From: Nesterenkonia sphaerica
GTDB lineage: Bacteria; Actinomycetota; Actinomycetes; Actinomycetales; Micrococcaceae
Direction: 5' to 3'
NCBI RefSeq assembly: GCF_005771565.1
Contig: NZ_VAWA01000012.1
Location: forward strand, 1 to 64,000
DNA: 64,000 nt
Made by a program: the position numbers and the translations under genes. Under the pieces are notes generated by a model, which had not been told where the DNA came from, did not search any database, and saw only the letters and a list, made by a program, of their open reading frames with translations. Position 1 is the stretch's first letter. Every line of letters begins with the position of its first letter. This document shows positions 1 through 64,000 of this stretch, piece by piece.

Positions 1-137
<137 letters not shown>

Positions 138-235
138 AAAATGAAAAGTTGATCTGGCAATCCGCAGATCCGTACACGGGGGTGCACGTCCTGCAGTTAC
201 CAAATAAATAAATAATTGGTTTTCAACAAACTTGG

Positions 236-254
236 CACACTATTGAGTTCTCAA
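236..254 (-). promoter_or_regulatory. rrn antitermination box (nut-like) in the 16S leader
   Basis: On the minus strand the leader reads TTGAGAACTCAATAGTGTG. This string is characteristic of actinobacterial 16S leaders, where it belongs to the NusB/NusE boxA region. It lies between the promoter and the 16S gene. The assignment rests on recognising the motif. Confidence 0.65.
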
Positions 255-318
255 GCTACAAACACCCCGGCACCACCAGAAGAAACTTCCCTCTGGATCG
301 CTCCGAAGCAACTTCTCA

Positions 319-347
319 ACCTTACCGGTTCCCGCTGCGGCTGTCAA
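319..347 (-). promoter_or_regulatory. rRNA operon promoter, TTGACA-17-TAAGGT
   Basis: On the minus strand a perfect -35 hexamer TTGACA (342-347) is followed after exactly 17 bp by TAAGGT (319-324). It lies about 180 bp upstream of the mature 16S 5' end, which is the usual distance for an rrn promoter with a leader. This is the best sigma70-type match in the gap. Confidence 0.8.
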
Positions 348-463
348 ACTCAGTGTTTCTTCTGTGTTTGAAGCGCACCACTCGAGGACCGATTCCTGGA
401 GGAGTAGTTTTGGGGTATTCACCCCGATTCGTGACCCTCGGTTTCCCTCGGGCACAGGAGATT

Positions 464-493
464 ACTTTACACACACTCTCAGCGGCGGCGCAA
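464..493 (-). promoter_or_regulatory. Possible upstream rRNA promoter, TTGCGC-18-TAAAGT
   Basis: On the minus strand TTGCGC (488-493) and TAAAGT (464-469) are separated by 18 bp, about 145 bp upstream of the stronger promoter. Tandem rrn promoters are common in actinobacteria, but the -35 here is only a partial match. Confidence 0.4.
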
Positions 494-568
494 ACTCCTT
501 GGAGGTGACCCTCACCACAGGATTCAGGCCTCTCCTGAAGCCCGCCCGCGGGGGTCAGTTGGGCCTCC

Positions 569-1906
569 TCAAGCCCGAGTGACCACCGCCAAATTCTTCT
601 TCCCCCGCCGGATCAAGAGGTACCGTCCGTGCAGCCAATTGCCCTGCGGGACAGGGCTGAGTCCGTCCTCGACCTTGACGTTGTTGATGTAGGCCCCACC
701 CTGCTCAATGGCCCGGCGCGCTTCACCGCGGCCGCTGACCAGGCCGGTCTCAGCCAGGAGGGCCACCGGAGTCGAGTCCTCCGCGCTGAGCTGCGCAGTG
801 GGCACCTCAGCGGCGACGGCTTGGAGGGTGGCCTCATCGATCTCTGAGACCTCTCCCTTGCCGAAGAGCGCCTCGGCCGCGGCGATAACTTTGCTGGTGG
901 CTGCCTCACCGTGCACCAAGGAGGTCACCTCCCAGGCGAGGGCGCGTTGAGCCTCGCGCCTGAACGGCGCCTCCCGCACTGCATCGGCGAGCTGCTGGAT
1001 CTCCTCCCGGGTCTTGAAGGTGAAGACCTTCAGGCGGTCCACCACATCAGCGTCAGCGGTGTTGAGCCAGTACTGATAGAAGGCATAGGGCGAGCACAGA
1101 GTGGCGTCGAGCCAAATGGCGTTACCCTCCGACTTGCCGAGTTTGGTGCCGTCGGAGTTGGTGATCAGCGGAGTGCCCAGCGCATGGACCTGTGCATTGG
1201 CCGCTTTGCGCACCAGCTCTGTGCCGGCAGTCAGATTGCCCCACTGGTCGGAGCCCCCGAACTGCAAGGTGCATCCGTAATCCTGATGCAGGCGCAGAAA
1301 GTCGTAACCCTGCAGCAGCTGGTAGCTGAACTCCGTGTAGGAGATGCCCTCGTCGGAGTTCAGGCGCTTGGCGACAATGTCTTTCTTGATCATGGTGCCG
1401 ACCCGGAAGTGCTTGCCGATATCCCGGAGCATCTCCAGGGCGCCCACGCCCTGCCACCAGTCGAGGTTGTTCACCAGCTGCGCGCCGTTCGCGCCCTCCA
1501 TGGACACGTAGTGGCGCACCTGGTTCTGCAATCTGCGCACCCACTCGCCGACGATCTCAGGGGTGTTGAGGACCCGCTCCCCCGATTCGCGGGGATCACC
1601 GATCAGCCCGGTAGCTCCGCCGACCAGGCCCAGCGGCTTATGCCCGGCAAGCTGAATCCGGCGCATTGTCAGCAGCTGCACCAGGTGCCCCAAGTGGAGG
1701 GAGGCGGCGGTGGGGTCGAATCCGGCGTAATACGTCAGCGGTGGTCCGGCAAGCGCGCTCTCCAATGCGGGGGCATCGGTGGAGACGTGGATCAGTCCGC
1801 GCCAGGAGAGTTCCTGGTAGATGTTCTCAAAGCTGGGGTCGTTGCGCTGCCCGGCGAGCGCGGGATTCTGGCTGTTTTCGGTCACCTGAAGTACGTTACC
1901 GCACAC
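569..1906 (-). CDS. tyrS: Tyrosyl-tRNA synthetase
   Basis: This enzyme charges tRNA-Tyr with tyrosine using ATP (class I aminoacyl-tRNA synthetase, cytoplasmic). The Rossmann catalytic domain carries a HIGH-type signature HLGH near residue 71 and a KMSKS-type loop KLGKS near residue 255. The Tyr-pocket sequence YYAGFDPTAASLHLGH is intact, and the last ~65 residues are an S4-like RNA-binding domain. About 440 aa is normal for bacterial TyrRS. The start is uncertain: GTG at 1906 has a purine run (GGGGGA) only 2 nt upstream, while an internal GTG at 1885 begins VTENSQNP but lacks a ribosome site. It is the last protein gene before the rRNA promoter. Confidence 0.96.
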   Translation of the reverse strand: MCGNVLQVTENSQNPALAGQRNDPSFENIYQELSWRGLIHVSTDAPALESALAGPPLTYYAGFDPTAASLHLGHLVQLLTMRRIQLAGHKPLGLVGGATGLIGDPRESGERVLNTPEIVGEWVRRLQNQVRHYVSMEGANGAQLVNNLDWWQGVGALEMLRDIGKHFRVGTMIKKDIVAKRLNSDEGISYTEFSYQLLQGYDFLRLHQDYGCTLQFGGSDQWGNLTAGTELVRKAANAQVHALGTPLITNSDGTKLGKSEGNAIWLDATLCSPYAFYQYWLNTADADVVDRLKVFTFKTREEIQQLADAVREAPFRREAQRALAWEVTSLVHGEAATSKVIAAAEALFGKGEVSEIDEATLQAVAAEVPTAQLSAEDSTPVALLAETGLVSGRGEARRAIEQGGAYINNVKVEDGLSPVPQGNWLHGRYLLIRRGKKNLAVVTRA

Positions 1907-1920
1907 ATTCCCCCGATGCT

Positions 1921-4299
1921 TCAGAACCCTGCGGGCAGACTCCGGGAGGTGATCACGCGCAGCGATTGGGTCGAGCGCGTCATCGCCACATAGAGACTGC
2001 CGACCCGCCCCCCGGCCTCCTGGAGCAGTCCCGCTGGCTCCACCAGCACGACGCCGTCGAACTCCAGGCCCTTTGCCTCATCTGCGGTCAGCGCCACGAC
2101 ATCTTGGGTCATCGATCCGGCGCCGGTACCCACACGTTTGCCGAACGTCTCCTGCAGCGACCGACGCAGGGCTCCGATTTCAGTCACCGGCGCGATCACA
2201 GCGATGATGCCCTCACCGAGTCTGGAGTGCTCGGCGGCCACAGCCTCGGTGGCAGCCGGTACCAGCGCCGCGGCGTCGTCGCAATGTTCAATAATCGGCT
2301 CGTGGTCCCCTTCCCGCACCGTGCGCAGCGAGGTGATCTCCAGCCCGTTGGCCGCTGCCACCTGCTCGGCGAGCTGCACGATGTTCCGCGGGGTGCGGTA
2401 GTTGACGGTGAGCTCTTCCACACGCAGGCGGTCTCCGACGAAGGGCGCGAAAGCCGCCTCCCAGCTGCGCGCAGCCGATGCTGAGGAGCCTTGAGCGATG
2501 TCCCCGACTGCGGTAAACGATTTCAGCGGGCAGCGGCGCATCAGCACATGCCACTGCATGGGTGAGAGCTCCTGGGCCTCATCGACCACAATGTGACCGT
2601 AGGTCCAGGTGCGGTCGACCCCGGCACGCTCGGAAGCGGTCATCCGGACACCGCGGTCGGCGTTGAGATCGGCAATCGCCTCAGCGTCGAGGAACCCCTC
2701 AATTCCCATTTCTTCCAGCTGGGGGGCGGCATTCTCCACGGCTTTGCGCGCGTTCTCAAGGTCCTTCTCGCGGGTGTGCTTCCGCCGGGCCTCATCGCGT
2801 CCGGCGGATTCGTCCAGCTCGCCCAGCAGCTCGGCCGCCTCATCCAGCAGCGGGGCGTCGGCAACGGTAAATGCGCTGCCCGGTTCCCGGCGCAGCAGCT
2901 GACGCTCGGCAGCGGTGAGTCCGGGAGCGACGTCGGCCAGGTAATCAGGCTTGGCGAACAGGTCTTCGAGCAGGGCCTGCGGGGTTCGAGGCATCCAGCA
3001 GAGGTTCAGCAGCACCCGAACATCCCGGGACTGCCGGACATCTTCTGCCAGATAGCTGCGATCGGCATCGTTGCCGGCCGAGCGCTGCTGCAGCACACGT
3101 TCCACCTTCTCCGCAATCTCCTTGACCATGACTTTGACGAATGTGGAGCGTGCCTCGTTGTAGGCCTTCCCGGTAGCTTTCGCGCGGTCGATTCCGCGCT
3201 TGACCATCTTCGGGGTGACGGTGACCTTCACGCCCTCGACCACCACCTCGCGGGGCTGGGGGATGTTCCGGCGGCGGTGGGCGACGGCCTCCCCGATGAT
3301 CTGGACCCAGTCCAATCGTCCCTTGAGCTCGGCGACCTGAGGATCGGGCTCCTCCACACTGCGCACGCCTGGGTAGAGATCCGCCAATGACGACATCACC
3401 ACTCCGGTTTCGCCCAGGGACGGCAGCACCCGTTCGATGTAGGACATGAACGTGGAGTTGGGCCCAACTATCAGCACCCCGGCCGACTTCAGCCTCTCCC
3501 GGTGGGCATAGAGCAGGTAAGCCGCGCGGTGCAGCGCCACAGCGGTCTTCCCAGTACCCGGCCCTCCTTGGACCACCAGCACCCCGGAGCGGTCGGCGCG
3601 GATGATGCCGTCCTGTTCGGACTGGATGGTGGCGACGATATCGCCCATCTGTCCGGTGCGGCGGGCTTTCAGCGCTGCCAGCAGCGCGCCGTCGCCGTGG
3701 TTCTCGGTGCCTTCATCCAGCACCGTGGCATCGAGCACCTCGTCCTCCAGACCCTGGACGGAGCGGCGCTTCAGCAGCAGGTGCCGGCGCCGGCGCACCC
3801 CGTGACGATCGAATGCCGTGGCCTGATAGAACACCCCGGCCTCAGGTGCTCGCCAGTCGAGCATCAGCCGCTGCCTGGCCTCCGAGGTCAGGCCGATGCG
3901 GCCGATGTACCGGCAGTCACCGTTGTCCAGATCCAGGCGCCCGAAGACAAGCCGGTCGTCAACGGCGCTGAGCTGAGCAAGCCGGTCCTCGTACATAGTG
4001 GCGAAAGCGTCGCGTTCGGAGATGTTCTGCATGGTGCCGACCGCACCGGTGGCGCGCACCTTCGCCAGCTGCCGGTGATTCTCCTCGCGCAGTTGGTCGA
4101 GCCGCCGGTAGAGGGCAGCGACGTATTCGCGCTCCTGGTCAATCCCAGCGTCGATCGCAGGAAGCGGTGTCGCTTCACTCGGCGCACTGTTATGCGGAGC
4201 AGGGCTGGGCCCGTCGTTGCTGGACCCATTCTGGACGGGCCTGTCTTGGCTGGGCCCGTTCTGGCTGGCCGCTGCTGCCGTGGTCTTCGATTCACTCAT
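1921..4299 (-). CDS. helD: HelD/HelR-type RNA polymerase-associated ATPase (UvrD/Rep superfamily)
   Basis: This is a superfamily 1 ATPase of about 792 aa. A Walker A motif GGPGTGKT sits near residue 245, a DEAQ Walker B box lies in the second half, and a UvrD-like C-terminal helicase core is present. An N-terminal coiled segment (REYVAALYRRLDQLREEN) precedes the ATPase, as in HelD proteins, which push into RNA polymerase and release stalled complexes. Actinobacterial relatives (HelR) can protect polymerase against rifampicin. The first ~45 residues are a Pro/Asn/Ser-rich repeat (QNGPSQDRPVQNGSSNDGPS) and look disordered. I chose the ATG at 4299 (MSESK), with GGGAGAG 12 nt upstream, over an in-frame TTG at 4329. 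tyrS follows closely. Confidence 0.85.
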   Translation of the reverse strand: MSESKTTAAAASQNGPSQDRPVQNGSSNDGPSPAPHNSAPSEATPLPAIDAGIDQEREYVAALYRRLDQLREENHRQLAKVRATGAVGTMQNISERDAFATMYEDRLAQLSAVDDRLVFGRLDLDNGDCRYIGRIGLTSEARQRLMLDWRAPEAGVFYQATAFDRHGVRRRRHLLLKRRSVQGLEDEVLDATVLDEGTENHGDGALLAALKARRTGQMGDIVATIQSEQDGIIRADRSGVLVVQGGPGTGKTAVALHRAAYLLYAHRERLKSAGVLIVGPNSTFMSYIERVLPSLGETGVVMSSLADLYPGVRSVEEPDPQVAELKGRLDWVQIIGEAVAHRRRNIPQPREVVVEGVKVTVTPKMVKRGIDRAKATGKAYNEARSTFVKVMVKEIAEKVERVLQQRSAGNDADRSYLAEDVRQSRDVRVLLNLCWMPRTPQALLEDLFAKPDYLADVAPGLTAAERQLLRREPGSAFTVADAPLLDEAAELLGELDESAGRDEARRKHTREKDLENARKAVENAAPQLEEMGIEGFLDAEAIADLNADRGVRMTASERAGVDRTWTYGHIVVDEAQELSPMQWHVLMRRCPLKSFTAVGDIAQGSSASAARSWEAAFAPFVGDRLRVEELTVNYRTPRNIVQLAEQVAAANGLEITSLRTVREGDHEPIIEHCDDAAALVPAATEAVAAEHSRLGEGIIAVIAPVTEIGALRRSLQETFGKRVGTGAGSMTQDVVALTADEAKGLEFDGVVLVEPAGLLQEAGGRVGSLYVAMTRSTQSLRVITSRSLPAGF

Positions 4300-4406
4300 C
4301 CGGTGGCGTGACTCTCCCGTTTTGGTCAAAACGATCAGTCAATACTACTCCCCCGGGGTGAACTCTCCGCGGCGCGGACATCATGACCCGTCTGCGGGTC
4401 GGGGAC

Positions 4407-5072
4407 TCAGGTGCGGCGCAGCAGGGTGAAGCCGTCCCATCCCTTGGAACCCACGGTCTGCAGCGCGGTGGCGGTGAGCCGGGAGTCGGAAGCGATTCTG
4501 TCCATCAGTCGGCGGGTGCCGATGATGTCGGGATCGTGGGAGGAGGCATCAATCACCGCGCCGCCGCGGACAGTGTTGTCGATGACCAGGACGCTGCCGG
4601 GGCGGCTCAGCTGGAGGGCAGCGTCGAGGTAGTCGGGGTTGGACTTCTTGTCAGCATCGATGAAGATCAGGTCAAACGGTTCGGCTCCCTGGCTGATCAG
4701 GGACTGCATTGTCTCCGCGGCGGGTCCCCGGAGGATCTGAATCTGCTCGCCGAGCCCGGCGCGGTCAATGTTCTCCTGGGCGATGTCAGCATTGCGCTCT
4801 TCGAGCTCGCAGGTGATCACCCGGGCCCCGGGGCCGGCCGCCCGCGCCATCCACAGCGCCGAATAGCCTGCCAGCGTGCCGATCTCCAAGATGCGGACCG
4901 CTCCGGTGATCTGCACCAGCAGCGCGAGGAAACCACCCATGGTGGGAGTGACGTCGATGCCGGGGTAGAGCGTGTCGCTGGAGCTCTCCCGCGCAGTGCG
5001 CAGCGCATGGTCCTCATCCACCAACTTCTGCGCCAGATAGTCGTCCACCGCGGCCCACTGCTCTGCACTCAT
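4407..5072 (-). CDS. SAM-dependent O-methyltransferase, CCoAOMT/Methyltransf_3 family
   Basis: This 221-residue soluble protein has the class I methyltransferase fold. The SAM loop is EIGTLAGYSALWMA and the metal/substrate motif is FIDADK, which marks the caffeoyl-CoA/catechol O-methyltransferase-like family (Mg-dependent, acting on vicinal hydroxyls). Length and motif order are those of the full family. Bacterial members are often of unknown substrate, and nothing nearby names one. It lies between the mpg gene and the helD-like gene on the same strand, separated by about 100 bp on each side. Confidence 0.85.
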   Translation of the reverse strand: MSAEQWAAVDDYLAQKLVDEDHALRTARESSSDTLYPGIDVTPTMGGFLALLVQITGAVRILEIGTLAGYSALWMARAAGPGARVITCELEERNADIAQENIDRAGLGEQIQILRGPAAETMQSLISQGAEPFDLIFIDADKKSNPDYLDAALQLSRPGSVLVIDNTVRGGAVIDASSHDPDIIGTRRLMDRIASDSRLTATALQTVGSKGWDGFTLLRRT

Positions 5073-5168
5073 GCTTTCAGGTTAGTCCCGGGTGTGGGGC
5101 TCGGGGAAGGGTCCGCACCGGGATCAGAGTGGTGGAGCCGCCGCGGAGTCGCTGGGGCGCAGTCACAG

Positions 5169-5858
5169 TTACTGCGGCGAGGCCAGCCGCTTCCCGGGTC
5201 GGTACTGCGAGACCGTGGGATCGGACTCCACCCAGAAGCGCCATGGGAACTCTGTGCTGCCGCCCGCACCGGAGACCCCGACACGGGGGCCGGAGAGCAC
5301 CGCCGGTGGGGCCGCTGCAGGCGTCAGCTCCATCCGCACTCCAGCCGGGCCGGATGCGGGGCTGGGGTGCGCGTCAGTGAGGCGGACCGGTGTGCCGTCC
5401 ATCTGAAGCGTGATACCCAGGCCTTCACCGAGCCGACCGGGTCCGGAGAGGAGCTTGGCGCCGGTGTCCTTTCCGCCCCGGCGTGCCACGGCCAGCTCCC
5501 TGCCGCGGAGGACCTCCCCGGCGCGGAGCAGGACCCCGCCGGCCTGGGCTGCTCCGGCCACGAGGTTCAGACAGCGGTGGATGCCGTAGCTGCGGTAGAC
5601 ATAGGCCTGACGCGGAGGACCGAACAGCGTGGCGTTGCGGGCTGTCAGACCGCGGAAGGCGTGCGAACCGGGGTCCTCCCCCTGGTCGCCGTAGGCCTCC
5701 ACCTCGGTGAGCTTCACCGTGACCGAACCCTCCTGCGTGGTGACGGTCAGGGCGCAGCCCAGCAAGTGGGGCGCGAGCTCCACCGGATGCTGGTCAAACA
5801 GGGCGCTGAGCTGCCGGGAACTGGGCTCGCGGGAAGCAGGTTCGCGGTATTTGGGCAT
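5169..5858 (-). CDS. mpg: DNA-3-methyladenine glycosylase (AAG/MPG family)
   Basis: This is a base-excision repair enzyme that removes alkylated purines. The protein is 229 aa, the usual length for bacterial AAG. It has the active-site segment TEVEAYGDQGEDPGSHAFRG with the catalytic Glu, the DNA-intercalating region YVYRSYGIHRCLN, and GPGRLGEGLGI towards the C-terminus. The frame stays open much further upstream, but there it only shadows the lytic transglycosylase gene. The family start is ATG at 5858 (MPKYREP), with GAGGAG lying in the end of the upstream gene. The close spacing (16 nt) suggests it is co-transcribed with argGH and the transglycosylase. Confidence 0.93.
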   Translation of the reverse strand: MPKYREPASREPSSRQLSALFDQHPVELAPHLLGCALTVTTQEGSVTVKLTEVEAYGDQGEDPGSHAFRGLTARNATLFGPPRQAYVYRSYGIHRCLNLVAGAAQAGGVLLRAGEVLRGRELAVARRGGKDTGAKLLSGPGRLGEGLGITLQMDGTPVRLTDAHPSPASGPAGVRMELTPAAAPPAVLSGPRVGVSGAGGSTEFPWRFWVESDPTVSQYRPGKRLASPQ

Positions 5859-5874
5859 GGCGGGGGCGTGCTCC

Positions 5875-9377
<3,503 letters not shown>

Positions 9378-9425
9378 TGATGCTCCTAGATATGAAGTCG
9401 GATCGGCTTAGCTCGCCGCCCATTC

Positions 9426-9458
9426 TACATAAATATACATACCTTTGCATACTTATCG
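9426..9458 (-). promoter_or_regulatory. Predicted ArgR operator (two ARG-box-like motifs) upstream of argG
   Basis: An unusually AT-rich island in GC-rich DNA lies 49-81 bp upstream of the argG start. It contains two related motifs on the + strand: CTACATAAATATACAT (9426-9441) and TTGCATACTTATCG (9445-9458). The same TGCATA and AATATT/AAATAT elements recur upstream of argC. ArgR sites in bacteria are paired AT-rich ARG boxes, and argR itself lies in this cluster. Confidence 0.65.
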
Positions 9459-9492
9459 TAAACAGGGTCGCCGCCACGGCATACTCTGGACG

Positions 9493-9556
9493 CATCAGGC
9501 GGTTGTTGCATCTTCAGGTGCCTCTGGAGGGCTGACGCCTCAACAACACCCTGATG
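9493..9556. repeat. Interrupted 16-bp inverted repeat upstream of the ankyrin gene
   Basis: CATCAGG (9493-9499) and GTTGTTG (9502-9508) are exactly complementary to CAACAAC (9541-9547) and CCTGATG (9550-9556). This gives two 7-bp stems separated by one 2-nt mismatched step, with a 32-nt loop. It lies between the argG operator and the ankyrin gene start. No T-run follows on either strand. The role is unknown; it could be a leader structure of the ankyrin mRNA or a remnant of a small mobile repeat. Confidence 0.6.
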
Positions 9557-9615
9557 GTGGGGCGCGGAGAAGCCTCCCGCACGTGGCTGCGGCGGCGGCC
9601 GCGTAAGGTGGTGCC

Positions 9616-10044
9616 ATGGCAGATGACCGGCCTGCTGGGCCACCACCAGAGCTGACTGATGAACAGGTGGAGTTTCTGCACTCCATGCTCGACCTCGCCC
9701 GCGCGGGGAAGACTGGTGAGCTGCTGGGCTTCGTTGATCAGGGAGTCCCGGTCAACCTCACCAACGCGCACGGTGATTCGCTGCTGATACTGGCCGCCTA
9801 CAACGGCCATGCGGAGCTGGTGCGCGGGTTGTTGGAACGCCGGGCCGATCCGGACCGGGTCAACGATCGCGGCCAGACGGCCCTGGGATGCGCGGTGTTC
9901 CGCCAGAACCATGCCATCACAGAAGAGCTGCTGGCCGCCGGGGCCGACCCGCGCAAAGGCGAGCAGAACGCCTACGCCGTGACCGAGATGTTCGGGCTCG
10001 ACGCGATGCGCGCCCTCTTCGCTCAGCGCCCGGACACGGCGTGA
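9616..10044 (+). CDS. Small ankyrin-repeat protein
   Basis: This 142-residue soluble protein has about three ankyrin repeats and no other domain. The repeats are visible as NAHGDSLLILAAYNGHAELVRGLLERRADPD, then NDRGQTALGCAVFRQNHAITEELLAAGADP (each split here only for description), with an imperfect repeat before them and a short C-terminal helix. Ankyrin proteins bind other proteins; no enzymatic residues are seen. It is transcribed opposite to all arg genes, diverging from argG and converging on argR, so it breaks the arg cluster in two. The partner is unknown. Confidence 0.85.
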   Translation: MADDRPAGPPPELTDEQVEFLHSMLDLARAGKTGELLGFVDQGVPVNLTNAHGDSLLILAAYNGHAELVRGLLERRADPDRVNDRGQTALGCAVFRQNHAITEELLAAGADPRKGEQNAYAVTEMFGLDAMRALFAQRPDTA

Positions 10045-10074
10045 GCCACCAGCGACACCCCCGGGGGTGAGCTC

Positions 10075-10572
10075 TCAGCCTCGGGACTCGGCCAGCGCGG
10101 TGAAGTAGTCGGCGACCTGCTGGCCACCGTCGGGGTCCTGGGCGATCACCATAATGGTGTCGTCGCCTGCAATGGTGCCCAAAATGTCCCGTGAGGCCGC
10201 GTGGTCCACCGCGCTGGCCAGGAACTGCGCGGCACCTGGTGGGGTGCGCAGCACCACAAGATTTGCGCTGGCTTCGGCGGAGACCAGCAGGTCCCGGCAC
10301 AGCGAGGCCAGCTTCGCGGTGGAGGTCTCGGTGATGTCAGCTTGGAATTCGCGGTCGTGGCCCTCGGTGGGCACCGCGTAGATGAGGCCGCCGTCGCCGG
10401 AGCGCACCCGAGCCGCACCGATCTCCACCAGGTCCCGTGACAGGGTCCCCTGGGTGACCCGCACGCCTTCGGCGGCCAAGTCCCGTGCTAGCTCGGCCTG
10501 GGACTTGATTGAGGAGCGGGAGATCAGCTCACGGATCTTGGCGTGGCGGGCGGTCTTGGTGGTCGGAGTCAC
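10075..10572 (-). CDS. argR: Arginine repressor
   Basis: This is an arginine-dependent DNA-binding repressor, active as a hexamer. The 165-aa protein has an N-terminal winged helix (RHAKIRELISRSSIKSQ, VTQGTLSRDL) and a C-terminal oligomerisation and arginine-binding domain with the signature GTIAGDDT. The start is GTG at 10572, whose GTGA overlaps the argF TGA stop, so translation is probably coupled to argF. The longer upstream frame is argF sequence in another phase. It should act on the AT-rich boxes upstream of argC and argG. Confidence 0.96.
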   Translation of the reverse strand: MTPTTKTARHAKIRELISRSSIKSQAELARDLAAEGVRVTQGTLSRDLVEIGAARVRSGDGGLIYAVPTEGHDREFQADITETSTAKLASLCRDLLVSAEASANLVVLRTPPGAAQFLASAVDHAASRDILGTIAGDDTIMVIAQDPDGGQQVADYFTALAESRG

Positions 10573-11543
10573 TGGCCCTGCACCTGCCGCACTGTACGGA
10601 CCGTGTCCTGATCGGCGAGACCGGATTCCACCAGCAGCCAGGCCATGAGCGCCTTCTGCGTGTGCAGGCGGTTCTCCGCCTCCTCCCACACCACCGACCG
10701 TGGCCCGTCGATCACCTCAGCGGTGATCTCCGCACCACGGAACGCGGGCAGGCAGTGCAGCACCACGGCGTGGTCGTGGGCGTGGCTCAGCGCCTGGGCG
10801 TTGAGCTGGTAGTCACCGAAGAGTCCCCGGCGGGCAGTCTCCTCGTGCTCCTGGCCCATGGAGATCCAGGTGTCGGTGGCCACGGCGTCGGCCGCTTCCA
10901 GTGCCGCTGCCGGGTCCGTGGTGACCGTGACGCTGCCGCCCGTGGTGCGCGCCCGCTGCTGAGCGGCACTGACCACCTCAGCGGCCGGGAGGTAGCCTTC
11001 GGGGCCTGCGATCCGGACGTGCATTCCGGCATTGGCACCGGCAAGCAGGTAAGAGTTGGCCATGTTGTTCGCCGCATCCCCCAGGTAGGCCAGGACCTTG
11101 CCCTGGAGCGGGCCGAGGTGGTCGCGGAGGGTCAGCAGGTCGGCCAGCAGCTGGCAGGGGTGGAAGTCGTCCGAGAGGGAGTTGATCACGGGGACCCGCG
11201 AGTGCTGAGCCATCTCGTCCAGGCCTGCGTGGGCGTAGGTGCGCCAGACGATGAGGCTGACCTGCCGGTCCAGGACCCGTGCGGTGTCCGAGATGGACTC
11301 CTTGTGGCCCAGCTGGGCCTCGCCGGGGTTGAACACCAGCGGGTGTCCCCCCAGGGCCGCGATCCCGGCGCTGAAGGACACCCGCGTCCGGGTGGAGGTC
11401 TTGTCGAAGATCACCGCCGCAGTCTGCGGTCCGGCGAGTGCTTTGACGGCGTACGGGTGCTTGCGCATCCACGCCGCAAGCCCCAGCACCTGGTGCAGCT
11501 CGTCGGGGCTGAGGTCCAAGTCGGTGAGGAAGTGTCTGGTCAT
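10569..11543 (-). CDS. argF: Ornithine carbamoyltransferase
   Basis: This enzyme converts ornithine plus carbamoyl phosphate to citrulline. The 324-aa protein has the carbamoyl-phosphate loop KTSTRTR near residue 50, and downstream the HCLPAF motif containing the ornithine-site Cys. The family start MTRHFLTDLDL is at ATG 11543, with GAGG about 9 nt upstream. The frame is open further upstream, but that stretch is Pro/Ala-rich and unlike the family. It sits between argD (67-bp gap) and argR (4-bp overlap). Confidence 0.96.
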   Translation of the reverse strand: MTRHFLTDLDLSPDELHQVLGLAAWMRKHPYAVKALAGPQTAAVIFDKTSTRTRVSFSAGIAALGGHPLVFNPGEAQLGHKESISDTARVLDRQVSLIVWRTYAHAGLDEMAQHSRVPVINSLSDDFHPCQLLADLLTLRDHLGPLQGKVLAYLGDAANNMANSYLLAGANAGMHVRIAGPEGYLPAAEVVSAAQQRARTTGGSVTVTTDPAAALEAADAVATDTWISMGQEHEETARRGLFGDYQLNAQALSHAHDHAVVLHCLPAFRGAEITAEVIDGPRSVVWEEAENRLHTQKALMAWLLVESGLADQDTVRTVRQVQGQ

Positions 11544-11610
11544 AGGTGCGTGCCTCGATGGGGTTTCTGGTGCAGGGTCTCGCGCAGCTTCAGTGGCCTC
11601 GTATGCCGCT

Positions 11611-12975
11611 TCATGGGGCAGAATCTGCGCTGTGGGGCGGCATATTCGGCCACTCGCCGGTGGAGCCGGGGGAGCTGGTGGCACCGGGCGGCTGAGGCCA
11701 GTCGGCCGTGGCGCTGCGCAGCGCCGACTCCAGCCGGGCCAGTGCCTGGTCCGCCTCCTCCTGGGTGAGGTTCAGCGGCGGGGCCAGCCGCAGAGTGGTG
11801 GGCCCGGTGGCGTTGATGATCAGCCCCCGGTCCAGGGCACGCTGCACCACCTCCTTGGCCGGGGCCTCCACCCCGTGCACCGGCTCCAGATCCGCTCCGA
11901 TGTGGAGCCCGAATTGACGCACCTGAGCAACCTGGGGCAGGGCACGCAGCGCTGCGGCCATATGCGCCCCGAGCTGACGTGCATGCACCAGCAGGCTCTC
12001 CGATTCGATGACCTGCAGGGTGGCCAGCGCGGCCGCGGTCGCCGGCGGGTTTCCGCCGAAGGTGGTCCCGTGCTGGCCGGCCTGCAGCAGCCCGCCGGCC
12101 TGCTCACCGAAGCAGATCAGTGCGCCGATCGGGAAGCCGGAGCCCAGGCCTTTGGCCAGGGTCATCAGGTCAGGGACGACGCCGTCCACCGTCTGGAAGC
12201 GGAACCACTCTCCGGTGCGGCCCACTCCGGTCTGCACCTCATCGAGCACCAGCAGCGCTCCGCTGCGGCGGGTGAGCTCACGGGCCCGAGTCAGATAGGC
12301 CTCATCCAGCGGCAGCACTCCGGCTTCACCTTGGATGGGCTCCAGGAAGACGCCGGCGACGTCGTCCTGGGCAAAGGCCGTCTCCAGCGCGCCCAGGTCA
12401 TTGAACGGCAGGAACTCCACCCCGCTGACCAGTTCTCCGAACGGCTCCCGGTAGGCCGGCTTATGGGTCAGGGACAGTGCGCCGGTGGTGCGTCCGTGAA
12501 AGCTGCCCTCCAGGGCAAGGATGCGCGGCTTCGCGGTGGAGTGACGGTGGCGCAGCACTGCTTTGAGCGCCGCTTCGTTCGCTTCCGAACCGGAGTTGGC
12601 GAAGAAGACGCTGGACCCCGGTGGGGCCTGCGCCAGACTGAGCAGCTTCTCTGCCAGGGCAATCTGCGTCGGTGAGGTGAAGAGGTTGGAGATGTGGCCC
12701 AGGGTGGCGTACTGCTGGCTGACCACTGAACAGACCGCCGGATGCGCGTGACCCAGTGCGTTGACCGCAATACCGCCGAGCAGGTCCAGGTACTCGCCTC
12801 CGGCGGCGTCCCAGACGCGGGCGCCGGAACCGCGGACCAGCACAGCTTGCGGCGTGCCGAAGACCCCGGTCAGCGAGCGCTGGTACCTCTCCAGCAGCTC
12901 GGCCGCTCCGGTGTCTGCGGGCAGCTGCTCGGCGATCTCTGCGGAGGTCGCCGGGGCGTCGTCGCGGGTGCTCAT
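11611..12975 (-). CDS. argD: Acetylornithine aminotransferase
   Basis: This is a PLP-dependent class III aminotransferase that moves an amino group from glutamate to N-acetylglutamate semialdehyde. At 454 aa it is slightly longer than many ArgD proteins because of a Pro/Ser-rich C-terminal tail after the last conserved helix. The Schiff-base Lys is in [15 protein letters not shown], and the PLP-binding region [12 protein letters not shown] is present. The ATG overlaps the argB stop (ATGA), indicating coupled translation. Confidence 0.95.
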
Positions 12976-13909
12976 GCGGTGTCCTCCTCCGGCACGACCT
13001 GGGTTCCGACGCCGGCGGAGGTGACAATCTCCAGCAGCATGGAGTGAGGCTGCCGACCGTCGACAATATGTGCTCGCGGCACACCGGCCTCGACCGCATC
13101 CAGGGCTGCGGTCATCTTCGGGATCATCCCCGACTCCAGCGTGGGCAGCATCCGGCGCAAGTCTGCGGCGGTGAGGGAGGAGATCAGCGAGGACTTGTCC
13201 GGCCAGTCGGCGTAGAGGCCCTCGACGTCGGTGAGCATCACCAGCTTGGAGGCCCCAAGGGCGGAGGCCACCGCGCCGGCAGCGGCATCGGCGTTGATAT
13301 TGAGCACTTCTCCGGTGGGATTGCCGGCGGCGTCGAACTCCGGGGCGATGGTGGAGATCACCGGAATGCGCCCAGCGCCCAGGAGGTCCTGCACTGCTGC
13401 GGGGTTGACCCCGGTGACCTCGCCGACCAGCCCCAGGTCAGTGGCGACCCCCCGGACCTCCACCGTCTTTCGGCGAGCCTGGAGCAGGGCGGCGTCCTCC
13501 CCGGAGAGCCCCACCGCGTAGGGTCCGTGCGAGTTGATCAGGCCGATCAGCTCCCGGGAGACCTGACCGGTGAGCACCATCCGCACCACGTCCATGGCCG
13601 CGCGGGTGGTCACTCGGTGCCCGCCGCGGAATTCGGAGGCAATGCCGAGGGCGTCCAGCATGGCGTTGATCTGCGGTCCGCCGCCGTGGACCACCACGGG
13701 GTTGACTCCCACATGCCGGAGGAACACCACGTCCTCGGCGAAGGCCCGGCGGAGCTGGTCGTTGACCATCGCGTTGCCGCCGTACTTGATGACGATGGTG
13801 GAGCCGGCGAACTTCTGTATCCAAGGCAGCGCTTCAATCAGCACCTCTGCCTTCTCTGCGGCAGCCAGGAGGGTGGATTCGTCGCGTGGAAGCACGGTGG
13901 GGTTCTCAG

Positions 13910-13913
<4 letters not shown>
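12972..13913 (-). CDS. argB: Acetylglutamate kinase
   Basis: This enzyme phosphorylates N-acetylglutamate and is often the arginine feedback point. The protein is 313 aa with the amino-acid kinase fold. It has VIKYGGNAM near the N-terminus (phosphate-binding Lys and Gly), [10 protein letters not shown] (substrate loop) and [11 protein letters not shown] in the C-domain. An N-terminal helix of about 25 residues before the kinase core is of the kind seen in arginine-sensitive, hexameric forms. The ATG overlaps the argJ stop by 4 bp. Confidence 0.96.
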
Positions 13914-17278
<3,365 letters not shown>

Positions 17279-17283
17279 GCGCT

Positions 17284-17311
17284 GGGGCCTGGGAGCTGGG
17301 GCCTGGGAGCT
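17284..17311. repeat. Tandem 14-bp repeat between convergent genes
   Basis: Two perfect head-to-tail copies of GGGGCCTGGGAGCT lie just after the quinone oxidoreductase stop, and the rest of the 100-bp gap to the pheT stop is GC-rich. It may be simple slippage duplication. I see no U-tract that would make it an intrinsic terminator. Confidence 0.7.
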
Positions 17312-17378
17312 GGCCCTGTTCCACGTGCGCTAGGCGCTGGGCAGCTGACCCGCGCCCGCCGCCGGGCCTGCCGCGGGG

Positions 17379-19916
17379 CTACCGCTGCTGGGCGCCGTGC
17401 CGTGCAGCGGCGAGGTCCACCGCGCCGGCGCGGGCTGCGGAGGCTTCCTCCGCGGTCAGCGTCCGGTCCGGAGCACGGAACCGCAGGGCAAACGCCAGGG
17501 ACTTTTTGCCCGCTTCGATGCCATTGCCGGAGTAGACGTCGAACAGCTCGGCGTGTTCCAGCAGCTGACCTGCGCCTTCAACCACGGTCTGCCGCAGCTG
17601 CTCCGCGGTGACGTCCTCCTCCACCACCAGGGCCACATCCTGGGTGGTGGGCGGGAACGTGGAGATCGGCGCCGCACTCGTCTGGCCAACCGCAGCAGCG
17701 ATCAGACTGCCGACGTTGAGCTCCATGACACTGGTGCGGGCGGGCAGGTCGTAGTCCTGAACCACCTTCGGGTGCAGTTCCCCGGCGTAACCGATCAGCG
17801 CCCCATCGAACAGCAGCTGCGCCGTCCGTCCCGGGTGGAACGCCTGGTGAGCGCCCTGGCGGATCTCGACCTCCAGCCCCAGCAGCTGTGCGACCTTCCG
17901 CGCGGCCTCCACCGCATCGGCCCAGTCGCGTGCCCGGCCGGGCTGTCCGACGGCGTCACCGGGCTCATGGCCGGCCACCGCCACCGCCAAGTGGTGCGGC
18001 TGGTGGGGAATCCCGGCCTGCAGCTCGGCCACCGTGTCATCACCGGGGTAGTAGCCGAGGCCCGGGATCTCCGGGCTGCCCATGCTCTCCCCCGGCAGGA
18101 ACACCGAGCCGGACTCGAACAGCGCGACGTCGGTGAAGCCGCGGGAGACGTTGCGGCGCAAGGAATCAAGGATGCCGGGCAGCAGTGTGGTGCGCAGCGT
18201 GGGGTACTGACTGGCGATGGGATTGGCCAGCCTCACCATCGGCAGCGCCTGCTCCTGGGTGGCGCGGCCGAAGAGCTGGTTGGCCTCCGCCGAGTAGAAC
18301 GGATAGGTCAGCACCTCGGTGTAGCCTGCAGCAGCAAGCCCGGTGAAGACCGTGCGACGCCGCTGCTGGGCCTCGGTCAGTCCGCGTCCGGCAGGTGCCA
18401 TGGGCAGTCGGGAGGGAATGGTGTCGAAGCCGACCAGCCGCGCGATCTCCTCCACCAGGGACTCCGGGATGGTGAGGTCTGGCCGCCAGCTGGGTGGGGT
18501 CACCTCCAGCATGCCGGTCTCCTGCCCCTGGATGGAGCAGCCCACTGCGGTCAGCGCCTCGGTGACCTGCGGGAGCCCGAACGGCACACCGACGATCCGC
18601 TCCGGCAGGGTCGGGTCCAGCGAGATCGGGGCCGGGGTCAGGGGCTCGCCGACCTGGGTCAGCTCCCCGGTGTCGGTGCCGCCGGCCAACTGGGTGAGCA
18701 GATCCACCGCCCGCTGAGCCGCAATCGCCGGCAGCAGCGGGTCGACCCCGCGCTCGTTGCGCTTGGCAGCCTCGGAAGGCAGCTTGTGCCGCCGTCGGGT
18801 GCGACTGACCGTGATGGGGTCAAAGTGCGCGGCCTCAATCAGCACTGTGGTGGTCGCCTCGGTCACCTCCGTGCTGGCGCCGCCCATGACCCCCGCCAGA
18901 CCGACCGCGCCGCTGTCGTCGGTGATCAGCAGGTCTTCGGGGTCCAGGGTGCGCTGCTTGTCGTCCAAGGTGGTCAGCGTCTCCCCGGGGGCTGCCCGGC
19001 GGACCTGAATCGCTCCGCTGAGCTTCTCGGCGTCGTAGAAGTGCAGGGGCTGACCGAGCTCCCACATCACGTAGTTGGAGATGTCCACCGCGATGCTGAT
19101 GGGCCGCAGGCCGGCCAGTCGCAGTCGGGCAGCCATCCATGGCGGGGTGGGGGCAGCGGCGTCCACCCCGGTGACCGTCCGAGCGACGAAGTGGTCGCAT
19201 CCCGGGGTGCCGTAGATGGGGGCCTCGTCGTTGAGGGTGATGGTGCGGCCCGGCCGGGGGCTCTCCGGCAGGGTGACCCCGTGGGCCGGGTCGGTGAAGC
19301 TGGTGCCGGTGGCGTGGCTGTACTCCCGGGCGACCCCTCGGATGGAGAAGGCGTAACCGCGGTCCGGTGTCACATTGATCTCGGCGGCCGAATCGTTCAA
19401 TCCCAGAAGTTCCAGGGCGTCTGTGCCGGGTTCTGGATCAAGCCCGAGGGTGCTCAGCACCAGGATGCCGGCGTGGTCCTCGCCCATGCCCAGCTCTTTC
19501 ACCGAGGCGATCATGCCCGCCGAGACGTGACCGTAGGTCTTGCGCGCTGCGATGTGGAACCCCCCGGGCAGCACGGAGCCCGGCAGGGTCACCACTACCT
19601 TGTCCCCGACCTCGAAGTTATGAGCTCCGCACACCACACCCTGGACTCCGGAGGGGTCGATGCCCTCCCCGGTCAGGGTCTGCGGCTGGCCCTCAGGCAC
19701 CACCCGCACCTGACACCAGTTAATGGTCTTGCCGTTGCTCTGCGGCTCCGGGTGCTTCTCCAGCACCTCACCGACCACGATCGGCCCGGCCAGGTCCCCG
19801 GTGTGGACCTCTTCCTCCTCCAGCCCAACGCGGACCAGATCAGCCATGAGGTCCTCTGCGGTGGCCTCGGCGGGGAACTGGGTGTACTCACGAATCCAAG
19901 ACAGGGGCACACGCAT
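17379..19916 (-). CDS. pheT: Phenylalanyl-tRNA synthetase beta subunit
   Basis: This is the large subunit of the (alpha-beta)2 PheRS. The 845-aa protein begins MRVPLSWIREYTQFP. Domain order is an OB-fold tRNA-binding region (about 40-150), B3/B4 editing domain, B5 DNA-binding-like domain (HKLPSEAAKRNERGVDP), catalytic-like core, and C-terminal FDX-ACB anticodon-binding domain (ISTFPPTTQDVALVV). The ATG at 19916 lies 5 nt after the pheS stop, with GAGG in the pheS end as ribosome site. A longer upstream frame is only pheS in another phase. Confidence 0.97.
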   Translation of the reverse strand: MRVPLSWIREYTQFPAEATAEDLMADLVRVGLEEEEVHTGDLAGPIVVGEVLEKHPEPQSNGKTINWCQVRVVPEGQPQTLTGEGIDPSGVQGVVCGAHNFEVGDKVVVTLPGSVLPGGFHIAARKTYGHVSAGMIASVKELGMGEDHAGILVLSTLGLDPEPGTDALELLGLNDSAAEINVTPDRGYAFSIRGVAREYSHATGTSFTDPAHGVTLPESPRPGRTITLNDEAPIYGTPGCDHFVARTVTGVDAAAPTPPWMAARLRLAGLRPISIAVDISNYVMWELGQPLHFYDAEKLSGAIQVRRAAPGETLTTLDDKQRTLDPEDLLITDDSGAVGLAGVMGGASTEVTEATTTVLIEAAHFDPITVSRTRRRHKLPSEAAKRNERGVDPLLPAIAAQRAVDLLTQLAGGTDTGELTQVGEPLTPAPISLDPTLPERIVGVPFGLPQVTEALTAVGCSIQGQETGMLEVTPPSWRPDLTIPESLVEEIARLVGFDTIPSRLPMAPAGRGLTEAQQRRRTVFTGLAAAGYTEVLTYPFYSAEANQLFGRATQEQALPMVRLANPIASQYPTLRTTLLPGILDSLRRNVSRGFTDVALFESGSVFLPGESMGSPEIPGLGYYPGDDTVAELQAGIPHQPHHLAVAVAGHEPGDAVGQPGRARDWADAVEAARKVAQLLGLEVEIRQGAHQAFHPGRTAQLLFDGALIGYAGELHPKVVQDYDLPARTSVMELNVGSLIAAAVGQTSAAPISTFPPTTQDVALVVEEDVTAEQLRQTVVEGAGQLLEHAELFDVYSGNGIEAGKKSLAFALRFRAPDRTLTAEEASAARAGAVDLAAARHGAQQR

Positions 19917-19921
19917 GCCGC

Positions 19922-20977
19922 TCAGACCTCCATTCCGAATTGGGCGCTGAAGCGAATATCGCCCTCGATCATGTCCCGCATATCCGGTACCGCGTTGCGG
20001 AACATCAGGGTCCGCTCGACTCCCATGCCGAAAGCGAAGCCGGTGTAGTCCGGGTCTTTGATCCCCGCGGCGGCGAGCACGTTGGGGTTCACCATGCCGC
20101 ATCCACCCCATTCGATCCACTGCGGACCACCTTTAGCCCCCGGATGCCAAACGTCCATTTCCGCGGAGGGCTCGGTGAACGGGAAGTAGCTGGGGCGCAG
20201 CCGGATGGCGGCCTCCGGACCGAACATCTGCCGGGCAAAGTGCTCCAAGGTGCCCTTCAGGTCAGCCATGGTCAGACCCTTGTCCACTGCCAACCCCTCA
20301 AACTGGTGGAAGGCCGGAAGGTGGGTGGCGTCCAATTCGTCGGTCCGGAAGACCTTGCCGGGCGCCAGGACGTACACCGGCAGTGGCCGCTCCAGCAGCG
20401 CACGGATCTGCACCGGTGAGGTGTGCGTGCGCAGCACCAAGTGGGCCTCGGCAGGCTCCACAAAGAACGTGTCCTGCATCTCCCGGGCCGGGTGATCGGG
20501 GGCGAAGTTCAGCGCGTCGAAGTTGAACCACTCCGACTCCAGCTCCGGGCCTTCGGCGATCTCCCACCCCATGGCGGTGAAGACGTCGGCCACTTTCTCC
20601 TGCAGCCGGGTGATCGGGTGACGCGAGCCCAGCGGACGACGCCGCGGGGCGGTGGTGACATCCACTGTCTCTTCGATCAGCATTCTGGCGGCATGCTCGG
20701 CCTCCAGCACCTCAGTGCGAGCAGCGAGCGCCTGCTGAATCCGGCCGCGGGCTGCGCCGAGAAGTTTGCCCGCCTGCTTCTTCTGGTCCTTGTCCAGATC
20801 CTTGATGCCACGGTTGGCCAGCACCATCGGAGATTTGTCGCCGGTGTGCGCCAGCCGCGCCGCTTTGAGCTCCTCGATCGATGCCGCGGCGTCGAAGGCG
20901 GCGATGGCATCGGTGACGCACTGCTCGACAGCGGTTTCGTCCAGGGGGTGAGGTGCGGGGGCGTGCTCTTGGGCCAT
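19922..20977 (-). CDS. pheS: Phenylalanyl-tRNA synthetase alpha subunit
   Basis: This is the catalytic subunit of PheRS (class II). The 351-aa protein has an N-terminal coiled-coil arm, then motif 2 in the [20 protein letters not shown] region and motif 3 [12 protein letters not shown]. The start ATG 20977 (MAQEHAPAP) has GGAG 4 nt upstream. The frame is open further upstream, but the added residues do not belong to the family. It is co-transcribed with pheT. I looked for a T-box leader in the 188 bp before it and found none. Confidence 0.97.
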
Positions 20978-21165
20978 GGTGCTCCGTGGTTCCGTCAGAC
21001 TCCGGGGTGAAAAGATCCTCGGACAGTTTATGCCCATGAAGTCCGGTATGCAGACTCGGTGACGTTGTGACCCACAGCACGGTGGTACCTTTCCTAACAC
21101 CGCACCAGCGACCCGGTCACGGGCCACGCCGCTGCCGCCACAACCCTTAGCGAGGAGTCTCCGTC

Positions 21166-22545
21166 ATGTCGTGTGAAGAGTTAGTTGCTGCACTCCCTGA
21201 AGGCCGGGTGATCACTGAGCCGGCCACTATGGAGAACTACCGCTGGGACCGTGCCAATGACCCCGACGCCGGGACACCGCTGGCCGTGGTGCGCGCTGAG
21301 TCCACCGAGGATGTGCAGACCGTAGTGCGCTATGCCGCCGAGCGCGGCATCGCCGTGGTGCCCCGCGGTGCCGGGTCTGGCCTCTCCGGCGGCTCCACCG
21401 CGGTCGAAGGCGGAATCGTGCTGTCCATGGAACGGATGCGGGAGATCACCGTGGATCCGCTGACCCGGACAGCGGTGGTGCAGCCCGGCGCCTTCAATGC
21501 CGAGGTGAAGGCCGCTGCTGCGGAGCACGGGCTCTGGTACCCGCCGGACCCCTCCTCCTATGAGTTCTGCTCCATCGGAGGCAACATCGCCACCAATGCC
21601 GGTGGTCTGTGCTGTGTGAAGTACGGGGTGACCACCGACTACGTCCTGGGCCTGAAGGTGGTACTGGCCGATGGGCGTGCAGTGGAATTGGGGGGACCAC
21701 GCCTGAAGGATGTCGCGGGGCTGGACCTGACCAAATTGTTCATCGGCTCCGAGGGCACACTGGGCGTCATCACAGAGATCACCCTGCGGCTGATTCCCGC
21801 TCAACGGCCGCCGACCACTCTGGTCTCCACCTTCAAGTCACTCGAGGCCTCCACCGAGGCGATCCTGGCGATCTCTTCCTCTATGCGGCCTTCCATGTTG
21901 GAGTTCATGGACCGTCCCACCATCAACGCAGTGGAGGACGCCACCCGCATGGGACTGGACCGGGAGGCTGCGGCCATGCTGGTGGTCCAATCCGATGAGC
22001 CTGCCGAGTTCGCAGCCCAGGAGATCGCCAATATCGAGACGCTCTGCCAGGAGCACGGTGCTGACGAAGTCTTCTCCACCACCGATGCGGATGAGGGCGA
22101 AGCATTCGTCGTTGCCCGCCGGATGGCGATTCCGGCTGTGGAGCAGAAAGGTGCCCTCCTGCTGGAGGATGTCGGGGTTCCACTTCCTAAGTTGGGCGAC
22201 TTGGTCAGCGGCATTGAGCAGATCGCCCAACGCCGCGAGATCGTCATCGCGGTGATCGCCCACGCAGGCGACGGCAACACCCACCCCTTGCTGGTCTTCG
22301 ATCCCACCGATCTGGACCAGAAGGAACGGGCGCACACAGCCTACGGCGAGGTGATGGACCTCGCGGTGGAGCTCGGCGGCACGATCACCGGCGAACATGG
22401 CGTCGGTCGCCTCAAACGCCCGTGGCTGGCAGGCTATATCGGGGAGGATGCGCTGGACCTCAATCACCGCATCAAAATGGCACTGGATCCCCAGAACGTG
22501 CTGAATCCCGGCGCAGTCCTTGACCCTGCGGCGCTGAAGTCCTGA
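21166..22545 (+). CDS. FAD-linked 2-hydroxyacid dehydrogenase (GlcD / D-lactate dehydrogenase type)
   Basis: This 459-aa flavoprotein is of the vanillyl-alcohol-oxidase fold. The N-terminal FAD_binding_4 domain has PRGAGSGLSGGST, followed by CSIGGNIATNAGGLCCVKYG. The C-terminal substrate cap ends with the metal/active-site motifs VIAHAGDGNTHPL and GEHGVGRLK. These are typical of glycolate oxidase GlcD and ETF-dependent D-lactate dehydrogenases. The ribosome site GAGGAG precedes the ATG. It heads a same-strand series with a GlcG-like gene, etfB, etfA, a cytochrome b and a lactate permease, so lactate is the best substrate guess. Glycolate or 2-hydroxyglutarate cannot be excluded. Confidence 0.85.
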   Translation: MSCEELVAALPEGRVITEPATMENYRWDRANDPDAGTPLAVVRAESTEDVQTVVRYAAERGIAVVPRGAGSGLSGGSTAVEGGIVLSMERMREITVDPLTRTAVVQPGAFNAEVKAAAAEHGLWYPPDPSSYEFCSIGGNIATNAGGLCCVKYGVTTDYVLGLKVVLADGRAVELGGPRLKDVAGLDLTKLFIGSEGTLGVITEITLRLIPAQRPPTTLVSTFKSLEASTEAILAISSSMRPSMLEFMDRPTINAVEDATRMGLDREAAAMLVVQSDEPAEFAAQEIANIETLCQEHGADEVFSTTDADEGEAFVVARRMAIPAVEQKGALLLEDVGVPLPKLGDLVSGIEQIAQRREIVIAVIAHAGDGNTHPLLVFDPTDLDQKERAHTAYGEVMDLAVELGGTITGEHGVGRLKRPWLAGYIGEDALDLNHRIKMALDPQNVLNPGAVLDPAALKS

Positions 22546-22555
22546 AGGAGAGAAC

Positions 22556-22987
22556 ATGTCTGTCTATACGACGATCCCCACCATCACGTACGCCACCGCC
22601 GCAGAGGCGGTGCGCCACACCCTTGACATCGGGGCCGAGCAAGGCTTGAAGCTCTGCGCCACCGTGGTGGACCCGGCCCTGGGACTGGTGGCCTACGGGC
22701 GGGCTGATGGAATGACCCCGCACAGTGTAGAGACCTCCCGGCGCAAGGCCCAGACTGCGGCCTCCACGCGCAAGTCCTCCGCCGCGGTTCCGGCCGAACT
22801 GGCCACCGCCATGGAGAACGGCACCGGTGGGCTGCTGACCCGGATCCCCGGCGGCGTGCCGCTGGTGTTTGACGGGGTCCTGGTCGGTGGCCTGGGTGTG
22901 GCCGGCGGACCTCCTGCGGAGGACGCCAAGGTCGCCGCTGCCGTCCTTGAGGCGCTGGGCGCCGCACCAGTAGGAGATGCGGGATGA
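22556..22987 (+). CDS. GlcG/HbpS-like protein (DUF336)
   Basis: This 143-aa protein of the Haem_degrading/DUF336 family (GlcG, HbpS, PduO C-terminal domain) has the usual pattern CATVVDPALGLVAYGRADGM, later RKAQTAAS, and a Gly-rich end with VFDGVLVGGLGVAGG. Some family members bind heme or cobalamin, and in glycolate operons the role is unclear. It starts 10 nt after the dehydrogenase stop with GGAGA upstream. Its last codons overlap the etfB start (ATGA), so it is firmly part of this operon. Confidence 0.85.
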   Translation: MSVYTTIPTITYATAAEAVRHTLDIGAEQGLKLCATVVDPALGLVAYGRADGMTPHSVETSRRKAQTAASTRKSSAAVPAELATAMENGTGGLLTRIPGGVPLVFDGVLVGGLGVAGGPPAEDAKVAAAVLEALGAAPVGDAG

Positions 22988-23757
22988 AGATTGCTGTACT
23001 GGTCAAGGAAGTCCCCGACAGCTACGGTGAGCGGCGGCTGAACCTCACCACCGGACTGGCCGACCGCGAAGCCAGTGACAAGGTGCTCGATGAGATCACC
23101 AGCCGTGCTGTAGAAGCCGCCGTCTCTCACGCGGAGTCGGCCGACGGCGTGGAAGTCGCCTTGGTGAGCATGGGGCCGGAGTCGGCGGAAGCCACGTTGC
23201 GCAAGACACTGGCCATGGGTGCTGACTCGGCTCATCACGTCCTCGACTCCGCCCTGGCAGGAGCGGATATGACACTGACCGCGGAGGTCTTGGCCGGGGT
23301 GCTGCAACGCATCGGCTGCGATCTGGTCATCGCCGGGGATGTCTCCTCCGACGGCACCGGCGGGGTGATTCCCACTATGGTCGCTGAGCGCATGGGGGCG
23401 GCCCATGCCACCAGCCTAGACACGCTCAGCATCACGGACTCCACGGTGGCGGGAGAGCGCGCCGCCTACGGTGGAACTGTCACTGTCGAGGCTCAGCTGC
23501 CTGCGGTGGTTTCTGTCACCGAGCGTCTGCCCGATGCCAGGTTCCCCGGGTTCAAAGGCATCATGGCCGCCAAGAAGAAACCGTTGGAGACCTACACCTT
23601 GGCGGATCTGGGAATCGATGCGGAGGCCGATGTGCCCCGTTCGATCATGCTGTCGGTGACCGAGTCGCCGGCCCGGACCGCAGGTGAGAAGATCACTGAT
23701 GAGGGCGATGCCGGCAAGCGGCTGGCCGAATACCTCACTGAGAAGAAGCTGGTGTGA
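22984..23757 (+). CDS. etfB: Electron transfer flavoprotein beta subunit
   Basis: This is the small ETF subunit. The 257-aa protein starts MKIAVLVKEVPDSYG and carries AGDVSSDGTGGVIPTMVAERMG, followed by the ETF-beta signature region around GFKGIMAAKKKPLETY. ETF shuttles electrons from FAD dehydrogenases to a membrane acceptor. I cannot tell from sequence alone whether the second site holds AMP (ordinary ETF) or FAD (bifurcating ETF). The start overlaps the GlcG-like gene by 4 bp and etfA follows after 3 nt. Confidence 0.93.
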   Translation: MKIAVLVKEVPDSYGERRLNLTTGLADREASDKVLDEITSRAVEAAVSHAESADGVEVALVSMGPESAEATLRKTLAMGADSAHHVLDSALAGADMTLTAEVLAGVLQRIGCDLVIAGDVSSDGTGGVIPTMVAERMGAAHATSLDTLSITDSTVAGERAAYGGTVTVEAQLPAVVSVTERLPDARFPGFKGIMAAKKKPLETYTLADLGIDAEADVPRSIMLSVTESPARTAGEKITDEGDAGKRLAEYLTEKKLV

Positions 23758-23760
23758 GAT

Positions 23761-24738
23761 ATGGCTGAACAGAATATTCTGACCTACCTTCCCGTCCTCC
23801 CCTCCGGCGAGCTGGTGGGATCAGCGGCTGAACTGCTGGGCGCTGCCGCCCAGCTGGGCACACCTGTGGGTGTCATCGTCACCAGCCCTGGTGCCGCTGA
23901 GGACGCCGCACGGGCCGCCGGCGAGCTTGGTGCTGCCGCGGTGTATGTGGCGGAGCATGAGGCGGTGGGGACCACGCTGACGGAACCTGCAGTGAATGTG
24001 TTCAGCACTGTGTGGGAGACCACGCAGCCGGAAGCGCTGCTAGTACCCAATGACATCGACGGCCGAGACCTCGCAGCCCGGCTTTCTGTACGCACCCGCA
24101 GCCCCATTGCCTCCGATGCGGTGGGAGTCCACCGTGACGAGGAGGGTATTGTCGCTCATCACTCGGTTTACGGCTCTGCCTTCACCACCGAATCTGCCAC
24201 CACCCATGGTGCGCTGATCATCACGCTGCGCGAGGGCGCCGTGGACCATCGGGGACAGGCAGTCACACCGCAGATTCACCGAGTGGAGCTCGGAGAGCTG
24301 ACCGGCCCCGCTGCAGCGATCACCGGCTTCGAAGCGTCAGTGGAAGCATCGACCCGTCCCGATCTGCGCGGGGCCGCTACGGTCGTCTCAGGTGGCCGGG
24401 GTCTGGGGTCCGCAGAGGGCTTCGCCCTGGCGGAGCAATTGGCCGATGCGCTCGGTGCTGGTCTTGGGGCCTCCCGCGCAGCAGTGGACGCCGGTTACGC
24501 CCCGCACTCCCTGCAGGTGGGTCAGACCGGGGTGACCGTGGCTCCGGATTTGTACATTGCGCTGGGGATCTCCGGTGCGGTCCAGCACCTGGCTGGCATG
24601 CAAACGGCAAAGACTGTGGTGGCGATCAATAAGGATCCCGAAGCGCCCATCTTTGACATCGCTGACCTGGGGATCGTCGGGGACGCTTTCGAGGTGGTGC
24701 CGCAGCTGATTGAGACGCTCCAGGCCAGGAATTCGTGA
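23761..24738 (+). CDS. etfA: Electron transfer flavoprotein alpha subunit
   Basis: This is the large ETF subunit with the FAD domain. The 325-aa protein has an N-terminal Rossmann-like domain and a C-terminal FAD-binding domain. The latter has [42 protein letters not shown] and [20 protein letters not shown], all in family order. The stop overlaps the GTG start of the cytochrome b gene, placing a membrane redox protein right behind ETF. There is no ETF:quinone oxidoreductase gene in the window, which makes that neighbour the natural acceptor candidate. Confidence 0.94.
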
Positions 24739-26108
24739 GCAGGGATCCGGGCCACCGCCGGCGCGGCCTGCCGCGCACAGAACAGCAGCCGGGTGCACCC
24801 GAAACGCAGGACCAGACCCCGGAGCCACCGGCCAAGCCGGCCCCTGCTGCCGACCCGGTACCCCCTGCGGAGCCGTCTCCCCCGCCTTCACCGGTACGGC
24901 GCCGCGGCGGGCTTCCCCGCACCGCAGAGGCCCCCGCACCGCAGAGGACCCCAGCAGAGACCCCGGCTGAGACCCCGGATGCGGCACCACCGGGGGGTCG
25001 CAGGCGCACTGGCCTGGGCAGCAGCCCAGCACCGCGCACCCCCTCCGGGCCCACCTCTGAGCCCGCACCCGCTGCCAGTTCCGCACCAGCGGCAGCCGAC
25101 GTGCCAGCGGGAGCCCCAGCACCCCGGGCCGAACAGCGCACACCGGCGGCCCCAGCGTCGTCCGCGCGCCCTGCACGCGGGGAGTCGCATGCACCGGGTA
25201 AGCCCCCTGCACCCGGCGTTTCCTCCGGAGTACGCCGCACTGCCCTCTGGGCAGCTGCCGGTCTCGGCGGCGTCGTGGTACTGGCCGGGATACTGGTGCT
25301 GGCCGCGCAGTTGTTTGTGGGCACAGACATTGGGAGCAGCTTTCTCAGCCGCTACCCGGGCCAGTATGAGAAGCCTGAGGTGCTTGGCGGGTACCCGTGG
25401 TGGTTGAACTGGGCGCACTTTTTCAATGCGTTCCTCATGGTGCTGATCATCAAGACGGGCATCCAAATTCGGCGCGAGACCAAACCGGAAGCGTATTGGA
25501 CTCCCAAGTGGAACAAGAAGCGGCGGATCAGCCTCACCATCTGGACCCACAATGCGCTGGACCTGCTGTGGGTGCTCAACGGTGTGGTCTTTGTGGTGCT
25601 GCTGGGGGTGACCGGGTACTGGTCGCGTGTGGTGCCCACCAGTTGGGAGGTCTTCCCGAACGCCCTCTCAGCGGCGCTGCAATATGTCTCGCTGGATTGG
25701 CCCACTGCGGGCGACTGGGCACATTACAACAGCGCTCAGGAACTGGCGTACTTCGCCACCATCTTTATTGCCGCCCCGCTAGCAATTACCACCGGTGTGC
25801 GAATGTCCGGGCTGTGGCCCAGTGATAAGCCGAACCTGAACAAAGCATTCCCGGTGGAGTGGGCACGTGCGGTGCATTTCCCGGTGATGGTCTATTTCAC
25901 GGCATTCATCCTCGTGCATGTCATCCTCGTTTTCGCCACCGGCGCACTGCGGAACCTCAATCACATCTACACCGGTCAGGACGCCACCAACTGGACCGGA
26001 TTCTGGCTTTTCGTCCTGTCCCTGATCGTCATCATCGGTGCGGCCCTGGCGACCCGTCCGGTCATCATCGCGCCGGTGGCCAGCCTCTTCGGCAGAGTCG
26101 GCCGCTGA
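24735..26108 (+). CDS. Cytochrome b-type membrane protein with Pro/Ala-rich N-terminal domain
   Basis: This 457-aa protein resembles the di-heme cytochrome b subunits of formate dehydrogenase and hydrogenase. The first ~165 residues are Pro/Ala/Arg-rich, disordered in appearance, with repeats such as [10 protein letters not shown]. About five membrane segments follow, starting [22 protein letters not shown]. Candidate heme-ligand histidines occur in [31 protein letters not shown] and [12 protein letters not shown] 24735 overlaps the etfA stop and has AGGA upstream, supporting the long N-terminus. I infer that it accepts electrons from ETF and passes them to menaquinone. Confidence 0.75.
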
Positions 26109-26226
26109 GAGTCCGCAATGTGAAAAACCGCACCGAATAATTTGTGGGTTGTGTCACACTCATGGAGATGATGTGATCGCGCACCTCGGCGGTACAAAAC
26201 TCGCCCATTGAAAGGACGTTATCAGG

Positions 26227-28032
26227 GTGGATAACTTGGCGCTTCTCGGCATTTTGGCCATCGCACCTATTCTTCTGGCGGGCATTCTCCTAGCGGGTTT
26301 CCGATGGCCGGCGAAATACGCAATGCCGCTGAGCTACGTGGTCGCTCTGGTGATTGCCTGGCTGGTGTGGGAGATGGAGCCTACGGCACTGGCGGCGGCC
26401 TCTATCGAAGGCTTGATCGTTGCCGGCACTCTGCTCTATATCGTCTTCGGAGCCCTCCTGCTGCTCTCCACAGTCACCCTCTCCGGTGCCATGGACCGCA
26501 TCAAGGCAGGCTTCAACTTCATTTCCCCGGACCGCCGCATTCAAGCGATCATCATCGGCTGGCTCTTCGGCAGCTTCATCGAGGGGGCCTCGGGCTTCGG
26601 GACTCCTGCCGCCATTGTGGCGCCTCTGCTGCTGGCGTTGGGCTTCCCGGCCATGGCAGCGGTCGCAGTGGGCCTGATCATCCAGTCCACCCCGGTGAGC
26701 TTCGGCGCCGTGGGCACTCCCATCCTCGTGGGCATCGGCAATGGGCTGGGCGAAACCCTGCCCGGGGTGCCAGACCGCATCGAAGGGCTCGGCATGAGCT
26801 ACTCCGAATACGTCGCTCACATCGGCTTCCAGACCGCGCTGATCCACATGACGGTCGGCATCCTGATCCCACTGATCCTGGTCTGCATGCTCACCGGCTT
26901 CTTCGGCGAAAAGCGCAACTTCGCACTTGGCCTGAAGGTATGGCCGTTCGCCATCTACGCCTCCCTTGCCATGACCATCCCCTCGGTGACGGTCGCCTAC
27001 CTGCTCGGCCCTGAATTCCCCTCCCTGCTCGGCGGGCTGATCGGTCTCACTCTGGTGATGTTCACCTCCTCTAAGGGCTTCCTCATGCCCAAAGAGACCT
27101 TCGACTTCGGCCCACGGGCCACGTGGGAGGAGCGCTGGATGGGCCGGATCGCTCCCGGCGAGGTCAAGGACACCGACGAGCCACCGAAGATGACAAAGGT
27201 CCGCGCCTGGTCCCCCTACGTCATCCTGGCCGCTCTGCTGGTGCTGACCCGCCTGATCGAGCCGCTCACGGAGTTCCTCACCACCCCGGGTCTCACCCGC
27301 CTGGCCTTCACTGACATCCTGGGAGTCGAGGGCATCGAGGCCAATGTGGACCTCTTCTACTCCCCCGGTTTCGTCCTGATCTTTGTCTCGGTGATCTCTT
27401 ACCTGATCTATCGGATGAGCGGTAAGCAGATTGCGGCCACCTGGAAAGTCTCCGGGAAACAGATTGCGGCCACCGCCGTCGCGCTGTTGTTTGCCGTGCC
27501 CATGGTCCGGGTGCTCATCCAGTCCGGCATCAATGAATCCGGCCTGGAGTCCATGCCAGTGGTCCTGGCCCAGGGCGTGGCGAACGTGGCCGGTGACACC
27601 TGGCCGTTCTTCGCGCCGTTCATCGGCGCCCTGGGGGCCTTTGTCGCTGGATCCAATACGCTGGCCAATCTGACCTTCGCCCAGTTCCAGTGGTCGACAG
27701 CAGACACTATCGGGGTCAGCCCGGAGACCGTCGTGGCAGCACAGGCGGTCGGTGGGGCCGGCGGTAACCCAATTGCCATTCACAATATTGTGGCGGCTTC
27801 GGCAACAGTGGGCCTGTTCAACCGCGAGGGCGATGTCATGCGAAAAACCGTATGGATCACCCTGTACTACTGCATCGCGGCCGGCTCCGTAGCCTTCCTC
27901 GCGATTCACGGCTTCGGTCTGAACATCGGCACCGGAGGGCTGCTGCTGCTCATCGCTGGTCTGATCATCTTGGGCTACCTGGCCATCCGACGGGGCGACT
28001 CCCCCAAGATCCAGGCACCCCCGCAGCACTAA
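26227..28032 (+). CDS. lldP: L-lactate permease family transporter (LldP/LctP)
   Basis: This 601-aa integral membrane protein has about 13 hydrophobic segments and belongs to the lactate permease family (TC 2.A.14), which imports lactate and sometimes glycolate with protons. Family signatures include [21 protein letters not shown] in the first half (given only in part here) and [17 protein letters not shown] near the C-terminus. The start is GTG 26227, with GAAAGGA upstream. It lies 118 bp after the cytochrome b gene. Its presence is the main argument that the upstream FAD/ETF genes oxidise lactate. Confidence 0.92.
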
Positions 28033-28033
28033 G

Positions 28034-29195
28034 ATGGCCGGAACAGGCGCACCGGAATGCATCAGCATTCGCGGTGCCAGGGAGAACAACCTCCGCGGTA
28101 TCAGCCTCGAGCTCCCAAAACGTCAGCTCACCGTGTTCACCGGGGTCTCCGGATCGGGCAAGTCCTCGCTGGTGTTCGGGACGATTGCCGCTGAGTCCCG
28201 CCGCCTGATCAACGAAACCTATGACGCCTTCATCCAGGGCTTCATGCCATCTGCCTCCAGGCCTGAGGCGGACTCGCTGGAGGGGCTGACCGCCGCGATT
28301 CTCATTGACCAGGAGCGGATGTCCCCCCACCCGCGATCCACGGTGGGAACTGCGACGGAGGTCAACTCCCTGCTGCGGATCCTCTTCAGCCGTTTCGCTC
28401 AGCCGCGGATCGGCTCACCGCAGGCCTACTCTTTCAATGTTGCCTCGGCCTCAGGCAGCGGGACCCTGACGCAGGCCGACGGCACCCAGCGCGCCGCCGG
28501 GTTCAGCGTCACCGGCGGGATGTGCATCCGCTGCGAGGGCAGGGGACACATCAATGACATAGACATCACCGAGCTGGTGGATGAGACCAAGTCACTCAAT
28601 GAAGGGGCCATCACCGTCCCCGGCTACAAAGCCGGTGGCTGGTCCGTCAGGTTCTACAGCGATTCGGGATTCTTCGACCCGGACAAACCCATCCGCGACT
28701 ACACCGAAGAGGAGCGGCACAACCTGTTCCACCGGCCGCCGGGCAAGGTGAAGATCTCCGGCGTCAATATGACGTTCCAGGGTCTGGTCCCCGCAGTCAA
28801 GAAGACGTACTTGTCCAAAGACCGGGATGGCATGCAGCCCCACATCCGCGCATTCGTCGACCGCGCCGTGGCATACACCCGGTGTCCGGACTGCCGCGGC
28901 ACACGCCTGTCCGACCAAGCCCTGGCCTCACGGATTGCGGGCCACAATATCGCCGGTCTGTGCGCCATGCAGATCAGCGATCTCGCCTCCTGGCTGGATG
29001 CACTTCAGCCCGAGGCTGAGGGCCTCCGGGGCGCCGAACCGCTGCTGAGAGCCTTGGCCGAGGGGCTGCGCAACTTCACTGCCGTGGGCCTGGGCTACCT
29101 GTCCCTGGATCGCTCCTCCGGCACGCTGTCCGGTGGAGAAGCCCAGCGTGTGAAGATGATCCGTCACCTCGGCTCCTCGCTGACAGACGTCACCT
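28034..29195 (+). pseudogene. UvrA-like ABC ATPase, 5' part (split by IS110 element)
   Basis: This is the N-terminal half of a UvrA paralog of the short, drug-resistance-associated type. The first Walker A is GVSGSGKSSLVFGT, a zinc-finger-like CIRCEGRGH and CPDCRGTRL follow, and the ABC signature is LSGGEAQRVKM. The frame then ends at a TAA created by the insertion, just before the first Walker B. The downstream piece 30717-31921 continues it: joined at 29195/30717 the sequence reads [19 protein letters not shown] without a lost or added base (788 aa). The gene starts 2 nt after the lactate permease stop. The product as interrupted lacks one complete nucleotide-binding domain. Confidence 0.93.
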
Positions 29196-29261
29196 AATGG
29201 GGATGTCGAGGGTCCGGTTTCCTCGATCTGTTGCTGGTGGGGTCCACTGAGATTTCACTGG

Positions 29262-29436
29262 CCCGGCTAGGCGAGATGATGGGTATGAGCCGCTGGCAGG
29301 TGTCCGCTCATCTTGATCACGCCGGCCCTTGAGAGGCCTCAACGTAGACGGTGGCCCCGCCAGTTACAGGGAACCTGACGGCTTGTGAGATGCTGCACCG
29401 CCAGAGTGCTCTCCATTAGGTTGCCGCTCGTTCCTC
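29262..29436 (+). ncRNA. Predicted bridge RNA of the IS110 element
   Basis: Folded by hand, the region gives a 5' hairpin (GGCT 29265-29268 / AGCC 29288-29291), then two loops of the same design. Loop 1 has outer stem CTGGC/GCCAG (29293-29297/29359-29363), inner stem CCG/CGG, and a GGCC/GGCC tip with 7-nt loop (29324-29338). Loop 2 has stems GGAAC/GTTCC (29370-29374/29430-29434) and CGGC/GCCG (29379-29382/29423-29426), and a GCAC/GTGC tip with 7-nt loop (29395-29409). After tip 2, UCUCCAUUAG (29410-29419) pairs over 10 nt (one G-U) with the element's left end CTAATGGGGA. After tip 1, AACGUAG (29341-29347) pairs with the target CTATGTT. These fit donor and target guides. The left guides match less well. 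About 175 nt is close to the known IS621 bridge RNA. Confidence 0.7.
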
Positions 29437-29469
29437 CGGGCTCGTCCAGGCCAGATGAGAGGAAGTTCC

Positions 29470-30693
29470 ATGGAAATCTATTGCGGAGTCGATTGGGCCG
29501 AGGCCCACCACGACGTCACAGTCATCGACCAGACCGGCAGGGTTTTGGCGCATCGGCGAATCAGCGCCGATGCCGCCGGTTTGAGGGTCCTGCTGGAATT
29601 GCTGGCTGAGCAGGCAGGCCAGGTACAGTCCGTGCCGGTGGCGATTGAGACAGAGAAGAATCTCATCGTCGTTGGCTTGCAGGCAGCTGGTGTGACCGTA
29701 TACGCGATCAACCCTCGTGCTTGTGCCCGCTATCGGGAGCGACACTCTCAGTCGGGCGGTAAGTCCGATCCTGGCGATGCGCTTGTACTGGCAAATATTC
29801 TGCGTACCGACGGTCACTTGCACCGGCCTTTGCCTGAGCTCTCCGATAGTGCCCGGGCAATCAAGGTGTTGGCGCGCCAGCACCAGGAGGCTATTTGGGC
29901 GATGCACCAAACCACCTCCAGGCTACGCTCGGTGTTGCTGGAATTTTATCCGCAGGCCCTTGAGGCGTTTCCGAACTTGCAACACCGTGCGGCGCTGACC
30001 TTCCTGGAGGCTTTTCCCTCACCCAGGCGCGCACGTCGACTGACGATGTCACGGACGGTCTCACTGCTACGCTCCAGCGGCCGCGGAAACCGTGCGGGCC
30101 TGGCTGAGAGGATCAGATCGACGCTCCGGGGTGCAGGGATCGAACAGCCTGAACCAGTTGAGGAGGCTTTGGCGCTTACGGCTCAGACGCTGGTTGGCAT
30201 TCTGCACCAGATGCATCAAGGCATCGCTCGACTTGAAGAAGCACTCGATACCGCATTCACAGCGCACCCCGCGTCTAAAACCATGCAGAATATTCCCGGA
30301 CTCGGTCCAGTGACCGGGGCACGGATACTAGCCGAGATCGGAGATGACCCGGACCGGTTCGCTTCGGCCTCGAGTCTGCGGGCCTACGCCGGCACCGCCC
30401 CGGTCACTCGGGCCTCAGGACGCTCACACTACGTCAAGGCACGGCGAGTGCGGAACAAACGGCTCGCTGACGCCTGCCACTGGTGGGCTTTTGCAAGCCT
30501 TACACACTCCCCAGGGGCAAGGGCGCACTATGATCGGCGCAGAGCCGCAGGTGATCACCACAACGCCGCGCTACGTCATCTTGCCAATAAACTCTTGGGC
30601 CGCCTGTGGTGGTGCCTGCGGCACAACATCAACTGGGACGAGTACGCTGCATGGCCCTCCGTTGAGCTGACCCCGGTGGAACTAGCAGCTTGA
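29470..30693 (+). CDS. IS110-family DEDD transposase (bridge-RNA-guided recombinase)
   Basis: This is a 407-aa recombinase. The RuvC-like N-terminal domain carries the acidic set Asp8 (GVDWA), Glu60 (VAIETE), Asp100 and Asp103 (KSDPGDA), at spacings like IS621. The C-terminal Tnp domain begins [18 protein letters not shown] and continues [18 protein letters not shown], which holds the Ser candidates for DNA attack. ATG 29470 has GAGAGGAAG just upstream; an earlier in-frame start at 29455 lacks one. The frame is intact, so the element may still be active. The stop codon overlaps the TTGACA box of the right end. Confidence 0.95.
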
Positions 30694-30716
30694 CACCTCA
30701 CTGGCGTGGGATGTCT
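30690..30716 (+). promoter_or_regulatory. Half promoter at IS right end; completed when element ends join
   Basis: TTGACA (30690-30695) is followed by 18 bp and then T plus the CT core. In a circular or tandem form the core is followed by AAT of the left end, giving TCTAAT, a 5/6 match to TATAAT. Transcription would run into the predicted bridge RNA. In the present insertion the -10 reads TCTATG, so the promoter is weakened but might still transcribe the 3' part of the uvrA-like gene. Confidence 0.65.
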
Positions 30717-31921
30717 ATGTTTTCGACGAGCCCACGATCGGCCTGCACCCCCACGACGTCGCACGGATGAACGATCTGCTGCTGAAGCTCCGTGACAAGG
30801 GCAATACCGTGCTGGTGGTTGAGCACGACCCGGACGTGATGGCCATCGCCGATCACATCGTTGACATGGGACCAGCTGCAGGAAACCAGGGTGGAGAAGT
30901 GGTCTACACCGGCAACTTCGCCGGGCTGCGGAGCTCGGGCACTGTGACGGGCGAACATCTCGACACGCGCCAGCCGATCAAGCGGCAGCCACGCGCCCCG
31001 GCAGGCTTCATTGCCGTCCGGGGTGCCGACACGAACAATCTCCGCGACGTCGATGTCGACATCCCGCAGGGTGTGCTCGTCGCCGTCACCGGGGTGGCAG
31101 GATCTGGCAAGAGCTCGCTCATTCACGGCTCACTGGCCCAGCGCAAGGACGTCGTGGCGGTGGACCAGGCTCCGATTCGCGGCTCCCGAAGGTCCAACCC
31201 GGCCACCTACACCGGGGTGCTGGAACCCATCCGCAAAGCATTCGCCAAGGCAAATGGAGTCAAGCCGGCCCTATTCAGCGCCAATTCGGAAGGGGCATGT
31301 CCGAACTGCAACGGCGCCGGGGTGATCTATCAGGACCTGGGCATCGTGGCCGGGATCTCCACCATGTGCGAGGAATGCCAGGGCAACCGTTTCCAATCCT
31401 CTGTTCTGAAGTACACCCTCGGCGGCGCGAACATCACCGACATCCTCGCCATGCCGGTGGTTGAAGCCCTGAGGTTCTTCAGCGGTCCGCATCCTGCGGC
31501 GAAACTGCCCGCCGCCGGCAGCATTCTGACCCGACTCCGCGACGTCGGGCTGGGATACCTGACCCTTGGTCAGCCACTGAGCACGCTGTCCGGCGGGGAG
31601 CGCCAACGTCTCAAACTCGCCATCGAAATTGGCTCGGATGCTGCGGTGCTGATCCTTGATGAGCCGACCTCCGGACTGCACATGGCCGATACTGCGCACC
31701 TGGTCGCCATGCTGGAGAGGATCGTCGAAGCCGGTCGCAGCGTGATCGTCATCGAGCACAACCTCGACGTGGTCGCCTGTGCTGACTGGGTGATTGACCT
31801 CGGCCCCGGTGCCGGTCACGAGGGCGGCCGGGTGATCTTCTCAGGACCGGCCCAGGCCCTGCTCAGCGCGGAGGAGTCGCTGACCGGACTCCACCTGCGC
31901 CAGCGCGAGTCGACGGGCTGA
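30717..31921 (+). pseudogene. UvrA-like ABC ATPase, 3' part (split by IS110 element)
   Basis: This is the C-terminal half of the interrupted UvrA paralog. It opens with the first Walker B region ([15 protein letters not shown]), then the second ABC domain: Walker [15 protein letters not shown], zinc-type CPNCNGAGV and CEECQGNRF, signature [11 protein letters not shown] and Walker [13 protein letters not shown]. An internal ATG at 30767 (MNDLLLKL) could start a separate polypeptide holding the whole second nucleotide-binding domain, but no clear ribosome site is seen. No other mutation is visible in this half, so the insertion looks recent. Confidence 0.92.
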
Positions 31922-32025
31922 GCATGACTGTGGGCAGGCGGCAACCGGACTTCGAATGTTCATTCTGACAGTTTCCGCACAGAAACTCTCAGTCGAATGT
32001 GTGTTCGGTTTTACTCTGCCAACTC

Positions 32026-32056
32026 TTGCGCTGGCGTAGAAGACGTGTTCTAATAT
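32026..32056 (+). promoter_or_regulatory. Possible promoter, TTGCGC-19-TAATAT, ahead of a strong hairpin
   Basis: TTGCGC (32026-32031) and TAATAT (32051-32056) are separated by 19 bp. A transcript starting near 32063 would fold at once into the hairpin at 32069-32120. The -10 is good; the spacer is 1-2 bp long. Further upstream, a direct repeat TCGAATGT (31952-31959 and 31993-32000) flanks a 6-bp hairpin (31970-31987), which could be an operator. Confidence 0.4.
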
Positions 32057-32068
32057 GAGTGCGCGATG

Positions 32069-32120
32069 GGAAGCGCGGCGCGTGCAGAAGCCCTCCTCAC
32101 TGCTTCTGCACGCGTCTTCC
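32069..32120 (+). ncRNA. Strong inverted repeat / candidate small RNA or terminator hairpin
   Basis: CGCGTGCAGAAGC (32079-32091) is perfectly complementary to GCTTCTGCACGCG (32102-32114), a 13-bp stem with a 10-nt loop. An outer GGAAG/CTTCC pair (32069-32073/32116-32120) extends it. It is the most stable hairpin I found in the window. There is no U-run on either strand, so a classical terminator is not clear. It lies in the 250-bp gap between the uvrA-like 3' piece and the convergent ATPase gene. The rest of that gap contains only the possible promoter and small repeats. Confidence 0.4.
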
Positions 32121-32171
32121 ATGCAGGAGGCTGAGAAGCTTAGAGTCCACGCAGGAGACACCCCCGCGCCT

Positions 32172-32708
32172 TCAGCCGTCCACGGGAATGAGATGGTCGA
32201 GGATGAACTCGACCCTCTGCTGAGGAGACAGTGCCGGCACAGCCTGAACTGGCACCGGGAGAGACAAATACACCTCGGTCAGCAGGTCGTGGATGCGCCT
32301 CTGCGCTGGTACATCCTCTGTGCGGGCATAGTCCGATGCCAGTGGAAGCAGGTCAAGAATGAAGACCTTCCTGTAGGAGACCTCCTGAATCGCCTCCAGT
32401 AGGCGTGGGTCCGGCTCTAGTCCGAGGAAGCGGTAATAGGCAAGAGAATCAGGCAACGCTCTATCCAGGAAGACAACCTTCTCCGGATTCAGGGAAGCCT
32501 CCTGCTGCAGCTGCATATCCAGGACACCGCGCTGAAACTCCGCCTGATTAGCTCGAGTTTCTAGAACAGTTCGTCCGGCGGCTCGTTTGAGATCAATGTA
32601 ATGGCGAGCGTGTTCGATGGTGGTCGTGTAACCCAGCTGTTGCAGCAGTTGTACTGTCGTCGTCTTCCCCGAACTGGGACCTCCTGTGATGACATACCAG
32701 TTGTTCAT
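32172..32708 (-). CDS. Small P-loop ATPase/kinase-like protein (AAA_28 type)
   Basis: This 178-aa soluble protein has a Walker A motif GGPSSGKTTT at residue 8 and a Walker B-like VVFLDRALPD, followed by a Tyr-rich substrate-like region. It resembles AAA_28/NadR-kinase-like proteins, which are thought to phosphorylate small molecules, but the substrate is unknown. ATG 32708 (MNNWYVITGG) has GAAAGG 5 nt upstream. It stands alone, with hairpins on both sides, downstream of and on the same strand as the multicopper oxidase operon (120-bp gap). Its base composition appears slightly less GC-rich than its neighbours. Confidence 0.75.
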   Translation of the reverse strand: MNNWYVITGGPSSGKTTTVQLLQQLGYTTTIEHARHYIDLKRAAGRTVLETRANQAEFQRGVLDMQLQQEASLNPEKVVFLDRALPDSLAYYRFLGLEPDPRLLEAIQEVSYRKVFILDLLPLASDYARTEDVPAQRRIHDLLTEVYLSLPVPVQAVPALSPQQRVEFILDHLIPVDG

Positions 32709-32731
32709 GATCACCTTTCAATAATGCGCAC

Positions 32732-32762
32732 CCTGCGTCACGTCAACATCTGACGGTGCAGG
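32732..32762 (-). terminator. Hairpin downstream of the multicopper oxidase gene
   Basis: CCTGC/GCAGG (32732-32736/32758-32762) and CGTCA/TGACG (32741-32745/32751-32755) form a two-part stem with a 5-nt loop about 65 bp past the oxidase stop. Only a short, mixed T/A tract follows, so efficiency as a terminator is uncertain. Confidence 0.35.
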
Positions 32763-32827
32763 CTGGATCTGAGACGACGACTGCCAAGTACGTTCTCACA
32801 ACATGATGAGAGAACCGGTGAGGCCCC

Positions 32828-34282
32828 TCAGCCAACTTCAACGCTGGCCATCATGCCGGAGTCCTCATGGTCAAGGATGTGACAGTGGTAGACACTGCGC
32901 CCGGGATGCCGGGCGAAGTCGACCAGGACGCTGACCCGCCCTCGCGAAGGAACATTGACGACGTCGCGCCATGTCGGATCACTCACCGTCTGCCCAGCCT
33001 CCTCAATGACCTGCATCGGCCAGATGTGCAGGTGGAAGGGGTGATCCATGGGTGTCGGGTTCACGATCACCCATTCTTCAACTGTTCCGAGTCCCACCTG
33101 CTGATCGATCCTGTCGGGGTCAAAACTGCGCCCGTCGAACCCCATCTCCATCATGGACCGGGTCGAGCTCATCATCGCTGCCATATTCATGGTGAATGTG
33201 ATCTCCCGTTGCGCGTCGACCGGCTGGCCCCGCAGATCCGGTACCGGGGGCCGGCGAGGTACGGGAGGCAGCGGCGTCGTCGCGGATTCTCCGCTGACTG
33301 TCAGTGAGGCCAAAGTAGCTGCCCCGGACAGACCTCCGCGGCCCATTCTTCCCATCCCGCCGCGGTCATAACTCAGGGTGCGAAGCTGACTGGTGCCAGC
33401 ACTCATAGTGACCAGCAAGTCTGCACGGTTCCCCGGTGCCAGGGTGACCTCCTCGACGCCACGCGGAACCGGCTCCTGGCTGCGGTCGATCCCCATCAGT
33501 ACGACCTGCTGCCCGGTGAGCGCCAACCGTAAGTAGCGGGATGTGCATGCATTGACCACTCGCCAGCGTTCTCTCTGCCCCTGACGCGCTGCCAAATGGG
33601 GACGATGCTGACCGTTGACAAGCAGAAGTTCTCCCTCCCTTCCCATCATCACCTCCGGAGCCGACACTGAGGCGGGCTCCCCTTCGGTATCCAGGGACAG
33701 GTCCGAGATGACCAGGACTCGTTCCCGGGTGGCGGGCACCTCGTCACCTTCGACAATCAGCGCTCCGTAGAGGCCGCCGAATAACTGGCCGGTGGCGGTG
33801 CCGTGCCGGTGTGGGTGATACCAGAAGACTCCGGGTGGGTGGTCTTCAGGCAGATCGAAGCGGTAATCGAAACTCTGGCCTGGGTCAATGGAAATGAAGG
33901 GGTTGTCCCCGTTGTCGCGTGGGGAAACTTCCAGGCCGTGGGTGTGCAGGTTAGTTGGGGTGTCCAGATCATTGATGAGCCGCACCTCGATCCGGTCACC
34001 TGGCCGCACCCGCCAGGTCTGCCCCGGAACAGAGCCGTTGTAGGTTAACAGTTGGGCTTGCTGCCCGGCTATGTGCACCTCATGAGGGGCGGCAACGAGC
34101 TCTACACTCAGGCGGCCCTCTCGGCTGCGCAGCACCTCAGGTTCGACAAAAGTGACCTCACCGCCGCCAGTGGTACTTTGCCGGGCCAGGTGGGTGCGGG
34201 AGAGGCCCACTCCCCCAACGACGACGCTCAGTCCACCCAGGCCCGCGAGCCCCAGCGCCTGACGCCGGCTGATGGGCTTCAT
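32828..34282 (-). CDS. Tat-exported multicopper oxidase
   Basis: This 484-aa three-cupredoxin oxidase is exported by the Tat path: SRRQALGLAGLGGLSVVVGG is a twin-arginine signal. All four copper-ligand motifs are present: HTHGLEVSP, WYHPHRHG, HPFHLHIW and YHCHILDHEDSGMM. The last Met is the type 1 copper axial ligand. Met-rich stretches (MNMAAMMSSTRSMMEMG) near the third domain suggest cuprous oxidase or copper-tolerance activity, as in CueO, though a laccase-like role is possible. It follows a SHOCT membrane protein by 3 nt, with GGAGAA at the end of that gene as ribosome site. No copper regulator gene is nearby. Confidence 0.9.
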   Translation of the reverse strand: MKPISRRQALGLAGLGGLSVVVGGVGLSRTHLARQSTTGGGEVTFVEPEVLRSREGRLSVELVAAPHEVHIAGQQAQLLTYNGSVPGQTWRVRPGDRIEVRLINDLDTPTNLHTHGLEVSPRDNGDNPFISIDPGQSFDYRFDLPEDHPPGVFWYHPHRHGTATGQLFGGLYGALIVEGDEVPATRERVLVISDLSLDTEGEPASVSAPEVMMGREGELLLVNGQHRPHLAARQGQRERWRVVNACTSRYLRLALTGQQVVLMGIDRSQEPVPRGVEEVTLAPGNRADLLVTMSAGTSQLRTLSYDRGGMGRMGRGGLSGAATLASLTVSGESATTPLPPVPRRPPVPDLRGQPVDAQREITFTMNMAAMMSSTRSMMEMGFDGRSFDPDRIDQQVGLGTVEEWVIVNPTPMDHPFHLHIWPMQVIEEAGQTVSDPTWRDVVNVPSRGRVSVLVDFARHPGRSVYHCHILDHEDSGMMASVEVG

Positions 34283-34285
34283 GGT

Positions 34286-34540
34286 CTAAATCTCATTCTC
34301 CAACCGGTGGCGGCGCTCCTCGTACTCGGCGGTATCGATCTCACCCCGGGCATACCGCTCGTCTAACACTTCGCGTGCCCGACTGCGGTCCGCAGTCCGA
34401 GCACGTGGCTGCTGAGGCCGGTCACCCAAGAGTCTGACGAGGGCCACCACCAACACCACAATGCCGAGCACGATCAACGCTAAGAAAAACCAGCCCCACA
34501 CCATGGGCCACCAGCCCATGTGGTCCGCATTCCAACCCAC
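34286..34540 (-). CDS. Small SHOCT-domain membrane protein
   Basis: This 84-aa protein has a Met/Trp-rich N-terminus (MGWNADHMGWWPMVWGW), one membrane segment FFLALIVLGIVVLVVALVRLL, and a C-terminal SHOCT motif REVLDERYARGEIDTAEYEERRHRL. SHOCT proteins are often found beside copper and exported-protein genes; their function is not settled. The His/Met/Trp-rich start could bind metal at the cell surface. It is translated just ahead of the multicopper oxidase in the same operon. Confidence 0.85.
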   Translation of the reverse strand: MGWNADHMGWWPMVWGWFFLALIVLGIVVLVVALVRLLGDRPQQPRARTADRSRAREVLDERYARGEIDTAEYEERRHRLENEI

Positions 34541-34735
34541 ACTTCACCTCCGAGGTACTACCGCACAGGTCAAATACGATTCGGCACACCACGGGTCCGC
34601 GCAGCGACGCCCTTCCAGACCGGGACCTGAGCAGGGTCACCGAAACATAAATGAGAACGCTCAGCGACACACGATCGCCTACTCCAGGATAGCAAGCGCC
34701 CCCACGCGGCGGGCGGTCGCAGTACGCTATTGCGC

Positions 34736-35422
34736 ATGTCCACTCCAGAGGTTGAACCGGATCCTGACGAACCGCAGGGTCCCGGCGATCCCAGGGGCAA
34801 TGGCGCTAATGTTCAACCCTTTGCCGGAGCCATCCTTCCGCATACCGCCGCCGAAGACGTCCTCGGCGTCCTGACCGGAACCTTTATGGCGGCGCTGGGA
34901 CTGTACCTGTTGGAGCAGTCGGAAGCTGTCAGCGGCGGCACCGCGGGAGTCGCCCTGCTGCTGACCTTCGGCACTCCACTGAGCGTGGGATGGCTGTTCT
35001 TCCTGGTCAACATCCCCTTCTTCGCTCTGGCGCTGTGGCGCAAAGGGTGGCGCTTCACCCTGCGCACCACCGTCTCGGTGGGCGTGGTGTCAGCATTCGC
35101 TGCCGTGTGCGAGCAGTTCCTTCCCGTGCCGGACATCAATCCGGTCTTCGGTGTCTTCGCCGGGAACGTGCTACTGGGCGTGGCACTGCTGATCGTGTTC
35201 CGGCACGGCAGCTCGCTGGGCGGGTTCAACATCTTGGCGCTGATCGCGCAGGAACAGCTCCACCTGCGCGGCGGCTACGTCCAGATGAGCCTGGACATCA
35301 CGGTCATCCTGCTGGCCTTCACCGTGCTCCCGCCGGAAAATGTCCTGCTCTCCGCAGGCGGGGCCGTCATTATGAATCTGATTATTGCACTGAACCATCG
35401 GCCCGGCCGGTACAGAGCGTAG
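34736..35422 (+). CDS. YitT family membrane protein
   Basis: This 228-aa integral membrane protein of the YitT/DUF161 family has five to six hydrophobic segments and the family phrase SGGTAGVALLLTFGTPLSVGW plus GSSLGGFNILALIAQE (each under the length limit). The cytoplasmic N-terminus is acidic and Pro-rich. The C-terminal DUF2179 domain of longer YitT proteins is absent. ATG 34736 lies only about 7 nt after a TACGCT hexamer, so a leaderless mRNA is possible. The serine dehydratase gene follows after 9 nt, which suggests co-transcription. The transport substrate is unknown. Confidence 0.85.
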   Translation: MSTPEVEPDPDEPQGPGDPRGNGANVQPFAGAILPHTAAEDVLGVLTGTFMAALGLYLLEQSEAVSGGTAGVALLLTFGTPLSVGWLFFLVNIPFFALALWRKGWRFTLRTTVSVGVVSAFAAVCEQFLPVPDINPVFGVFAGNVLLGVALLIVFRHGSSLGGFNILALIAQEQLHLRGGYVQMSLDITVILLAFTVLPPENVLLSAGGAVIMNLIIALNHRPGRYRA

Positions 35423-35431
35423 GCTGACCCC

Positions 35432-36829
35432 ATGATCAGTGTCTTTGACCTCTTCAGCGTCGGGGTGGGGCCCTCTTCCTCCCACACCGTGGGGCCGATG
35501 CGGGCCGCCCGCCGGTTCGTCGCCGAGCATGTGGTACCCAACATTGAGCAGTTGGGCGGAATCCAAGTCGAACTGCTGGGGTCGCTCTCGGCCACCGGTA
35601 AGGGCCACGGCACCTTCGACGCTGTGCTGCTCGGCCTCGAAGGCTGGGCGGCCGATGAGATCCTCCCCGAGCAGGTGGACGAGCGCAAGGCTGCCATCGA
35701 GGCCTCGGGCACAGTGCAGGTCGCCGCGCAGCTGGGTCACCGCACAGATGTGACCCTACGTGTTGAAGACTTTATCCAGCGTCCCCTGACGCACCTGGAG
35801 CGGCACTCCAACGCCATGGTGCTGCGCGCGGTGGACTCCCAGGACGAGCTGCTGGCCGAGGAGACCTACTACTCCGTTGGAGGGGGCTTCGTCGTCGCGG
35901 AATCGGACTCCCCGGAATCAGAGCTGGCCCAGGCTGATGCCGCCGTGCCGTATCCGTTCCGGACCTCGGCTCAGCTGATGGCGCACTGCCGCACGTCAGG
36001 ACTGGCGGTCTCCGAGGTGATGATGGCCAACGAGTGCGCCCACCGCTCTGAGCAGGACGTGCGCGAGGGCATCTGGCACCTGTGGGAAGTCATGGAGGCG
36101 TGTAAGGACAAGGCCCTCACCCGGGAAGGCACGCTGCCCGGAGGCCTGAAGGTGCGTCGCCGCTCCCCGGACTGGCACGCAAAGCTCTGGCGGGAAGACC
36201 CGGACCGTTCCCACGCCTACTGGCAGGAGTGGGTGAACTTGGTGGCTCTGGCGGTCAACGAGGAGAACGCCTCAGGAGGCCGAGTCGTCACCGCCCCCAC
36301 CAATGGGGCCGCCGGCATCATCCCCGCTGTGGGCTTCTACGCCACCCACTACGGCGCCGGCTCCACCTTTGCCGACCCCAAGAACCTCCGGCAGATCGTG
36401 ACCACCTACCTGCTGACTGCCGCAGCCGTAGGCGTGCTGTACAAGGAGCAGGCGTCCATCTCCGGGGCCGAAGTCGGCTGTCAGGGCGAGGTCGGCTCGG
36501 CCTCATCCATGGCCGCAGCCGGCCTGTGCGAGGTGCTCGGCGGCACTCCCACCCAGGTGGAGAATGCCGCCGAGATCGCCATGGAGCACAACCTCGGGCT
36601 GACCTGCGACCCCATCTCAGGCCTGGTGCAGGTTCCCTGCATCGAACGCAACGCCATCGCTGCCACAAAAGCTGTCAACGCCGCGCGGATGGCGCTGATG
36701 GGCGACGGCGAGCACCGGGTCAGCCTCGACGAGGTGATCAACACGATGCGCGAGACCGGGAAAGACATGTCCCACAAGTACAAGGAGACGGCGCTCGGTG
36801 GCCTGGCAGTGAACGTCGTCGAGTGTTAG
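35432..36829 (+). CDS. sdaA: L-serine ammonia-lyase (iron-sulfur, single-chain)
   Basis: This enzyme converts L-serine to pyruvate and ammonia with a [4Fe-4S] cluster. The 465-aa single chain contains both halves: an N-terminal beta domain beginning [22 protein letters not shown], and a C-terminal alpha domain with [17 protein letters not shown] and [16 protein letters not shown], which supply cluster cysteines. The length matches the E. coli SdaA type. It lies 9 nt after yitT and converges on a quinone oxidoreductase. It would drain serine into central metabolism. Confidence 0.95.
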
Positions 36830-36847
36830 GTCCCCAGCACTGCCGAC

Positions 36848-37768
36848 TCAGGCGGTGAGATCCAGCAGGACCTTGCCCCGGGCGCCGCGCTGGTTGTGCT
36901 GCATTGCCTCAGCGGCCCGCTCCAGCGGGTAGACAGAGTCAACATCGACCGACAGCCGACCCTCAGCCACGCGCTCCAGGAGGCTTTCCAGCCGGGTGCC
37001 GTCGGGGCGGACCCACACCCAGCGGCCTTGGTGCTCCAATACCGTGGGATCGGCGATCGAGACATGCCGGCCTCCGCCGGTGAGCACCTCCAAGGTTTGC
37101 TCCAGGACACCACCGACACAGTCCACCACTGCGGTCACCCCGTCGGGAGCCACTTCACGGACACGGCCGGTGAGGCCTTCGCCGTAGCTGACCGGCTCCA
37201 CTCCCCAGTCCCGCAGGCGCTGGTGATTGACCTCCGAGGCAGTCCCGATGACCCGAGCACCGAGTTCGCGCGCCAGCTGCGAGGCCACCCGGCCCACCGC
37301 CCCGGAGGCGGCGTGAATCAGCACGATGTCCTTCTCGGTGACGCTCAAAGTCTGCAGGCAGCGCAGTGCGGTCAGCCCCGCCAGAGGCAGCCCAGCCGCG
37401 GCGTCGGCACTGACCTCATCTGGCACATGCGCCACTGACGCCGCCGGGACAGACACATACTCCGCGTAGGTGCCGCCCTGCACGAAGTCCTTCCGCGCAT
37501 AGCTGGCCACCCGGTCCCCTGCGGAGAATTCAGGCACGTCAGGGCCGACGTCGTCGACCACACCATAGACGTCCCAACCCGGTATCACAGGAAAATAAGT
37601 ATTCATCATGGGATCGAGCGCACCGCTCATCAGCTTCCAGTCCACCGGATTGACAGCGGCCCGCTCGGCACGGATGAGCACCTCCCCAGGCCCCACCTTG
37701 GGTGTGGGCAGATCCATCAGCTGAAGGGTGTGCGGATCTCCATATTGCTCATAAGCCATTGCACGCAT
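36848..37768 (-). CDS. NADP-dependent quinone oxidoreductase-like MDR protein
   Basis: This 306-aa medium-chain reductase lacks zinc ligands. The N-terminal GroES-like domain has AAVNPVDWKLMSG and IPGWDVYGVVDDVG. The Rossmann domain has ASGAVGRVASQLARELGARVIG. It resembles QOR/zeta-crystallin proteins and NADP-dependent enone reductases; the substrate is unknown. The start is ATG 37768 (MRAMAYEQYG) or ATG 37759 (MAYEQYG). The second has GAGG at a better distance. It diverges from the GNAT gene with a 69-bp gap. Confidence 0.85.
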   Translation of the reverse strand: MRAMAYEQYGDPHTLQLMDLPTPKVGPGEVLIRAERAAVNPVDWKLMSGALDPMMNTYFPVIPGWDVYGVVDDVGPDVPEFSAGDRVASYARKDFVQGGTYAEYVSVPAASVAHVPDEVSADAAAGLPLAGLTALRCLQTLSVTEKDIVLIHAASGAVGRVASQLARELGARVIGTASEVNHQRLRDWGVEPVSYGEGLTGRVREVAPDGVTAVVDCVGGVLEQTLEVLTGGGRHVSIADPTVLEHQGRWVWVRPDGTRLESLLERVAEGRLSVDVDSVYPLERAAEAMQHNQRGARGKVLLDLTA

Positions 37769-37837
37769 ACCTCGGCCAACGTCACCACCGTGCCAGGCAT
37801 TCCGAGAGCTGGGCATTCCGAGAGCTAGGCTGAGACC

Positions 37838-38380
37838 GTGAGCTCCCCCCACCTGAGAGCCTTGAGCTGCGACGACGCCGCCTCGGTGCTGGCCGCTTTC
37901 CAGGCCGACCCCGCTCACATGGCGCTCCAAGGCGAGGTCACCGATCGGCGCTCAGCCTGCACCTACATCGAATTGCTCACCGACTCTGCTGAAGGCAACT
38001 GCGGTTTCGCGCTGGATGTGGGGCGACGCTGCGTGGGAGTGGTGGGCATCAATGCCGCGAGCCAGCATCGGCTCGGGTGGTTCTTCTACTGGACCCACCC
38101 CCTGGTGCGGGGACGCGGGCTCGCCTCGGCTGCCGCAGCCAGCGTGGCAAATTGGGCCCTGACCAGCCGCGAGCGTGCCGGCGGCGGGTTCGAGCGTCTC
38201 GAGCTGGGACACCGCGCTGACAACCCGGCCTCCGGGGCCGTGGCCCGAGCGGCCGGATTCCTCCGGGAGGGCACCGAACGGCGCAAACTGCTGATCGATG
38301 GGCAGCGCATCGACGTCCATACCTACGGCAGGCTCCGCTGGGACCCACCTCCGCGCACTGCAGGACTGGCTTTAGAGTAG
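37838..38380 (+). CDS. GNAT family N-acetyltransferase (RimJ/RimL-like)
   Basis: This 180-aa acetyltransferase has the motif A loop HPLVRGRGLASAAAASVANWAL for acetyl-CoA (quoted in part) and the later ADNPASGAVARAAGFLREGT segment typical of RimJ/RimL-type GNATs that acetylate N-termini or small amines. The start is GTG 37838. It diverges from the quinone oxidoreductase and is followed after 5 nt by an aldo/keto reductase gene, likely in one transcript. The substrate cannot be read from sequence. Confidence 0.85.
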   Translation: MSSPHLRALSCDDAASVLAAFQADPAHMALQGEVTDRRSACTYIELLTDSAEGNCGFALDVGRRCVGVVGINAASQHRLGWFFYWTHPLVRGRGLASAAAASVANWALTSRERAGGGFERLELGHRADNPASGAVARAAGFLREGTERRKLLIDGQRIDVHTYGRLRWDPPPRTAGLALE

Positions 38381-38385
38381 TCACT

Positions 38386-39210
38386 ATGACATCCACTTTT
38401 GAGCTGAATTCTGGGCACGAGATCCCTCGTGTCGGGTTCGGGACCTCAGCGTTGCACGACCCGGCGGAAGCCGTGGCCGCGGCTCTGCAGTCTGGTTACC
38501 GGGCGGTGGACACCGCTCAGATGTACCGCAATGAGGAAGCGGTGGGTCAGGGACTGCGCGCCTCAGCGGTACCGCGTGAAGAAGTCTTCATCACCACTAA
38601 GCTCAACAACCAGTTCCACGCGCCAGCCGAGGTCCACCGCACCTTTGCCGAATCGCTGGACCGGTTGGGGTTGGAAACAGTAGACCTGTTCCTGATCCAT
38701 TGGCCTGTCCCCTCGCTCGAGGTCGATTATGTGGACACGTGGAAGGCGATGATTGAGCTCCGGGATGCCGGGCGCGCCTCGGCCATCGGTGTGTCGAACT
38801 TTCAGCAGGAACATCTCGAGCGCATCATTGACGCCACTGCGGTGGTTCCGGCGGTCAACCAGATTGAGGTCCACCCGTACTTCGCCAATAATGAGCTCCG
38901 CGCCTACAGCAAGGCACAGGGCATCGCGGTGGAAGCGTGGAGCCCCTTGGGCAAAGGCGACGAACTGAGCGATCCGGTGCTGAGCGTTATCGCACAACGG
39001 CTGGGCAGAACCCCGGCCCAAGTGGTGCTGCGCTGGCACCTGCAGCGCGGTGACGTGGTAATCCCCAAGACTGACTCCCCGGCCCGGATGCAGGAGAACT
39101 TCGACGTATGGGGATTTGAGCTTTCCGACCAGGAGATGGCTGAACTGGACTCCCTGGACCGTGGTGAAGCCGGCCGGCGCGGTCCGCATCCCAACGAGTT
39201 CGGACGGTAG
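38386..39210 (+). CDS. Aldo/keto reductase (2,5-diketo-D-gluconate reductase type)
   Basis: This 274-aa NADPH-dependent TIM-barrel reductase has the full catalytic tetrad: Asp and Tyr in AVDTAQMYRNEEAVG, Lys in ITTKLNN and His in LIHWPVP. The coenzyme-binding end VVIPKTDSPARMQENFDVW is also in place (the KT..S..R..EN motif). It belongs to the AKR5-like bacterial group acting on diketogluconate, methylglyoxal and other carbonyls. It is the second gene of a small + strand operon (GNAT, AKR, HNH-repeat protein). Confidence 0.92.
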   Translation: MTSTFELNSGHEIPRVGFGTSALHDPAEAVAAALQSGYRAVDTAQMYRNEEAVGQGLRASAVPREEVFITTKLNNQFHAPAEVHRTFAESLDRLGLETVDLFLIHWPVPSLEVDYVDTWKAMIELRDAGRASAIGVSNFQQEHLERIIDATAVVPAVNQIEVHPYFANNELRAYSKAQGIAVEAWSPLGKGDELSDPVLSVIAQRLGRTPAQVVLRWHLQRGDVVIPKTDSPARMQENFDVWGFELSDQEMAELDSLDRGEAGRRGPHPNEFGR

Positions 39211-39214
39211 AGCG

Positions 39215-39859
39215 ATGGTTGCCCCCTTAGTCCCCGACAGTGCCCTCCACGCCAGTCTGCTCTTCGCGGTGGGGCAGGGGAAGCGGCCTACGGAACCGGC
39301 TCCGGAGCTGGACTCCGAGATGGTGGAGGCTGTCAGTACGATGCTCAGCAACCAGGGCAGTGCGCACCTGATCCCCCAGGTCCAGGAAGCGCTACAGGCC
39401 GGAGCGCAGAGCCTGCAGCGGGACCCGGAGCTGACCATCTCTGCCAAGAGATACGCCGAGATCAGAAACGAGTTCATCGCCGCCCATCACATCCGCTCCA
39501 GCAAAGGCAAGCAGATTTGGCCGGTAGGCGCCACCACCATCCTCAAACGCGCTGGCGGATCCTGGAACGAGGCCCTGCGCACAGCCGGGTTCTCCACCTC
39601 AAAACATCAGGTGCCGCAGGGGTTCGGCTCCGCCAAGTTCAGCCCGGAACAATTCGCCGCAGCAATGCGGTCATTCACCTCCGACGCCGCTCGAGGCAAC
39701 TACTCCACCAAACTTCAGCACTATGTGGAGTGGAGAAAGCATCTGCTGAAACGCGGCCGCACAGACATTCCCTCCGGTCCGGCCATCCGTAATTTCTATG
39801 GCAGTTGGAGCGCCGCTCTGGAGTCGACCACTGCAGGAGACACCGCCCAGGAGGGCTGA
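39215..39859 (+). CDS. Protein with homing-endonuclease-associated (HNH_repeat) motifs
   Basis: This 214-aa protein of unknown function has two copies of a motif that ends in a Gly-Ser-Trp sequence. The first copy is around TILKRAGGSWNEALRTAGF and the second around PAIRNFYGSWSAALEST. Each is preceded by a basic helix (YAEIRNEF, YVEWRKHLLKRG). This pattern matches the homing-endonuclease-associated repeat, a small DNA-binding helical unit. No HNH or LAGLIDADG nuclease centre is visible, so I read it as a DNA-binding protein rather than an endonuclease. ATG 39215 follows the AKR stop by 4 nt with a weak ribosome site. Confidence 0.6.
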   Translation: MVAPLVPDSALHASLLFAVGQGKRPTEPAPELDSEMVEAVSTMLSNQGSAHLIPQVQEALQAGAQSLQRDPELTISAKRYAEIRNEFIAAHHIRSSKGKQIWPVGATTILKRAGGSWNEALRTAGFSTSKHQVPQGFGSAKFSPEQFAAAMRSFTSDAARGNYSTKLQHYVEWRKHLLKRGRTDIPSGPAIRNFYGSWSAALESTTAGDTAQEG

Positions 39860-39869
39860 GCAGCGAGCA

Positions 39870-40640
39870 TCAGAGCTCGGCAACGATGATGGGGTCATCA
39901 GTGGGCTCCGGAGATCCGCCGGAAGGCTCGATCGTCACTCCGAAGGCTACGCCCTCAGCCAGCCCCACCGCTGAGAGCATCTCGGGCTCCTCTGCGCTCA
40001 TGAGGCCGAGGCTGTGTGGGCCCTCCTCGTCGATCAGCCACATCTGCATCGACTCCTCCGACGAGGGCGACGGCACGTCGTGAGGCACCACGTGCATCAT
40101 TTGCGCGTTCATGGAGTAGGTGACGGTCACGCTTCCCCCGGCGGCCGATTCCACGTGCGCGGCGGCCAGATCGGGTGCGCCGAGCAGCTGCGCCAGCTGT
40201 TCACGCTCCTGCTCCGCGGCCGTCAATGACGCTTCTATCTCATGGACCTGCTGCACCTGATGGAGCAATAAGGTTCCCAAGACTGCCGCCACAATGAGCA
40301 ATGTGGAGGCGGCTAGCGCCAACATCGTCTGCGTGAGACGCCCACGGCCGGGACGGGCGCGGCGCGGCGCGGCTTCGCCCCTCCCCGCAGGGCTGTGGGA
40401 CTCGCCGACAGCGGCGTGACGGGAGGCGTGAGGGATCCCCAAGATCGCCGCTTCCGTCTGGGCAGATGGCGTCACCGGCTCATCAGCCTCCGCCACGGCG
40501 GCCATGGTTTCGGCAAACGATGCGACCTCAGCGCGAAAATCCGGATCCGTCTCGTACAGGGACTCTGCCAGCTCACTCTCGTCAGGGGCGAGGCCGCCGA
40601 GCACGTAACCGGCTGCCAAGTACTCGTGATCAGCGTGCAT
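39870..40640 (-). CDS. rskA: Anti-sigma-K factor RskA-like
   Basis: This 256-aa membrane anti-sigma factor has an N-terminal anti-sigma domain (HADHEYLAAGYVLGGLAPDE) without a zinc HXXXCXXC site, as in RskA. One membrane segment (LTQTMLALAASTLLIVAAVL) lies near residues 103-125. A short coiled region and an extracellular RskA domain with MWLIDEEGPHSLG follow. It should hold the sigma factor inactive until cleaved by proteases. The start overlaps the sigma gene stop by 11 bp, so the two are made together. Confidence 0.88.
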   Translation of the reverse strand: MHADHEYLAAGYVLGGLAPDESELAESLYETDPDFRAEVASFAETMAAVAEADEPVTPSAQTEAAILGIPHASRHAAVGESHSPAGRGEAAPRRARPGRGRLTQTMLALAASTLLIVAAVLGTLLLHQVQQVHEIEASLTAAEQEREQLAQLLGAPDLAAAHVESAAGGSVTVTYSMNAQMMHVVPHDVPSPSSEESMQMWLIDEEGPHSLGLMSAEEPEMLSAVGLAEGVAFGVTIEPSGGSPEPTDDPIIVAEL

Positions 40641-41241
40641 CGTTCACCTCCAACTGAGCTCGCAAGCGTCTCATCCCATCGCGGATTCTGGACTTGATAG
40701 TTCCGAGAGGTGTATCCAGCACCGAGGCGATCTGCCTGTGGGACAAATCCTGATAGTAGGCCATCGCGATGGCGGTCGCTTGTTCGGCGGGAAGCTGACG
40801 CAGCGCCGTGTTCAGCCGAACCGCCTCCACCTGGCGCAGCACCTCAGTCTGTGTATCCGGCTCCGTCCCGTGGGCGCTCTTCAGACCCTCCGTGAAGTCT
40901 CGGTTCTGCTGCGCCTGAACCGAACGGATCCGGTCGATGGCTCTGCGTCTGCACATAGTGATCAGCCAGGCCCTGCCTGACCCCGCGTCGGGGCGGAAAG
41001 ATTCGGCCCTGGTCCACACTTCAAGGAACACCTCCTGCAGCACCTCCTCGGCGAGGGACCTGTTCCGCACCAGGCGCAGAATGGTCGCCAACAGAATGCT
41101 GCTCTGTTCCCGGTAGAGAGTTTCGAAAGCCTGTTCGTCATGGTGTTGAATCCTCACCAGCAGGGCGGCACAGGCGTCGCCGGAGGTTTCCGACTGCCCC
41201 GAGTCCGGGAGGCGCTCAGCAGCAGGTCTGGGACGGGGCAT
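40630..41241 (-). CDS. sigK: ECF sigma factor, SigK-like
   Basis: This 203-aa extracytoplasmic-function sigma factor has region 2 around AEEVLQEVFLEVWTRAESF and AWLITMCRRRAIDRIRS, and region 4 around LPAEQATAIAMAYYQDLSHRQIAS plus LGTIKSRIRDGMRRLR (each under the limit). Pairing with an RskA-type anti-sigma supports the SigK group. The start is probably ATG 41241 (MPRPRPAAE); an upstream in-frame ATG at 41274 adds 11 residues. A SigK-like promoter lies at 41327-41353 and a run of nine G in between. Confidence 0.85.
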   Translation of the reverse strand: MPRPRPAAERLPDSGQSETSGDACAALLVRIQHHDEQAFETLYREQSSILLATILRLVRNRSLAEEVLQEVFLEVWTRAESFRPDAGSGRAWLITMCRRRAIDRIRSVQAQQNRDFTEGLKSAHGTEPDTQTEVLRQVEAVRLNTALRQLPAEQATAIAMAYYQDLSHRQIASVLDTPLGTIKSRIRDGMRRLRAQLEVNDAR

Positions 41242-41326
41242 GGTCCCAGCTTGCCATGGAGTGGTGCTGATCACGAGTTGCCTAGGCCTGTTCCGGGGGG
41301 GGGTGGGAGCGTCCTTCGTACTGAGA

Positions 41327-41353
41327 GTTCGGCGCCCACGGCGTGTTGGATGG
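41327..41353 (-). promoter_or_regulatory. Probable SigK autoregulatory promoter, CCATCC-15-CCGAAC
   Basis: On the minus strand CCATCC (41348-41353) and CCGAAC (41327-41332) are 15 bp apart, about 85 bp upstream of the sigK start. Mycobacterial SigK promoters use CCATCC and CCGAAT-type boxes with similar spacing, so this fits positive autoregulation. A nine-G tract at 41295-41303 would lie in the mRNA leader. Confidence 0.6.
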
Positions 41354-41493
41354 GAGATCTCGACGTCTTATCTTGGCCGGGAGAACCAGACAGTGGTGGT
41401 CAGTATGTGGCACAGTAAGGAGGCCGCTGCGTGTGTGATGCTGCGGCAGAGCTTGGATCACTGACACGTTTACTGACCTGAGTGAGGGACTCA

Positions 41494-43622
41494 ATGACCG
41501 CAGCACCACCTGCCGGGGCCGCATCGAAAGTCAACTGGCCGGTCTTCACAATCTCCGCCGCGATCATTGTGGCCTTCACCGCATGGGCCGCGGCCGCTCC
41601 CGGACCGGCCTACGAGGTCCTTGAGGGAGCCTTCACCTGGATCAGCGGCACGCTTGGCTGGTACTTCATCCTCACCGCCGCCATCGTCGTCATCTTCGTT
41701 CTCATCGTGGCGTTCTCCCGATCCGGTCGGGTGAAATTGGGCCCTGACCATTCCAAACCGCGATTCAACCTCTTCACCTGGACCGCGATGCTCTTCGCCG
41801 CTGGAATCGGTGTGGACCTGATGTTCTTCGCCGTGGTGGGACCGGCGACCAACCTGCGCGTGGGACCGGGCGCGGCGGAGGGCACGCTGCAGGCCGCCGA
41901 AGAGGCTGCCCTATGGACCATGTTCCACTACGGCATACCCGGCTGGGCCATGTATGCCCTGATGGGCATGGCATTCGGACTCTTTGCCTACCGCTACCAC
42001 CTCCCACTGAGCATTCGAAGCGCCCTGCTTCCTATCATTGGGCGTCGCGCCCGCGGCGCCACCGGTGACGTGATTGAAACGACGGCGGTGATCGGCACCG
42101 TCTTCGGCATCGCCACCAGTCTGGGCATCGGGGTGGTCTTCCTCAGCTTCGGCATCGGGTGGGTCTTCGACGTCGAGGCCGGGACCGGAACGCAAGTAGC
42201 ACTGATCATTCTCGCGGCAGTTGTGGTGACGTTCTCCACCGTCTCCGGTGTGGACCGAGGCATCCGCCGGCTCTCAGAGCTCAACGTCTTGGTGGCGATC
42301 CTGCTGATGCTCTACGTGCTGATCTCGGGGCAAACCGTCCAGCTGCTCAACGCTCTGGTGAAGAACTTCGGTGACTTCGTCGCTCGCTTCCCCGGCATGC
42401 TGACAGAGACCTTTGCCTATGACACTTCTGAGGCATGGCTGGACGAGGGATGGGTCGAGTGGTGGACTATCTTCTTCTGGGCCTGGTGGATGGCGTGGGC
42501 GCCATTCGTGGGGCTGTTCCTCGCCCGGATCTCCCGGGGGCGGACCCTGCGGCAGTTCATCATCGGGGTCCTGGTGGTGCCCTTCGGTTTCATCGCCGTG
42601 TGGATCTCCATTTTTGGAAACGCCACCGTGTCGAGGATCCGTGGTGGAGATACCGACTTCGCAGATCAGGCAGAGGACTTCGAAGGCTCGGGCTACTTCG
42701 CGCTGATGGCCGAATACCCAGGTGCGACCTTCATCATCGGTGTCTCTGTCCTGGTGGGTCTGCTGTTCTACGTCACCAGCGCCGACTCCGGTGCCCTGGT
42801 GCTGGCCAACTTCACCTCCAAGACCCGGGACACCACCTCGGACGGTCCGCCCTGGCTGCGCATCGTATGGAGCTTCATCATCGGTGGGCTGACCCTGGTG
42901 ATGCTGCTGCTGGACGGCATTTATACCCTGCAGATGGGCACCGTCATTGTGGGGCTGCCGCTGTCAATCATTCTGTACCTGCTGATGGCCGGAGTCTGGC
43001 GAGCGCTGCGTCTGGAGAACTATGCCGCTGACTCCCACCAGTTCACGCTCTCCTCTGCGCTCTCGGAGCGAATCGTGGCCAGCGGCGAGGGAGTCCGGGG
43101 CCAATGGCGCCGGCGCCTGGCCCGGCATATGCACTACCCCACCGAGGCCGAGGTGACCGAGTTCATGAACACTGTGGCCGCCCCAGCCATTGAGGAGGTG
43201 GCTGCCGAGCTGGACAGCCAAGGCGCTGAGGTGCGCTGCAGTCGTGGGACCGTGCCGGGCACAGAAATCCCGCACATGGACCTGCACGTGTACTTCGGTG
43301 ACCAGCCCGAGTTCAAGTACCAGGCCTACCCGATCGCCCATTCGGTGCCCAGCTTCGCGCCGCGGCTGCGGCCCCGAGATGAGATCTGCTACCAAGTGGA
43401 AATCTTCTCCGCCACCGGATCGTTGGGACATGACATCTTTGGCTACACCCGGGAACAGATCATCACCGACGTGATCGACGCCTACGAACGGCACTTGGCA
43501 GTACTGACCATGAATGAGGAAGCCGGCAGCCCGGTCACCATGGAGGTCGGGGAGGTCCCCGACCAGTGGGATCACGACCGCACGCGCCCCGGCGAGACGT
43601 CCCGACCCACTGAAGGAGACTC

Positions 43623-43626
<4 letters not shown>
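41494..43626 (+). CDS. betT: BCCT family choline/betaine transporter with long C-terminal domain
   Basis: This 710-aa transporter of the betaine/carnitine/choline family has twelve membrane segments and the family signature region around WWTIFFWAWWMAWAPF and LFLARISRGRTLRQF. The last ~170 residues are a cytoplasmic domain with HMDLHVYFGDQPEFKYQAYP, as in high-affinity choline transporters of the BetT type, where the tail senses osmotic stress. ATG 41494 has GAGGG 5 nt upstream. The stop overlaps the start of the aldehyde dehydrogenase gene. It supplies choline for betaine synthesis. Confidence 0.9.
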
Positions 43627-45125
<1,499 letters not shown>

Positions 45126-45133
45126 GGAGCTCT

Positions 45134-46696
45134 GTGGAGAAGACGACTTTCGACTATCTGGTCATCGGCGGCGGCTCCGCCGGCGCCGCCGTAGCCGCCC
45201 GGCTCTCGGAGGATCCCGAGGTGAGTGTCGCCCTGCTGGAGGCCGGTCCCACCGATGTTGACAAGGACGAGATCCTGCAGCTGAACCGGTGGATGGAACT
45301 GCTGGAATCCGGTTATGACTGGGACTACCCCATCGAACCGCAGACACATGGCAACTCCTTTATGCGTCAGGCCCGCGCCAAAGTGCTCGGAGGATGCTCC
45401 TCCCACAATTCGTGCATCGCCTTCTGGGCCCCGCGTGAGGATATGGACGAGTGGGAGGCCATGGGAGCAGCCGGGTGGAACGCCGAGAGCACCTACCCAC
45501 TGTTCAAGAAACTGGAGACCAACGATGCCCCAGGGGATCACCACGGCCGCAGCGGGCCAGTGCACCTGATGACCATCCCGCCCCATGACCCCTGCGGGGT
45601 AGCCCTGCTGGACGCCTGCGAGCAACAAGGCATCCCGCGGGTGGAGTTCAACACCGGCCAGACGGTCCTGACGGGGGCGAACTTTTTCCAGATCAACCGC
45701 AAGGCGGACGGGACCCGGTCCTCCTCCTCCGTGGCGTACCTGCACCCGGTGCTGCACCGGCAGAATCTGACGATCCTCACCGACCACTGGGTGCGGGAGA
45801 TCGTGTTTGATGGGGACCGGGCCGTGGGTGTGGATGCGGTCAATAACGCCTTCGGCCGCGCCCAGCGCCTCCGCGCGACTGCGGAAATCATTGTCTCTGC
45901 CGGTGCTATCGACTCCCCCAAGCTGCTGATGCTCTCCGGGATCGGGCCGGCGGCGCACCTGGCCGAGCACGGCATCGAGGTCCGCGTCGACTCCCCCGGC
46001 GTGGGCGAGCACCTTCAGGATCACCCGGAGGCGGTCATCGCCTGGGAGGCCAAACAGCCCATGGTGGAAGACTCCTATCAGTGGTGGGAGATCGGGATCT
46101 TCGCCACCACCCGGGATGGCTTGGACCGACCGGACCTGATGATGCACTACGGTTCGGTGCCGTTCGATATGCACACCTTGCGCCACGGCTACCCCACCGC
46201 CGAGAACACCTTTTGTCTGACGCCCAATGTCACCCACGCGAAGTCTCGGGGCACGGTGCGGCTGCGCTCGCGTGACTATCGGGACAAACCGCGGGTGGAC
46301 CCCCGCTACTTCACAGACCCTGAGGGCCACGACATGCGCGTGGCGGTGGAGGGCATCAAGCTCGCCCGGCAGATCGTGGCGCAGCCAGCGATGGCGCAGT
46401 GGGCAGGCGAAGAGCTCTTCCCCGGACGGGACGTTCACACTGACCAGGAACTGGCGCAGTATGTGAGCCGCACGCACAACACCGTCTACCACCCGGCGGG
46501 CACAATGCGGATGGGCGCACCTGAGGACCCCATGTCACCGGTGGATGCGCAGCTGCGCGTCAAAGGTGTGGAGGGTCTTCGCGTCGCTGATGCCTCGGTG
46601 ATGCCCGAGCTGACCACGGTCAACCCCAACATCACCACCATGATGATCGGCGAGCGGTGCGCACAGCTCATCCGTGGAACTGCGCCCCACCGCTGA
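45134..46696 (+). CDS. codA: Choline oxidase (GMC flavoprotein)
   Basis: This enzyme oxidises choline to betaine aldehyde, and further to betaine, using O2 and giving H2O2. The 520-aa protein resembles, from memory, the Arthrobacter globiformis enzyme. The FAD loop is VIGGGSAGAAVAARL. His91 in GGCSSHNSCIAFWAPRED matches the His that is covalently bound to FAD in that enzyme. The catalytic pair is the His of HNTVYHPAGTMRMG and the Asn of TTVNPNITTMM. An oxidase is more likely than the BetA dehydrogenase, given the very close CodA-type sequence. Start GTG 45134 with AAGGAG upstream. Confidence 0.92.
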   Translation: MEKTTFDYLVIGGGSAGAAVAARLSEDPEVSVALLEAGPTDVDKDEILQLNRWMELLESGYDWDYPIEPQTHGNSFMRQARAKVLGGCSSHNSCIAFWAPREDMDEWEAMGAAGWNAESTYPLFKKLETNDAPGDHHGRSGPVHLMTIPPHDPCGVALLDACEQQGIPRVEFNTGQTVLTGANFFQINRKADGTRSSSSVAYLHPVLHRQNLTILTDHWVREIVFDGDRAVGVDAVNNAFGRAQRLRATAEIIVSAGAIDSPKLLMLSGIGPAAHLAEHGIEVRVDSPGVGEHLQDHPEAVIAWEAKQPMVEDSYQWWEIGIFATTRDGLDRPDLMMHYGSVPFDMHTLRHGYPTAENTFCLTPNVTHAKSRGTVRLRSRDYRDKPRVDPRYFTDPEGHDMRVAVEGIKLARQIVAQPAMAQWAGEELFPGRDVHTDQELAQYVSRTHNTVYHPAGTMRMGAPEDPMSPVDAQLRVKGVEGLRVADASVMPELTTVNPNITTMMIGERCAQLIRGTAPHR

Positions 46697-46784
46697 GGCC
46701 AAGACACTAGTGGGCCCGGCCAGCTTTTCCGCCTATGATTGTGTCTCCTAAGAGGAAGCTGCTGGAGGACGGGAAACCGGTTGC

Positions 46785-47513
46785 GTGAAAATTCTTCGTA
46801 GACGTCATTCACCACGGTATGCACCGGCGCAGGCACCGCCTCACTCGGCGCACGCGCCGGATGAAGCTCCTGCGTTGAGCAGCAAGCCCATCCTCCGGCA
46901 ACGCTGGAGCGACGTGGCGTTCCTCCACTGGAGGATCGACCCCAGCGCCGCAGAGCCCTATATGCCCCTCGGCTGCTCCCCTGACGTGATAGACGGAAGC
47001 TCGTGGATCGGGCTCATCGGTTTTCAGATGTCGCAGAGTTCATTCTTCGGCAGCCCAAACATCCCCTGGCTGGGAAACTTCCCGGAAGTGAACGTTCGGT
47101 TGTATTCCATTGACGACCAGGGCCAGCGTGGCGTGGTCTTCCGCAGCCTGGAAGCCTCACATCTGATACCTGTACTGACGGCACGGGCAGCTTTCGGGCT
47201 GAGGTACCAGTGGGCCTCCATGAAGTTGGACAAGCGAGGCAATCAGGTCGCCTATCTCACCAGGCGCCACGGCCAGGCCGAGGCACGTTCACACTTCATT
47301 ATCCAAACCGGAGCCGAGGCAGCACACAGCGCAGAGACCCTCCCCGATCCGATCTCGACCTTCCTGACAGCCCGGTGGGGGTTCCACGAACGCCGTCGAG
47401 GACACACCCTCTATTGCCGGAACCATCACGAGCCTTGGCCGCTTCAGCACGCTGAGCTCCTCCACCTCGACGTCTCGGCATTCACCGCTAGGGGTTCGGC
47501 GGTCAACCACTGA
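46785..47513 (+). CDS. DUF2071 protein (YqjF-like)
   Basis: This 242-aa soluble protein of the DUF2071 family has RWSDVAFLHWRIDPSAAEPYMP near residue 40 (quoted in part), DGSSWIGLIGFQM, and the conserved FPEVNVRLY and GVVFRSLEA stretches in family order. The family has a beta-rich fold of unknown function. GTG 46785 begins MKILRRRH. It lies 88 bp after choline oxidase on the same strand and converges on the choline sulfatase gene. The context gives no clear role; it may be co-transcribed with the betaine genes. Confidence 0.8.
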   Translation: MKILRRRHSPRYAPAQAPPHSAHAPDEAPALSSKPILRQRWSDVAFLHWRIDPSAAEPYMPLGCSPDVIDGSSWIGLIGFQMSQSSFFGSPNIPWLGNFPEVNVRLYSIDDQGQRGVVFRSLEASHLIPVLTARAAFGLRYQWASMKLDKRGNQVAYLTRRHGQAEARSHFIIQTGAEAAHSAETLPDPISTFLTARWGFHERRRGHTLYCRNHHEPWPLQHAELLHLDVSAFTARGSAVNH

Positions 47514-47551
47514 TTCACCTCGAGCTCCCGGGTGCCGCAACTGGCACAGCG

Positions 47552-49096
47552 TCAGCGGGAGGTGTCAGGGACAGTGCCGTAGCGCAGCGCGTTCCAGAAG
47601 TCACCGCGCACATAACGCTGTTCTGGGTCCGGAGTGAAGTCCCACGGCCTGGGCTTGCCGCGTGCCAGGGCGCTGCTGACCAGCTGGCGGCGTCGTTGGC
47701 TCTTGCGCACCTGGTCATCCAGGTCCTCCAGGGAGTATTCAGCCAGTATGGCGCGGCGCAGACGCCGGACGAGCGCCGCGTGTGCCGGATCGGCAGCCAG
47801 ATTATGCAGCTCGTACGGATCAGCCTTGAGATCGAACAGCTGATCCGGGTCGCCGGGGCAGAGGATGAACTTGTGCTCGCCCCGGACAAGGGTCAGCTGC
47901 GGAGCGTAGGTGCCCTCGGCCAGATACTCGATGATCACATCCCGGTCCCGGGGTCCGGCCTGCCCCGACTTTTCCCGACGCGCACTCTCCAGCAAAGAGA
48001 TGCCTGCGGCCTCCGGAATGGTTTCTCCCGGCGAGGTCACCCCGGCCAGCTCCAGCAGCGTCGGCATCAGGTCCACCAGGGAGACCGGATTGGCCCAGCG
48101 TCCGTGTGGGACCGCGGCTGGGGGGCCGGAGAGGATCAAGGGCACCCGCGAGGATTCCTCATACGGGGACATCTTGTACCAGAGGCCCTTTTCGCCCAGC
48201 ATGTCTCCGTGGTCGCTGGTGACGATGATCACCGTGTTGTCCGCCAGGTCCAGTTCCTCCAGCCGGGTGCGGATCCTGCCGATGCCGTCGTCGATGTAGC
48301 TGACCGCCGCGTAGTACGCCCGTCGGGCGCGGCTGACCTGATCGGGGGTAGGTGACTTCCGGTCGAATCCGCTCATGGTGCGGAGTCGGTGGGTATGTGG
48401 GTCGTCGGCGGGGTGTGGGGGCTCGGGATGGCTGGGCTGCGGAATCGGCACCTCGGCGAATCGGTCCCAGTGCTCCCGCGGCGGCTCATATGGATCATGG
48501 GGATGAATGAAACTGGTGACCATCAGGAACGGCAGCGGCTCCCCTGCGGCTTGGTTGACCCGAGCCCTGTCATTGAGGTGGCGCAGCGTGCGCCAACAGA
48601 CCTCGTTGTCGAAATCCTGCTGTACCGAGGTCTTCGCCACCCCGGCGGTGAAGACCGTCTCCGCGTCGTGATACCACTGCAGCGGCTCTGCCAGCGGCCG
48701 CTCCCAGTCCGGAATCATGTCGAGGTCGGCGGGGTAGACATCGGTGGTGAGCCGCTCCTCGAAACCGTGGTGCTGATCGGGGCCGATGAAATGCATCCGA
48801 CCGATCAGTGCCGTGTGGTACCCCGCCTGACGGAGACGATGCGCGAACGTCGGCACCGAGGCAGGAAAATCATCGCCGTTGTCGAAGCAGTCGATTTCGG
48901 AGGGCATTCTGCCGGTCATCATGGACGCCCGGGACGGCGCGCACAACGGTGAATTGCAGTACGCGCGGTCGAATACTGCTCCCTGCTCGGCAAGTTGGTC
49001 CATCTCGGGCGTGCGTGCCGCACTGGCCCCGTAGGCGCCCACAGCTTGGGCGGCCAACTGGTCAGCTTGGATCACTACGATGTTGGGAGGTTTCAT
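47552..49096 (-). CDS. betC: Choline-sulfatase
   Basis: This enzyme hydrolyses choline-O-sulfate to choline and sulfate. The 514-aa protein has the sulfatase metal site IVVIQADQLAAQA near residue 6 and the formylglycine motif C52-A-P-S-R in NSPLCAPSRASMMTG. TSDHGDMLGEKGLWYKMSPYEES closes the active site (given in part). A choline-sulfatase C-terminal domain is visible as WDFTPDPEQRYVRGDFW. No signal peptide is seen, so it is cytoplasmic. The start is ATG 49096 (MKPPNIVV); an ATG at 49117 adds seven residues. It diverges from the formylglycine-generating enzyme, 47 bp apart. Confidence 0.88.
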   Translation of the reverse strand: MKPPNIVVIQADQLAAQAVGAYGASAARTPEMDQLAEQGAVFDRAYCNSPLCAPSRASMMTGRMPSEIDCFDNGDDFPASVPTFAHRLRQAGYHTALIGRMHFIGPDQHHGFEERLTTDVYPADLDMIPDWERPLAEPLQWYHDAETVFTAGVAKTSVQQDFDNEVCWRTLRHLNDRARVNQAAGEPLPFLMVTSFIHPHDPYEPPREHWDRFAEVPIPQPSHPEPPHPADDPHTHRLRTMSGFDRKSPTPDQVSRARRAYYAAVSYIDDGIGRIRTRLEELDLADNTVIIVTSDHGDMLGEKGLWYKMSPYEESSRVPLILSGPPAAVPHGRWANPVSLVDLMPTLLELAGVTSPGETIPEAAGISLLESARREKSGQAGPRDRDVIIEYLAEGTYAPQLTLVRGEHKFILCPGDPDQLFDLKADPYELHNLAADPAHAALVRRLRRAILAEYSLEDLDDQVRKSQRRRQLVSSALARGKPRPWDFTPDPEQRYVRGDFWNALRYGTVPDTSR

Positions 49097-49143
49097 AGCG
49101 CGTGGAGTACCTTTCATCAATCGTTGCGGAGAGGAGCCCGGGG

Positions 49144-50046
49144 ATGGCATCGTGTTGCGGTCCCGCACGAGCTGCGGACGGCACGCCGGGCCCCGCCGCC
49201 GGGATCGACCCGGAGGCGCTGAGGTGCCTGGCGGGAGCCGCCGCAGACGACCTTCACCTGGTGGGGCTGCGCGGGGGCCGCTTCCTCATGGGCAGTGACA
49301 GCCAGCAGGCCTATCCGGAGGACAGGGAGGGGCCCGTCCGGTCGGTGGAGGTGGCCCCCTTTGCCATCTCGGCCACTGCGGTGACTGTCGCAGAGTTCGC
49401 TGCGTTCGTGCTCAGCACCGGCTACCGCACCGACGCCGAACGCTATGGCAACTCGCTGGTCTTTCAGGAACTTGCGCCCAGCCGACTGCGGCGAACCTCG
49501 CCCGCCGTAGCGGCGACCCCGTGGTGGCTCCAGGTCGCTGGAGCCGCATGGTGCGCCCCCGCGGGCCCCGGCAGTAGCAGGACGTTGCAGCCTGAGCACC
49601 CGGTCACTCATATCTCGCATCGTGACGCCGTGGCTTACACCCTGTGGCTTGGTGCCCGGCTGCCTGCCGAAGACGAGTGGGAGTTCGCCGCCCGGGGCGG
49701 ACTGCAGCAGCAGCCCTACCCATGGGGTGAAAACCGCGAACCCAGGGGTGTGCCGATGATGAACACGTTCGACGGAGAGTTCCCGCACCACCCCGCGGGG
49801 CCAGTAGGACCGGTAGCGGTGGACGCCTACGCCCCCAATGGCTTCGGCCTGCACAATATGACCGGCAACGTATGGGAGTGGACCTCCGGGGCCTTCAGTG
49901 TCAGCGACGCTCGCCCGGTCATGCGCGGAGGCTCCTACCTCTGCCACGACTCGTACTGCCGGCGCTACACCACTTCTGCCCGCAGCGCCACCACCGCGGA
50001 AACCTCGCTGGGGCACACGGGTTTCCGGGTGGCGCTGAGCACTTAG
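49144..50046 (+). CDS. Formylglycine-generating enzyme (sulfatase-modifying factor)
   Basis: This enzyme converts the Cys of the sulfatase motif CxPSR into formylglycine with copper and O2. The 300-aa protein begins MASCCGPAR, a Cys-rich start seen in actinobacterial FGEs. It has FLMGSDSQQAYPEDREGP, the core LPAEDEWEFAARGG, NVWEWTSG, and the active-site Cys pair in GGSYLCHDSYCRRY. ATG 49144 has GGAG 9 nt upstream; earlier in-frame ATGs overlap the betC 5' end. Its target here is almost surely the adjacent choline-sulfatase. Confidence 0.93.
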   Translation: MASCCGPARAADGTPGPAAGIDPEALRCLAGAAADDLHLVGLRGGRFLMGSDSQQAYPEDREGPVRSVEVAPFAISATAVTVAEFAAFVLSTGYRTDAERYGNSLVFQELAPSRLRRTSPAVAATPWWLQVAGAAWCAPAGPGSSRTLQPEHPVTHISHRDAVAYTLWLGARLPAEDEWEFAARGGLQQQPYPWGENREPRGVPMMNTFDGEFPHHPAGPVGPVAVDAYAPNGFGLHNMTGNVWEWTSGAFSVSDARPVMRGGSYLCHDSYCRRYTTSARSATTAETSLGHTGFRVALST

Positions 50047-50056
50047 TGACACTGGC

Positions 50057-52024
50057 TCAGCCGGAGGGCTTCTCATCAGCTGATGCGGCGTCCACCGTGC
50101 TGATCTCACCCGTTTCGGGGTCATAGTTGTCCGCCCACTGGCCGGTCTCAAAGTCGTAGCCGACCGGCTCACCGTCCGCGTTAGTCCGCTGGTACCAGTC
50201 GGTGTAGTCCGAGTGCGCAGAGTCCACATCTGCGCCGGCACCATCACCGGGCCCGGCATCCACCACCCCGAGGGCGAAGTTGTCGCCGTACTGTTCCACG
50301 CCTCGGAGCACGGCGTTGCTGACGGCCGTGTCAGCGTACTTGTGGCGCAGTGTGAGCGGATCGGTGCGCAGTTCCTTGAACCACGCCACGATGATCAGCA
50401 GCATAATGATCGCGAACGGCACCGCCGTGATGATCACCAGCTGCTGCAGGCCTTCCAGCGCCACGGCGTCGCCCAGCAGCAGCATCACCACGGCAATACC
50501 CGTCATCACCAGGCCCCAGAAGACGACGACGCCGGCTTTGGGGGACTGACTGCCCCGGGAACTGAGGATTCCCATCACGGTGGAGGCCGAGTCCAATGCC
50601 GTGATCGCGAAGACCGCGAGGACGGCAATCGCCACGAAGGGAACCCACGTGGCCAGAAGTGGAATGTTCTCCACAATGGCGAAGAACACCTCGGGGGGTG
50701 CCATGTCAGCGCTGAATCCGGGGTACCCCTCGCGGTACATCCACATCGCGGTGCCGCCCATCACACCGAAGGAGAGGACCAGTAGGGCAGTCGGAACGAT
50801 GGTCACCCCCAGCACGAACTGGCGGATTGTCCGGCCGCGCGAAATGCGGGCAATGAAGATCCCGACGAAGGGCGACCAGGAGATCCACCACGCCCAGTAG
50901 TACACCGTCCACCAGGATTGGAACTGCTGAGTCTCCTCGCCCCAGGAGGCGGACCGGGACATCATGTCGAACATGTTGCCCGCGTATTCCAGCAGACCCG
51001 AGGGCACGAGGTTGGCCAGGAACAGGGTCGGGCCGGCGAGGAATATGATGCCCACAATGCCCAGGGTCATCACGATGTTCACATTGGACAGGTAACGGAT
51101 GCCTCGGGCCACCCCGGAGACTGCCGAGATGATGAACCCGACGGTCAGTAGAGCCATGATGATTACCAAAGCCGTGTTGCCGAGGTCATCCCACCCAGCG
51201 ACGATAGTGACCCCTTGCCCCACCTGCATCGCGGCGATACCGACGGTGGCTGCGGTGCCGAAGAGGGTGGCGATAATGGCGAAAACATCGATGAGTTGGC
51301 CGGCGAGACCCTCAGAGTGGCGTTTGCCGAACAGCGACCGGAAGATGGAAGACATCAGCAGCACCCGTCCGCGCCGGTAGGCCGCATATGCCACAGCCCC
51401 TCCGACCAGGGCGTAGATCGCCCAGGCGTGGAATCCCCAATGGAAATAGGTCTGACCCAGTGAATAGTGCAGCGCCTCGGTGGACTCTGCCTCATGGGTC
51501 AGTGGCGGCGGCGCGGTGAAGTGGGTCAGCGGCTCCGAGGGGCCGAAGAACAGCACCCCGATCCCCAGACCGGCGGCGAACAGCATGGAGATCCAGGCGA
51601 AAGTCGAAAACTCCGGGGTCTCCCCGTCAGTGCCGAGCGGGATTCGGCCGTAACGGGAGACCGCCAGCGTCAGCATGGCGATCAAGATGACCGCGGCGGT
51701 GATGATGAACAGCCATGAGATGTTGTACGTCACCCAGGTGAACGCTGCATCGGCGGCCGCCGAGACCTGGGCAGGCCTGGTGACACCCCACAGCACGAAA
51801 GCGACTGTCAGAGTCCCGGCGACGAAGAAGACGACCTTGTCGATGCCATAGCGCCGGCGCTGCTCGTCGATTCCGATGCCCGGGACGAGCGCCGGGTGCA
51901 TATTGTGTGGGTACTTCGGCCGGCGGTAGTCGAGTGTTTCGAAAGCTTCGCCCGCTCGGCGGCCGGCCCGTCGGGCCTCACCTCCGACAGTCCTCCGGCT
52001 GGGCGGTTCGCTGGTCTCGGTCAT
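50057..52024 (-). CDS. BCCT family glycine betaine/choline transporter (second copy)
   Basis: This 655-aa BCCT transporter has twelve membrane segments, the Trp-rich substrate region WWTVYYWAWWISWSPF, and FIARISRGRTIRQF. An N-terminal cytoplasmic arm of ~70 basic residues and a C-terminal acidic tail flank the core. It is shorter than the betT-like copy and resembles BetP/OpuD-type carriers for glycine betaine; the exact substrate is uncertain. The start ATG 52024 (MTETSEPP) has GAAGGG about 13 nt upstream; a longer frame reaching 52732 is not coding. It converges on the FGE gene. Confidence 0.9.
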   Translation of the reverse strand: MTETSEPPSRRTVGGEARRAGRRAGEAFETLDYRRPKYPHNMHPALVPGIGIDEQRRRYGIDKVVFFVAGTLTVAFVLWGVTRPAQVSAAADAAFTWVTYNISWLFIITAAVILIAMLTLAVSRYGRIPLGTDGETPEFSTFAWISMLFAAGLGIGVLFFGPSEPLTHFTAPPPLTHEAESTEALHYSLGQTYFHWGFHAWAIYALVGGAVAYAAYRRGRVLLMSSIFRSLFGKRHSEGLAGQLIDVFAIIATLFGTAATVGIAAMQVGQGVTIVAGWDDLGNTALVIIMALLTVGFIISAVSGVARGIRYLSNVNIVMTLGIVGIIFLAGPTLFLANLVPSGLLEYAGNMFDMMSRSASWGEETQQFQSWWTVYYWAWWISWSPFVGIFIARISRGRTIRQFVLGVTIVPTALLVLSFGVMGGTAMWMYREGYPGFSADMAPPEVFFAIVENIPLLATWVPFVAIAVLAVFAITALDSASTVMGILSSRGSQSPKAGVVVFWGLVMTGIAVVMLLLGDAVALEGLQQLVIITAVPFAIIMLLIIVAWFKELRTDPLTLRHKYADTAVSNAVLRGVEQYGDNFALGVVDAGPGDGAGADVDSAHSDYTDWYQRTNADGEPVGYDFETGQWADNYDPETGEISTVDAASADEKPSG

Positions 52025-52393
52025 AACGTGTGGGATCCCTTCAAGTCTGGTGCGGCCTCCACGTGCCTGTACTGCTGCGGGCAGTCTCGTGGCGCTGCGT
52101 GGAGAGCATGGCTTTCTGGAGTCAGCTCCAGTGCGGTGCGGCGAAGGCGAAGCGGCGCTAAGGCTCGCGTCCGGACCAGCCCATGGCGGTCCGCTTCCAG
52201 GCATGGTGGGCATAACCAACCCAGGCGCACGGCGCTGCGAAGGTGCACTGGAACATAAGGTCCTACAGTAGCCAATCCCTGCACCGTCTGCCGATTGAGC
52301 TGCTGCCCCGGAGAAGTCAACAAGGTGGGCCGCGGGGGTCGGTAGACTGAACTGTCGCTTGAAAAGCCACCGTTCCAAGGAGTGCCGCCACTG
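52025..52393. other. Intergenic region between divergent genes; little recognised
   Basis: This 369-base gap separates the second BCCT gene from the DUF3817 gene. I see no convincing gene, RNA or repeat in it. A TAGACT hexamer at 52343-52348 could be a -10 for the rightward operon, but no good -35 stands at the right distance. Short frames crossing it show no coding character. Confidence 0.5.
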
Positions 52394-52858
52394 ATGAGTC
52401 CGCACCTGCTGTTCCGCGTCATGGGCATCGCTGAGGCAGTGTCGTGGACGCTGCTGCTGGGCGGGATTGTCCTGCGCGCCACGGCCGGAATGGACATCGC
52501 GGTCACCGTCGGCGGAGGCATCCACGGGTTCGTGTTTCTGGCCTATGCCGTCACCGCGGTGCTGGTGGCGAAGAATCAGCGGATGCCGCGCTGGCCGGCG
52601 GCAGTGGCAGTCATCAGCGCCGTTATCCCCTATGCGACGATCCCGGCAGATGTGTGGCTGAACCGCACCGGGCGCCTGACCGGCGACTGGAGGCATACCC
52701 CCACCAGCGATCCGCGCGATCAGCTCTGGCATGACAGACTCTTCCGCCTGGTGCTGAGACGACCCATCGTGAGCAGCCTGGTGCTGCTGACCGGGGTGGC
52801 GGTGACCTTCGCCGCCCTGGTGGCATTGGGATCCCCTCTTGAGAGACTCCCTGACTGA
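52394..52858 (+). CDS. DUF3817 small integral membrane protein
   Basis: This 154-aa membrane protein of the DUF3817 family has about four hydrophobic segments. It carries AEAVSWTLLLGGIVLR near the start, GGIHGFVFLAYAVTAVLVAKN, and a C-terminal segment SSLVLLTGVAVTFAALVAL. Function is unknown. ATG 52394 has GGAG 12 nt upstream; an in-frame GTG at 52382 is too close to it. Its stop overlaps the next gene (TGATG), so it is the first gene of a tightly packed five-gene operon. Confidence 0.82.
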   Translation: MSPHLLFRVMGIAEAVSWTLLLGGIVLRATAGMDIAVTVGGGIHGFVFLAYAVTAVLVAKNQRMPRWPAAVAVISAVIPYATIPADVWLNRTGRLTGDWRHTPTSDPRDQLWHDRLFRLVLRRPIVSSLVLLTGVAVTFAALVALGSPLERLPD

Positions 52859-53583
52859 TGAACCGCCCAGGAGCAGCCACCGGCCGGTGGGATGCTGCGG
52901 TGACGGTGACTGCCGCGCTGGGCGCCGCAGCTGCGCTGAATGTGGCCTTTCCCGCAGGGGCAGTGGTGAGCGGGATCAGTGTGGCGGCGTCGGGCATTGT
53001 TCCGGGCATCGCCGGATGGTCCGTTGCCCGCCGTCGCCCGCGGCTGATCACCCCAGCTGACCGGGTGACATTGGTGCGGGTGGTACTGATCGGCGTGCTC
53101 ACTGCCGCTGTGGTGCTGGTCTTCGCCGGAGCCATGCCCGCCCGCACCTGGACGGTACTGGTGATCGCCGCATGTGCCGCTGTGCTGGATGCCGCAGATG
53201 GCTGGGTCGCCCGGCGCTCCAATGGAGGCAGCGGCGCCGGAGCCCGGCTGGACGCAGAGGCCGATGCTGCGGCGCTGCTGGTGCTCTCGGCGCTGCTGGC
53301 GTTCACCGTCGGCTGGTGGGTCCTGCTGATCGGTCTGCTGCGGTACGCCTTCGCCCTGGGGACTCGCCTACGGCGGGCCTGGCGGCAGCAGCTGCCCTAC
53401 AGCGGTGCGCGCAGGGTGGTGGCCGGCGTTCAGGCCGCGGTGGTGGTGGTTGGGCTGGGACCGGTGGTGCCCGTGCCGCTGGCGGCGGGGTCGGCGGCGG
53501 TCGCATTGGCAGTGCTGCTGTGGTCGTTCGGCCGCGACGTGGTGTGGCTGGAACAGACCCAGGATTGGAGGCAGGACCCCTGA
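52858..53583 (+). CDS. CDP-alcohol phosphatidyltransferase family protein
   Basis: This 241-aa membrane enzyme has the full CDP-alcohol phosphotransferase signature in DAADGWVARRS followed by GARLDAEAD, that is D-x2-D-G-x2-A-R-x8-G-x3-D-x3-D. These enzymes join a phospho-lipid group from a CDP-activated donor to an alcohol. About six membrane segments are visible. Substrates are unknown. It overlaps DUF3817 upstream and the glycosyltransferase downstream by one base each, showing translational coupling. Confidence 0.85.
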   Translation: MNRPGAATGRWDAAVTVTAALGAAAALNVAFPAGAVVSGISVAASGIVPGIAGWSVARRRPRLITPADRVTLVRVVLIGVLTAAVVLVFAGAMPARTWTVLVIAACAAVLDAADGWVARRSNGGSGAGARLDAEADAAALLVLSALLAFTVGWWVLLIGLLRYAFALGTRLRRAWRQQLPYSGARRVVAGVQAAVVVVGLGPVVPVPLAAGSAAVALAVLLWSFGRDVVWLEQTQDWRQDP

Positions 53584-54647
53584 TGGGACCCGCAGCCGAG
53601 CGCGCGTTCGTGGTGCCAAGAGATCTGCCGGGCCCCAGCGGAGGACTGCAGTACAACCGCCGTGTGTTGGAGAGCTGGCACGCTCAGGACCTGGTGGTCG
53701 CCGAGGTGCCGGTCGGGGGCACCTGGCCGACTCCGGACCCCCAGGCTCGCCGGGAACTGGTCCAGCGCCTGGGCAGCTGCCGCTCGGCGCTGGTTGACGG
53801 GATCATCGCCTCCGCTGCCGCTGATGAACTAGCCCAGGCGAAGGCTGCCGGGGTGGAGATCTCGGTGCTGATGCATCTTCCGCTGCCTGCTGAGGCTGGT
53901 CTGGGCCCGGCCCAGCAGCGGAAGCTGGCCACTGGTGAGGGCCGCGCCCTGAAACACGCTCACCGGGTGATCTGCACCAGCGAATGGGCCCGCCGGGACA
54001 TCATCCGCCGCTACGGCGCCATGCGAACCGCCGTAGCGCCGCCCGGTGCCGATCCCGCACCTCTGGCTGCCGGGTCCGTTCCCCCGCAGCTGCTGTTCCT
54101 GGGGGCCGTCTCGGAGCGGAAGAACCCCCTGTTGCTGCTGAAGGCCCTGGAGCCGGTGAGCAACATGCAGTGGAGCCTGACCCTCGCCGGCCCTGCAGGG
54201 CCAGACCCGCAGTACGTGGAGACGGTCACAGCCGCAGCCGACCTGTTCCCCGGCCGTGTGGAGCTGCCTGGTCCGCTCACCGGGGACGCACTGGAACGGC
54301 TGTGGGAGCGCACGGACCTGTTGGTGCTGCCCTCGCTGGCGGAGACGTACGGGATGGTGGTGACTGAAGCCGTGGCACGGGGCATCCCCGCAGTGGTGGG
54401 GGCCGGTACCGGGGCCGCCGAAGCATTGGCCGCAGCCCACCGGCCCCCGGACCGCGTGGGCCCCCAGCAGCTGCCAGGGACCGCGGTGGATCCCCACCAT
54501 GTCCCGGCCTGGACCGCTGTGCTGCGAGAGTGGCTCAGTGACCAGACGCTGCGCCGCCGTTGGCGCAGCAATGCGGTCACCGACCGGGATAGACTCCGAC
54601 CATGGAGCGAGACCGCGACGACTCTCCGGAGGGCACTGCGCTGGTGA
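53583..54647 (+). CDS. Glycosyltransferase family 4 protein
   Basis: This 354-aa GT-B fold glycosyltransferase has an N-terminal acceptor domain beginning around AFVVPRDLPGPSGGLQYNRR. The donor domain has LLFLGAVSERKNPLLLLKAL and the nucleotide-sugar motif LVLPSLAETYGMVVTEAVARGIP (quoted in part), whose E-x7-E pattern is typical of GT4. ATG 53583 overlaps the previous stop (TGATG). A longer frame reaching into the phosphotransferase gene is noise. The sugar and acceptor are unknown. Confidence 0.88.
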   Translation: MGPAAERAFVVPRDLPGPSGGLQYNRRVLESWHAQDLVVAEVPVGGTWPTPDPQARRELVQRLGSCRSALVDGIIASAAADELAQAKAAGVEISVLMHLPLPAEAGLGPAQQRKLATGEGRALKHAHRVICTSEWARRDIIRRYGAMRTAVAPPGADPAPLAAGSVPPQLLFLGAVSERKNPLLLLKALEPVSNMQWSLTLAGPAGPDPQYVETVTAAADLFPGRVELPGPLTGDALERLWERTDLLVLPSLAETYGMVVTEAVARGIPAVVGAGTGAAEALAAAHRPPDRVGPQQLPGTAVDPHHVPAWTAVLREWLSDQTLRRRWRSNAVTDRDRLRPWSETATTLRRALRW

Positions 54648-55477
54648 CCCGCCCGGTGGCCGCTGACTGGCTGGGCCTGCGCCGGGAGGCGGATCACCAG
54701 GCGCGGCAGAGCACCATGGCGGGAATCCAGCGCATCGAGGCCTGGGCGGGCGCCCAATTGGGGCCTGGCCAAGCTGTTCAGGTCATCGATCTGGGGGCGG
54801 GCACAGGATCGAATCAGGCCTGGCTGGCTCCCCGGCTGAGCCTCCCGCAGCGGTGGCTGCTGCTGGACCACGATGCGCAGCTGCTTGAGGTCAGCACTTC
54901 TACCGAGGTCGAGCAGGTGGTGGACACTGAGCGCAGCGTCGGCTCAGTGGATCAGCTGCCGGAGTTGATCTCCGCAGACTCCCCGACGGTCGTGACGTGT
55001 GCCGCCCTGCTGGATCTGCTCTCCCCACGCGAGGCCTCGCTCATCGCGGCCACGGTCGCTGCAAGGGGCTCCGCAGCCCTGCTGAGCCTGACCGTCACCG
55101 GAGAGGTGGCGCTGGACCCCGCTGACCCGCTGGATGACCAGATTGCCGCAGCCTTCGACGCCCATCAGCGCCGGGACGAGTTACTGGGCCCGGACGCCGC
55201 GGAGGCGGTGGCTGCTCGACTGCGCGAGCACCGCACAGCGGTGGAGGTGGTGCCCACCGATTGGGTGCTGGACAGCTCCCAGCCGCAGCTGCTGGCACGG
55301 TATCTGACTGACCGTGCTGCAGCCGCGGTGGAACAGGATGAGGCGCTGCGGCAGCCAGCTGAGCAGTGGGTACGACGGCGCCTGGACCAGCTGGAGACGG
55401 GCGAACTGAGGGTCCGGGTGGGTCACCTGGACCTGGTGTGTGTGCCACAGGCTGCATCCCCTGAACCCGCAGGCTGA
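54644..55477 (+). CDS. SAM-dependent methyltransferase
   Basis: This class I methyltransferase of about 277 aa has the SAM loop VIDLGAGTGSNQAWLAPRL near the N-terminus and the acidic strand WLLLDHDAQLL. The start is best set at GTG 54644, whose GTGA overlaps the glycosyltransferase stop and has GGAGGG 10 nt upstream; an ATG at 54602 would extend it with poor context. The substrate is not evident. Position after GT4 and before a YbhN-like protein suggests modification of the same glycoconjugate. Confidence 0.8.
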   Translation: MTRPVAADWLGLRREADHQARQSTMAGIQRIEAWAGAQLGPGQAVQVIDLGAGTGSNQAWLAPRLSLPQRWLLLDHDAQLLEVSTSTEVEQVVDTERSVGSVDQLPELISADSPTVVTCAALLDLLSPREASLIAATVAARGSAALLSLTVTGEVALDPADPLDDQIAAAFDAHQRRDELLGPDAAEAVAARLREHRTAVEVVPTDWVLDSSQPQLLARYLTDRAAAAVEQDEALRQPAEQWVRRRLDQLETGELRVRVGHLDLVCVPQAASPEPAG

Positions 55478-55480
55478 CCG

Positions 55481-56452
55481 GTGAGCGGTTGTGCCCCTGC
55501 CGGATCCGGGCCGGACCGCAGCGTGCCGTGGCGGAGCCTGGCGGTGGGAGCGCTGCAGGTGCTCGTCACTGTGTCGTTGCTGGGGCTCATCGCAGCGTGG
55601 TGGGGGATGGAGACGTTCAGCTCCGCGCTGCGGGGGCTTCCCTGGTGGACCTTTCTGGCAGCCGGCGCGCTGGGCGGCTCGGGGGTGCTGGTGCAGGCTC
55701 AGCGCTGGCGGATCGTGGCTCGGCATCACGCTATTGAGGTGCGCTTCGGCGCCGCGGTCGCCCGGTGCTGGCAGGCGGCCTTTCTCAACAGTGTGCTGCC
55801 CGGAGGCTTGGCCGGGGATGCGCTGCGGGCCGCAGATGACAGCACAGATGCCTCAGTGCCCACACGGCGCCGGGCTCTGGCCAGGGGGTTCGCCTCCATG
55901 GCGGCTGAGCGGCTGGCCGGCACCGCGGTGGTCTTCAGCGCCGGGGGCATCGCGCTGCTGCCCTATGTGCCGATGGCCGGGCTGGGCTGCCTTGGTGCCG
56001 CGCTGATCGCTGCGGGTATAGCCAGCCGGTGGCTGAGGCGGCTGGCCGCAGCAGAGATTCTGCGGGTGGTGATGCTGTCGGTACTGGGGTGGATGTGCTT
56101 CGCCAGTCTCTTCATGCTCTGTGTGATGGTGCTGGCCCCCACCACTCCCACGGCGGTGCTTCCGACCTCCGCCGCCGTGGCCCTGGCCGGGATGTCGGTG
56201 CCGGTGGGTGTGGGCGGGTGGGGCGCGCGGGAGATGGCGGCAGCCTGGAGCTTCACCCTGAGCGGTCTCTCCGCCGCCGAGGGAGTCCGAGTCGCGGTGG
56301 GCTACGGGGTGCTGGCCCTAGTATCGACGACACCGGGTGCTGTTATTGCCTCACTGCGGCTCATTCCCCGGCTGCGCCGGGCTCGCCTGTTCGCCGCAGG
56401 ACCGAGACCGCAAAATCCGCCTCAGCCTCCCACGGTCGAAGGTCCCACGTAG
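55481..56452 (+). CDS. YbhN/UPF0104-type membrane protein (lysylphosphatidylglycerol synthase TM-like)
   Basis: This 323-aa protein of the YbhN/AglD/MprF-transmembrane family has about eight hydrophobic segments. The family marks are LPGGLAGDALRA and MSVPVGVGGWGAREMAAAW. Relatives flip or handle lipid-linked compounds across the membrane. It starts GTG 55481, 3 nt after the methyltransferase stop. Its last ~92 bp overlap the 3' end of a convergent methyltransferase gene (56361-56996), so both C-termini are encoded on the same DNA. Confidence 0.82.
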   Translation: MSGCAPAGSGPDRSVPWRSLAVGALQVLVTVSLLGLIAAWWGMETFSSALRGLPWWTFLAAGALGGSGVLVQAQRWRIVARHHAIEVRFGAAVARCWQAAFLNSVLPGGLAGDALRAADDSTDASVPTRRRALARGFASMAAERLAGTAVVFSAGGIALLPYVPMAGLGCLGAALIAAGIASRWLRRLAAAEILRVVMLSVLGWMCFASLFMLCVMVLAPTTPTAVLPTSAAVALAGMSVPVGVGGWGAREMAAAWSFTLSGLSAAEGVRVAVGYGVLALVSTTPGAVIASLRLIPRLRRARLFAAGPRPQNPPQPPTVEGPT

Positions 56453-56996
56453 CGAACCGGTGCTCAAGGCGCAGACCCGCCTGGGCCACCTGCTGGTCGA
56501 ATTCTGTCAGCGACAGGTGTCGGTTGGTGTGGAACCCGACGATGATGAACCCCTCGGACCGCACGCACGCACGGATCCGCCGCAGTACCTGAGTTTCGGT
56601 ACCGGGCGCGAGAAAGACCATGACATTGCCGGCCAGCAGCGCAGCGTCGACGGGGTGATCGGCTCCCATTTTGGCCAGTTCCAGCTCGGTCAGATCGGCC
56701 ACCGCGTAGTGCGGGCCGGGGTGGTCTTGCGCTGCGGCGGCAAGGAGCACCGGGTCGGCGTCCACCCCGTAGACGGTGTGTCCGCGTTGGTGCAGCTCCC
56801 CGGCAATACGGCCGGTGCCGCATCCGGCGTCGAGCACGCGCGCCCGGCGCGGCAGCATGGCGTCGACAAGCCGCGCCTCCCCCACCAGGTCCTCGCCCTG
56901 GGCGGCCATAGTGCGGAAACGGTCAACGTACCGCTGGGAGTGGCCAGCGGCGGTCTCCGTCATCCACCGCGTGGGCTGGGGCCTCGGGTCTGTCAT
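56361..56996 (-). CDS. Class I SAM-dependent methyltransferase
   Basis: This 211-aa soluble methyltransferase of the Methyltransf_25/11 type has ARVLDAGCGTGRIAGEL for SAM and VYGVDADPVLLAAAA as the ribose-binding strand, then FLAPGTETQVLRRIRACV. The start is ATG 56996 (MTDPRPQ); an upstream in-frame ATG at 57017 is less likely. The substrate is unknown. Its 3' end runs 92 bp into the convergent membrane-protein gene. Confidence 0.85.
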   Translation of the reverse strand: MTDPRPQPTRWMTETAAGHSQRYVDRFRTMAAQGEDLVGEARLVDAMLPRRARVLDAGCGTGRIAGELHQRGHTVYGVDADPVLLAAAAQDHPGPHYAVADLTELELAKMGADHPVDAALLAGNVMVFLAPGTETQVLRRIRACVRSEGFIIVGFHTNRHLSLTEFDQQVAQAGLRLEHRFATWDLRPWEAEADFAVSVLRRTGEPGAAGE

Positions 56997-57056
56997 GGCC
57001 TCCACTCTACGAGGCACCCGGGACCACCAGGTGCAACGCTCCCACGGCAGTGCGGA

Positions 57057-57971
57057 TCAGCACCAGGACCTCGAACAGCCGCTGCGAGATCCGCGAGGCC
57101 AGCCAGCTAGGCGCAGCACCGCCTGAACCGGCAGGTGGTCGGAAGCCCAGCCGCCGCAGTGCCGTACGGCGTTGATCGCCGCACTAGAGACCTGGAACGA
57201 CGGCGAGCACAGGATCCAGTCGATGCGCGCCCCGCTCACCGTGGGCGGGTGATACCGGGCCAGGGTGTCCCACTCCGGACTGAGGTGGCGGCGGGCCGCA
57301 GCCCATGTGTCGAGCAGCAGCTCACCGGACTGCAGCTCGCGCAACGGTGGAGCCTCAGCTGCGGCGTTGAAGTCCCCGGTGATGATCACTGGCAGTCCGG
57401 AGCCGGTGACGGCCTTGCGCAGCATCCGGGCCGCCCTCAGCCGCGCGGGTGCAGAGATATGGTCCAGGTGCGTATTGATGGCCAAGAAGCTTCGGCCAGT
57501 AGAGAGGTCGCGGAAGGTGGCGGACACCATAATCCTGGGGTAGACGCTCCCCCAGGATCTGGATCCCGCCTTCCGCGGTCTCTTTGACAGCGCGAACTGC
57601 TCCCAGTCCAGCAGCTCGAGCCGGGAGGCGTCGTAAATGATGGGATTCCCCTCACCGCGTCCTGCCGTCCCTCGGCCCCGGCCGAGCATCCGGTAACGCT
57701 CCCCCAGTGACTCCTGCACGACGAAGGCTTGGTCAGCGAGCGCTTCCTGCACACCCACCACGGTGGGCCGCTCAGCAGCGAGCAGGCGGCGCAGGCGCGG
57801 GGCACGCTGCGGCCAGCGGTCAGCCGCCTTCAGGGAGGGTCTGCTGATTCTGCGGCGAATGTTCCAGCTCATCACGTGCACCGCCGGCGCCTCCACAGGT
57901 CCGATCAGCGCCTCTGGACGCGCAGACTCGCTGCGGGCAGAGCCGGGGTGCAGCCGGGGCGTGTAGTCCAT
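57057..57971 (-). CDS. Endonuclease/exonuclease/phosphatase family protein
   Basis: This 304-aa metal-dependent hydrolase of the EEP fold (DNase I, exonuclease III, sphingomyelinase relatives) has the full motif set: MSWNIRRR, VVGVQEAL, the catalytic His in INTHLDHISAPAR, IITGDFNAA and the final SDHLPVQA. No signal peptide is visible. It could act on DNA or phosphoesters; sequence alone does not decide. It lies 18 bp downstream of the pcm-like gene on the same strand. Confidence 0.85.
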   Translation of the reverse strand: MDYTPRLHPGSARSESARPEALIGPVEAPAVHVMSWNIRRRISRPSLKAADRWPQRAPRLRRLLAAERPTVVGVQEALADQAFVVQESLGERYRMLGRGRGTAGRGEGNPIIYDASRLELLDWEQFALSKRPRKAGSRSWGSVYPRIMVSATFRDLSTGRSFLAINTHLDHISAPARLRAARMLRKAVTGSGLPVIITGDFNAAAEAPPLRELQSGELLLDTWAAARRHLSPEWDTLARYHPPTVSGARIDWILCSPSFQVSSAAINAVRHCGGWASDHLPVQAVLRLAGWPRGSRSGCSRSWC

Positions 57972-57988
57972 CAGTGCGGCACCCGCGC

Positions 57989-58564
57989 TCAGCGCAGCGG
58001 CACAAACGTGTAGGGGCCGTGCCGAGTGACGGTGATGTCCTCAGCATCCTTCACCACCCGCAGCAGCTGACCGCGGACCGGGGTCACCATGATGCCGCCC
58101 ACTTCAAGCTGATCCACCAGTGCCTGTGGCAGCTCCTGAGCTTCCGCGGAGACCAGAATCCGGTGGAAGGGAGCCTCCTGCGGGAGACCGAGCTGCCCTG
58201 GTGTGGCCTGGCGGACCTCGGCCCAGGGCATGCGGTGGGCCGCCACGGCGGCAGCGGCGCCCTGGGTGAGCTCAGGGACCAGCTCCACGCCGATCACCTG
58301 GCCATGCCGGCCCACCAGGTGTGCGAGCAGGCTGGTCGACCACCCGGATCCGGCACCGACGTCGAGCACCTTCTGGCCGGGCTGAACCTCCAGCAGCCGC
58401 AGCATGGCCTTCACCGTGCGCGGCTGGGAGTTCGTCTGAGCGAAGCCAATCGGCAGAGCTTGGTCCACCTGCGCCAGGTAGCGGACTTCCTCGGGCAGGA
58501 AGTCCGCACGCGGCACGGCAGCCATCGCCTCGGCAATGACGTCGGCCCGGTGCTTCCGCCTCAT
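57989..58564 (-). CDS. pcm: Protein-L-isoaspartate O-methyltransferase family protein
   Basis: This 191-aa methyltransferase is related to Pcm, which repairs isoaspartate in damaged proteins. The N-terminal FLPEEVRYLAQVDQALPIGFAQTNSQP region is typical (quoted in part), followed by the SAM loop VLDVGAGSGWSTSLLAHLVG. It is a little shorter than E. coli Pcm (~208 aa), so another role is possible. The start ATG 58564 (MRRKHRADV) sits well. It leads a two-gene unit with the EEP protein. Confidence 0.82.
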   Translation of the reverse strand: MRRKHRADVIAEAMAAVPRADFLPEEVRYLAQVDQALPIGFAQTNSQPRTVKAMLRLLEVQPGQKVLDVGAGSGWSTSLLAHLVGRHGQVIGVELVPELTQGAAAAVAAHRMPWAEVRQATPGQLGLPQEAPFHRILVSAEAQELPQALVDQLEVGGIMVTPVRGQLLRVVKDAEDITVTRHGPYTFVPLR

Positions 58565-58616
58565 ACCTCCATGGTGCCTGATCTGCCTCCACGGCGGGTG
58601 AAAAGCGCGTCAGGAA

Positions 58617-60326
58617 TCAGGGCTCACGCAGCCACACTGTGGTTTCAGCCGGTATCTGGTCACCGGTGAACGGTTCGGAACTGACCAGCACCTCGCCCTC
58701 GGGCAGCGGCTGGGGCTGCTGACCGAAGTTGGTGACACAGATCCATCCGTTGCTGCGCCGGAATGCCAGCACCTCGCGGTGACCGCTCTCGATCCACTCC
58801 AGTGTCTCGTCAGCCTGGAGGTCACGGCGCAGGCTCAGCGCGCTGCGGTAGAGGTTGAGCGTCGAGTCTGCCTGCGCCTCCTGCGCTTCCACGCTGTGGG
58901 CGGAGAACCACTCCGGCTGAGGCAGGTGGGCCTCACCGGGGCCGAAACCGAACGATGCTCCGCTCGTGCTCCATGGCAGCGGTACCCGGCATCCGTCGCG
59001 TCCCACGCTGACCCCAGGACTGCGGAAAAAAGTGGGATCCTGACGGGCGCTGTCGGGGATGTTGGCCACCTCGTGGAGACCCAGTTCCTCTCCCTGGTAG
59101 AGATAGGCGCTGCCCGGCAGCGCCAACTCGAACAAGGTCGCTGCACGGGCTCGGCGGAGTCCGGTGGCGGCGTCCAGCTCTGGAGCGGTCCCTCCCGAGA
59201 GCAGCCAGTAGGTTCCGTCTTTGTCCTCCTCGGCGGCCTTCGGGGGAAGGCCGTAGCGGGTGGCGTGCCTGACCACGTCGTGGTTGGAGAGCACCCAGGT
59301 GCTGGAGGAGCCGGACTGGGCTGCCAGTTCGAGGTTGAAGGTGACTGTGTCACGGAACTGTGCGGCGTCGAAGTGAGCCTCCAACAGGTCAAAGTTGAAG
59401 GCCTGTCCGAGTCCCTCGGGTGAGGCGTACTGGGGCCGGCGGGCGGAGTCCACCCACGCCTCGGCCACGCCGAATTTTGCCGGGGTGTACTCGTCGAAGA
59501 CTTCCCGCCATGCACGGTAGATCTCGTGGACCTCGTCGCGGTCCCATATGGGGTGCGTGCCGTCCTTGGGAAGGGCGTCGAGCTCGGCCTGGGTGGGGAG
59601 CCGCTCCGGCAGGTCCTTGGAGAGGCCGTGGGCGACGTCGACCCGGAACCCGTCGACCCCCCGGTCCGACCAGAACCGCAGAGTGGTCAGGAAGTCCTCA
59701 TGGACCTCTGGGTTCTTCCAGTTCAGGTCAGGCTGCTCCTGAGCGAAGCTGTGCAGGTACCACTGGCCCGGTGAGCCGTCGGGCTCGGTGATGCGGGTCC
59801 ACGCCGGTCCGCCGAAGATGGACTGCCAGTCTGAGGGTGGCTGGTCCCCACCTGGGCCGGTGCCGTCTCGGAAGATGTACCGGTCGCGAGCCGCTGATCC
59901 CGGTGGGGATTCGAGCGCCTCGCGGAACCAGGCGTGGCGGTCCGAGGTGTGGTTCGGAACCAGGTCGACGATCAGCCGGATGCCGGCGCCGTGGAGGGCC
60001 TTGACCAACTCGTCGAAGTCTTGCAGAGTGCCAATCTTCGGATCGACGTCACGGTAGTCGTCGACGTCGTACCCGCCGTCGGCCAGTGCTGAGGGGTAGA
60101 ACGGGCTCAGCCACACCGCGTCGATCCCCAAGCCTTGGAGATAGTCGACCCGGGAGGCGATGCCGCGGAGGTCGCCGATGCCATTGCCGTCTGCATCAGC
60201 GAAGGACCGGGGGTAGATCTGATACACCGCTGCCTGTCTCCACCAGTGCTGGTCTCCGCTGAGCTCGGTGGACGGCAGGGGCGCGACAGCAGTAGAGGTG
60301 TGCGGCAAGGGGATGGGTCCTTTCAT
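58617..60326 (-). CDS. GH13 alpha-glucosidase (oligo-1,6-glucosidase-like)
   Basis: This 569-aa cytoplasmic glycoside hydrolase of family 13 has the opening WWRQAAVYQIYPRSFADADG and the conserved LVPNHTSDRH. The nucleophile Asp is in GFRVDVAHG, the acid/base Glu in GVAEAWVD, and the third acid in VLSNHDVVRH. The set matches alpha-glucosidases that split maltose, isomaltose or sucrose-like sugars; the linkage cannot be fixed from sequence. The start ATG 60326 has no clear ribosome site. It is the last gene of the sugar uptake operon, 37 bp after the second permease. Confidence 0.9.
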   Translation of the reverse strand: MKGPIPLPHTSTAVAPLPSTELSGDQHWWRQAAVYQIYPRSFADADGNGIGDLRGIASRVDYLQGLGIDAVWLSPFYPSALADGGYDVDDYRDVDPKIGTLQDFDELVKALHGAGIRLIVDLVPNHTSDRHAWFREALESPPGSAARDRYIFRDGTGPGGDQPPSDWQSIFGGPAWTRITEPDGSPGQWYLHSFAQEQPDLNWKNPEVHEDFLTTLRFWSDRGVDGFRVDVAHGLSKDLPERLPTQAELDALPKDGTHPIWDRDEVHEIYRAWREVFDEYTPAKFGVAEAWVDSARRPQYASPEGLGQAFNFDLLEAHFDAAQFRDTVTFNLELAAQSGSSSTWVLSNHDVVRHATRYGLPPKAAEEDKDGTYWLLSGGTAPELDAATGLRRARAATLFELALPGSAYLYQGEELGLHEVANIPDSARQDPTFFRSPGVSVGRDGCRVPLPWSTSGASFGFGPGEAHLPQPEWFSAHSVEAQEAQADSTLNLYRSALSLRRDLQADETLEWIESGHREVLAFRRSNGWICVTNFGQQPQPLPEGEVLVSSEPFTGDQIPAETTVWLREP

Positions 60327-60363
60327 TCGGTGCAGTACAGGAACGGATCAGTCGGGGGAAGTA

Positions 60364-61260
60364 TTACTTGACTGCGCCTTGGGTGAGCCCGGAGAGGACC
60401 CACCGCTGGGAAATCACGTAGGCAATGATGGCCGGCGCCATGGCCATCAGGTAGGAGGCGAAAGCAACATGGTAGTTGTTGCTGAACTGGGTTTGGAACA
60501 TTTCTTGGACCACCGGCAGCGTCTGCAGTGAGGGGTCAGCGATGATCATGGAGGGCATCATGAAGTCATTCCAGGACTTCAGGAACGCGAAGATGCCGAC
60601 CGTTGCGCTCATCGGTGCCAGCAGGGGGAACACGATCCGCCAGAAGGCCCCAGCGGTGGAGGCCCCGTCAATGCGGGCGGATTCCTCCAACTCTCCGGGC
60701 AGCGACCTGAGAAATGCGGTGAACAGCAGGGTGCTGAAGGACAGCTGGAACATGATGTGCAGCAGCGCCACACCGAGGGGGTTGGCCAGCTCCACCATCC
60801 CAGTGAGTTTCACCTGGGACAGCGCCAGGACGGGGAACGGCAGGAACATGGCACCGAGCAGGTAGTAGAACGCCCAGCGGAAGGCTCGCCGCTCCCAGTT
60901 CCGGGAGATGGCGTAGGAGGCCATAGCGCTGAGAATGATGGTTCCCACAACTGTCACCACGGTGATCAGCAGGGAGATGGTGAAGGCCCGCGGGAAGTCG
61001 GTCAGCGCCCAGGCAGTGGTGAACCCTTCCATGCTCACTGGAGAAGGCAGGGCAAACGCTTCGCCTTCGACCGCTTGTTCGCCCGATTTCAGTGCCATGG
61101 AGATGGTCACGTAAAAGGGAAGGATCACCGTCGCTGCGCAGAGAATGAGAATCACGGTGGTGCCCCACCGCTGCTGTCCGGATCCACGAGCAGCCGGCCG
61201 CTGACTCCTAGAGGTGGTGCTGGCTGCACCGCCGGGGATGGTGGTAGTGGGCAGGGTCAT
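60364..61260 (-). CDS. ABC sugar transporter permease (MalG-like)
   Basis: This 298-aa inner-membrane permease has six hydrophobic segments and the EAA loop ELEESARIDGASTAGAFWRI that docks the ATPase. It belongs to the carbohydrate uptake type-1 (CUT1) MalG group. The ATG overlaps the stop of the MalF-like gene (TGATG). With the MalF-like partner and the binding protein it would import an alpha-glucoside; no ATPase gene lies in the visible operon, so a shared MsiK/MalK-type ATPase elsewhere is expected. Confidence 0.9.
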   Translation of the reverse strand: MTLPTTTIPGGAASTTSRSQRPAARGSGQQRWGTTVILILCAATVILPFYVTISMALKSGEQAVEGEAFALPSPVSMEGFTTAWALTDFPRAFTISLLITVVTVVGTIILSAMASYAISRNWERRAFRWAFYYLLGAMFLPFPVLALSQVKLTGMVELANPLGVALLHIMFQLSFSTLLFTAFLRSLPGELEESARIDGASTAGAFWRIVFPLLAPMSATVGIFAFLKSWNDFMMPSMIIADPSLQTLPVVQEMFQTQFSNNYHVAFASYLMAMAPAIIAYVISQRWVLSGLTQGAVK

Positions 61261-62204
61261 CAGATCCTCGCATTTCCTCGGGTAATTCGCAGTTGGATCA
61301 GCGCGATGGTGAGCGTGATGAGGAAGAAGATGGTGGAGTTCGCCATCTGGTAGGCATAGTCACCGTCCTCGAATCCGGAGAAGATCGTCATCGCCACTGA
61401 CCGGGTCGCAGTACCGGGCCCGCCGTCGGTGAGTCCGACGATGATCTCGTAGGTGCTGAGGAAGTCTTTGAAGCCGATGATGACGTTGATCAGGATGAAT
61501 CCGGAGATCAGCGGCAGGGTGATGCTGCGCAGCTGTTTCAACGGGGAGGCGCCGTCGATGGCGGACGCCTCGTAGACGTCACGCGGGACCGTCATCAGCC
61601 CCGCGATATAGATCAGCATCGCCTGCGGCACTGCCTGCCAGGTGGTGACCAGGACAATCGAGATCCAAGCCAGGTTGGGGTTCGCCAGGATGGATTCCTC
61701 CAGCACTCCCACTTGAAGGGCCTGCGCGGCAGCCGGGACGGTGTTGGCAAAGATGAATTGGAAGACGAATGCAATGATGATGCCCGAGACCACCATGGGC
61801 AGGACAAAGATGGTGCGCAGGGCGGTCTTGGCGCGAATCCGGCTGGTCAGTCCGATGGCCAGCGCGAGGGCGACGACGTTGACCAGGATCACCGTGGAGA
61901 GTGCGACTCCGATGGTGAATCCGTAGGCGGAGAGAATTGCCGGGTCGCTGAACATGACGAGGTAATTGTTCAGACCCACGAACTCGAACTCACCGAAACC
62001 GACCGAGTCGGTAAAGCTGTAGAAGATACCCATCAACGCAGGGGTGGTGATGGCCAGCGTGAACAGCACCAGCACTGGTAGCAGGAACCAGAGGTAGACC
62101 CGCTCCACTCGCCGGGTGCGCTGTCTGCGCGGCGGGGGCTCAGCTGGTGCCTGCGGCGGAGACGCTGTGGCGTCTGTGGAGGTCTTGATGGTGGAAGTGG
62201 TCAT
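61260..62204 (-). CDS. ABC sugar transporter permease (MalF-like)
   Basis: This 314-aa permease has a Pro/Thr-rich cytoplasmic start (MTTSTIKTSTDATASPPQ), six membrane segments, and the EAA loop region YEASAIDGASPLKQLRSITL. It is the MalF partner of the CUT1 pair. ATG 62204 has AGAGGA 5-6 nt upstream; the frame runs further upstream without similarity. It follows the binding-protein gene by 10 nt and overlaps the MalG-like gene. Confidence 0.9.
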   Translation of the reverse strand: MTTSTIKTSTDATASPPQAPAEPPPRRQRTRRVERVYLWFLLPVLVLFTLAITTPALMGIFYSFTDSVGFGEFEFVGLNNYLVMFSDPAILSAYGFTIGVALSTVILVNVVALALAIGLTSRIRAKTALRTIFVLPMVVSGIIIAFVFQFIFANTVPAAAQALQVGVLEESILANPNLAWISIVLVTTWQAVPQAMLIYIAGLMTVPRDVYEASAIDGASPLKQLRSITLPLISGFILINVIIGFKDFLSTYEIIVGLTDGGPGTATRSVAMTIFSGFEDGDYAYQMANSTIFFLITLTIALIQLRITRGNARI

Positions 62205-62214
62205 GATTGTCCTC

Positions 62215-63477
62215 TCAGCGCCTGGCCAGTCGAGCCCAGTCTTCATCGAGCGTCCGCAGGGTCTGCTCCAGGCTCTGGCCGGTGACAATGCCCTGTGCGT
62301 AGTTCTCGAAGGGGATGGTGCGGGGGATGGCTTGTGAGATTCCTTGGTAGAAGGCGGCCCGGTCAACATAGGTCTGCAGATACTGCAGCCGCGGGTCAGT
62401 GACCTCGGGCGCGTCCTCACGCACCCCGAACGCGAGGTTGTCCTCGTTGTAGGTATCCGCCACCTCTGGGGCGATCAGAAAGCGCAGCAGCTCGCGAGCC
62501 TGGGGTTGGTGCGGTGAGGCTTCGGGGATCCAGAGCGCGAGGTCCAGGTTGACCCGCACCTGCAGATCCTCCGGGTCCTCTGTCATGGGCAGCGGGAAGA
62601 TGCCTACCGGAGCATCGGGGTTGATGGTGGCGATCTCCGTCAGTGCCCAGGGCCCCTGGAGGTACATGGCAGCCTCACCCCGGGCGAAGGCGACATTGCC
62701 GTCTCCGTAGCCTCGGCTCGCCGCCCCGGGTTGTGAGTAGGCCGCGATTTCCAGCATTTTTTCTAAGGGTTCGCGCAGCACCTGGGAGAACGACACGGAC
62801 GCATCAGGGCCCGCCTCGGGGCCCAGCTCGCGCAGCCGTGTGAGGAACTCGGCGACATCGATAGCACCGCCGACGCTGTAGTCGACCAGCCCCTGAGCCA
62901 CCGTCCACGGATCTGCATAGGTGGAGTAGATCGGAGGTACTCCCGCATCCTGAAGCACTTCGCAGACTTCGATGAACTCGGAGTACGTTTCGGGAATCTC
63001 GAGATCATGCTCGGCGAAGATCTCTTCGTTGAACAGGACCGCAGCCGCCATCATGGAGTACGGGATGACGCTGGTGCGCCCCGGGTAGGTGGGGTACTGG
63101 TCCACCAACGCTTGGATGCTGGGGTCAATGCGCGCCTCCGGTGCGAGGTCCGCGAGATCGGAGAAAGCACCGCGTTCGTGGAACCGAACGATTTCGTAGT
63201 TGTAGTTCAGGCATCCCAGGTCAGGAGGATTGCCCCGGGCGAACCCGGCAGAGAGCCCTGAGCTGGAGTCATGGACGGCGCGCACTCCCGGAGTCGCCTG
63301 GTTGAACTCCGCGATCAGCTCGCGGAAGTACGGGATCACCTCGGGTTTTGACTGATGAAAGGCGATCTCGGTGGAACGGCTGTTACCAGCACAACTGGTC
63401 AGCCCGGCCGCCAAGCTTGCGCCCAGCAGGCCGCCGAGGAACGTCCGTCGCGACGGGGACAGCAAATCGTGAGGCAC
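62215..63477 (-). CDS. Extracellular sugar-binding lipoprotein (ABC type 1)
   Basis: This 420-aa solute-binding protein is the first gene of the operon. The N-terminus SRRTFLGGLLGASLAAGLTSC combines a twin-arginine motif with a lipobox (LTSC), so it should be a Tat-exported lipoprotein (quoted over two parts). The mature part is a bacterial family 1 solute-binding fold (FARGEAAMYLQGPWAL is typical). GTG 63477 has AAGGGGG 6 nt upstream. The ligand is likely an alpha-glucoside, judged only from the GH13 neighbour. Confidence 0.9.
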   Translation of the reverse strand: MPHDLLSPSRRTFLGGLLGASLAAGLTSCAGNSRSTEIAFHQSKPEVIPYFRELIAEFNQATPGVRAVHDSSSGLSAGFARGNPPDLGCLNYNYEIVRFHERGAFSDLADLAPEARIDPSIQALVDQYPTYPGRTSVIPYSMMAAAVLFNEEIFAEHDLEIPETYSEFIEVCEVLQDAGVPPIYSTYADPWTVAQGLVDYSVGGAIDVAEFLTRLRELGPEAGPDASVSFSQVLREPLEKMLEIAAYSQPGAASRGYGDGNVAFARGEAAMYLQGPWALTEIATINPDAPVGIFPLPMTEDPEDLQVRVNLDLALWIPEASPHQPQARELLRFLIAPEVADTYNEDNLAFGVREDAPEVTDPRLQYLQTYVDRAAFYQGISQAIPRTIPFENYAQGIVTGQSLEQTLRTLDEDWARLARR

Positions 63478-63526
63478 CAAGGACCCCCTTCTGTGATGCA
63501 CACCACTCTTTTTTATGTCGCGAGTA

Positions 63527-63555
63527 AATATAGTGCCTAAATGTATGCGGTGCAA
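63527..63555 (-). promoter_or_regulatory. Promoter of the sugar uptake operon, TTGCAC-17-TATATT
   Basis: On the minus strand TTGCAC (63550-63555) and TATATT (63527-63532) are spaced exactly 17 bp, about 50 bp upstream of the binding-protein start. The 125-bp gap is AT-rich compared with its surroundings and is shared with the divergent ROK regulator gene, whose product may bind here. Confidence 0.7.
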
Positions 63556-63602
63556 TAATTGGCAGAGTACTTTTTTCGACGCGTTTCCCGGAGGCTGACC
63601 CG

Positions 63603-64000
63603 ATGCAGGAGCCGAGGCCGCCAGCGACGGCCGGATCATCACAGCTGGTGCGGCAGCACAATGCCCAGCGGGTGCTGGAGAGCATGTGGGGTCGCGAGGC
63701 ACGGACAGCCTCCGAGCTGATGGCCGTCACGGGGCTCACGCGAGCCACTATCCTCACTCTGTGCCGTCAGCTGAGCGATCAGGGGTGGCTTCGAATCTCG
63801 GAGAATTCGCGCCAGGTTGGTCAGTACACCAAGGGTCGCCCGGCGACCCGCTACGCGTTTCGCCAGGATGCCTGTTTTGTGATCGGCGTAGATGCCGGCC
63901 AGCATCGCATTGATGCGTCAGTGGCAGACCTTCGTGGTGAGGAGATCGGTGGGGCCCAGCGGCCGGTGGATCCTCCTGCCCCAGACGATGATGAATCAGC
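63603..64000 (+). CDS. ROK family transcriptional regulator, 5' part (runs off the right edge)
   Basis: The first 132 codons are present. The N-terminal winged helix (VRQHNAQRVLESMW, ASELMAVTGLTRATILTLCRQL) is followed by a basic linker (TKGRPATRYAF) and the start of the ROK sugar-kinase-like domain (VIGVDAGQHRIDASVADL). ROK repressors (NagC/XylR type) usually bind a sugar and control neighbouring uptake genes, here the divergent alpha-glucoside operon. ATG 63603 has CGGAGG about 8 nt upstream. The frame is open to the last base. Confidence 0.9.
   Translation, partial: MQEPRPPATAGSSQLVRQHNAQRVLESMWGREARTASELMAVTGLTRATILTLCRQLSDQGWLRISENSRQVGQYTKGRPATRYAFRQDACFVIGVDAGQHRIDASVADLRGEEIGGAQRPVDPPAPDDDES

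What the first reader, a model, noticed from the sequence alone, without database searches (positions are those of the whole stretch)
29262..29436. Bridge RNA with readable donor and target guides in an IS110 element
Seen: the 5' non-coding end folds into two loops of equal design, each with a 4-bp tip stem and 7-nt tip loop. Right after the second tip, UCUCCAUUAG pairs over 10 nt (one G-U) with the element's left end CTAATGGGGA. Right after the first tip, AACGUAG pairs over 7 nt (one G-U) with the target CTATGTT found in the host gene. Known: IS110/IS621 recombinases use a ~177-nt bridge RNA with target loop first and donor loop second, and a CT core. The left guides match less well: GTGAGATG against GTGGGATG for the donor, and only a few bases for the target. 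The element may therefore tolerate left mismatches, or the landing site is not its best target. Inference: this is a programmable, possibly active system of an actinobacterial lineage.
Basis: partly seen in the sequence, partly recalled or inferred. Interest (0 to 1): 0.85.

Follow-up and report, generated by a model that had tools for sequence, protein, structure and literature searches.

The report
IS110 bridge RNA with duplicated target-loop half
A jumping gene in a Nesterenkonia-type bacterium carries a guide RNA that chooses where it lands; the true left guide lies just upstream of where it was first placed, the target-reading half is duplicated, and sister elements carry two or three target-reading loops in a row.

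Summary
The element is real: an intact IS110-family element (29194-30714) in a uvrA-like gene that is unbroken in relatives, flanked by CT cores. Across 27 relatives the guide that follows the target is AGATTTCAC at 29250-29258 (0 of 5000 permutations as good); the inner sequence does not (105 of 1000). Two 5' arms (29234-29247, 29293-29307) covary with the same 3' arm (29351-29363), so the target-binding loop has a duplicated 5' half. This design is confined to one clade (100/100 support). Its sister clade (Streptomyces, Kitasatospora, Arthrobacter and others) carries two or three target-binding loops before one donor loop; the loop matching the element's own flanks is the first, second or third. 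In one element two loops each match a different natural target at 15 of 15 positions. The window clade mostly lands in IS3-family transposase genes. The bridge-RNA mechanism is known (2024); the duplicated half and loop arrays were not found in the literature held here. All of it is sequence evidence.

The parts
29194..30714 (+). Complete IS110-family element, 1521 bp including the left CT core; right CT core (30715-30716) left outside
   Evidence: Flanks join to an uninterrupted uvrA-like frame in Nesterenkonia relatives with the CT present once; same ends in relatives
29185..29193 (+). Left target (host DNA) AGACGTCAC, in the uvrA-like gene (codons D-V-T)
30715..30721 (+). Right target CTATGTT including the core CT
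29205..29227 (+). 5' stem-loop of the bridge RNA
   Evidence: fold; equivalent hairpin visible in relatives
29234..29247 (+). Outer 5' arm of the target-binding loop, CTGGTGGGGTCCAC
   Evidence: pairs with 29351-29363; covariation, 0/500 shuffles as high
29250..29258 (+).
   Evidence: covaries with own left target, 0/5000 permutations
29293..29307 (+). Inner 5' arm, CTGGCAGGTGTCCGC, second copy; also complementary to 29351-29363
   Evidence: covariation with the 3' arm, 0/500 shuffles as high
29312..29323 (+).
   Evidence: does not significantly follow the target, 105/1000
29324..29338 (+). Tip hairpin GGCC-CTTGAGA-GGCC of the inner configuration
   Evidence: sequence
29341..29347 (+). Right target guide (RTG) AACGTAG
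   Evidence: pairs with CTATGTT at 30715-30721; GTAG nearly invariant in the clade
29351..29363 (+). 3' arm of the target-binding loop, shared by both 5' arms
29385..29392 (+). Left donor guide (LDG) GTGAGATG
   Evidence: 7 of 8 to right end 30706-30713; sequence
29395..29409 (+). Tip hairpin of the donor-binding loop
   Evidence: sequence; 4-bp stem kept with changes in relatives
29410..29419 (+). Right donor guide (RDG) TCTCCATTAG
   Evidence: complementary to 29194-29203
29470..30693 (+). IS110 recombinase, 407 aa, intact; D8, D100, D103 and S316 align with the IS621 catalytic residues
   Evidence: PF01548, PF02371, NF033542 above cut-offs; alignment to 8wt6
30706..30714 (+). Right end GTGGGATGT
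   Evidence: same sequence in the relatives whose right end was held
28034..31921 (+). Interrupted uvrA-like gene (28034-29193 and 30715-31921)
   Evidence: long uninterrupted frames (758-1084 aa) in 25 other genomes of the genus

Best explanation
An IS110-family element whose recombinase uses a bridge RNA made from its left end (about 29194-29440). The donor loop recognises the joined ends of the excised circle. The target loop recognises the landing site with LTG AGATTTCAC (29250-29258) on the left and RTG AACGTAG (29341-29347) on the right of a CT core, and the recombinase joins circle and target there. The target loop is unusual: its 5' half (arm plus left guide) is present twice, one inside the other, and both arms can pair with the single 3' arm. 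The outer half is in use; the inner half is an older unit kept inside the extended tip. In the sister clade the same locus carries two or three target loops in tandem before one donor loop, of which one matches the current landing site. Shown by sequence: ends, empty site, guide-target covariation, both pairings, clade distribution, tandem loops. Inferred: transcription, activity, whether the inner arm ever displaces the outer, and whether unused loops are used in other insertions.
For: Recombinase families and catalytic residues. Empty site. Outer LTG covaries with own target, 159 vs 138.4 +/- 3.4, 0/5000; without the three retargeted elements still 5/5000; inner 135.5 vs 131.8 +/- 2.7, 105/1000. 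L118 and L148 changed target and outer LTG together (CCCGTCCAC = CCCGTCCAC) while the inner segment stayed GTGATGRCAC. Both arms covary with one 3' arm (94.1% and 93.4% paired, 0/500 shuffles on three measures), with concerted changes of both arms in L145 and L044. One supported clade. Sister clade: own left flank found 8/8 in its left end in 48% of elements vs 1.4% with swapped flanks; 15/15 over both sides in 5 of 14. L158 holds two loops, one fitting its own target and one fitting the L163 target, each 15/15. Covariance model finds two or more loops per left end in most sister elements and one in single-loop relatives. 8 of 28 positive Streptomycetaceae genomes hold two loops 87-108 nt apart.
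Against: No transcript or activity data. Related sequences inflate shuffle tests; most window-clade targets are one motif, so much of the power comes from a few retargeted elements. The inner arm's conservation could reflect pairing inside the tip rather than with the 3' arm. In about half the elements the inner arm has a mismatch to the 3' arm. The loop next to the donor loop never matched an own target in the sampled sister elements.
Confidence: 0.87

Rival explanations
1. One reading: a compact canonical bridge RNA at 29262-29436 with the left target guide between the inner arm and the first tip hairpin, and tolerated left mismatches.
For: Inner arm, tip and RTG form a canonical-sized target loop, as in the single-loop relatives; a few elements (L044, L047, L087) have inner segments that resemble the usual target well.
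Against: Inner segment does not follow the target across the clade (105/1000) and stays put when the target changes; the stretch folds no better than shuffles; the outer arm wins the 3' arm in most of the 27 folds.
Confidence: 0.06
2. A two-state RNA: both 5' halves are functional and compete for the single 3' half, so one element can use two left guides or switch between an active and an inactive form. (A refinement of the best explanation, not exclusive of it.)
For: Mutually exclusive helices both covary with the same 3' arm, with concerted changes in two lineages; two 5' arms kept over a clade spanning several actinobacterial families.
Against: Predicted folding strongly favours the outer arm; the inner guide has no matching natural target in the sample; single mismatches in many inner arms.
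Confidence: 0.25
3. The extra target-loop units are debris: remnants of other IS110 left ends next to which the element landed, not part of the mobile unit.
For: These elements do land in other IS elements, including the donor loop of a rival IS110 (L158).
Against: Extra loops lie between the true left end (matched to the RDG) and the gene, with one donor loop; the whole array aligns between elements at different sites; natural flanks match an outer loop.
Confidence: 0.05

Closest known systems
IS621 and its bridge RNA (Durrant et al. 2024, PMC11208160; Hiraizumi et al. 2024, PMC11208158)
   Same: DEDD/serine recombinase, bridge RNA in the left end, target loop then donor loop, left guides read the bottom strand and right guides the top strand, CT core
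   Different: IS621 has one target loop; here its 5' half is duplicated, and sister elements have two or three target loops. The published mining kept about 205 nt upstream of the gene, which would cut off the outer half here and the outer loops in the sister clade
seekRNA of ISEc21 and other IS110/IS1111 elements (PMC11187229)
   Same: Programmable target choice by an RNA from the long non-coding region, upstream of the gene in IS110-type elements
   Different: A text search of the paper found no mention of tandem or additional guide loops
TIGR-Tas tandem guide arrays (PMC12045711)
   Same: Arrays of paired-guide stem-loop units read by a related RNA-binding domain
   Different: Those are processed guide RNAs for DNA targeting, not transposition; [quoted passage not shown]

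Membership tests
IS110 family (IS110 group) | RuvC-like DEDD domain plus Transposase_20 domain with catalytic serine | tested here: met
   PF01548 and PF02371 above cut-off; NF033542 190.7 bits vs 140; D8, D100, D103, S316 align with IS621
IS110 family (IS110 group) | Long non-coding region upstream of the gene carrying the bridge RNA (downstream in the IS1111 group) | tested here: met
   276 nt upstream, 21 nt between the stop codon and the right end
IS110 family (IS110 group) | CT core at both ends, no target duplication beyond it | tested here: met
   empty site in relatives has CT once; right core CT in all, left core first base varies
Bridge RNA | Target guides covary with the target | tested here: met
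   left target guide, 0/5000 permutations; both sides in the sister clade
Bridge RNA | Donor guides covary with the element's own ends | tested here: inconclusive
   guides and ends match in each element and differ between clades in step, by inspection only; no statistic computed
Bridge RNA | One target-binding loop followed by one donor-binding loop | tested here: not met
   duplicated 5' half in this clade, tandem target loops in the sister clade
Bridge RNA | RNA is transcribed, binds the recombinase and is required for recombination | not testable with these tools
   no transcript or biochemical data
Rfam families | Match to a described RNA family | tested here: not met
   no bridge-RNA match up to E 1

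The most novel reading that the evidence does not exclude
Bridge RNAs of this IS110 lineage are multi-target: tandem target-binding loops share one donor loop and recombinase, so one element can be sent to several unrelated sites. New 5' loops retarget the element while older ones are kept, and in the window clade this has shrunk to two competing left halves sharing one right half.
Probability: 0.5. Interest if true: 0.85.

Novelty: new variant of a known kind. Interest (0 to 1): 0.68.

Why it matters
Bridge RNAs are described as a single pair of loops. An element family that carries several target loops on one RNA would show how IS110 elements change targets in nature (adding a loop rather than mutating guides) and would offer a natural template for multi-site bridge-RNA tools. 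The landing sites (conserved transposase codons of IS3 elements, or rival IS110 elements) suggest elements that live on other elements, which is testable with existing assays. It also warns that mining with fixed short flanks misses the functional left guide in such elements.

Tried and rejected
Rfam search for a bridge-RNA family: nothing useful. RNAalifold on the raw alignment picked the inner arm because the outer arm was gapped differently between groups; hand-aligned arms were used instead. Nested-remnant explanation of the tandem loops: disfavoured by whole-array alignments. Guide search in 7 loci fetched by RNA model only: 3 of 7 with an 8/8 left match vs 2.4% for swapped flanks, supportive but small. 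Right guides beyond the 4 nt next to the core do not follow the target well in the window clade. Literature searches for multiple target loops found none; preprints and most subscription journals are not held.

Full report
What was checked. The finding places a bridge RNA at 29262-29436 in an IS110 element, with target guides around a first tip hairpin and donor guides around a second. The sequence contains both tip hairpins and the quoted pairings on the right side of each loop. The gene 29470-30693 encodes an intact IS110-type recombinase (PF01548 and PF02371; NF033542), and its D8, D100, D103 and S316 align with the catalytic residues of IS621 in 8wt6. Own genome: one copy of the RNA and one close copy of the protein.

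Ends and empty site. Relatives in the same genus carry an uninterrupted uvrA-like frame across the site (26 of 30 genomes with the gene, own included), and their sequence reads GTCAC-CTATG or a close variant without the insert. The element is 29194-30714 with CT at both junctions and no other duplication. In relatives the right core is always CT; the first base of the left core varies (CT, GT, TT, AT), as expected if it comes from the target.

Relatives. Searches of genomes and plasmids gave 27 distinct elements, about 52-90% identical in the recombinase, with one or both ends readable. By translated flanks, nearly all of those examined lie in IS3-family transposase genes, at the codons D-(F/I/V/Y)-T-Y of the integrase core or P-S-T-Y-Y further upstream. 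The window copy, in a uvrA-like gene with D-V-T-Y-V codons, fits the same motif.

Where the left target guide is. The 9 nt at 29250-29258 follow the left target: 159 observed versus 138.4 +/- 3.4 for permuted targets, 0 of 5000; without the three retargeted elements 5 of 5000. Two elements at P-S-T-Y-Y sites (L118, L148) have this guide as CCCGTCCAC, identical to their target, and a third (L039) has CCAAGCAC against CCGAGCAC, while the inner segments of L118 and L148 stayed GTGATGRCAC. The inner segment, allowed the best of all offsets, gives 105 of 1000.

Two arms for one partner. Both 5' arms are complementary to the 3' arm 29351-29363. With hand-aligned arms, 94.1% of outer and 93.4% of inner cells are standard pairs, and no shuffle in 500 reaches the observed paired percentage, double changes or covariation for either. 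In L145 and L044 the 3' arm and both 5' arms changed together. Predicted ensembles favour the outer arm in nearly all of the 27 (mean expected pairs 12.7 outer, 0.5 inner). The simplest reading is a duplicated 5' half in which the outer copy does the work; that the inner copy is kept for a switch is possible but not shown. Shuffle tests overstate significance for related sequences, and an exchange between the two copies cannot be excluded.

Distribution. In a tree of 82 recombinases the double-arm elements fall in one clade with full support (the single unlabelled row, L150, is a contig-end copy nearly identical to L154). More distant relatives have a left end of about 235 nt with a single arm, and their single loop matches their own flanks above chance.

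Sister clade. The sister clade (from Streptomyces, Kitasatospora, Arthrobacter, Paenarthrobacter and others) has left ends of about 300-670 nt. Left ends were set from the right donor guide, so the target guides could be tested without circularity. An exact 8-nt copy (wobbles counted half) of the own left flank occurs in the left end in 48% of 31 elements versus 1.4% with swapped flanks; over both sides 15/15 in 5 of 14. Comparing positions with the loops listed, the matching loop is the first (L163, L165, L168), second (L162) or third (L158). L158 also holds a loop that fits the target of a different element, L163, at 15/15. A covariance model from 16 loops, nearly all chosen for their match to the own target, finds two or three units per left end in most sister elements and one in single-loop relatives. 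In 150 Streptomycetaceae genomes 28 had a hit and 8 had two hits 87-108 nt apart. Whole arrays align between elements at different sites, with the first loop most variable in the L163/L190 pair. A further loop next to the donor loop is present in all 26 left ends examined but matched no own target.

Known versus new. The mechanism is that of IS621 (PMC11208160, PMC11208158) and the seekRNA work (PMC11187229). Those papers and the TIGR-Tas paper (PMC12045711) describe one target loop per RNA; tandem or half-duplicated target loops were not found in the held literature, which lacks preprints and most subscription journals. The published mining kept about 205 nt upstream of the gene, short of the outer half here (212-236 nt upstream). 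Everything here is sequence evidence; expression, recombination and use of the extra loops remain to be tested.

Noticed in passing
L158 (NZ_CP109267.1 around 107 kb): The element sits inside the donor-binding loop of a rival IS110, in antisense; its third target loop fits that site exactly, so it may disable a competitor.
   Followed up: partly
L163 and L169, L174, L179, L182 (NZ_CP109328.1): Identical copies with identical flanks; the right flank reads like another IS110 transposase gene by eye, so they either target a repeated element or were copied with it.
   Followed up: no
L155 and L116 (NZ_CP032676.1, 388539-395482): In a Rhodococcus plasmid the bridge RNA and the recombinase gene are separated by sequence that encodes group II intron maturases.
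   Followed up: no
L145, L149, L151, L153 (G797): Four near-identical copies at three different sites in one genome, one apparently outside an IS3 gene, which suggests recent movement.
   Followed up: partly
L106:355-640: The outer arm has decayed while the inner arm fits the 3' arm well; the gene appears truncated.
   Followed up: no
window 30292-30372, minus strand: Below-threshold Rfam match (Ms_AS-4, 34.3 bits vs 50) antisense to the recombinase gene; probably chance.
   Followed up: no
Mycobacterium phage Feyre PP059644.1, 34244-35425: A phage carries a 46% identical relative of the recombinase.
   Followed up: no
window LDG 29385-29392 vs right end 30706-30713: The donor guide GTGAGATG and the end GTGGGATG differ at the same position in the clade members read, a conserved mismatch of unknown meaning.
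   Followed up: no
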